NCBI GenBank assembly: GCA_030609325.1
Contig: JAUWCL010000030.1
Span: 1-33,693 of the forward strand
Source of the DNA: Candidatus Krumholzibacteriota bacterium
GTDB lineage: Bacteria > Krumholzibacteriota > Krumholzibacteriia > Krumholzibacteriales > Krumholzibacteriaceae
Reading direction: 5' to 3'
Length of the DNA stretch: 33,693 nt
Under the pieces are notes generated by a model that was given only the letters and a program-made list of their open reading frames with translations, was not told the DNA's origin and made no database searches. Both the position numbers and the translations under genes were made by a program. Below are positions 1 through 33,693 of the stretch, one piece after another (positions within the stretch are counted from its first letter, which is position 1; every line of letters starts with the position of its first letter).

Positions 1-44
1 CCGGGGATGCCAGACTGGTCGCAGGGCTTCTTCATCGTCGTCAT
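1..44 (-). CDS. N-terminus of an unidentified gene, cut by the window edge
   Basis: Only about 14 codons are visible, beginning M-T-T-M-K-K-P-C-D-Q. The start is supported by signals rather than by homology: a GGAGG ribosome site at 53-57 lies 8 nt upstream of the ATG at 42-44, and an extended -10 promoter lies at 91-99. A second in-frame ATG at 33-35 is possible but worse spaced. The gene points the same way as nearly all its neighbours. The same bases also read as a plus-strand C-terminus ending in TAG at 61-63; I rank that lower because it has no independent support. The product cannot be named from so few residues. Confidence 0.55.
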   Translation of the reverse strand, partial: MTTMKKPCDQSGIP

Positions 45-90
45 CGTCACTACCTCCAGTTAGAAGTCTTATCTGCCCCCCTCAGGGAGT

Positions 91-99
91 ATTATAGCA
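91..99 (-). promoter_or_regulatory. Extended -10 promoter (TGCTATAAT)
   Basis: On the minus strand the sequence reads TGCTATAAT, a perfect extended -10 (TG-N-TATAAT). No good -35 box stands 16-18 bp upstream, which is normal for extended -10 promoters. The start site would fall near 84, giving a leader of about 40 nt with GGAGG before the ATG at 44. Confidence 0.6.
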
Positions 100-344
100 C
101 GGGTTTTCGGCAGGCTCACAGATCGCGTATATGGCGAGAACGCAGGCCGAGGCAAGGTTGAAGCCGGAATTTTCGATAGGCGCGCAGGAATGGGCCCTGA
201 GACTCGCACAGCGCGTAAATCAGCGTGGGTCACGGACTTTCGCGAAAAGGGGGTGAAAATCGCGTCAAGGGAAATCTTCGGAAAATCGTATTTTCTGGAA
301 GATATTTTCAGGATCATCCGTGCCGGCTGGAGCAGAGAGAGAGA

Positions 345-389
345 GAGAAAGAGGGGAAGCGACCTCTGAAATCGCTCCCCCTCTTTCTC
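345..389. terminator. Long intergenic hairpin, possible terminator
   Basis: An 18-bp stem with one mismatch (345-362 against 372-389; arms GAGAAAGAGGGG.. and ..CCCCTCTTTCTC) encloses a 9-nt loop. A GA dinucleotide repeat covers about 334-348, just outside and overlapping the left arm. Neither side has a true T-tract, although the minus-strand exit is TCTCTCTCTCT. It lies downstream of the alcohol dehydrogenase stop and may end that transcript. The rest of 100-582 shows no credible gene. Confidence 0.4.
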
Positions 390-582
390 ATGTCACTACA
401 GTCTCGACCAGTATAATCAGGCGGTCATCACTGTATCGACCGTATGATCATAACCGGTACGTCGCTGATCCGATGGGCCGGCATCCAAAAAAGCAAGGGG
501 CGAGGCAGTAGCACCACGATGCCGGTCATACTCAGAAGACACTCAAAATGATGATTCGAAGATTCCTTCCTCGCCCTTTCAT

Positions 583-1611
583 TCAACCGATGACAAGCAC
601 CTTCGCTCCGCGGATCTTTCTCTGCTTCAGCTCAAGAAGAGCCCTGTTTGCCTCTGCGAGTGTGTAGGTCTCCGTCTCCGGTCTGATCGGGATCTCCGCC
701 GCAAGTTTGAGGAACTCGGCGATGTCACTGCCGGCGACGTTGGCCACGCTCTTGATCTCCTTCTCCATCCAGAGGTGCTCCGTGTAGTCGACATTCAGCA
801 GGTATTCCTTGTCGCGGTCCTCCTTGCGGATCGCGTTTATCACGAGCCGTCCACCCGGAGCGAGGTTGCGCAGCGCCTCAACGACCGGCTTCCAGACAGG
901 CGTCGTGTCGATGATCGCATCGAGCTTCTCGGACGACTTGTCGGTCGTATCGCCGGCCCATACAGCGCCGAGCTCAAGGGCGAACTCCCGCTCGCCGGGG
1001 CTCCTCGCGAAGACGTACACCTTCATGTCTGGATACATGTGCCTGACCATCTTGAGAACGAGATGGCCCGATGCGCCGAATCCGGTCAAGCCGAGCCTCC
1101 CGGCACCCGAGATTCCTGTGAGGTTCATAGAGCGGTAACCGATCGCCCCTGCGCAGAGAAGCGGAGCCGCATCCACGTCAGTGAAGACGTCGGGTATCGG
1201 AAAGGCGTGGGATTCAGGGACGGTCATCAGCTCAGCGTACCCACCGTTCACGTCCCGTCCAGTAGCACGGAAATCGGCACAGAGGTTTTCCTGTCCCGAT
1301 ACGCAGAGATCGCACTTTCCGCAGGCCGAATGTATCCATCCGACACCGACCCTTTCGCCGGACCGGTACTTCTCAGCCCCAGATCCGGACTTCTCGACCT
1401 TTCCGACTACCTGGTGTCCCGGGACGACGGGCAGTACCGGAGGCGGGGTCCTCCCCTCTATCTCATCGAGCTCGGTGTGGCAGACACCGCAGGCGGAGAC
1501 CCTTACCAGGATCTCTCCGTCGCCGGGCTCCGGATCAGGCAACTCGGCGAGGCGCAGCGGCTCACCGCATTCGCCGAGATCGCAGATCTTCTCGAGGATC
1601 ATCGCCTTCAT
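583..1611 (-). CDS. Zinc-dependent alcohol dehydrogenase (MDR family)
   Basis: This 342-aa enzyme belongs to the medium-chain zinc alcohol dehydrogenases, which oxidise alcohols or reduce aldehydes with NAD(P). The catalytic-zinc region is intact: GVCHTE with C44, then PGH with H66, and a third ligand in LLCAGAIGY. The structural-zinc lobe CGKCDLCVSGQENLC carries four cysteines. The nucleotide fold shows GFGASGH. The overall pattern resembles the single-domain family once called adh_fam_2 (TIGR02822). I chose the ATG at 1611 because GGAAGGTG sits just upstream and a promoter lies at 1673-1701; the longer start at 1665 would leave almost no leader. The gene is monocistronic. Substrate is unknown. 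Confidence 0.9.
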   Translation of the reverse strand: MKAMILEKICDLGECGEPLRLAELPDPEPGDGEILVRVSACGVCHTELDEIEGRTPPPVLPVVPGHQVVGKVEKSGSGAEKYRSGERVGVGWIHSACGKCDLCVSGQENLCADFRATGRDVNGGYAELMTVPESHAFPIPDVFTDVDAAPLLCAGAIGYRSMNLTGISGAGRLGLTGFGASGHLVLKMVRHMYPDMKVYVFARSPGEREFALELGAVWAGDTTDKSSEKLDAIIDTTPVWKPVVEALRNLAPGGRLVINAIRKEDRDKEYLLNVDYTEHLWMEKEIKSVANVAGSDIAEFLKLAAEIPIRPETETYTLAEANRALLELKQRKIRGAKVLVIG

Positions 1612-1672
1612 TGGATCACCTTCCACGCTCCCGGCATTCTGATGCAGGTGAATCTGAAGTGTCACTCAAGAT

Positions 1673-1701
1673 ACTATACTCTCCCCCGGCCTGTCGTTCA
1701 A
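1673..1701 (-). promoter_or_regulatory. Sigma-70 promoter of the alcohol dehydrogenase
   Basis: The minus strand reads TTGAAC (1696-1701), 17-bp spacer, TATAGT (1673-1678). Transcription would begin near 1666, giving a 55-nt leader before the ATG at 1611. The remaining intergenic DNA at 1702-1900 shows nothing I recognise. Confidence 0.55.
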
Positions 1702-1900
1702 TGATCCTTGGCCGGGCGAATACTTGATTTTCAAGCGTGGATGCGGAACAGTGAATGCTTGGTTTTCACGCGCAGATAGCGTCAAGTTCTACGGCATCCC
1801 AGCCTGTTACGAAATCAACTCGCTCACGCACATGGTCCTGGCCGTATCGGATAACAATGAGGAGATCCCCGTAGTCAGCATCCTTTCAATTACCCGAATC

Positions 1901-2182
1901 TCAGACCGACGATCCGGCCTTCTTCTGGAACTTCCTCACCTTGATACCGAAGGTGATAATCAGAACGCCGAACATGCTAGCGAAAAACCCGATCAGCCAG
2001 GAGATCGCAAGGATGCCGGCTTCCGGGTGCGCGAACAGCATGACGCCGAAAAGTACCGAGATGATCCCGCCGAAGACGAGAAGCCATTCGCTGTCGAGTT
2101 CCCTGCGCAACCTGATGGCCGCGATGATCCTGAACAGGCCGCTCCAGATCGCCCACAGTGCGACGAATACGAGCAGCACCAT
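1901..2182 (-). pseudogene. C-terminal fragment of a DUF308/HdeD-type membrane protein
   Basis: The 93-residue frame has three hydrophobic segments separated by the family-like block AAIRLRRELDSEWLL and a helix ending ITFGIKVRKF. That is the second half of an HdeD/DUF308 protein, whose usual length is about 180-190 aa. In-frame homology seems to continue upstream of the ATG (..FTRPAVTG-M) before a TAA, and only 77 bp separate the ATG from the next gene's stop at 2260. The N-terminal half therefore cannot fit. The ATG has no good ribosome site. I read it as a decayed or truncated gene left at the 3' border of the chemotaxis operon. A genuinely short DUF308 protein is the alternative. Confidence 0.6.
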
Positions 2183-2259
2183 TCCCGTAACGGCAGGGCG
2201 GGTAAATGAAAAGCCTTACAGATTGTGCGGGTTAAGTGCGGTACGGGTATTACAGGTTT

Positions 2260-3387
2260 CTAGTATTCCTGGAGGACCTTCTCCCACTCGCGCGCGACAC
2301 TGATGCGGCGCTTTACCAGGTCGATGATCTTCGGGTTCCCCGTCTTCTCGCGGAGCTCTTCCCACTCGGCAATCGCCTGTTCGATCTCGCCGAGGCGCGC
2401 GTGCAGGTATCCCTTGATGAATATCGTCTTCTGGTTGTTCGGCCTCATCTCCCTCGCTTTCCTCAGATAAACGAGAGCCTCGCTGAGCCGGTCCATCTTG
2501 TAGTATATCTCGCCGAGCATGCGCAGGGCCTCAAAGCTGTCCTGGTCGATCTGCAGGACCTTCTCGAACTCCGCCGCCGCCTTCTCGAGATTGAGGCGGC
2601 TGTAGTAGTTCCGGCCCTTCCGCAGCAGTTCCTCGATCCGCTCCTCGTTGCCCGCTCCGACCTCGGGATCGATGTCGTCGGTGACAAGCTCGATCACGCC
2701 CATAACCACGAGTCCGTAGATGAGCTTGCTGGCGGTGAACAATTCCTCGCCGACCTCGTCGTTGATCTCGTTGACCGACCTGTGCCCGTCGATCAGCGAG
2801 AGGATCTCCCACTCCCTCGGCTTGAGGTTGAGGGCCTGGTTCTCCTCGTTACCCTGGCAGAGGTTAAAGACAGAGTGTCTCGACGGCACCTTGTTCTTGA
2901 TGTTAGACCACTCGTCGATGCGTCTGGCGCCCTCGAGGATGAGGTTCTCCGTGTTGAGCCTGACGATGACTTCCCGCCTCTCATCGAGGTCCTCCTCGAT
3001 GAAACGGCAGTCTCCCTCCTCCCATTTGAATATGTCGTAGACCGATTCGCGAACCCTCGCGCCGAAGAAGTTCTCGAGATGATTTCCGGAGGAGATTCCG
3101 AGCGCCTCGAGACATTCGATGAGGCTCTTGTGTTTGGGAAGCGCCTTCTCGATCTCTACGATCGAGCCCGAGTCCACAACCCCCCATTCCTCGAGGAGAT
3201 CCACTATCGATCTGGGCGACCTGTCATGTATCGACGCCATGCATACCGATCCGCCCTCGAAGAGGATGATAGCTTCGCGGCTGCCGTCGACGTCGGTGAT
3301 GATCAACCTGCCGGTCTTCCCGTTCATGTGAAGGATCTGAAACAGGTCGAACAGCCCGAGTTCTTCGATTGATGACTGAATCGCCAT
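2260..3387 (-). CDS. DUF4388 (PATAN) protein with C-terminal TPRs
   Basis: 375 aa, soluble, no signal peptide. Residues 1-165 look like the DUF4388/PATAN domain: SIEELGLFDLFQILHMNGKTG at the start and the closing ILEGARRIDEW helix typical of the family. Residues about 185-235 resemble a winged-helix-like segment (LKPREWEILSLIDGHRSVNEI). Residues about 250-345 hold two to three TPRs. PATAN domains occur in response-regulator outputs linked to gliding, phototaxis and social motility; that link is family knowledge. This is the last gene of the Che operon, 21 nt after the TPR gene, so a role as scaffold or output of the pathway is inferred. No REC domain is fused here; the separate CheY may act with it. 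Confidence 0.8.
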   Translation of the reverse strand: MAIQSSIEELGLFDLFQILHMNGKTGRLIITDVDGSREAIILFEGGSVCMASIHDRSPRSIVDLLEEWGVVDSGSIVEIEKALPKHKSLIECLEALGISSGNHLENFFGARVRESVYDIFKWEEGDCRFIEEDLDERREVIVRLNTENLILEGARRIDEWSNIKNKVPSRHSVFNLCQGNEENQALNLKPREWEILSLIDGHRSVNEINDEVGEELFTASKLIYGLVVMGVIELVTDDIDPEVGAGNEERIEELLRKGRNYYSRLNLEKAAAEFEKVLQIDQDSFEALRMLGEIYYKMDRLSEALVYLRKAREMRPNNQKTIFIKGYLHARLGEIEQAIAEWEELREKTGNPKIIDLVKRRISVAREWEKVLQEY

Positions 3388-3408
3388 TGTCCGTGTTCCT
3401 TTCGGCTT

Positions 3409-5271
3409 CTACAGATCGATCTTGAGGTCCTCCAGAAGATCGACGGGGTCGTCGTCTTCCGATACGGACATATCCTCTATCGTCTTCACGCCGGATTTCT
3501 TCTTCGCGTCCGCCGCCTCGTTTTCCTTCGTATTGCCGTCTTCAGCGGCTGCCGGTTTTGCGGCTGCGGAAGCGGCTTTCGGAATCGCGGCCCTGTCCTT
3601 CATCCTCTTCAGGTCATCCTTCCCGTCGGCGAAGAGCGATTCGAGGCTCTCGCGAATCGTGTCGAATCTGCGGCTTGTTCCGGCCTGCAGCAGCTTAATG
3701 AGCTCGTCGTCGGGCTCGTCGCGGAGCTTCGAGTCGACCCTGACGGAATCGGTCGTGACCTGTTCCCCGTGAGATATGAGGAAATGCATGCCCGTGTACT
3801 CCGGATAGATCGCAGCACCCTCGAGTATGCTCTGGATCGCCCCCCTGAAGTTGTCCTCCCTCAGGCAGATCAGGCCCTTGAGATAGTGAGCGTCGGCATG
3901 ATGCTTGTCGCACGTCAGGGCGCTCTCGATATCGAACAGGGACAGCGTCATCCTGTTGAGCTTGTAATGAAGCAGCGCTCTCTTCTCGTAGAGGATCGCG
4001 CTCTTTCCCGTGAAGGCCTCGAGCCTCTGGAGAAGATTCTCCGCCATCATGTATTCCTCGCGGAACAGGATGCTGGTAAGATAGTTGTAGTTCAGCTCAA
4101 GGTTGTACAGGTTGATGTTCAGTCCTTTCTTGAACATCCTCTCCGCTTCCTCAACGAGCCCTACCTGGTAGAGGAGCACCCCGAGGTCGTTCATCGTATC
4201 GGCGTCGGCCGAATTGAGCCTGAACGCCTGGAGGTAACAAACTGCCGCCTTCCTGTGTTCTCCCGCCTCATGATAGATCGTCCCGCAGAGCAGGAACGCC
4301 TCAGGATTGTCGGGATTCACCTCGAGCGCCTTGAGCAGCAAGGCGAGGGCTTCCGCTCCATCCTTCTCTGCCAGGTGGACCTTGCCCATCTCGATATAAA
4401 CGCGGTCCTTCTCCGGCATGTCCTGCAGAGCCTTGCGGAACTCCTTCAGGGCTTCCTTGAAGTAGCCGCGTTGCCGGTAGGCGGTGCCGAGCGTGAACGC
4501 CGTGCTTTCAAGACTCGGGATATCCTGGCCCAGGCTTCTGCCACCCTCGCCGGCCGCGTCGGAAAGCGCAAGATTGGCCTCCATGTTCTGGAACGACGGG
4601 TTGAGATTCGACGCCACACGGCTCTCCTCAAGGGCATCCTGGTAGTAGCCCAGGTCGCCGAAAGCAAACGACAGCAGAAAGTGCGAACGCCAGTATTCGG
4701 CGTCGATCTTTATGGCTGTCCGCAGTTCGGATATCGCTTCGTCGGTCTTTCCAAGGTTGTAGTAAATCTCGCCGAGATCGGTATGAAACACGGACGATTT
4801 GCTTACGTTGTCCGCCGCGCTCAGGAAATGCTCGAGCGCCTGCTGGTAGAACCCCTGCGCCTTGAGCACCGAGCCTAGGTGAATCCTGGCCATGTAATGA
4901 TCGGGATTCTTTCCCACGACCTGGCCGAGTATCTCGGAGGCCTCGTCGAGCCTGCCCATGTTCTGATAGCTCACACCGAGCCTCAGAAGGGCCTCTTCGT
5001 TGGCGGGGTCTTTCTCGACCTCTTTCTTCCACCTGCTTACATCGGGATCCTCCATCTTCGTCTCGGAGAAGAGATAAAGAAGATTCTCCCTCGCCAGCTC
5101 GAATCTCGGATCGATCTTCAGCGCTTCCTTGAACTGCCTGATCGCCTCGTCGTACACACCCTTGCGGTAGTAGAGCACGCCGAGGTTGTTCAAGGCTCCG
5201 GGGTCGTTTCGATCGACCCTTTCGGCGAAGCCCAGAAGGACGTACCTCTCTTGTTTATTACGTTCGGGCAT
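3409..5271 (-). CDS. Large cytoplasmic TPR-repeat protein
   Basis: 620 aa, built almost entirely of tetratricopeptide repeats from about residue 15 to 490. Examples are ALNNLGVLYYRKGVYDEAIRQ near the N-terminus and DTMNDLGVLLYQVGLVEEAER in the middle. There is no signal peptide or membrane segment. A charged Ala/Lys/Glu-rich linker follows, ending in an acidic tail (DPVDLLEDLKIDL). Such proteins are protein-protein scaffolds. It starts 22 nt after cheY and is followed 21 nt later by the DUF4388-TPR gene, so the three are almost certainly co-translated. I infer that it organises the output of the chemosensory pathway. No enzymatic motif is visible. Confidence 0.8.
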   Translation of the reverse strand: MPERNKQERYVLLGFAERVDRNDPGALNNLGVLYYRKGVYDEAIRQFKEALKIDPRFELARENLLYLFSETKMEDPDVSRWKKEVEKDPANEEALLRLGVSYQNMGRLDEASEILGQVVGKNPDHYMARIHLGSVLKAQGFYQQALEHFLSAADNVSKSSVFHTDLGEIYYNLGKTDEAISELRTAIKIDAEYWRSHFLLSFAFGDLGYYQDALEESRVASNLNPSFQNMEANLALSDAAGEGGRSLGQDIPSLESTAFTLGTAYRQRGYFKEALKEFRKALQDMPEKDRVYIEMGKVHLAEKDGAEALALLLKALEVNPDNPEAFLLCGTIYHEAGEHRKAAVCYLQAFRLNSADADTMNDLGVLLYQVGLVEEAERMFKKGLNINLYNLELNYNYLTSILFREEYMMAENLLQRLEAFTGKSAILYEKRALLHYKLNRMTLSLFDIESALTCDKHHADAHYLKGLICLREDNFRGAIQSILEGAAIYPEYTGMHFLISHGEQVTTDSVRVDSKLRDEPDDELIKLLQAGTSRRFDTIRESLESLFADGKDDLKRMKDRAAIPKAASAAAKPAAAEDGNTKENEAADAKKKSGVKTIEDMSVSEDDDPVDLLEDLKIDL

Positions 5272-5293
5272 ATCAGGTCCTTTCGATCCTCCC

Positions 5294-5671
5294 TCAGACG
5301 TTCTGAACCTGGTTGAGGATCTTTGAAACCACTTCGATCACTCTCGAAGGGTTAAAGGGCTTGATCAGAAAATCCTTCGCTCCGGCCGTCATCGCATCCT
5401 GGACAAGTGCCTGCTGGCCGAGTGCGCTGCACATGACGATCCTCGCCTGGGAATCGCCCGCCATGATATGACGCACCGCGTCGATTCCGTTCATCTCGGG
5501 CATGATGATGTCCATCATCACGAGATCGGGCTTGAGCTCCTTGTATTTTTCTACGGCGAGCGTGCCCGTGTCGGCCTCGCCGACGACCTCCATGTCGTTT
5601 CCCTCGAGAATGTCCGAAATCATCTTCCTCATGAAGATCGCGTCATCCACTACCAGTACTCTGGCTTTCAC
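5294..5671 (-). CDS. cheY: CheY-like single-domain response regulator
   Basis: 125 aa, one REC domain and nothing else. The acidic pair D9-D10, phosphoacceptor D54 (MMDIIMPEMNG), switch residue S82 and K104 (LIKPF) are all in place. The start codon is GTG, chosen because AAAGGAG lies 6 nt upstream. In the family, CheA phosphorylates CheY, and CheY-P acts on a motor or another output. The CheC phosphatase gene lies directly upstream (19 nt) and CheA just before it, so this is the natural partner of that kinase. Its target is not encoded in this window. Confidence 0.92.
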   Translation of the reverse strand: MKARVLVVDDAIFMRKMISDILEGNDMEVVGEADTGTLAVEKYKELKPDLVMMDIIMPEMNGIDAVRHIMAGDSQARIVMCSALGQQALVQDAMTAGAKDFLIKPFNPSRVIEVVSKILNQVQNV

Positions 5672-5690
5672 TGTTATCTCCTTTCTTCTC

Positions 5691-6308
5691 TTAATCGACC
5701 TTGATCGCCTCGAAAATCGTGTCGATAGAGTCTGACGTTGGAATAAAAAACAGAAAACCCTTGCACTCGCTCTGCGAGAGCGTGAACGCCGTCTCCAGAA
5801 CGATCGCGTAATCCGAATCCAGGCTCAGGTCGACGAGGATAGAATCCATCACGGCGCCGAGCATGTCGTACGAAATCTGGGGGACGGAGTGCATTATCTT
5901 CTTTCCGAGAAATGTCGAGTAGGTATTCAGATAGCAGCCGCACATGATGTTGCCGATCTCCTTCAGGGTGGAGAGGGCGTACTCATCGGTTATATTCGGT
6001 CCCTCGACGTGCCGGCCCGTTGCCATCTCGACCATCTTTTCCGCCTCGGGATGAGGAAACAGCAGGAACATCATGCCCCTGAAATTCTCACTGTAGCCCT
6101 CGAGGTAGACAACGGATATCATCGATTCCGGTCCGTTGAACAGCGTGTAGATGATCTGAAGCGGGATGATGTCCACGTTCGTGATGGAGATATCGATCCT
6201 CCTCTTCAGCAGTTCCGCGAGACCGGTGATGGCATGCGCCGAGCCGATGTTCCCGAGCTCCTTCAATGCGTCGATCCTCAGATGCGACGGCCTCTTAATG
6301 GGGCTCAT
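5691..6308 (-). CDS. cheC: CheC-type CheY-P phosphatase
   Basis: 205 aa, the normal length for CheC. Two copies of the phosphatase helix are visible: D13-x3-E17-x2-N20 in DALKELGN, and S-x3-E-x2-N in STLKEIGN near residue 115. CheC dephosphorylates CheY-P and, in Bacillus and Thermotoga, binds CheD to tune receptor deamidation. Both cheY (19 nt downstream) and cheD are in this operon, so that feedback loop is likely present. The start overlaps the end of cheA by 14 nt, giving translational coupling. Having two active-site helices separates it from CheX and FliY-like variants with one. Confidence 0.9.
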   Translation of the reverse strand: MSPIKRPSHLRIDALKELGNIGSAHAITGLAELLKRRIDISITNVDIIPLQIIYTLFNGPESMISVVYLEGYSENFRGMMFLLFPHPEAEKMVEMATGRHVEGPNITDEYALSTLKEIGNIMCGCYLNTYSTFLGKKIMHSVPQISYDMLGAVMDSILVDLSLDSDYAIVLETAFTLSQSECKGFLFFIPTSDSIDTIFEAIKVD

Positions 6309-8025
6309 TCAGACACCTTCCTTTGAATAGAAAACGTGGATCCCAAATAAAAGCTATTTTTCCGCTGCCGAGAATCGTCGCGCCGGTGATACCGCTGACT
6401 CCGCGGATCAGCGAAGGTAACCCCTTGATCACGATGTCCTGCTGACCGAGTATCCTCTTCGTGACCAGACCGACCTTCCCGTTTCCGGTGTCGACGAGAA
6501 TCAGCTTTATGTATCGCGAACCGTCTGCGGACGTCCGAATGCCGAACAGATCGTCCGGCCTCACGACCGGAATGACTTCATCGCCATACTGTATGACCTC
6601 GTGTCCCATCACGGTCCTGAGCGAATCGCGCTCCAGGCGCGATGTCTCGCATATGTATTCGGCCGGAAGGGCGTACACCTCGTCCCCGACCTCGAAGAGA
6701 AGCGCCTTGATTATCGAGAGGTTGATCGGAAGCTGTAGCAAGACCGTCGTGCCTATTCCAGGCTCGCTGTGGAGCTTCATCGATCCCCCGATCGCGTCCA
6801 CCGCTTTCCTCGCAACGTCCATGCCGACTCCCCTGCCGGAGAACCTGCTTACTTCCTCACGTGTCGAAAAACCTGGTGTGGAGAGTACCCGGCAGAGCTC
6901 GTCGTCGCTCATCAATTCGGCTTTCGTCCCGTCCGTCCCGATCCGCTTCTTTTCGAGGACCTTTTCGAGATCTATCCCCCTGCCGTCATCGGTCACCTGG
7001 AGGACGACGAAATTCCTGTCCCTCTTGGCGCTGAGTACGATCCTCGCCGTCTCGGGCTTGCCGAGGGCTATCCTCTCTTCGGGAGACTCGACGCCGTGGT
7101 CGACGGCGTTGCGGAGGAGATGGACGAGCGGATCGACCATCGCCTCGAGCACGGTCCTGTCGAGGCCGATATCGGCTCCCATGATATCGAGCCAGGCGCT
7201 CTTCTCGAGGGCCAGCGAGGAATCCCTCACGAGCCTCTTGAAACGCTGGAAGACCTGGCCGACCGGTATCAGCCTCGCCTCCATCACTTCCTTCTGGATC
7301 TCCGAGATCAGCCTTCCCGAGGAGGAGAGCTCTTCGTTGAGCGATTGCGATCCGATCTTTCCCGCCAGGCTGACAAGTTTTATCCTGCTGATTATCAGCT
7401 CTCCGACCAGGTCCATCAGGGCATCGAGCCGTTCGAGGTCGACCCTCGTCGATGTGACTCTCTCGCCGAATCCGCCCTTCGAGGCGGTCACGGCCGGATC
7501 GTTCCCGGCAGTGGTGGTATCTTCCTCTTTCGGCTCCTCATCGTCCGACTCATACGCATCCTCAATAGCGTCAGTATTTATATCTTCGGAATCGAGTTCC
7601 GGTGATGGCGTCTGATCTCCAGCCGGATGGCTATAGAGAGTTCTTGTAGTCATCGGCGAGAGCAGCACGAAGAAATCGCCGAGCAGGTCGGTGTCATCGC
7701 ACTCATCCTCGTCGACGGCGACCCTGACGAGCTCCCTGAGCATGTCGATACTCCTGAGGAGCAGGTCGGCCTCGGCCCTGGAAACGCTCATCTCTCCCTT
7801 GCGGCAGCGATCGAGTACATTCTCGAGGGTATGGCTGGCCTCGACTACATGGTCGTATCCCATCGCTCCCGACATACCCTTGAGGTTGTGAGCGTTGCGG
7901 AAGAGTTCCTCAACGCAGGCGGCGCAGTCCCGGCCGATCTCGAGAGACATCACGCCCGACTCGAGCGACTGCAGGATCTCGCCTGCTTCGCTGGTAAAGA
8001 GCGCCTTGTAATCACTGACTTTCAC
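6295..8025 (-). CDS. cheA: CheA chemotaxis histidine kinase lacking a clear P2 domain
   Basis: 576 aa, short for CheA (usually 650-750). The HPt domain has its phosphorylatable H46 in AHNLKGMSGAMGY. Residues about 125-185 are an acidic, low-complexity linker where the P2 CheY-docking domain would normally sit. P3 dimerisation follows at about 190-245. The ATPase domain has an N-box (HLLRNAVDHG, 302-311), DDGRGID (346-352) and GRGVGMD (397-403). The CheW-like P5 domain covers about 435-570. The start is GTG (8023-8025) behind GGGAG and overlaps cheB by 14 nt. CheA autophosphorylates under receptor control and passes phosphate to CheY and CheB; without P2 the transfer probably runs straight from HPt. 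Confidence 0.92.
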   Translation of the reverse strand: MKVSDYKALFTSEAGEILQSLESGVMSLEIGRDCAACVEELFRNAHNLKGMSGAMGYDHVVEASHTLENVLDRCRKGEMSVSRAEADLLLRSIDMLRELVRVAVDEDECDDTDLLGDFFVLLSPMTTRTLYSHPAGDQTPSPELDSEDINTDAIEDAYESDDEEPKEEDTTTAGNDPAVTASKGGFGERVTSTRVDLERLDALMDLVGELIISRIKLVSLAGKIGSQSLNEELSSSGRLISEIQKEVMEARLIPVGQVFQRFKRLVRDSSLALEKSAWLDIMGADIGLDRTVLEAMVDPLVHLLRNAVDHGVESPEERIALGKPETARIVLSAKRDRNFVVLQVTDDGRGIDLEKVLEKKRIGTDGTKAELMSDDELCRVLSTPGFSTREEVSRFSGRGVGMDVARKAVDAIGGSMKLHSEPGIGTTVLLQLPINLSIIKALLFEVGDEVYALPAEYICETSRLERDSLRTVMGHEVIQYGDEVIPVVRPDDLFGIRTSADGSRYIKLILVDTGNGKVGLVTKRILGQQDIVIKGLPSLIRGVSGITGATILGSGKIAFIWDPRFLFKGRCLNEPH

Positions 8026-9109
8026 TGGCCACTACTCCCGCTGTCGCGTTTTCCACCTCGCGCACTATGCAGGCGGCTATCTCCTGGACCGGCAGGACCT
8101 CGTGGGCGAGCCCCGCCGATACGACCGCGCCGGGCATGCCGTATATCATGCTCGTGTCGCGATTCTGGCAGATAACCCTGCCTCCGTACTTCCTCACGGC
8201 GTCGCATCCGACCTCTCCGTCCCTCCCCATTCCAGTCAGGATGACAGAAATGAGCCTTTTCTTGAAAACGGGTGCAATCGACGTAAGCGCGAAATCTATC
8301 GAAGGACATGCCGTCCTCTGTTTCTCGTTTCTCGGAAGCAGCATCGTCAGCGGCTGGCAGCCCTTCTCGTCCATGAGAAGATGCCTGCCGCCCGGCGCCA
8401 CCAGTATACTTCCCGGCCTGATCGGCTCTCCGTCCTCGGCCTCCATCACATACATCGCCGACCTGGCATCGAGCCTCTCGGCAAGGTAGGTGGTGAAATT
8501 CGAGGGCATGTGCTGGACCACGATCACCGAGGCGGGCAGATCGGCCGGCAGCCTGGGTATGATCTCTCCGAGCGCCTGGGGTCCGCCCGTGCTCGCGCCG
8601 ATCAGCACGACGCATTCCGTCCTCGACTTGCGCGATGGCCTCACCTTGGCCTTCAGATCGAATTTCACCGGCGCGAAACGGACCTTCTCGGCGTCGACGG
8701 TCGCGGCAAGCTTGACCTTCGAGATAAGCTCTCTGACGGGGAATCGCATCCCCTTGAACGTCTTGGCCACGAAATCGACCGCTCCGTACTCGAGACAGGT
8801 GAGCACCATCCTCGCGCCCTCCGCAGTATGTCCGCTGAGGATTACCACGGGCGTGGGCCATTCGCTCATGATGAACCTCAACGTCTCGAGGCCGTCCATC
8901 CTCGGCATCTCGAGATCCAGTGTTATGCAGTCCGGCCGCAGGTCGACAAGTTTCCTGAGAACCTCGCGGCCGTTGGACGCCGTTCCAACAACTTCTATCC
9001 CGGGTTCCGCGTCGAGAGAGTCGGCGATCACACGGCGCATAAAGGCGGAATCCTCGCCTATCAGCACCCTGATCTTCCCATTCGCCGCTGCTTTCTCCTC
9101 AACTGCCAT
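8012..9109 (-). CDS. cheB: CheB receptor methylesterase/glutamine amidase
   Basis: 365 aa with the standard two-domain layout. The N-terminal REC domain has E19-D20, phosphoacceptor D65 and K116. The C-terminal esterase has the catalytic triad S173 (GASTGGP), H200 (VVQHMP) and D297 (LTGMGRDG). It removes methyl groups from receptor glutamates, opposing CheR, and is activated when CheA phosphorylates it. Its ATG shares one base with the cheD stop (TGATG), and its 3' end overlaps cheA by 14 nt. The full set of residues argues for a working enzyme. Confidence 0.94.
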   Translation of the reverse strand: MAVEEKAAANGKIRVLIGEDSAFMRRVIADSLDAEPGIEVVGTASNGREVLRKLVDLRPDCITLDLEMPRMDGLETLRFIMSEWPTPVVILSGHTAEGARMVLTCLEYGAVDFVAKTFKGMRFPVRELISKVKLAATVDAEKVRFAPVKFDLKAKVRPSRKSRTECVVLIGASTGGPQALGEIIPRLPADLPASVIVVQHMPSNFTTYLAERLDARSAMYVMEAEDGEPIRPGSILVAPGGRHLLMDEKGCQPLTMLLPRNEKQRTACPSIDFALTSIAPVFKKRLISVILTGMGRDGEVGCDAVRKYGGRVICQNRDTSMIYGMPGAVVSAGLAHEVLPVQEIAACIVREVENATAGVVASESQ

Positions 9110-9660
9110 CAGAACTTCTCCCCTTTGTTCTGAGCGTCCTTTACCGTCACTCTTCCACTCGTGACGTCAAAAAAGACCGTTCTTCCCTTCGTTCCTCCGG
9201 TCGATTCGGCAACTATCGGGATGTTCCTCCTCGCCAGCTCCTCCCTCGTCGCCTTCACGTTCTCCTCCCCGATCTGAATCACGCCGGGGCTGGCGCTTAT
9301 CGACTGGAACATATTCGCGCCGCCGAATATCTTCGCCTTGATCCTGCTCCTCAGCGCGCCCCTCTTGGCCATTCTCGAGAGCATCAGTTCCACGGCGGTA
9401 TCGACGAACTTCGCCCTGTTGACGTTGTTCCTGACCCTCTCGCTGCTCGGATGCATCACATGAGCGAGCCCTCCGATCTTCGAGACCGGGTCGTAGAGCA
9501 CGATGCCTACGCACGATCCCAGGGCGAAAGTAATCATCCTGGCCGGGGCTATCGCGACTATGAACTGCGCCATCCCGACCTTTATGAGTGCTCCTGTTTC
9601 TCTGGTGTCTATCATCGCTGTGAATCCGGAAACCGGACCTGCTCCTCTTTCTTTCTGCAT
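9109..9660 (-). CDS. cheD: CheD receptor glutamine deamidase
   Basis: 183 aa. The catalytic triad T44/C50/H67 keeps the spacing of Thermotoga CheD (T21/C27/H44), in ITFALGSC and GLAHVMHP. CheD converts receptor glutamines to glutamates and is regulated by CheC. The start at 9660 adds about 20 residues over minimal CheD; an internal ATG at 9615 is possible, but it lacks a better ribosome site. The gene starts 18 nt after cheW and is coupled to cheB by TGATG. CheD, CheC and CheB together suggest both deamidation and methylation control of the one receptor in this operon. Confidence 0.92.
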   Translation of the reverse strand: MQKERGAGPVSGFTAMIDTRETGALIKVGMAQFIVAIAPARMITFALGSCVGIVLYDPVSKIGGLAHVMHPSSERVRNNVNRAKFVDTAVELMLSRMAKRGALRSRIKAKIFGGANMFQSISASPGVIQIGEENVKATREELARRNIPIVAESTGGTKGRTVFFDVTSGRVTVKDAQNKGEKF

Positions 9661-9678
9661 TTTCCCTGCTGCCGCCCT

Positions 9679-10170
9679 CTATACCTTGGTGAGGTTCTCT
9701 ATATCGAGCGATTCGGAGACGAGCTTCTTCGGGTCGAGACAGATAATCATCCTGTCGCCGACCTGGGCTATCCCGAGAATCGCTTCCTCACACCTGTGAT
9801 CCAGGCTGACGCCGGGCGAGGCCCTTATCTCCTCGTCCTCGATCTTGATGACGTCCCGGACCTCGTCGACCACGATCCCGAACCGGCCCTCGCCGGACTC
9901 GAGAATGATCACCCGCTGCTTTCGGCTGTTGTCCTCTTCCGTCTCCCTCGATCCCAGGACGAGATGTATCCTCAGCACGGGAATGATCTCACCCCTGAGA
10001 TTGATGACGCCCTCTACGGGGCCGGCCATCCCGGGTATCGGGCAGGCCTCCATAGACCTGATGATCTCCTTGACCTTCCTCACAGGGATCCCGTAGTGCT
10101 CCCGGCCGAGACGGAACGTGACGAGCTGCGTCATTGTCGTTGAATTCCGATCGTATCTTTCGTTGCTCAT
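9679..10170 (-). CDS. cheW: CheW coupling protein
   Basis: 163 aa, one CheW domain (about residues 14-150). Typical blocks are VTFRLGREHYGIPV, the region IPGMAGPVEGVINLRGEIIPV and FGIVVDEVRDVI. CheW joins receptors to CheA in signalling arrays. The ATG at 10170 has AAGGAG upstream; the later ATG at 10134 would still preserve the domain. It lies 32 nt after the receptor gene, the partner it must bind. Confidence 0.94.
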   Translation of the reverse strand: MSNERYDRNSTTMTQLVTFRLGREHYGIPVRKVKEIIRSMEACPIPGMAGPVEGVINLRGEIIPVLRIHLVLGSRETEEDNSRKQRVIILESGEGRFGIVVDEVRDVIKIEDEEIRASPGVSLDHRCEEAILGIAQVGDRMIICLDPKKLVSESLDIENLTKV

Positions 10171-10202
10171 CGATCTACGCTCCTTCCATGGCGGCCAACC
10201 GG

Positions 10203-11837
10203 TCAGTTCGCATTTACCACTTCGTCGACCTGGTCGATGACGCTTATCTTGAAGCGTCCGACATTCTCGCGAAGCTGAATCGCCATGTCGCTGAGCTTCT
10301 GGGCCGAAGAGGCCACGTCTTCCATGCTCGAGGTCATCTGCTCCATCGACGCCGCCGTTTCCTGCGTCGACGAGGCGTTTTTCTCGGCGCTGGACGATAT
10401 CCCGTCGACCGAATCGATCACGTTCTTCATCCCGCGACTCAACTCTTTGGTGGCTGCCGAGATCCGCCTCGCCATATCGCTCGAGCTCTTCAGCACCTCT
10501 ACGATCTCGTCGAGCGATTCTCCGGTCCTCGTGATGACCTCGCGGCCCTCGGCGACCTCCTTCGAGCCGAGCTCGATGCTCGAAACAGCAGTCTGCGTGT
10601 CCGCCTGCGTCTGCTTGATGAGAACGGCGATCTCCTCGGCTGCCTTGGCACTGCCCTCGGCGAGTTTCTTGACCTCGTCGGCAACGACCGCGAACCCGCG
10701 TCCGGCCTCGCCGGCCCTGGCGGCCTCTATCGCGGCGTTGAGGGCGAGCATGTTGGTCTGATCGGCAATGTCTGTGATCACGTCGACGATCTCACCGATC
10801 TGGATCGATCTCTCGCCGAGATGCTTTATGATAACCGCCGACTCGTTGGTAACGGTGTAGATCGTGTTGATCTTCTCGACGGCTTCCTTGGCGGCGTCGC
10901 CGCCCTTGGTGGCCGTCTCGGAGGCGTTGGTGGCGGCCGAAGCGGCAAGCTCGGCGCTGTTGGCGACCTGCTTGACCGACCGTTCCATGTTCCTGATCTC
11001 CTTGATCGTCTCGTCGACCTTGTGTGCCTGAAGGTCGGTCGACTTGGCGATGTCCTGTACGGTCAGGGATGTTTCCTCGGTGATCGAGTTCATCTCTTCT
11101 GTCGAGGCCGAAAGGCTCTGGGCCGAGAAGTTGACCTTGTCGGCGGTCGACCTGATAACATTTATGATCCCCGCTATGTTGGAAAACATGTCGTTCAGCG
11201 TCGTGCCGAGCCTTCCCAGCTCGTTGTTCGACTTGATGTCGATCTTCGTCGACAGGTCGCCGGCATTGTTCGCAAGTATCCTGCTCGCCGAGAGGAGCTG
11301 GCGTACGGGCTTCTTCACGACCATATGGACGAGGTAGTAGAATACCCCGAATATGCCGAGAAGGGTGCCGGCGATGATGCTGAATATCTTCCAGCGAAGG
11401 CCGCCGGCCTCGTATCTTTCCGCCGGGGCAACGGTGACCCTTATAGAACGGACCGAACCGTTCTCGACAGGAGCGGTGAAGCTGCCCGCGGAGGCCGCGT
11501 CGGGAGCGACTTCGCCCTCGACGATCTCCGAAGACGACATCAGTACGGCGCCGTCGCCGTCGAGGATCTCGATCTTCTTTACGAAGGAATAATCCTGCTG
11601 CAGTTCTCCGAGCAGCGCGGCCAGACCCTGCTTGCTCTCGTCGCCCGTTACCGATCCGATGACGGCAGGCATGAACGCCGCCCAGTCGTTGTCCCTCTGC
11701 CTGACAGCGTTATCCACGGCACCGCTGGAGATCTTTATCAGCGTGATCGTCGAAAGGGCGCACATGAAAAACGCGATGAGCGCCATCGATAAAAACACCC
11801 TGCCGGAAAGGGTCTTGCCGAATCCAATGTCCTTCAT
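10203..11837 (-). CDS. Methyl-accepting chemotaxis protein
   Basis: 544 aa. TM1 is about residues 13-35, followed by a periplasmic sensor of about 115 residues (36-149), TM2 at about 150-173, a HAMP domain to about 225, and a long coiled-coil signalling domain. The hairpin tip is classical ([21 protein letters not shown], then [16 protein letters not shown]). No NWETF-like CheR/CheB tether ends the protein. The sensor is small and matches no ligand family I can name; it might be a dCache- or sCache-like fold. It is the only receptor in the operon, so it probably defines the stimulus. Its ATG lies 1 nt after the cheR stop. Confidence 0.92.
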
Positions 11838-11838
11838 C

Positions 11839-12687
11839 TCAATCCTCCCTCGTATGGTCTTCCTGCGGTTTTTTCCTGTAGATCTTGCATGTCGGCTTCA
11901 CAAGCTCAAAGAGATCCTCGAGCGGTCTCGACAGGGTCTCGCTCTTGCCGAGAACGAGCAGCCCCCGGTCCCGGAGCGATCCAGAGAAATTCGTGACGAC
12001 CTCTTCCCTGACCTCGTGCTCGAAATGTATCAGCACGTTCCTGCACATGATCAGGTCGAGATGGGAGTACGGCGACGCGGCGAACAGGTCGTGAGGCCTG
12101 AATCTCACGAGAGACCTCAACCTCGACGCGACTTTCCACGACCGTCCTTCCTTCTCGAAATACCCGTCCCTTAAATCGGCGGGCAGGCCCTCTATCTTCT
12201 CGTCGCTGTAGACGCCCTTCCTCGCCGTCCTGCACGAGTCCTCGGATACATCAGTCCCGTATACCTCGATATGCATGTCCGGGGAGACCCTGCTTACGGC
12301 GCGGTCGATCATCATGGCCATGCTGTACGTTTCCTCCCCGGTGGAGCACCCCGCGCTCCAGGCCCGGACGACTCCGTGACCCGAGGTCTCCTTCTCGTCG
12401 ACGAGCGCCGGGACGTATCCCCGCTCGAGCGATCTGAAGACGTCGCGGTCCCTGAAGAACTCGGTCACGTGTATCGTGATTGTGTCCATCAGCTTTTCCA
12501 TCTCTCCGGAATCAGAGGTCAGGCACCCGATGTACTCCTCGATATCTTTGCAGCTCGCCATTGCCATTCTGTGCAGGACTCGCCTGTGAAGACAGGTCGA
12601 CCTGTAACATGATAGGTCGACCCCGTACCTGCTCTTGACAATCCAGGCGAGTTCGCTCAGATCGAGCACATCCGTCTGGTGGGCCAT
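11839..12687 (-). CDS. cheR: CheR receptor methyltransferase, first gene of the Che operon
   Basis: 282 aa, normal size for CheR. The N-terminal helical domain includes HVTEFFRD (73-80). The SAM-binding loop is [17 protein letters not shown] (from 109), and the later CRNVLIHF motif is the family's conserved NV[LF]IYF-like block. It methylates receptor glutamates using S-adenosylmethionine. GGGAGG precedes the ATG at good spacing. The gene opens the operon behind a sigma-54 promoter (12853-12868) and a leader of about 155 nt with three hairpins. No TPRs are fused, as they are in some CheR variants. Confidence 0.94.
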
Positions 12688-12699
12688 CTGCCTCCCGGA

Positions 12700-12831
12700 C
12701 CGGCGGCAACGGCCGCCGGATCAAGATGAAAATCATCGGGCGGCTCTCGTCACCGGAACGCGAAGTCCCGATGACTCGTGTCGCCCTGTTGCATTTGCTG
12801 TTATGCATTGTACCGCCCCGAAAAATCGGGG
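12700..12831 (-). promoter_or_regulatory. Structured 5' leader of the Che operon
   Basis: Three perfect stems lie between the predicted start site and cheR. They are 12816-12821/12826-12831 (CCCCGA, loop of 4), 12733-12740/12767-12774 (8 bp, TCATCGGG, enclosing 26 nt) and 12700-12707/12712-12719 (8 bp, CCGGCGGC, loop of 4). The last abuts the GGGAGG ribosome site. I could not match it to a known riboswitch; it may tune translation, or may be simple GC-rich folding. Confidence 0.4.
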
Positions 12832-12852
12832 ACTGTTGCCGGGAACCGGAAC

Positions 12853-12868
12853 TGCAAGTGCCATACCA
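12853..12868 (-). promoter_or_regulatory. Sigma-54 promoter of the Che operon
   Basis: The minus strand reads TGGTATGGCACTTGCA. Aligned to TGGCACG-N4-TTGCW it has the GG and GC at exactly 10-bp spacing and matches 10 of 12 consensus positions. Transcription would begin near 12842. Two identical dyads at 12944-12956 and 13044-13056 lie where enhancer-binding activators usually bind. Confidence 0.7.
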
Positions 12869-12943
12869 CAAGGAGACGAAGAACGCTTTACAGAACGGCA
12901 ATATTGCCGCTCGCGCCCCGTCCGGACAACAAACGACATAGTA

Positions 12944-12956
12944 TGCTTTTTGCAAA
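12944..12956. promoter_or_regulatory. Enhancer-like dyad, proximal copy (TGC-N5-GCA)
   Basis: TGCTTTTTGCAAA, a TGC-TTTTT-GCA dyad. Its centre is about 107 bp upstream of the predicted sigma-54 start. The same 13-mer recurs exactly 100 bp further upstream. Confidence 0.5.
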
Positions 12957-13042
12957 GGAGTTATGCCGTTTCAGCAACAACAGGGACCGATCGGGAGCAG
13001 GGATGGAAGACGGGGAAGAACGCAGGAAATTGCACCATTTTA

Positions 13043-13056
13043 TTGCTTTTTGCAAA
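13043..13056. promoter_or_regulatory. Enhancer-like dyad, distal copy (TTGC-N5-GCAA)
   Basis: TTGCTTTTTGCAAA, a perfect TTGC-N5-GCAA dyad centred about 207 bp upstream of the predicted start. It shares 13 identical bases with the proximal copy. Between and around the copies (12869-13119) there is no credible gene. Confidence 0.5.
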
Positions 13057-13119
13057 TCGGCGGAAATCCTGCCGGCCTCCTCTTCTACAGCACAGACTCC
13101 CCCGAAACGGGGAGCGCCC

Positions 13120-13548
13120 GGGCTCGACCAGTTGATGATCCCGATCAGGAGCAAGGATACGATCCTCGAACTCAATCCCGACCTGATCAATCTGGGGCTC
13201 TCGAACAGGAAGCACGGAATCCGGGCGAACCACATATTTTCTACCGACACCTTCAGCGAGGACTGCGTCACGTATTCGAGACATTTCGCCCCCGCCGTGG
13301 GAATGTGAGAGGATCCCGGAACCGGCACCGCCGCCGCGGGCCTGGACAACTACCTCCTCCGTCACGGAATCGTGACCTCCGGAGAGATGATCGTGGAGCA
13401 GGGCAACGACAACAGCAGCCTCGCCCGCATACTCGTCGAAGTCGAGGAATCGATGCTCGACGAGGGCTCGGCGCGCATCGGCGGCCTTGCCGCGACATCG
13501 CTCACCAGGGAGATCTCCCTGGGGAGCGGCGACGTAGTCATCGTCTGA
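13120..13548 (+). pseudogene. phzF-family epimerase/isomerase remnant with an in-frame TGA
   Basis: The plus strand encodes the C-terminal half of a PhzF-family protein. It begins GLDQLMIPIRSK, runs to YSRHFAPAVGM, hits TGA at 13306-13308, then continues in the same frame with the family signature EDPGTGTAAAGL and a normal end ..SGDVVIV at 13548. Full PhzF-like proteins are about 260-300 aa; only about 142 codons remain. The N-terminal half, which holds the family's catalytic glutamate, is absent; upstream translation shows no homology. Two lesions (deletion and nonsense) make this a pseudogene. Its stop lies 3 nt from the end of the convergent histidine kinase gene. Confidence 0.82.
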
Positions 13549-13551
13549 GTT

Positions 13552-15252
13552 TTACTGTGAGACCTTCACCCTGTCATACAGGCAGCACGACATCGGGATG
13601 GAGAAACTGAACGTCGATCCCTTCCCCTTCTCGCTTTCCACCCAGACCCTGCCCCTGTGCAGGGTAATATAGTGCTTGACGAGACGCAGGCCTATGCCAA
13701 GACCGTTCTTGCTCCTCGAAGTCCCACCGTCGACCTGCGTGAAGTTCTCGAAGATCTCCTGCGTCTCCTCAGGCTCCATACCCGGGCCTCCGTCCCTGAC
13801 TGAGACGATTATCTCGCCTTCGCCGCATCTCGAGGAAACGGTCACCGCTGCCCCGGAAGATGCGAACTTGACGGCGTTGCCGAGGAGGTTTACGCAGACC
13901 TGCCTGATCCTCTGCGGATCGAACATCGCGATGGGGATCAAGTCGTCGAGCTCGGTGACGATGGTAACGTCGTTCTTGCGCGCGGAAGGCTCGGCCATCT
14001 TCACCGACAGCCTGATTATCTCGTTTATGCTCGCCTCGGTGACGTTAAGCATCGTATCGGAGACCTCAACCTTAGACAGGTCAAGCAGGTCGTCTATCGC
14101 GGCAAGGAGCTTCTTCGACTGGGCGTCGATGATCTCGAGAAAATCACGCCTTGTGTCAGCTTCGATCTCGCAGTCGGAATCCTCGATGAGCGTGTCGGAG
14201 TAGGCCATGATTATCGACAGGGGTGTCCTCAGCTCGTGGCTGATGCGTCCCAGGAACTCGCTCTTCAGCCGGTCGAGCTCCATCAGCTTCCTGTTGACCT
14301 CTGTCAGCTCCCTGTTCTGGATTGTGATCCTCTCATCGAGCATCTTTCTCTCGGTCACGTCGTGCCCCACGCCCAGGACATACGGATGTCCCTTGATCTT
14401 GACAAGCGTCGCCGATATGTCCATGTAGACGACCTCGCCGCTCTTTTGCAGACACGGGATCTCGGAGAGCGTGGCCGGTTCTCCCTTCAGGACCCCCGCG
14501 AGATTGGAGCGCGAGAAATCCCTGCGGTCGGGCGTCGTGAATAGCCAGAAGCTCTTCCCGATAATCTCCTTCGGCGAATAACCGAAATCCCTGTAGACCA
14601 CATCGTTGCATTCAACGATGTCGCCGGAATAGTCGATCAGCATGATGACTTCGCTGGCATGGCTCATCAGGGTCCTGTACTTTTCTCCGAGTTCTCTTTG
14701 GCTGTCGATAAGCTGAGAGTTCTCGATGGCGATCGACGTCAGCTGGCTGAACTTATTGACGATCTCGAGATCGAACTCGCTGAAATGGTTCTTCTCGTAA
14801 CTGCCGAGGTTCAGCGTGCCGATAAGCGAATCCTTCGCGATGAGCGGCACGACGATGTCGGAGCGGAGATTGTCCTCTTTCATTATCTCGGAGAACCTGT
14901 CGTCGGAAGATATGTCGCGTCTGAGTATCGGTTTCCTGTTTATCGCCACACAGCCGACGAGATTGGACTCCTCCATAGGGACGAACCGTCCCTCGTACGA
15001 GGTGTCCCCGTTACGCCGGTGGATGTGCCTGATGTAGAGACAGTTGTCGTCCTTCTCGTAGATGGCGAGACAGCCAATGTCGTAGTCGATTATCCGGGCC
15101 AGCTCGCTCGACATCTTCGACAGGATGTGGTCGAGGTCGAGCCGGGAGTTTATCGCCTCCGCCATCTCCATGACGGCGGAGAACTCCCGGATCAGCTCGT
15201 CCTTGTCCTTGGCGGGCGAGTATACAGTGCTAAAAAACCGTTCGCGTTCCAT
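13552..15252 (-). CDS. Soluble sensor histidine kinase, GAF-PAS-HisKA-HATPase
   Basis: 566 aa with no membrane segment. A GAF domain covers about residues 30-180, a PAS domain about 195-305, and the dimerisation domain carries H339 in ISHELRTPLS. The ATPase domain (about 435-555) has NLLGNAVKF, DGGPGM and GLGIGL. It would sense an internal signal and phosphorylate a response regulator, but no cognate regulator is adjacent, so it is an orphan or serves the nearby Che or another pathway. It starts 109 nt after tnaA on the same strand and may be read from that operon. The gap between them shows no clear terminator. The ribosome site is weak (GGATAATCA-ATG). Confidence 0.9.
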   Translation of the reverse strand: MERERFFSTVYSPAKDKDELIREFSAVMEMAEAINSRLDLDHILSKMSSELARIIDYDIGCLAIYEKDDNCLYIRHIHRRNGDTSYEGRFVPMEESNLVGCVAINRKPILRRDISSDDRFSEIMKEDNLRSDIVVPLIAKDSLIGTLNLGSYEKNHFSEFDLEIVNKFSQLTSIAIENSQLIDSQRELGEKYRTLMSHASEVIMLIDYSGDIVECNDVVYRDFGYSPKEIIGKSFWLFTTPDRRDFSRSNLAGVLKGEPATLSEIPCLQKSGEVVYMDISATLVKIKGHPYVLGVGHDVTERKMLDERITIQNRELTEVNRKLMELDRLKSEFLGRISHELRTPLSIIMAYSDTLIEDSDCEIEADTRRDFLEIIDAQSKKLLAAIDDLLDLSKVEVSDTMLNVTEASINEIIRLSVKMAEPSARKNDVTIVTELDDLIPIAMFDPQRIRQVCVNLLGNAVKFASSGAAVTVSSRCGEGEIIVSVRDGGPGMEPEETQEIFENFTQVDGGTSRSKNGLGIGLRLVKHYITLHRGRVWVESEKGKGSTFSFSIPMSCCLYDRVKVSQ

Positions 15253-15361
15253 TGATTATCCGCTTTACGAAATATTTCTCTTGAGAACCGATCAGGTCTT
15301 TTTCAAGCATGAAATATTCCATTTTACGGATAAACGTAACAAACCACCGGAATCGGCCCTG

Positions 15362-16996
15362 TCAGCTCCTGAACGAGAATCGGCTCTTGAAGTGCCTGAG
15401 GCTCAGATCCCTGCCGTACTCGACATTTACGGCCGGTATCCTGTCCCGGTTGTCGGCGAGGACCTTTATAACCTCTACCACCGAGAAGAGGTCCTGGTCC
15501 TCGTAGACCAGCCTGGGAACCGCGGCCCTGACGCAGTTGACCCTCGGCTCGGGCGGGATCTCCTTCTCGCCGTCGAAGCTTCCGAAGGCGTACAGGCCGA
15601 GCTCGCAGACGCGGTGCCCCGCGATCAGGAGCAGCGCGGTAAGCGAGATGCCCTTGAAATCGTCGTCGCCGGCCGTACCGTCGAAAAACCTGTCGAGGTC
15701 GATATAAACGGCGTGTCCGCCAACCGGCCTGATCACGGGGATCCCCGCCTCGTAGAGTTGAGTGCCGAAGCGAACGACCTGCCCGATCCTCGCGTCGAGG
15801 TACTCGTCGCGGACGACCGTCCTGAGGCCCTCCGCTATCGCCTTGAGGTCCCTGCCGGCAAGCCCGCCATACGTCGGGTGCCCCTCGGCCATGATCTGGT
15901 AGTCGGTGATCTCCTCCTTGAAGTGGGAAAACTTCTTCGAGAAATCGCCGTCCATGCGGATCACGAGCGCCCCGCCCATGTTGACGAGACCGTCCTTCTT
16001 GAGACTGATGTGGAATCCGTCGGCGTACCGGAACATCTCGTGGACGATCTTCCGGATCGAGCTGTCCCAGAACTCGTCTTCTCGCTTCCTGATGAACCAC
16101 GCGTTCTCGGCAAACCTGCATGCGTCGAAGAAGAAGGGCACGCCATGCTTGCGCGTAACGTTGCGGATCTTCCTGATGTTGCTTATCGAAACTGGTTGCC
16201 CTCCGCCCGTGTTGTTCGTAATGGTCAGGTAGACAAGGGGTACGCGGTCTTTCTCGTGCTCGAGCAGGTTGTCGAGCTCCTCGACGTCCATATTGCCGCG
16301 GAACGGGTATATATCGTCGTTCTCGAGGTGCTCGCGGCAGGGCAGGTTCAGCGGTATCATCCCCTTGTCCTCGATGTTCCCCTGCGTTGTGTCAAAATGG
16401 GAGTTGCTCGGAATGATCCAGAGGGGCAGATCCTTCGCGTGCCCGTTCGAGTTCAGTTTCGATTCGATACGGCTCTTCAGCTCCGGCATCAGTCCGTCCG
16501 ATAGAGGAGCGCTGCTGCCGCGCCCTGCAGCGGCCAGCTGCCTGGCCAGGATCGAGAAGAAGGCGTTCTCGGCCGCACGGCCCTGGTGGAAGAGAAAGAG
16601 ACTCTCCGACAAGCCGCCCGAGATGCCGTCCTTCTCGCACCAGCCAGCGCCGAACGTCTCTGCGAACTGCGACCTGAGCTCGAAGTACCCCTCGTTCGAC
16701 CCGTATGCCTCGTCGCCGAGCATCATCGCGGCCCACTGGGCCATCGTCATCGTGGTCGTCCCCGAATCGGAGAGAAGATCGCATCCGGGTATTTTATCGG
16801 CCCTGAAGAGAAAAGCGTTGAGCCCGGCCTCGTTTATCAGGATGTCACGCCTCTGCTCGAAATCGTATATCGAACAGTCGCGGAACCTCACCACGGCGTT
16901 CCGGTACGGTCTCGGCCTGTACCACTGCCCCGGCTCTTCCGGGGTGTCTACGTTTTCCCGGAATTTCTTGATGAAGAAGGCTGTGGAATCGGACAT
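15362..16996 (-). CDS. tnaA: Tryptophanase (PLP-dependent beta-eliminating lyase)
   Basis: 544 aa of the tryptophanase/tyrosine phenol-lyase family, which splits L-tryptophan into indole, pyruvate and ammonia. Visible motifs are YGSNEGY, FHQGRAAEN, NSHFDTTQGNIE, FDACRFAEN and the PLP-lysine block SLKKDGLVNMGG (K334 by alignment to E. coli K270). The C-terminal LRHFKSRF also fits. The position that is Arg381 in tyrosine phenol-lyases reads Leu here (CELG rather than MERG), favouring tryptophanase. It is about 70 aa longer than the E. coli enzyme; much of the excess is an insertion near residues 150-190 with a Lys/Ser-rich helix. The ATG overlaps the trpS stop by one base (TGATG), so the two are translationally coupled. 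Confidence 0.88.
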   Translation of the reverse strand: MSDSTAFFIKKFRENVDTPEEPGQWYRPRPYRNAVVRFRDCSIYDFEQRRDILINEAGLNAFLFRADKIPGCDLLSDSGTTTMTMAQWAAMMLGDEAYGSNEGYFELRSQFAETFGAGWCEKDGISGGLSESLFLFHQGRAAENAFFSILARQLAAAGRGSSAPLSDGLMPELKSRIESKLNSNGHAKDLPLWIIPSNSHFDTTQGNIEDKGMIPLNLPCREHLENDDIYPFRGNMDVEELDNLLEHEKDRVPLVYLTITNNTGGGQPVSISNIRKIRNVTRKHGVPFFFDACRFAENAWFIRKREDEFWDSSIRKIVHEMFRYADGFHISLKKDGLVNMGGALVIRMDGDFSKKFSHFKEEITDYQIMAEGHPTYGGLAGRDLKAIAEGLRTVVRDEYLDARIGQVVRFGTQLYEAGIPVIRPVGGHAVYIDLDRFFDGTAGDDDFKGISLTALLLIAGHRVCELGLYAFGSFDGEKEIPPEPRVNCVRAAVPRLVYEDQDLFSVVEVIKVLADNRDRIPAVNVEYGRDLSLRHFKSRFSFRS

Positions 16997-18021
16997 CAGA
17001 CGTTCTCCCTCGTCGGAATGTTCATCACTTCCCTGACTTCCTTTATCGTCTCTTTCGCAATCGCGCGGGCGCTGTCCGCGCCGGCCCCGAGTATTTCCCT
17101 TACTAGCTTCGGATCGGCCTCCAGTTTGGTGCGCCTGTCGCGGATCGGCTCGAGGACGGCGTTCATCTTTTCCGCCAGCTGCATCTTGCAGTCGACGCAG
17201 CCCCTCTCACCCTTCTCACACTCCGAGCGGATAACCTCGAGCTCCACCCTGTTAAATATGCCGTGGAAAGCGTAGACGACGCAGCCGTCGGGATGGCCCG
17301 GATCGTCCTTGCGTATCTTGACCGGATCGGTGAACATCGTCCGGATCTTCTTCGTCGTTTCTCTCGCACTGAGATTCGTCGCGATATAATTTCCCGAGCT
17401 CTTGCTCATCTTCCTGTCGACGCCGTCGAGGCCGGGCACCTTGGGCACCTCGGTCAGGAGCGCCTGCGTGATCGGGAAGACGTCCGTGCCGTAGAGTGAG
17501 TTGAACCTCTGCGCGAGGTCCCTCGTCATGTTGATGTGCGCCTCCTGGTCCTTGCCGACGGGAACGAACTCGCCCTTGTAGACGAGGATGTCGGCCGACT
17601 GCAGTGTAGGATAGCCGAGGAGCCCGTAGCTCGGGTTCTCGATCTTGTACCCCCGGACCATGTCCTTGTATGTGGGATTGCGCTCGAGCCAACCGAGCGG
17701 GGTGATCATCGAAAAGAGCAGGTGGAGCTCTGCCACCTCGGGGACGTGCGACTGCACGAATATAGAGCACTTCCCGGGATCGAGCCCGGCGGAGATCCAG
17801 TCTATGGCCATCTCGTGAACGTTGGCGCTGAGATTGCCGACGTTCTCGAATCCAACGGCATTGCCGCCGCCGGGAGTGGTAAGGGCGTGCCAGTCGACGA
17901 TGAAGTAGAAGCAGTCGTACTCTTCCTGGAGCCTGACCCAGTTATCGAGCGCTCCGAGCAGGTTGCCCAGATGGATACTCCCCGTCGGCCTCATGCCGCT
18001 GGTGACCCTTTTCTTTGCCAT
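16996..18021 (-). CDS. trpS: Tryptophanyl-tRNA synthetase with a Cys cluster
   Basis: 341 aa class I synthetase that charges tRNA-Trp. The HIGH-type motif is GSIHLGN (14-20) and the KMSKS loop is DRKMSKSSGN near 195. A cysteine set C-x20-C-x6-C-x2-C (from DGCVVYAF to GCVDC) resembles the 4Fe-4S site described in Thermotoga TrpRS, where the first gap is 22. AAGGAG lies 8 nt before the ATG. The tRNA-Trp gene ends only 69 nt upstream on the same strand with no strong terminator between, and tnaA follows with a 1-nt overlap. It may be the sole housekeeping TrpRS or a regulated second copy; the window cannot tell. Confidence 0.94.
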   Translation of the reverse strand: MAKKRVTSGMRPTGSIHLGNLLGALDNWVRLQEEYDCFYFIVDWHALTTPGGGNAVGFENVGNLSANVHEMAIDWISAGLDPGKCSIFVQSHVPEVAELHLLFSMITPLGWLERNPTYKDMVRGYKIENPSYGLLGYPTLQSADILVYKGEFVPVGKDQEAHINMTRDLAQRFNSLYGTDVFPITQALLTEVPKVPGLDGVDRKMSKSSGNYIATNLSARETTKKIRTMFTDPVKIRKDDPGHPDGCVVYAFHGIFNRVELEVIRSECEKGERGCVDCKMQLAEKMNAVLEPIRDRRTKLEADPKLVREILGAGADSARAIAKETIKEVREVMNIPTRENV

Positions 18022-18090
18022 CGACGATCTCCTTCCGGCAAAACCGGCTCTGTATTATCGCAGTATTTGCGGATGCTGGAAATAAAAAAG

Positions 18091-18164
18091 TAGGGGTGGC
18101 AGGACTTGAACCCGCAACCCCCGGTTTTGGAGACCGGTGCTCTAGCCAGTTGAGCTACACCCCT
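18091..18164 (-). tRNA. trnW: tRNA-Trp (anticodon CCA)
   Basis: A 74-nt cloverleaf. The acceptor stem AGGGGTG/CACCCCT closes perfectly, the D-stem is GCTC/GAGC, and the anticodon stem CCGGT/ACCGG bears the loop CTCCAAA with CCA. The T-arm is GCGGG-TTCAAGT-CCTGC, and the discriminator is A. The 3' CCA is not encoded. It closely resembles E. coli tRNA-Trp and has its own promoter at 18189-18216. Confidence 0.97.
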
Positions 18165-18188
18165 TTAAACGATTCTATCGTAGGGGAA

Positions 18189-18216
18189 ATAATATAGATT
18201 CGGGCGGGAAAGTCAA
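18189..18216 (-). promoter_or_regulatory. Sigma-70 promoter of tRNA-Trp (and probably trpS-tnaA)
   Basis: The minus strand reads TTGACT (18211-18216), a 16-bp spacer and TATTAT (18189-18194). The start site would be near 18182, about 18 nt before the mature tRNA 5' end. Past the tRNA there is only a short T-run (CTTTTTTATTT) without a stem, so readthrough into trpS is likely. Confidence 0.65.
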
Positions 18217-18274
18217 GTCGTTTGGGCGGGTTGCCCGAACAGCCGCCCGCACGCTCTATCTGCTCTGAATCGGG

Positions 18275-18302
18275 AGGGAGGGGGCCGCACGGCTCCCTCC
18301 CT
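18275..18302. terminator. GC-rich hairpin after pepD
   Basis: A 13-bp stem with one G-T wobble (18275-18287 against 18290-18302, AGGGAGGG../..CCCTCCCT) lies about 25 nt past the pepD stop. There is no T-tract, so termination may be weak, or the stem may only protect the 3' end. Confidence 0.4.
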
Positions 18303-18326
18303 CTGATGCGTCTATCCGGATATCCC

Positions 18327-19781
18327 TCAGCCGGCCAGCTTCGCCAGCAGGGCCGAGAGAAGGTTCCAGAACTGGCCGACGGAGGGTACGTTGACCCTCT
18401 CGTCGGGCGAATGCGGATTCTCGATCGACGGTCCGAACGAGATCATGTCCATCCCGGGGAACTTCTCGCCTATGATGCCGCACTCGAGCCCGGCGTGGAT
18501 GGCCATCGTCCTGGGCTCCTCGCCGAAGACGTCGGAGTGAACGCCCTTGAAGACCTTCAGGAGGTCAGAATCGACGTTGGGCATCCATCCGGGATAGGGC
18601 TCGTTCTCGACGATCGAAGCGCCGGCGAGCCTCGCCGCGGCGGAGATCCTGTCGCGCAGAGCCTGCAGCGCCGTGGAGATCGAGCTCCTCGTCGAGGTCC
18701 CGATCTTGGCCTCCGTATCGGTCATCAAGATCGTGGCGAGGTTGTTCGAGGTCTCCACCAGCCCGTCGATGTCGTAGTTCATCGCCTCTACGCCGTGAGG
18801 CAGCGCGATGAGCAGGTCGAGAAGAGCCGACTGACTCTTTTCGTCGAGGACCGGTCCACCACCGTTGTCGGACGGGGTGAGTGAGGCGCCGATGTCTTTC
18901 TCCTTGCCGCCGAGCTCAACGGCGATCTTCGCGATCTCGTCGGAAACGAGCTCTTCGACATCGCCGACTGCGGTCTCGAGAATCATAAGCTCTGCGAAAC
19001 CCTCGCGCGGTATGGCGTTGCGCTTGTTGCCGCCCTTGATTTCTACGAGATGGCCGGGCTGGCTGCCCGTGATCTTCGCGATGAGGCGGGTGAGGATCTT
19101 GATCGCGTTGCCGCGCTGCTCGTGGATGTCGATCCCCGAGTGGCCGCCGCGCAGGCCGAACACCTTGAGCGTGTAGGGCTTCGTACCGGCGGGAGCGTCG
19201 ATACGGGAGAGAGGCAGGGTGATCGTCGAGTCGCCGCCGCCGGCGCATCCGATCGTCACCTCGCCGAGCTCCTCGCTGTCGAGGTTGAGCATGATCGAGC
19301 CCTTGAGGAACCCGGGCTGGATCTTGCCGGCGCCTGTCAGTCCGACTTCCTCGTCGACGGTGGCAAGGATTTCGAGAGGCCCATGAACGAAATCGTCCGC
19401 CTCGGCCACGGCCATGCCGGCGGCGAGGCCGATGCCGTTGTCGGCGCCGAGGGTCGTGCCCTTCGCCGTGAGCCAGTCGCCGTCCATCTCGGTCTGGATC
19501 GCGTCCTTCATGAAATCGAATTCGATGTCGGAATTCTTCTCACCGACCATGTCCATGTGGCCCTGGAGCACGACCGTCGGGGTGTTCTCCTTGCCCGCGG
19601 ACGCGGGGATGCGGACGACGACGTTGCCGGTCTCGTCCTTCTCCGCCTCTAATCCCTTCTCTCCAGCCCACGCCAGCAGGTACTCGGCCATCCCGGCCTC
19701 GTTGCCCGAGGTGTGCGGTATCGAAAGGAACTTCTCGAAATGCTTCCACAGATTTCCCGGTTCGAGTCCGCTCAGTGACAT
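18327..19781 (-). CDS. pepD: PepD-type aminoacyl-histidine dipeptidase (M20C)
   Basis: 484 aa, matching the usual length of PepD. It hydrolyses Xaa-His and other dipeptides in the cytoplasm with a two-metal centre. The metal and catalytic residues are all visible: H75 (LQGHMDMV), D114 (LGADNGIG), E144-E145 (VDEEVGLTGA), D168 (LNLDSEE) and H457 (ENPHSPDE). No signal peptide is present. AGGAGGT lies 8 nt before the ATG, and a near-consensus promoter is at 19901-19929. The gene stands alone, divergent from the UPF0047 gene. Confidence 0.93.
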   Translation of the reverse strand: MSLSGLEPGNLWKHFEKFLSIPHTSGNEAGMAEYLLAWAGEKGLEAEKDETGNVVVRIPASAGKENTPTVVLQGHMDMVGEKNSDIEFDFMKDAIQTEMDGDWLTAKGTTLGADNGIGLAAGMAVAEADDFVHGPLEILATVDEEVGLTGAGKIQPGFLKGSIMLNLDSEELGEVTIGCAGGGDSTITLPLSRIDAPAGTKPYTLKVFGLRGGHSGIDIHEQRGNAIKILTRLIAKITGSQPGHLVEIKGGNKRNAIPREGFAELMILETAVGDVEELVSDEIAKIAVELGGKEKDIGASLTPSDNGGGPVLDEKSQSALLDLLIALPHGVEAMNYDIDGLVETSNNLATILMTDTEAKIGTSTRSSISTALQALRDRISAAARLAGASIVENEPYPGWMPNVDSDLLKVFKGVHSDVFGEEPRTMAIHAGLECGIIGEKFPGMDMISFGPSIENPHSPDERVNVPSVGQFWNLLSALLAKLAG

Positions 19782-19900
19782 ATCTCTTGACCTCCTCTTT
19801 CCGTCCGTTCAGTTAATGGTTACCGTTGATTTGTCCGCATGAATCCCCGGCCGCCTGAGGCGGGCCATTCCCTGCCGCCCGCGGGCTGGCCGGGAAGTGG

Positions 19901-19929
19901 ATTATAAGCAAGACCTCCTGCATGGTCAA
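19901..19929 (-). promoter_or_regulatory. Near-consensus sigma-70 promoter of pepD
   Basis: TTGACC (19924-19929), exactly 17 bp, TATAAT (19901-19906) on the minus strand. The start site would be near 19894, giving a leader of about 113 nt that contains a GC-rich imperfect stem around 19850-19868. Confidence 0.75.
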
Positions 19930-19959
19930 GGCTTCCATTGGAGCGCCCGGTGAAGTATC

Positions 19960-20388
19960 ATGGTCTCAGGCATCATCATGGAGGCTGAATTGACGAGAGA
20001 TATACAGGTAAGAACGCGGAAACGAAACGAGCTCGTGGACATTACCTCGACAATTCGCGGGCTGATCGCCGAAAGCGGCGTTATCGAGGGGCTCTGCCAC
20101 ATATTCGTCCCTCACACGACCGCCGCCGTGACGATCAACGAGAAGGCCGACCCGGCCGTCGCCTCGGATATATCGAACACGCTGGGAAAGATCGTGCCGG
20201 CCGGCTGGGGATACAGGCATGCCGAGGGGAACTCCGACTCCCACGTCAAGTCGTCCCTCGTCGGGGCGAGCGAGTTCGTGATCATATCGGGAGGAGAACC
20301 CCTTCTGGGAACGTGGCAGGCGGTATTCTTCTGCGAGTTCGACGGCCCGCGCTCGAGGCGCTGCGTCGTGAGGATCACCGGAGAGTAA
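19960..20388 (+). CDS. UPF0047/YjbQ family protein
   Basis: 142 aa, one of only two plus-strand genes seen here. Family features are IFVPHTTAAVTINE in the middle and HVKSSLVGASEFVII followed by GTWQAVFFCEFDGPR. YjbQ-family proteins are small trimeric proteins; E. coli YjbQ shows weak thiamine-phosphate synthase activity, but the real role is unsettled. GGTGAA lies 7 nt before the ATG at 19960. An internal ATG at 19978 is an equally reasonable start and would give 136 aa. The downstream stretch to 20470 holds only a weak stem (CATCT/AGATG) before a T-rich run, on the border with a convergent gene. Confidence 0.85.
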   Translation: MVSGIIMEAELTRDIQVRTRKRNELVDITSTIRGLIAESGVIEGLCHIFVPHTTAAVTINEKADPAVASDISNTLGKIVPAGWGYRHAEGNSDSHVKSSLVGASEFVIISGGEPLLGTWQAVFFCEFDGPRSRRCVVRITGE

Positions 20389-20470
20389 TCGAGCTCAGGA
20401 TGCCGGGGTTTACCGACTCATCTGCCGGTAGATGCCCTGTCCTTTTCTATCCCCCGACAGCCATATCTGC

Positions 20471-21643
20471 TCACCACGGATACAGGTCGAAGGTGAATCC
20501 CAGCGTGATCCTCTCCTCCCTGTCGAAGAAGGGAAGCCTCCTGCCCCAATCGACTGCCAATTCGAGGTCGGGGTGATACGAGCGTCTCTTCGAACGGGCA
20601 AGCGCCTCCCTCAGCAGCAGCCTCACCCTGGCCCGCTGCCAGTATTGCCACCCGCCCTCACGTGGATCGCAGGCCTCCACCCCCCAGGCGATCTGCAGGC
20701 TAGCCGCGAGGGTCCATGTGACCCTGGCCATCAACAGCGGCCCGCCTTCGGAGAGGCCCCCGACCGCCTCGATCGAGTCGTACCAGGCGTACCCCGCCCC
20801 GACGTCTATCCCCTTGAAGACGCTCGCCGCGTGCCTGTTGATCCCGTCAAAGAGGTTGTCGAGCCTGACCGCCGCAACTGCCCTCGCCGACGAGGCGGTG
20901 CGCAGAGCCCCTCCGGCTGACGATTCGCGGTAGTACGTGTACTCTCCCTCCATACTCAGCCTCACCGGGCCGGTCCATCCTCTTGCCGCCGCATCGATCC
21001 CGGTTCTCATCCTCGACGCGGACCTCTCGAGGCCTCCGCTCGTGTAGGTGGTGCCGTCGTACGTGAAGAAGGGCGTGACGGCGAACCTCCCCGATCCGAA
21101 GACCGGCTCGACGAATATCTCGGTCGATGCCTTCGACGAGGTGAAATCGTACCCTGCGGAGAGCCTGTTGAACCTGTACTCCTCGCCGTAAGCGGAAAAA
21201 GCGGGGGCTATGTATTCGCGGAAGAATCGGGCAGCCCCGCCGCCGACGCTAGAGGGGTCCCTTCCCGCGGGATCGCATGCAGGCCCGAGCTCCCTCGCCG
21301 ACGGGCCGCTGCCGAAAGAGATCGAATAGCACCTGCGTCCCTTCAGCCTGCCCGACGAGAGGACGACGAACCTGCCGCTCTCTCCCCCCGAGACTATCTC
21401 GACCCTCGAGGGATTGAACGATTTCCCCGACGCGTCGTCCGTTATGACGAATTCACGTCGTCCGAGGTCGCTCGAATCGAGGGTATCGGCTGTAGTGGAG
21501 AGAGCGAGCTCGATCCAGTAATGTCCCCTCTCAAAGAAGACAGCGCATTCGCCGGTGAAATCGGGGCCGGCGGAAGCGGAGACCGGCCGGGGGATAAGCA
21601 GGAGAACCAGGATGACCGCCTGAGAGAGAAACATACTTTTCAT
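20471..21643 (-). CDS. Exported protein of unknown function, probably a beta-barrel
   Basis: 390 aa. A signal peptide (basic MKSMF start, hydrophobic core AVILVLLLIP, cleavage after SASA) precedes a domain of about 100 residues. The second half has alternating strands rich in Tyr, Phe and Arg (RFNRLSAGYDF, FAVTPFFTYDG, VRLSMEGEYTYYRES) and ends in the aromatic FTFDLYPW, as outer-membrane barrels do. I recognise no named family. Its ATG overlaps the stop of the upstream small gene (ATGA), so the pair is co-translated. A role in the outer membrane is inferred from sequence character only. Confidence 0.7.
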   Translation of the reverse strand: MKSMFLSQAVILVLLLIPRPVSASAGPDFTGECAVFFERGHYWIELALSTTADTLDSSDLGRREFVITDDASGKSFNPSRVEIVSGGESGRFVVLSSGRLKGRRCYSISFGSGPSARELGPACDPAGRDPSSVGGGAARFFREYIAPAFSAYGEEYRFNRLSAGYDFTSSKASTEIFVEPVFGSGRFAVTPFFTYDGTTYTSGGLERSASRMRTGIDAAARGWTGPVRLSMEGEYTYYRESSAGGALRTASSARAVAAVRLDNLFDGINRHAASVFKGIDVGAGYAWYDSIEAVGGLSEGGPLLMARVTWTLAASLQIAWGVEACDPREGGWQYWQRARVRLLLREALARSKRRSYHPDLELAVDWGRRLPFFDREERITLGFTFDLYPW

Positions 21644-21951
21644 GACTGCTCCTCCCCGCTGCGGCGCGCCCCGGCGCGCAGGAGATGCTCGGCGAACTGG
21701 ATAAAGCTCTCGCGCCGGTCGTAGTGGGCAACGGCCTTCTCGCCGATGCCAGTCGACTCACCCAGCGCTTCGAGTATGTCGCCGAGCGTCTCCCCGTCGG
21801 GAACGTACTGCGCCTCGAAATCGCTGATCGGAGGCGGGCCCTCCGGCTCGATATATGTTTCCAGGAAATCTTCCCCGCTGATGCCGGTCCTCGAGGAGAA
21901 CGCATCGGCGATCTCCCCGTAGATCCACTTCCTTCTCTCCGTCCAGCTCAT
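21640..21951 (-). CDS. Small acidic protein of unknown function
   Basis: 103 aa, soluble, Glu-rich and mostly helical (WTERRKWIYGEIADAFSSR.., ETLGDILEALGE.., RRESFIQFAEHLLRAG). I do not recognise it. I chose the ATG at 21951 because GGAGG lies 5 nt upstream; the ATG at 21963 is part of that same ribosome-binding sequence. A promoter at 22013-22042 gives a 55-nt leader. It overlaps the next gene by 4 nt (ATGA), so it may act with that exported protein. Confidence 0.7.
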   Translation of the reverse strand: MSWTERRKWIYGEIADAFSSRTGISGEDFLETYIEPEGPPPISDFEAQYVPDGETLGDILEALGESTGIGEKAVAHYDRRESFIQFAEHLLRAGARRSGEEQS

Positions 21952-22012
21952 GAACCCCTCCATGTGACAGATACGTCGACGGGCTGCGTGTGTATTACAC
22001 TATTGGACAGAG

Positions 22013-22042
22013 ATAATAATACACCGACATCGGATGTGGCAA
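22013..22042 (-). promoter_or_regulatory. Sigma-70 promoter of the small-protein/barrel unit
   Basis: TTGCCA (22037-22042), an 18-bp spacer and TATTAT (22013-22018) on the minus strand. A second TATTAT overlaps at 22016-22021 with a poorer 15-bp spacing. Start near 22006. Confidence 0.55.
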
Positions 22043-22067
22043 GAACGAGAAGAATACCGGTCCGGGA

Positions 22068-22631
22068 TCAGAAGAAATAGAGGAACGGGATCAGGCCCGA
22101 GGTGTCGCGTTCGAGATATGCCTTGAAATAGACATTGTCGATCCTGACGCGGCCGGCCACGAACTCCTGGCTCTCCAGCCGGACGACGCCCTTGAGATAG
22201 AACTGCTCCTGCCTTACCGCCTTTTGGATCAGCCTCAGGTTATGCGACTCGATGAGATAACGCTCCCCCTGCGCCTCTATGCGCACGGTGGCAATACACT
22301 CGCTTACCGAGGGGTCGCCGAGCGTTGCGGGGCTGTCATCGAGGCCGAGGTAAAAGCCGACCTCGAGATCGTAGTCCGAAGTGGCGTAGATCGTATCGGC
22401 GAACACGGTTGCGAAGATGTCGATCCTCACGATCTCGTACTCCTCGTCCTGCATCTCGGCCGGGGAGTCGAATGAGAGCGTTCCGAAGTGCTGCTCCGAC
22501 GTCCCGGCGAATTCGAACGGCTGGAAGTTCTCGAGGTCGGGACGGTTGCTCAGCATCAGCTGTGTCCTGCATCCCGCCGCGAGCAGAACGACGGCCAGCG
22601 CCGCAAGGATCGTCCACTTCCTTTGCGTCAT
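22068..22631 (-). CDS. Predicted outer-membrane lipoprotein
   Basis: 187 aa. The N-terminus is a lipoprotein signal with lipobox LAAG-C21. The mature part is strand-rich and ends in aromatic GLIPFLYFF. No family is recognised. GGAGG lies 9 nt before the ATG, inside the end of the upstream gene; the two are 3 nt apart, so they are one operon under the sigma-54-type promoter at 23532-23547. The pair may form one envelope complex, a lipoprotein with its barrel; that is inference. Confidence 0.8.
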   Translation of the reverse strand: MTQRKWTILAALAVVLLAAGCRTQLMLSNRPDLENFQPFEFAGTSEQHFGTLSFDSPAEMQDEEYEIVRIDIFATVFADTIYATSDYDLEVGFYLGLDDSPATLGDPSVSECIATVRIEAQGERYLIESHNLRLIQKAVRQEQFYLKGVVRLESQEFVAGRVRIDNVYFKAYLERDTSGLIPFLYFF

Positions 22632-22634
22632 CGG

Positions 22635-23462
22635 TCAAAACCTCCAGAAGAGCGAGAGATGGGGCATGACGTCGGTCTTTATGCCCTCGTCGATTTCAAG
22701 ACCGGGCCATATCACGCCGAGCTGCAGGGCGAAACTGCGCAGGACACCGAACCTCACACCGGCGCCTCCCCTGAATTCCTTGTACGTGAAATCGAAGCCG
22801 AGCTCGACTATCAGCTTTACGTGATCGAGCGGATCGAAATCGACGGCACCGAGAAACGACCTGTGGTGCAATCGTCCCTTCAGTTCCGCGTCGACAATCA
22901 CCAAATCGCCCTCCGAATCGAGGGTGATCGGCCCGTTCGAGTCGGAATACCCCTCGACGTATTTATACTGGTATCCGAGGTGCAGCCTTACCTTCGGAAG
23001 GATCTTCTTCGTCAGGGTGACGTTCGCGGCAAATACCTCGAGGCCCGACGTGAGATCTGCATTGTTGTCATCGAGGGCCTGCTCGACGACATAGTCGACG
23101 GCCATATCGGAGCCCGCGAGGTTGTAATACCCGATGAGAACCGCAAGGGCGGGCATCCTGTTCGATTCCTGCAGTATCGCCCCCTTGACCTGGAAGTTGA
23201 CCATCGTAATGATGTCGAGAAGCGTGTTGGTCGTCAGCTGGACCCTGTCCCTCACCCCGAATCCCGTCTCGCCCAGACCGATCTGGACGTTCGCCCCGCT
23301 GCCGAGGATATATCCCGTATCGAGGCTGAAGAGCTTCGTGGGATATTCCATGTGCGGCGGTTTTTCACACAGGGCTTCGCCCGGATACAGTACGATAACC
23401 GCCGTGACGGCTATCGCCGCCCCGATTTCGCAGATTCTTCTTAATCCCTTGTGAATATCCAT
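22635..23462 (-). CDS. Exported barrel-like outer-membrane protein
   Basis: 275 aa from the ATG at 23462. The signal peptide has KGLRR, then a hydrophobic stretch (IGAAIAVTAVIVLY) and cleavage near ALC. The mature part alternates amphipathic strands (VQIGLGETGFGVRDRVQL, VRLHLGYQYKYVEGY, GAGVRFGVLRSFALQLG) and ends SLFWRF with a terminal Phe, as barrels do. Upstream ATGs at 23504 and 23558 extend the frame, but the sigma-54-type promoter would begin near 23521, which excludes 23558. No strong ribosome site marks any start. Similar small barrels are often annotated as outer-membrane proteins of unknown function. Confidence 0.72.
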   Translation of the reverse strand: MDIHKGLRRICEIGAAIAVTAVIVLYPGEALCEKPPHMEYPTKLFSLDTGYILGSGANVQIGLGETGFGVRDRVQLTTNTLLDIITMVNFQVKGAILQESNRMPALAVLIGYYNLAGSDMAVDYVVEQALDDNNADLTSGLEVFAANVTLTKKILPKVRLHLGYQYKYVEGYSDSNGPITLDSEGDLVIVDAELKGRLHHRSFLGAVDFDPLDHVKLIVELGFDFTYKEFRGGAGVRFGVLRSFALQLGVIWPGLEIDEGIKTDVMPHLSLFWRF

Positions 23463-23531
23463 GTTCTGTCCGGTTCCCGGCGTATCCGACTGGAAGGAAA
23501 CCATCCGGAATCGCCCATATAGACGGACTTG

Positions 23532-23547
23532 AGCAAAAAAAATGCCA
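23532..23547 (-). promoter_or_regulatory. Sigma-54 promoter of the barrel/lipoprotein operon
   Basis: The minus strand reads TGGCA, eight T, GCT. GG and GC are exactly 10 bp apart, and TGGCA plus TTGCT match the -24/-12 consensus at 10 of 12 positions. Transcription would start near 23521. A perfect dyad at 23621-23636 lies about 108 bp upstream, at the same distance as the enhancer-like site of the cheR promoter. Confidence 0.7.
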
Positions 23548-23620
23548 CCTGAAAACAACCATAGCTCCTTTGAAGTGGAAAGCGATCCTAAGGGACTCTC
23601 ACAGGAGCATTGCTGGTCGA

Positions 23621-23636
23621 ACCTGACGAATCAGGT
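23621..23636. promoter_or_regulatory. Perfect dyad ACCTGA-N4-TCAGGT, possible activator site
   Basis: ACCTGACGAATCAGGT is a perfect inverted repeat with 6-bp arms. A further ACCTGA half-site sits at 23547-23552, touching the promoter. The position suits a sigma-54 activator. The rest of the intergenic stretch 23559-23976 has no credible gene; it holds a second dyad at 23893-23906 and a short stem CATCTC/GAGATG near 23660-23680. Confidence 0.4.
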
Positions 23637-23892
23637 GGAAGCCTTCTCCCGATAAGCGGCTCATCTCCTAGGGGAAGAGATGGGGGTTTTGTGGTAGGAA
23701 GGAAAAAGCTCCCGTTATATCCAGGCGGCAAACCCGTCGATATTTGTTTATCTATATTCCCTATACGGCCTCCACAGTGTCGCTATTCCGGGTACGCAAT
23801 TATGTGCCGTGCTCTGATGTTTGGTCTGTCTGTTATTTGGCTCTTCCCTGAAGCCTTTATACCCGCATCCGCAGACTGCCTAATCATAACGT

Positions 23893-23906
23893 ATACCGTC
23901 CGGTAT
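23893..23906. promoter_or_regulatory. Perfect dyad ATACCG-TC-CGGTAT
   Basis: An isolated 14-bp inverted repeat about 70 bp past the response-regulator stop, in an AT-richer stretch. It might be an operator or a chance palindrome; no gene start on either strand is near. Confidence 0.25.
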
Positions 23907-23976
23907 TACTATAGGGGATTCGACCTATTTTCATGCGGGTTTCCGTACTTTATGGATTATGGCCGCCAGAATCCGT

Positions 23977-24642
23977 TCACCGCTCCATGTCGAGATCGAC
24001 GAGGCCTATCTGGATCGCGTAGCGCACCAGCCCCGCTGTCTCGTGGATATCGAGCTTGTTCATGATATTCGCCCGGTGGTTCTCCACCGTCTTGACGCTG
24101 ATGAACTTCTTCTCCCCGATCTGCTTGCTCGTGTATCCCTCGGCGATCAGTTGGAGGATCTCCCTCTCCCGGAGAGTAAGCCTGCTGAACTCGTCGGTCG
24201 GCTTGCCGGACTTCTTGTGCTTCTCGTATTTCTCGATCGCATCGACCGGCACCTCGGGGCTCAGATAGGTCTCCCCGGCCATGACCGTCTCGATCGCCTC
24301 CAGGAGTATCTTTATGTCCTCTCCCTTCACCACGTAGCCGTCCGCCCCCGCGTCGAGCGCTCCGAAGAGATAGTTTTCCTCATCGTGTATCGTCAGGATT
24401 ATCACCTTCGTTCCCGGAACATCCTTCTTGATGCGGGTCGTCGCCTCTATGCCCCTCATGATGGGCATGCTGATATCCATGATGACCACGTCCGGTGACA
24501 GTTCCATCGCTCTGGTTATGGCGTCCTGGCCGTTATCGACCTCGCCGACGACCTCGATGGACTCCTCCTCGACGAGCCGCCTCACACCCTGCCTCACGAT
24601 CGTGTGATCCTCGGCCAGCAGCACCCTGACTTTATTCGTCAT
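23977..24642 (-). CDS. NarL/LuxR-family response regulator
   Basis: 221 aa. The REC domain has E11-D12, phosphoacceptor D56 (IMDISMPIMRG) and the KG motif near 105. The C-terminal LuxR helix-turn-helix is classical (LTLREREILQLIAEG.., SVKTVENHRANIMNKL). I chose the ATG at 24642 because GGAGGG lies just upstream; a longer frame from 24684 lies wholly inside the kinase gene. It overlaps the kinase by 11 nt, so the two form a coupled pair. It should activate or repress transcription when phosphorylated; its targets are unknown, and no site for it is recognised here. Confidence 0.93.
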   Translation of the reverse strand: MTNKVRVLLAEDHTIVRQGVRRLVEEESIEVVGEVDNGQDAITRAMELSPDVVIMDISMPIMRGIEATTRIKKDVPGTKVIILTIHDEENYLFGALDAGADGYVVKGEDIKILLEAIETVMAGETYLSPEVPVDAIEKYEKHKKSGKPTDEFSRLTLREREILQLIAEGYTSKQIGEKKFISVKTVENHRANIMNKLDIHETAGLVRYAIQIGLVDLDMER

Positions 24643-26653
24643 CCTGTCCCTCCATCGGTATAGACGCGCGAATCCTCGTCCCACGGCCCGGGGCAGAATA
24701 TATTCTGAATCTGCCTCCCATACCCTCGAGCCGCTCTCGCATGCTCATTATCCCGAGGCCCCTCCCTCTGATCTTCTCTTCACCCGGGGTGAAGCCCTTG
24801 CCGTCATCCTCTATCGTCAATATCAGGTCCGGATACCCCCGGATGATCCTGATGGTAACGTTCCGCGCCTCCGCATGCCTCACGACATTCGTAAGCGCTT
24901 CCTGCGCAACGCGATACATCGCCAGTGACTCGTCGCCGATCAGCTTGCCGTCGAATCCCGTCGTCACGAGTTCCACGTGGAGATCGTCGCTCTCGACGAA
25001 TCTGTCGATATACGAGCTCAGTGCGGGCCGCAGCCCCAGATCCTCCAGCACGGCCGGATGAATCGAGTACGACATCTTCCGAACGTTCCGTGTGAGCTCT
25101 TTCAGTTGCCCTTTGATCTTGGCGAGAGTTCCCCTGGGATTATTCTCGCAGGATTCGATCTGGTTTTCAAGAAAAAGAATCTCCGCGTTGACGGCGATGA
25201 GCTCCTGCCCCAGCTCGTCGTGGAGCTTCATGGCCATCATGTTCCTCTCCTGCTCGAGCAGGCCGATCAGGCTGACCGTCAGCTCCTTCAGTTTTTTCTC
25301 GTGCCATTTTCTGTCTCCCAGCAGTTCGCGCCTTTCGAGCTGCAGGGCAACCTGGCTTCTTATAATCTCGAAATACCGGATCTTTTCCGGTTCCAGGTCA
25401 CGCTCCTTCCCGTAACCGATCATATAGATGGCTATAATCCTGTCCCTGACGCTTACCGGGAACACGACCGTCCGCAGGACCCCGAGGCGTTTTATCGCAT
25501 CCGCCCTGTCCCGGGGATGTCCTCCGGCGTCCTCGAGCACGATGACCTTGCCGCCTTCGATTATCCTCGCCGCAGCCGCTTCATCGATCGGCGTGCGCAT
25601 GAATTTCCCGGCGAAATCCGCGGGCACGTTCCTCGTCACCGACAGGACTATCTCACGGGATTCTTTATCGACCAGGCCGACCCCTGCCATTAATGCTTCA
25701 CTGTTCACGAGCATCGCATCGAGCACTTTTTCCAGGATCTTCGGATCTTCCGTCTCCGTGTCGAATATATCCCTTATCATGTTGACCGCGGCAAGTTCCC
25801 TGTTTCGCCTCGCGAGCTCTATCTCGGCGGTCTTCCGATCGTTGATATCCTTTACCGCGATCATGCCCCTCGGATACCCCTCTTTCGAGGGCGGCAGAGG
25901 CTTGGCAAACGCCTCGACCCACACGTTCCCGCCGGATTTCGTGACAATCCTGAACTCGACCGACTCGACCGATTGCTGTCTCTTGAGTCCGGGCAGGACC
26001 TGCATCAGCATCGGACGGTCTTCGGGATGGACGATGCTGAACTCTCCCAGCATCTCCCTCAGCCCTTCTCGCGTATAGCCTGTTATCTTCTCGAACGCGC
26101 CGGCCATCCACTCCCTGCGCAGGGTGCCGTCGGGAAGGAGCGTGGCGACGTAGGTGTAGTCCGATGTCATCTCGGAAATCGTACGGTACTTCTGTTCCGA
26201 TTCTACGAGCGCGTCCTGGGCCTTCTCACACCGGGCGATCTCCTCGCTTAAGAGCCTGTTGATCTTTTCCAGGTCGGTGCGCGCGTCCTCGAGTTCCGAG
26301 ATGTCCCTTAACATGACGAGGACAACGGGCCTTTCTCCGTCGGATATGTAATTGACCGATATCTTGCAGGTCTTGTCAGCGCCGTCTATCTCAAGAATCT
26401 TCCTTGTAACGTACTTGCAGCCCGGGCCGAGATTACTCTTGATCTCCTTTATCCAGGGATGCAGTTCGGGCATATCGATAACGGAATCCTTCTGGCCGGT
26501 ATAGTCAACATCGGGGTCGAGGCGGTGCAGTACCTTCCATGCCCTGTTGCAGTAGATAAACGTCCCGTCGGGTTCGAACATCGCGATCGCATCGATGGCG
26601 TGATCGATCCCTTCGATTATCCTCTTAAGGTGCCCGGGCTCCCACTGTGTCAT
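24632..26653 (-). CDS. NarL-type sensor kinase, PAS-PAS-GAF-HisKA_3-HATPase
   Basis: 673 aa, cytoplasmic, no membrane segment. The first PAS covers about residues 10-125, a second PAS about 150-285, and a GAF domain about 305-455. The HisKA_3 region carries H478 in MKLHDELGQ. The ATPase has VAQEALTNVVRHA, DDGKGF and GRGLGIMSMRERLEGMGG, the standard NarX/DegS layout. Start at 26653 rather than 26704: the latter has no ribosome site. It overlaps the response regulator by 11 nt and is its evident partner. The PAS domains may bind a small ligand or cofactor, but none is visible from sequence. Confidence 0.92.
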   Translation of the reverse strand: MTQWEPGHLKRIIEGIDHAIDAIAMFEPDGTFIYCNRAWKVLHRLDPDVDYTGQKDSVIDMPELHPWIKEIKSNLGPGCKYVTRKILEIDGADKTCKISVNYISDGERPVVLVMLRDISELEDARTDLEKINRLLSEEIARCEKAQDALVESEQKYRTISEMTSDYTYVATLLPDGTLRREWMAGAFEKITGYTREGLREMLGEFSIVHPEDRPMLMQVLPGLKRQQSVESVEFRIVTKSGGNVWVEAFAKPLPPSKEGYPRGMIAVKDINDRKTAEIELARRNRELAAVNMIRDIFDTETEDPKILEKVLDAMLVNSEALMAGVGLVDKESREIVLSVTRNVPADFAGKFMRTPIDEAAAARIIEGGKVIVLEDAGGHPRDRADAIKRLGVLRTVVFPVSVRDRIIAIYMIGYGKERDLEPEKIRYFEIIRSQVALQLERRELLGDRKWHEKKLKELTVSLIGLLEQERNMMAMKLHDELGQELIAVNAEILFLENQIESCENNPRGTLAKIKGQLKELTRNVRKMSYSIHPAVLEDLGLRPALSSYIDRFVESDDLHVELVTTGFDGKLIGDESLAMYRVAQEALTNVVRHAEARNVTIRIIRGYPDLILTIEDDGKGFTPGEEKIRGRGLGIMSMRERLEGMGGRFRIYSAPGRGTRIRASIPMEGQDDE

Positions 26654-26853
26654 TTTCCGCGTTTCCCCCAGTGTCGATTCAGTTCCATATACCTGTGCTG
26701 CCATAATATCAGATGCACTGTATTATCATAAGGAAGTATACGGTCGGGCGAAAGCCCAATAATACAGGGGCATCTCCCGATCTGACTTGACCCCGCCGGC
26801 CTCGTGGCGGCGGCGGACCTGGCACAAAGCGGCGAAGATGATCGGTGAGAGGC

Positions 26854-29800
26854 TCAGGGAGAGGAAGGAAGCCCTGCAGCAACAGCAGCCCTGACGAGAT
26901 TCTCACCTTCGGCGAGGAAGCCGGGGCCGGCCTCTATCGACATCTCGACATCGGGTCTCACGAAGTAGAACACGACCCTCCCGACAGGCGAGATCCCAAG
27001 GCGGTCGAGCGCGTACGCGTATGCCGCTCCCTGGGGACGGTACGCCTCGAGACGTGAGGGAACGTCGCCGGCATCCAGATCGTCGGTCTTGAAGTCGACC
27101 ACCGTCCAGGAACCCCCGCTCTCGAACACGAGGTCGAGCCTGCCGTCAAGCACCCCTCCGGGAAGGGGAACGGTGAAGGGCGGTTCGACCATGAGTCTTT
27201 CCGCCTCTGCGGCCCTTTTCAACAGGTCCGACCCGAGAGCCTTCGTGCCGAGGGCGAGCAGCTCTCTTTCCAGGTGGACCGCGCCATATTCGACAGCCGC
27301 TTCGCGGGCCGACGACGCCGCATCCATCGGACGGTGCTTCCGCAGCGCCAGCTCCATCATCCTGTGAAAGGCCTTCCCGAACATCAGCGCCGCTTCGCGG
27401 TCCGATTCGCCGGACCTTGTCGTACCACCCTCCTCTTCCGGCGGCAGCTCGTATACCTCCAGACCCGACGGGCTGACGTTCACCGGCCCGGGCGGCGAGC
27501 TCTCGAGAAGCTCCTTCCTCGCCGTCGCCCATCTCGCCCTCGCTTCGGCGCTCGCAGCCGTATTCTCCGGCGTGATCTTCGGCATGACCGCGAAAGGCCC
27601 CCCACCCACCGGCAGCTTGGGGAGATCGGACAGGAGGATCGGGCGGACATCGGCAAGAGCGGGAGCGAGAAATCGGTAGAGCAGTTTCCCGCGTTTGTTT
27701 TCCGGAGAGCGCGGGATGATGAGCATATCGCCGGCCCGGGTCGCCGCGACGTAGAGCATCCTGATCGTCTCGGCCGTGTCCATCCTCTCCTCCCGCAGCA
27801 CCGCCTCCGCGTAATCGCTCGTACTCCGGCCGGAAATGTTCAGCGCCGGCATCATCCCCCCCCGCGCGATGAACCTGTCGGCCCTGTGCATGCCCTGAAC
27901 GAGATTGACGAGTATTACGACGGGGAACTGGAGGCCCTTCGCCTTGTGTATGGTGATCATCCGCACCGCGTTCTCGCCCTCGTCTATGGCGGGCGATTCT
28001 CCCTCGGCGGCACCGAGGATGTCCTGGTCCCTCATCCATCGCGCGAAATGCCTGAAGGAGTGCATCTTCTCCTCGAAGACCCTGGCCGTCTGGATCGCCT
28101 TGCGAAGGTTGAGCACCCTCTGCTCGCCATGCACCCTGAGCTTCGAGGCCGAAAGGTATCCGGTCCGCGCGAAAAGCCTGTTCAGCGTTGAGACCGGCCC
28201 CGCGCAGTTCCGGTCCGAATGGAGCTCGGACAGGAGTTCTAACGCCTCCCGAAAGGCATTGAATCCCCTCTCTCCCGGAACTTCCGGCTCAAGATAGCAG
28301 AGCCTGCCACCGGCCCTTCTGTAGAGGAATATCTCCTCGTCACTGAAACCGAACATCGGGGAACGCAGCGCGGCGAGAAGAGCAGCCGAATCGTAAGGGT
28401 CCTCGACAACCCATACGGCATTGGATATGTCGCGGACTTCCTGCCGCGTGTAATAGAGCTTGCCCCCCTCGACGAGATAGGGTATATCGGCCTCCCGCAG
28501 CGGGTCCTCGTAATGGTTGACGCCGGTCGTGCTCCTGTAGATCAGCGCTATGTCCCCGAACTTCACCGGCCTGTTCTGTCTCGTAACAGGATCGAGCACC
28601 GGCCTGCCCGACTCGACAAGGTCCCATATGAACCTCGCGACGGCCTCACCTTCCTCGCGGCGGAAGTCGTCCGATCTCAACGTATCTGTCTCGAGATCCA
28701 GGTGAAATACCGCCGGTCCGCTCTCTTCACGCATCGCGTGCACCGGCTCGTATTCGGGCATGTACCTTCCGTCGTCCGGTTTCTTTATCAGGCTGGAGAA
28801 AGCCCCGTTGACCCAGTCGATCACTCCCGGGACCGACCTGAAGTTCTGCGTTATGTTAAGGACCGAGCCCGCCCCGGCGATCGATTCCTTGACCTGCTCG
28901 TATATTTCGACGTCGGCCCCGCGGAACCTGTATATACTCTGCTTCGGGTCGCCCACGACGAAGAGCCTGCCAGGCTCCGGATCGACTCCGGAGGAGCCGG
29001 GCCTGCCGGCAAGGAGTATGATTATCTCAGCCTGAAGGGGATCGGTGTCCTGGAACTCGTCGACGAGAATGAAGCGGTAGCGGCGGCGAATGGCCTCGAG
29101 CGCCGTATCGTCTTCGAGCAGCCTTCTCGCCCCGATGAGCAGGTCATCGAAATCGAGCACCCCCCCGCGCCTCTTTCTCGTCCCGGCAAACTCGACGAAA
29201 TCGTCACACCAGCCGGCAAGGCTGTCACGCAGGTCATCCATGTAAGCGGAGCAATAATCGCCGTGGGCGGCGGCGACCGCCCTGCAGAGATCCTTCTGCG
29301 CCGTGCATGATTCCGGGGGCGACCAGTTGCCCTTGTTGCCCTTCGCCTTCGGCGGCGGGACGGAGAGAAGGCGCGCCGCGAGCCCTGCGCCCTCGAGCCC
29401 CCCGAGATGCTGTACCTCCTCGTAGAAGACCGTTATCGCGACGAGGCCGGCGTCGCCGGGAGAGACGCAGTCCGTCCGGGCGAGACCCATCAGCCTCGAT
29501 GCGGAAGAGACAAGATACTCCCTGTGGCGAGACGGATCGAGCCGCCTGTACAGCCGCCCCGTCTCGATCTCCGCCGGAGTCGTCTCGAAGATGCAGCCCA
29601 GTGCCCGGGACGCCCTGCCGTGATAGTGATGAAAGGTCAATTCCCTCAGCTTCTCGATGCAGAACGAGGGTCTGCCGAGCGGCATGAGCTTTCTCAGCGC
29701 CGCTTCGTGTTTCTCGTCGGCATGCCCGAGAAACTCGCCGAAACATTCGTCCTCGAAGATCGACGCATCGAGCCCGTCGAGCTGCTGGAAGTCGGGATCG

Positions 29801-30180
29801 ATCCCTGCCTCGAGGGGGAACTCCCTGAGGATCGCCGTGGCAAAGGAATGTATCGTCGAGATCTGCGCCCTCTCCAGGTCGTCCCTCGCCTTTTCCAGCC
29901 GGGGCCTCTCCCCGTCAGAGAGATCTTCCTCACCGAGCAGTTCCTCGATCCTGCCGAAGAGCCTGTCCTTCATCTCGGAGGCTGCCTTCTCGGTAAAAGT
30001 GATCGCTGCGATGGCCGGGCATTCGGCCCTGCCGCTGCGGACGATCGAAAGGAACCTCTCGACAAGTATCGTAGTCTTCCCCGTACCCGCGCCCGCCTCG
30101 AGGCAAAACGAGGTATCGAGATCCGATATCGCCCGCTGTCTGGCCTCGTGATCGACCGGTTTCTTCCTGCCGCTACTCAA
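26854..30180 (-). CDS. addA: AddA-type ATP-dependent helicase/nuclease
   Basis: 1108 aa, a UvrD-like superfamily 1 helicase with a C-terminal RecB-type nuclease. Walker A is GAGTGKT (30-36). Walker B region is LVDEFQDTDPLQ, followed by GDPKQSIYRFRGADV and a later TIHKAKGLQFPVV motif. The nuclease motifs are FGKAFHRMMELAL, DGRLDLVF and VVDFKTD (about 1027), then YRPQGAAYAYAL. With AddB it resects double-strand ends for RecA. The start is TTG (30178-30180), preceded by GAGGGGG and overlapping the addB stop by 8 nt. Downstream DNA (26705-26853) holds small GC-rich stems but no gene. Confidence 0.93.
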   Translation of the reverse strand: MSSGRKKPVDHEARQRAISDLDTSFCLEAGAGTGKTTILVERFLSIVRSGRAECPAIAAITFTEKAASEMKDRLFGRIEELLGEEDLSDGERPRLEKARDDLERAQISTIHSFATAILREFPLEAGIDPDFQQLDGLDASIFEDECFGEFLGHADEKHEAALRKLMPLGRPSFCIEKLRELTFHHYHGRASRALGCIFETTPAEIETGRLYRRLDPSRHREYLVSSASRLMGLARTDCVSPGDAGLVAITVFYEEVQHLGGLEGAGLAARLLSVPPPKAKGNKGNWSPPESCTAQKDLCRAVAAAHGDYCSAYMDDLRDSLAGWCDDFVEFAGTRKRRGGVLDFDDLLIGARRLLEDDTALEAIRRRYRFILVDEFQDTDPLQAEIIILLAGRPGSSGVDPEPGRLFVVGDPKQSIYRFRGADVEIYEQVKESIAGAGSVLNITQNFRSVPGVIDWVNGAFSSLIKKPDDGRYMPEYEPVHAMREESGPAVFHLDLETDTLRSDDFRREEGEAVARFIWDLVESGRPVLDPVTRQNRPVKFGDIALIYRSTTGVNHYEDPLREADIPYLVEGGKLYYTRQEVRDISNAVWVVEDPYDSAALLAALRSPMFGFSDEEIFLYRRAGGRLCYLEPEVPGERGFNAFREALELLSELHSDRNCAGPVSTLNRLFARTGYLSASKLRVHGEQRVLNLRKAIQTARVFEEKMHSFRHFARWMRDQDILGAAEGESPAIDEGENAVRMITIHKAKGLQFPVVILVNLVQGMHRADRFIARGGMMPALNISGRSTSDYAEAVLREERMDTAETIRMLYVAATRAGDMLIIPRSPENKRGKLLYRFLAPALADVRPILLSDLPKLPVGGGPFAVMPKITPENTAASAEARARWATARKELLESSPPGPVNVSPSGLEVYELPPEEEGGTTRSGESDREAALMFGKAFHRMMELALRKHRPMDAASSAREAAVEYGAVHLERELLALGTKALGSDLLKRAAEAERLMVEPPFTVPLPGGVLDGRLDLVFESGGSWTVVDFKTDDLDAGDVPSRLEAYRPQGAAYAYALDRLGISPVGRVVFYFVRPDVEMSIEAGPGFLAEGENLVRAAVAAGLPSSP

Positions 30181-33100
30181 CGGTGAGCCCCCTCATCCCA
30201 AGATAATCCAGCGCCCGCCTGTCGCCTGCGGCCTTAGCCGCGAAGAGCCATTCCCTGCCGGTCGGACAGGCCTGTTTCACTCCGCAGAAATTACATCCCG
30301 TTCCCGGCGGAGATGCGAAGAAAAACCCCGAAGTCATGCCCTTCACTATCACCCCGAGGATGCGGGCGAATTCGATCCGGTCCTTCTCCCACTCCCGTCC
30401 GGAGTAGACCGCCTTCTTCCCCGCGCCGCCGATTCCCACCCTCCTGAGCATCGCACTGCCTCTTTCAACAGGGATATCGAGGAGCTTCGACGCCGCGAGA
30501 AGGTATACCGGGAGCTGAAGGTAGCTTCCTCCGCCGAGGTCCTGATCCTTCGCGCTGATTTTGCCGGTCTTGTAGTCGATGACCTCGAAGCCGCCTTCCG
30601 GCATGATATCGACCCGGTCGATCTTCCCGTGGAAGGAGAGAGTCCTCCCGCCCGCTTCGAAGGTAACCGCCTCATCCGGTGTCCTTCCTCCGAACCACGC
30701 CTCGAACATCGACGGCACGGATCCGCTCTCCTCCCGGGCCTCGTCTGCGAGCAGCTCCCTGACCGATGCCGCGATCGTCTCACGTTCGTATTCCCAGAAG
30801 AGGGGATGGCCGACCGGTTCCGTCGACTCGTACATGTCCAGGGTCTCTCGCGTCACCCGTTCGGCCGCTTCCAGCGCGGCGGGAAGAGTCGCCTCCGATA
30901 TCGGAAAGACCCTGGCGCCGGAAAGCTCCCGGTAGAGCCGCTCGAGGACGAGGTGCGTAAGCGTTCCCCGCTGCAGGGGATCGATGGTCAGCTCCCTCTC
31001 GGGCTCCTCCACCGACTCGATTCCGATGAGCTTTTCGACGAGAAAGGCGAAGGGGCAGTTCGCCCAGGACTGCAGGGTCGTGGCCGACAGGTTCCAGCCC
31101 TTTTCGGCCATCGCCGCGTCGATCTCCTCGAGGGCCCGGGGTGATTCGAAGACGCCGTCGTACGGGGTGAACCTTCTCGTGCCCCAGCGCGCCCTTATCA
31201 GTGCAGCCCCCCTCTCGAAGAACGAGGACGATGGATAGTGAATGATCTTGCCAAGCCTGCGGCCCGACATGAGGAAGTCGTAATCGTCCTCACCGAGCGG
31301 CACCTCCGTCCCCTCAGGCCTGCCTCTCAGGGGAAGACGGACCGCTTCCGCCGACCGTGCCGCCGGTTCCGCCGGGAGCCCCGGCACGAATCTGAGATAT
31401 GATGTGGGTATGTAATCCCTGTTCCCGCCCGTCTCCAGCCTGGGCCAGCTGCAGACAAGCCGGCTGGAGGCGGACGAACAGACCAGACTGAAGATCATCG
31501 CCGATTCTTCGAGGCGTCCTCCCCTCAGGGACAGCCTCACATCTCCGTCCGTAACGGCGGATACAGCTTCCCGCTCCGTGTCCTTGATAAAGGGGTCCTG
31601 CCTGACTTTCCCCGGAACGGCGCCCTCCTTCAGCCCTGTCATGAACGTCACGGCGAATCCGAGCCCTCTGGCTTTGCTCGCCGTTATGACATTGACCCCG
31701 TCTCCTCCGAATCTTCCCCCGCTTTCGGCCCCGCCCTCCAGGGCCGTAGAGGCGATCCTCCTGAACCTCGCCGTGTCGCACGAGGGAGAGATCCGGTCGA
31801 GGGCCGTAAGGTCGTTCACCGTCCGTATCGCCGACGCCGAATCCTCGCCGTCGAACAGAGCGGCAAGAGCGCCGGCGAAAACCGACGAGAATCCGCTCCA
31901 GTCGCTGCAGTCCTCGAATCCCGCGCGTGCACGCTCGATCACGGAGATCACATCCGCCGCCAGCTCGAGGATTTCAGACTGCCGGTCTCCATCTCCGCCC
32001 TCCGCCTCGCGCCGCCTGACCTTCTCGAGCAGCCGGGCGTTCTCCGCGTCCCACCCTTCTTCCCCTCTCATCCCTTCACCCGCACTCAGGCGCACCCATA
32101 GCGAGAAAGGATCGCTGCGGGCTCCTTCGCCGCCCGGCACGGCGATCGGCGACGAGATGAGAAAATCGACCAGATCGCTCCTGCCGCCGTCTCCGCAGAG
32201 GATCCCGAGAAGCCTCACCGCTCCGGTCCGCACGGGATCGGCGGCCTTGTACGAGCCGATGCGCGAATACCACGGGATCCCGGCCTCCTCGAGCGCCTCT
32301 CTTAGCGGGGGCCAGTCCGACACAGACCACGGCAGGATGCCTATTTCGCCGAACCGCGGCCCGCCGGTCTCGCGCAGCTCGATGATCCGCCTGACGACCT
32401 CCCTCGCCTCTTCGATGGCGTCGGGGGCGTTGAACAACCCGGTCTCCACAGCAGACGCGGCATTGCTTTCGAGCGGCATTCGCTCGAATCCTTCTCCGCT
32501 CAGCCTCTCGACGAGCGGGGTCGCGAACCTGCAGGGAGTGTCTTCACACCACGGAACGAATACGGCGGCAGGCCCCGACCGCATCGTGGCAGTCAGCAGT
32601 CGATACTGGAGCTCGTTGAGATCGTAGAATCCGTAAGCGTATACGGCGCATCCCTCGAGAGCGGCCGCTGCCAGAGCGGCCGCTCCGGAAAACCGCGAAT
32701 GCATGTCGCCGCCCTTCGCCTCGACGAGCTCCCTGTAACGGGCGTAGAGATCGAGGATGCCGCGCACCCTTTCCGGCCGGAGCCGGGGATCGTCGTTTTC
32801 GATGATGCGCCTCGCTTCAGCCGCTCCGCATCCGCCCTCGGCAAGATCATTAAAGGTCGAGTGAAGCACGGAGGTGAAACCGTCGGTCTTCGCCACTTCC
32901 GAGAAGCAGTCGGGGACGACTCCGCCGGCGAGCTCTTCGAGGAGGACCATCGAGGCGAGCGGGGAGAGAGGATCACGGGACGTGGACTCCGACCTCTGCT
33001 CCACGAACGACAGCAGATCGGGGAATGTCAGGAAGTGTACGTTGAATATACCGTCGAGCAGGACGGACAGTCTTCTCTTGAGATACGAACAGAGGAGGTT

Positions 33101-33250
33101 CGAACCGGCGATGACGATCACCTCGGCGGCGTGGTCGTTTTCCTTCAGGGCACGGATCTCGCCGGCGGCCGCCTCTTCGAGCCGCCGGAAATCGCCCGAC
33201 GTATAAAGCCTTCCCGTCAAACGGAGTCCCTCCTCCAATCCGTCCCGCAT
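30173..33250 (-). CDS. addB: AddB-type nuclease subunit with an Fe-S cluster motif
   Basis: 1025 aa. The helicase-like N-terminus lacks a Walker A (the block is VIVIAGSNLLCSYL), as in proteobacterial AddB. The C-terminal PD-(D/E)XK nuclease shows D892-Y-K894 in VIDYKTGKIS. Four cysteines frame the nuclease as in AddB: C732 (WANCPF) and C986-x2-C989-x5-C995. It is therefore a second nuclease blade and likely Chi-recognising scaffold beside AddA. No strong ribosome site precedes the ATG, and the best promoter (33269-33297) leaves a leader of only about 12 nt. Confidence 0.9.
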   Translation of the reverse strand: MRDGLEEGLRLTGRLYTSGDFRRLEEAAAGEIRALKENDHAAEVIVIAGSNLLCSYLKRRLSVLLDGIFNVHFLTFPDLLSFVEQRSESTSRDPLSPLASMVLLEELAGGVVPDCFSEVAKTDGFTSVLHSTFNDLAEGGCGAAEARRIIENDDPRLRPERVRGILDLYARYRELVEAKGGDMHSRFSGAAALAAAALEGCAVYAYGFYDLNELQYRLLTATMRSGPAAVFVPWCEDTPCRFATPLVERLSGEGFERMPLESNAASAVETGLFNAPDAIEEAREVVRRIIELRETGGPRFGEIGILPWSVSDWPPLREALEEAGIPWYSRIGSYKAADPVRTGAVRLLGILCGDGGRSDLVDFLISSPIAVPGGEGARSDPFSLWVRLSAGEGMRGEEGWDAENARLLEKVRRREAEGGDGDRQSEILELAADVISVIERARAGFEDCSDWSGFSSVFAGALAALFDGEDSASAIRTVNDLTALDRISPSCDTARFRRIASTALEGGAESGGRFGGDGVNVITASKARGLGFAVTFMTGLKEGAVPGKVRQDPFIKDTEREAVSAVTDGDVRLSLRGGRLEESAMIFSLVCSSASSRLVCSWPRLETGGNRDYIPTSYLRFVPGLPAEPAARSAEAVRLPLRGRPEGTEVPLGEDDYDFLMSGRRLGKIIHYPSSSFFERGAALIRARWGTRRFTPYDGVFESPRALEEIDAAMAEKGWNLSATTLQSWANCPFAFLVEKLIGIESVEEPERELTIDPLQRGTLTHLVLERLYRELSGARVFPISEATLPAALEAAERVTRETLDMYESTEPVGHPLFWEYERETIAASVRELLADEAREESGSVPSMFEAWFGGRTPDEAVTFEAGGRTLSFHGKIDRVDIMPEGGFEVIDYKTGKISAKDQDLGGGSYLQLPVYLLAASKLLDIPVERGSAMLRRVGIGGAGKKAVYSGREWEKDRIEFARILGVIVKGMTSGFFFASPPGTGCNFCGVKQACPTGREWLFAAKAAGDRRALDYLGMRGLTVE

Positions 33251-33268
33251 CGGGAACGGGTCCGGGAG

Positions 33269-33297
33269 ATTCTAGCAGAAAGGAACGGTCTTGATAA
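33269..33297 (-). promoter_or_regulatory. Sigma-70 promoter of addBA
   Basis: TTATCA (33292-33297), a 17-bp spacer and TAGAAT (33269-33274). Start near 33262, only about 12 nt before the addB ATG. Confidence 0.5.
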
Positions 33298-33320
33298 GCT
33301 CACATAGGGCTCACTGACAA

Positions 33321-33353
33321 AAAGGGCGCGGGGCATCAGGCCCCGCGCCCTTT
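33321..33353 (-). terminator. Strong intrinsic terminator
   Basis: A perfect 14-bp GC-rich stem (33321-33334 against 33340-33353, loop of 5) is followed on the minus strand by five T. It lies about 25 nt after the stop of the gene at the right edge and separates that transcript from addBA. It lacks a T-run in the plus direction. Confidence 0.92.
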
Positions 33354-33378
33354 GAACGCGTCTGTGAAATGCCTGTTA

Positions 33379-33693
33379 TCAGATCCTGTTCACCGCGCTT
33401 CTCTTCATCACTACCACCGCGGCGGCGATCATGGCAAGGACCAGGATCGTCACGACCGGAGCTGAGAAGATCGGCACGGGTATAGGCTCGACCACATGGA
33501 TCGCCTGTACGCATGTGTCGTATACGGTACCGGTAGCGGCGTCCCATACGACGATCGTCAGGGTGTCCCAGGTGCAGACAAGGGCCGTACCGGCATCGAC
33601 GATGCCGTAGACATCTGAGCATTCTCCGCCAATTACGCCTGCAGCCGTTCCGGACTGGTTCAGCGCGGGGCCGACGTTTCCGAGGCTGGTGAT
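33379..33693 (-). CDS. C-terminus of an exported protein with a membrane-anchor tail
   Basis: 104 residues and a stop; the start lies beyond the window. The visible domain is Gly/Thr/Val-rich with three cysteines (GECSDVYG, LVCTWDTL, YDTCVQ), as in surface or adhesin-like repeats. It ends in a Pro-rich stretch (EPIPVPIFSAP), a hydrophobic helix of about 20 residues and a basic tail (MKRSAVNRI). This tripartite ending resembles sortase/exosortase-type or IPTL-CTERM anchors, though it does not match any exact signature I know. A strong terminator follows. Function otherwise unknown. Confidence 0.75.
   Translation of the reverse strand: MTSLGNVGPALNQSGTAAGVIGGECSDVYGIVDAGTALVCTWDTLTIVVWDAATGTVYDTCVQAIHVVEPIPVPIFSAPVVTILVLAMIAAAVVVMKRSAVNRI

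Follow-up and report, generated by a model that had tools for sequence, protein, structure and literature searches.

A sigma-54-type promoter and a helically phased distal site are conserved upstream of a chemosensory operon of Krumholzibacteriota

How a bacterium of the phylum Krumholzibacteriota, for which we know of no genetic work, might switch on a whole chemosensory system is the question raised by the locus described here. The window, that is, the whole stretch of 33,693 nt that was analysed, is the complete contig C53 of a Candidatus Krumholzibacteriota MAG (genome of 2.63 Mb), and the nearest relatives of its cheR among named genomes belong to Candidatus Krumholzibacteriota. An archaeal source, suspected at first because of the CheC, CheD and TPR proteins, was discarded in view of these relatives and of the rpoN gene. 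A first-pass annotation had proposed that a ten-gene che operon is driven by a sigma-54 promoter with a pair of identical upstream sites. The genes concerned are these:

2260 to 12687, minus strand: ten-gene operon cheR-MCP-cheW-cheD-cheB-cheA-cheC-cheY-TPR-TPR/DUF4388 (Pfam matches)
13552 to 15252, minus strand: GAF-PAS-HisKA-HATPase histidine kinase (Pfam matches), adjoining che in the relatives by synteny and having no adjacent partner
13096 to 13545, plus strand: remnant of a phzF gene that points away from cheR; the second half is left, with one in-frame TGA

The che genes occupy the minus strand from the start of cheR at 12687 down to 2260 with intergenic gaps of no more than about 40 bp. 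The gene order was identical in the 14 loci of relatives that were read. The wider order (trpS, a tryptophanase-like gene, the histidine kinase, the divergent phzF where present, and cheR onward) was kept across two families, the exceptions being contig ends and small losses. The trpS, tryptophanase-like lyase and GAF-PAS histidine kinase genes beside che (13552 to 18021, minus strand) form an order-wide neighbourhood, and the conserved kinase is a candidate sensor. The phzF remnant showed 86% identity to residues 178-327 of PhzF of G002, where the gene is intact; its single in-frame TGA corresponds to TGG in the relatives.

Upstream of cheR the following elements were considered:

12853 to 12868, minus strand: -24/-12 element TGGTATGGCACTTGCA, predicted sigma-54 promoter, kept in 24/24 orthologous cheR upstream regions
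12944 to 12956, minus strand: proximal copy of a 13-mer, the second site of the first-pass annotation, found in this genome only
12951 to 12963, minus strand: TAACTCCTTTGCA, which overlaps the proximal copy and takes the position of a conserved TAAC..TTG element that resembles an IHF site in some relatives
13043 to 13055, minus strand: distal activator-type site, core TTGCAAAAAGCAA, kept in 24/24 orthologous promoters
13031 to 13036, minus strand: GGTGCA, an extension of the distal site present in most of family f1 and absent from family f2

The -24/-12 element is present as had been described: read on the minus strand from 12868 to 12853, TGGTATGGCACTTGCA fits GG-N10-GC and places the predicted start at about 12842, 12 bp past the -12 GC. 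In a single genome such a match is weak evidence and not significant, the strict pattern TGGYAYN5TTGCW giving 12 matches genome-wide vs 9 for its reversed control and a looser pattern giving fewer matches in the window than in shuffled sequences; it is the conservation in relatives that makes the promoter convincing. The sequence TGGTAYRGC..TTGCA, or a near form of it, was found upstream of cheR in 23/23 orthologues belonging to two families, and G007, whose cheR is split between contigs, carries GGGTATAGCATTTGCA, bringing the total to 24/24. Identity between genera was 0.87 in the element vs 0.38 in the spacer, and conservation continues beyond the -12 element as TTGCAAANTCGRTTCCC. The distance from the element to cheR was 120-181 bp in most orthologues and 251 bp in G019. 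A single rpoN gene was found in the genome, all 58 genomes searched (this one included) have rpoN, and clear sigma-54 activator genes number about 21 here, so that a sigma-54 switch is possible in the organism. The proposal that che has a sigma-54 promoter is thus supported by the 24/24 orthologous promoters.

A short hairpin, CCCCGATTTTTCGGGG, is located in the predicted leader (12816 to 12831, minus strand) and was kept in the three genomes of genus g1; no Rfam match near the gathering score was obtained for an RNA element in this leader. Elsewhere in the window, a second strict -24/-12 match, TGGCATTTTTTTTGCT (23532 to 23547, minus strand), stands just ahead of a run of genes encoding a signal-peptide protein, a lipoprotein-like protein and beta-barrel-like proteins, which had no Pfam matches.

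The 13-mer TGCTTTTTGCAAA occurs exactly, as claimed before, at 12944-12956 and 13044-13056, with centres at about -108 and -208 from the predicted start. The window has no further copies even with up to two mismatches (expected number 0.13; a pair arose in 0 of 100 shuffles), and the exact form has only two copies in the 2.63 Mb genome, both at che. When the orthologous cheR upstream regions were compared, the promoter and the distal site were kept in 24/24, and the proximal copy was absent from every relative. The observation that by the first-pass annotation would have spoken against its proposal, orthologous regions devoid of the -24/-12 element and the dyads, was thus not made as regards the promoter and the distal site. 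The conserved core of the distal site, TTGCAAAAAGCRA, matched at 10-13 of 13 positions in all 22 relatives whose regions were long enough to be aligned, and the site was also found in G001 (contig C220) and G007, which completes the 24. Between genera the core had an identity of 0.92 vs 0.38 for the spacer, the latter being near saturation. The TGC-N5-GCA dyad that had been suggested as the binding site does exist but is incomplete, because most genomes of family f1 have GGTGCA 5-6 bp after the core, and the site conserved in this family is of about 25 bp (TTGCAAAAAGCRA-N5-GGTGCA). The dyad was also considered as a piece of another sigma-54 promoter in either direction and was rejected by eye on its unfit GG-N10-GC spacing. 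A wider regulon of the exact site was likewise discarded: matches outside che amounted to about 0.16 per genome vs 0.12 in outgroups, that is, background, with the exception of one phzF.

The distance between the distal site and the -24 element was restricted to 171-179 or 185-187 bp, and never fell between these values, in 24/24 promoters (171-177 or 185-187 bp in the 22 aligned relatives, 187 bp in G001 and 179 bp in G007). The two observed classes of distance differ by about one helical turn, and insertions of about 10-11 bp sit at different places in different genera. The standard deviation was 5.5 for this spacing vs 20.6 for the leader; a Rayleigh value of about 3e-5 for the phasing ignores relatedness and, with few independent events, serves as a guide only. 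Such a restriction to one face of the helix is as expected for an activator that works by looping, and in all 24 the conserved site falls within the 80-200 bp upstream of the promoter that are expected of an enhancer. A distant activator-type site, as had been proposed, is supported, and it stands in helical phase with the promoter.

Taken together, these data make it probable that the che operon is expressed from the sigma-54 promoter under an activator of the NtrC-like class that acts from the distal site by looping, and that this site is held jointly with phzF. According to this model, sigma-54 RNA polymerase would transcribe the operon from the -24/-12 element at 12868-12853, and a sigma-54 enhancer-binding protein would bind the distal site at 13055-13031, on one helix face at about 175 or 186 bp from the promoter, and reach the polymerase through a DNA loop. 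Formation of the loop may be aided by a bend at the TAAC..TTG element; three genes of the HU/IHF family are present in the genome, and the element agreed with the IHF consensus at 9/9 positions in G002 and G008 and at 6/9 here, most genomes not scoring above shuffles. Where the divergent phzF survives, the distal site would be the start-proximal element of that gene as well.

That the two identical copies work as a pair of activator sites, as the first-pass annotation had it, might be argued from their being exact, the sole ones in the genome, and at distances usual for such sites. We consider this quite unlikely, since the proximal copy was absent from all relatives, including G001 and G002 of the same genus. 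Moreover, the -24 element is 87 bp from the proximal copy vs 187 bp from the distal one, so that the copies, 100 bp or about 9.5 helical turns apart, differ in phase by about half a turn, and the proximal copy replaces part of the conserved TAAC..TTG element. Unconserved, out of phase and lying on another element, the proximal copy arose recently and in this genome only; the identical pair is therefore particular to this genome, and the switch does not rest on it. A still less probable explanation is that che is also, or mainly, read through from the upstream histidine kinase gene or another promoter, the sigma-54 promoter then not being a strict switch. The kinase gene is oriented like cheR, and its strand showed no terminator-like site; however, no sigma-70-like site was found in the interval, an opposed phzF lies between kinase and cheR in most relatives, and the -24/-12 element is kept in 24/24 regions.

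A different objection is that the distal element serves phzF alone, as its operator or as part of its promoter, and is near che just because phzF is, the sigma-54 activator of che binding elsewhere or acting from solution. In most relatives the divergent phzF starts about 22-26 bp beyond the site, and exact or related elements occur 35-45 bp ahead of the start codons of unlinked phzF paralogues. The distal core is kept in three genomes that lack phzF at the che locus (G006, G011 and G020). The loss in G020 may be recent, the start region of phzF being still visible, which would suit this objection. In G006 and G011, on the other hand, the core and GGTGCA are intact while the flank is near saturation, with no trace of the phzF start in the flank of G011, and at least one loss of phzF at che loci looks old. 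This persistence, and the limitation of the distance between site and -24 element to two values one helical turn apart, speak against a role in phzF alone, which we regard as unlikely. Variants of the site before phzF genes nevertheless indicate that it is not private to che; with moderate confidence, the distal site is probably common to che and phzF, and one protein would then probably act on both. The related elements before the phzF paralogues have no sigma-54 promoter at the corresponding position (no convincing divergent one was found at these genes, where the excess of forward matches was weak), and therefore the protein that binds them need not be a sigma-54 activator.

Returning to the preferred model of a looping activator on a shared site, we can only tentatively suggest how it arose: a regulatory element of the phzF family in these genomes may have been recruited by the sigma-54 chemosensory promoter as an enhancer in helical phase with it. 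A single regulator would then couple production of the chemosensory array to a PhzF-type enzyme whose gene lies in a trpS/tryptophanase neighbourhood. The link with the phzF upstream regions predicts joint control of che and phzF. For Krumholzibacteriota the locus offers a phylogenetically tested regulatory switch of a chemosensory system, one in which two families retain a single layout of the promoter while the DNA separating its elements has diverged beyond recognition.

The NtrC binding site, TGCACC-N5-GGTGCA, offers no more than a lead. Most f1 sites contain GCA-N9-TGC, which is the spacing of the NtrC dyad, and end in GGTGCA; in contrast, their left half is GCAAT and not GCACC, genus g2 has N10, family f2 is without GGTGCA, and the NtrC-type dyad does not take in TTGCAAAAAGC, the part that is conserved best. 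The general arrangement resembles the textbook sigma-54 promoter, which has an upstream activating sequence and may include an IHF bend (PMC7057263), in having the -24/-12 element, a distant site, helical phasing and a possible bend element between them; it differs in that the distance is at the long end, the bend element is IHF-like in some relatives, and the activator and its site appear undescribed. A chemosensory operon dependent on sigma-54 is on record in Rhodobacter sphaeroides (Martin et al. 2006, J. Bacteriol. 188:7932, via PMC7277832) and is tied there to the Fla1 flagellar hierarchy (PMC7277832). The present operon would share the control by sigma-54 but belongs to another phylum, has another gene order and activator site, and forms a stand-alone locus by trpS, the tryptophanase-like gene and the histidine kinase. 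A limited search of titles and abstracts gave no description of the motif or of chemosensory regulation in Krumholzibacteriota. A sigma-54 chemosensory operon as such is already known; the distal motif appears undescribed.

The precise motif TTGCAAAAAGCRA-N5-GGTGCA is a handle for finding the activator. No activator gene was found in the che neighbourhoods that were read. Naming one by reciprocal best hits and flanking kinases, on an incomplete automatic pick of genes, singled out none: at least 11 candidates had reciprocal best hits between f1 and f2.

Many phzF-family genes (L215-L242) share an element, approximately GGAATT-TTGCACY-N6-TTGC-N5-GCRA, located 35-65 bp before their start codons. 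A conserved sigma-54-like sequence, TGGAAYRGAAKTTGCG, stands 87-91 bp before the start in one group of phzF paralogues, found in G000 (C36:45421, L217), G001 (C177, L219) and G006 (C29, L216); the G000 member (L217) comes immediately after an activator gene (L079) and a gene for a histidine kinase.
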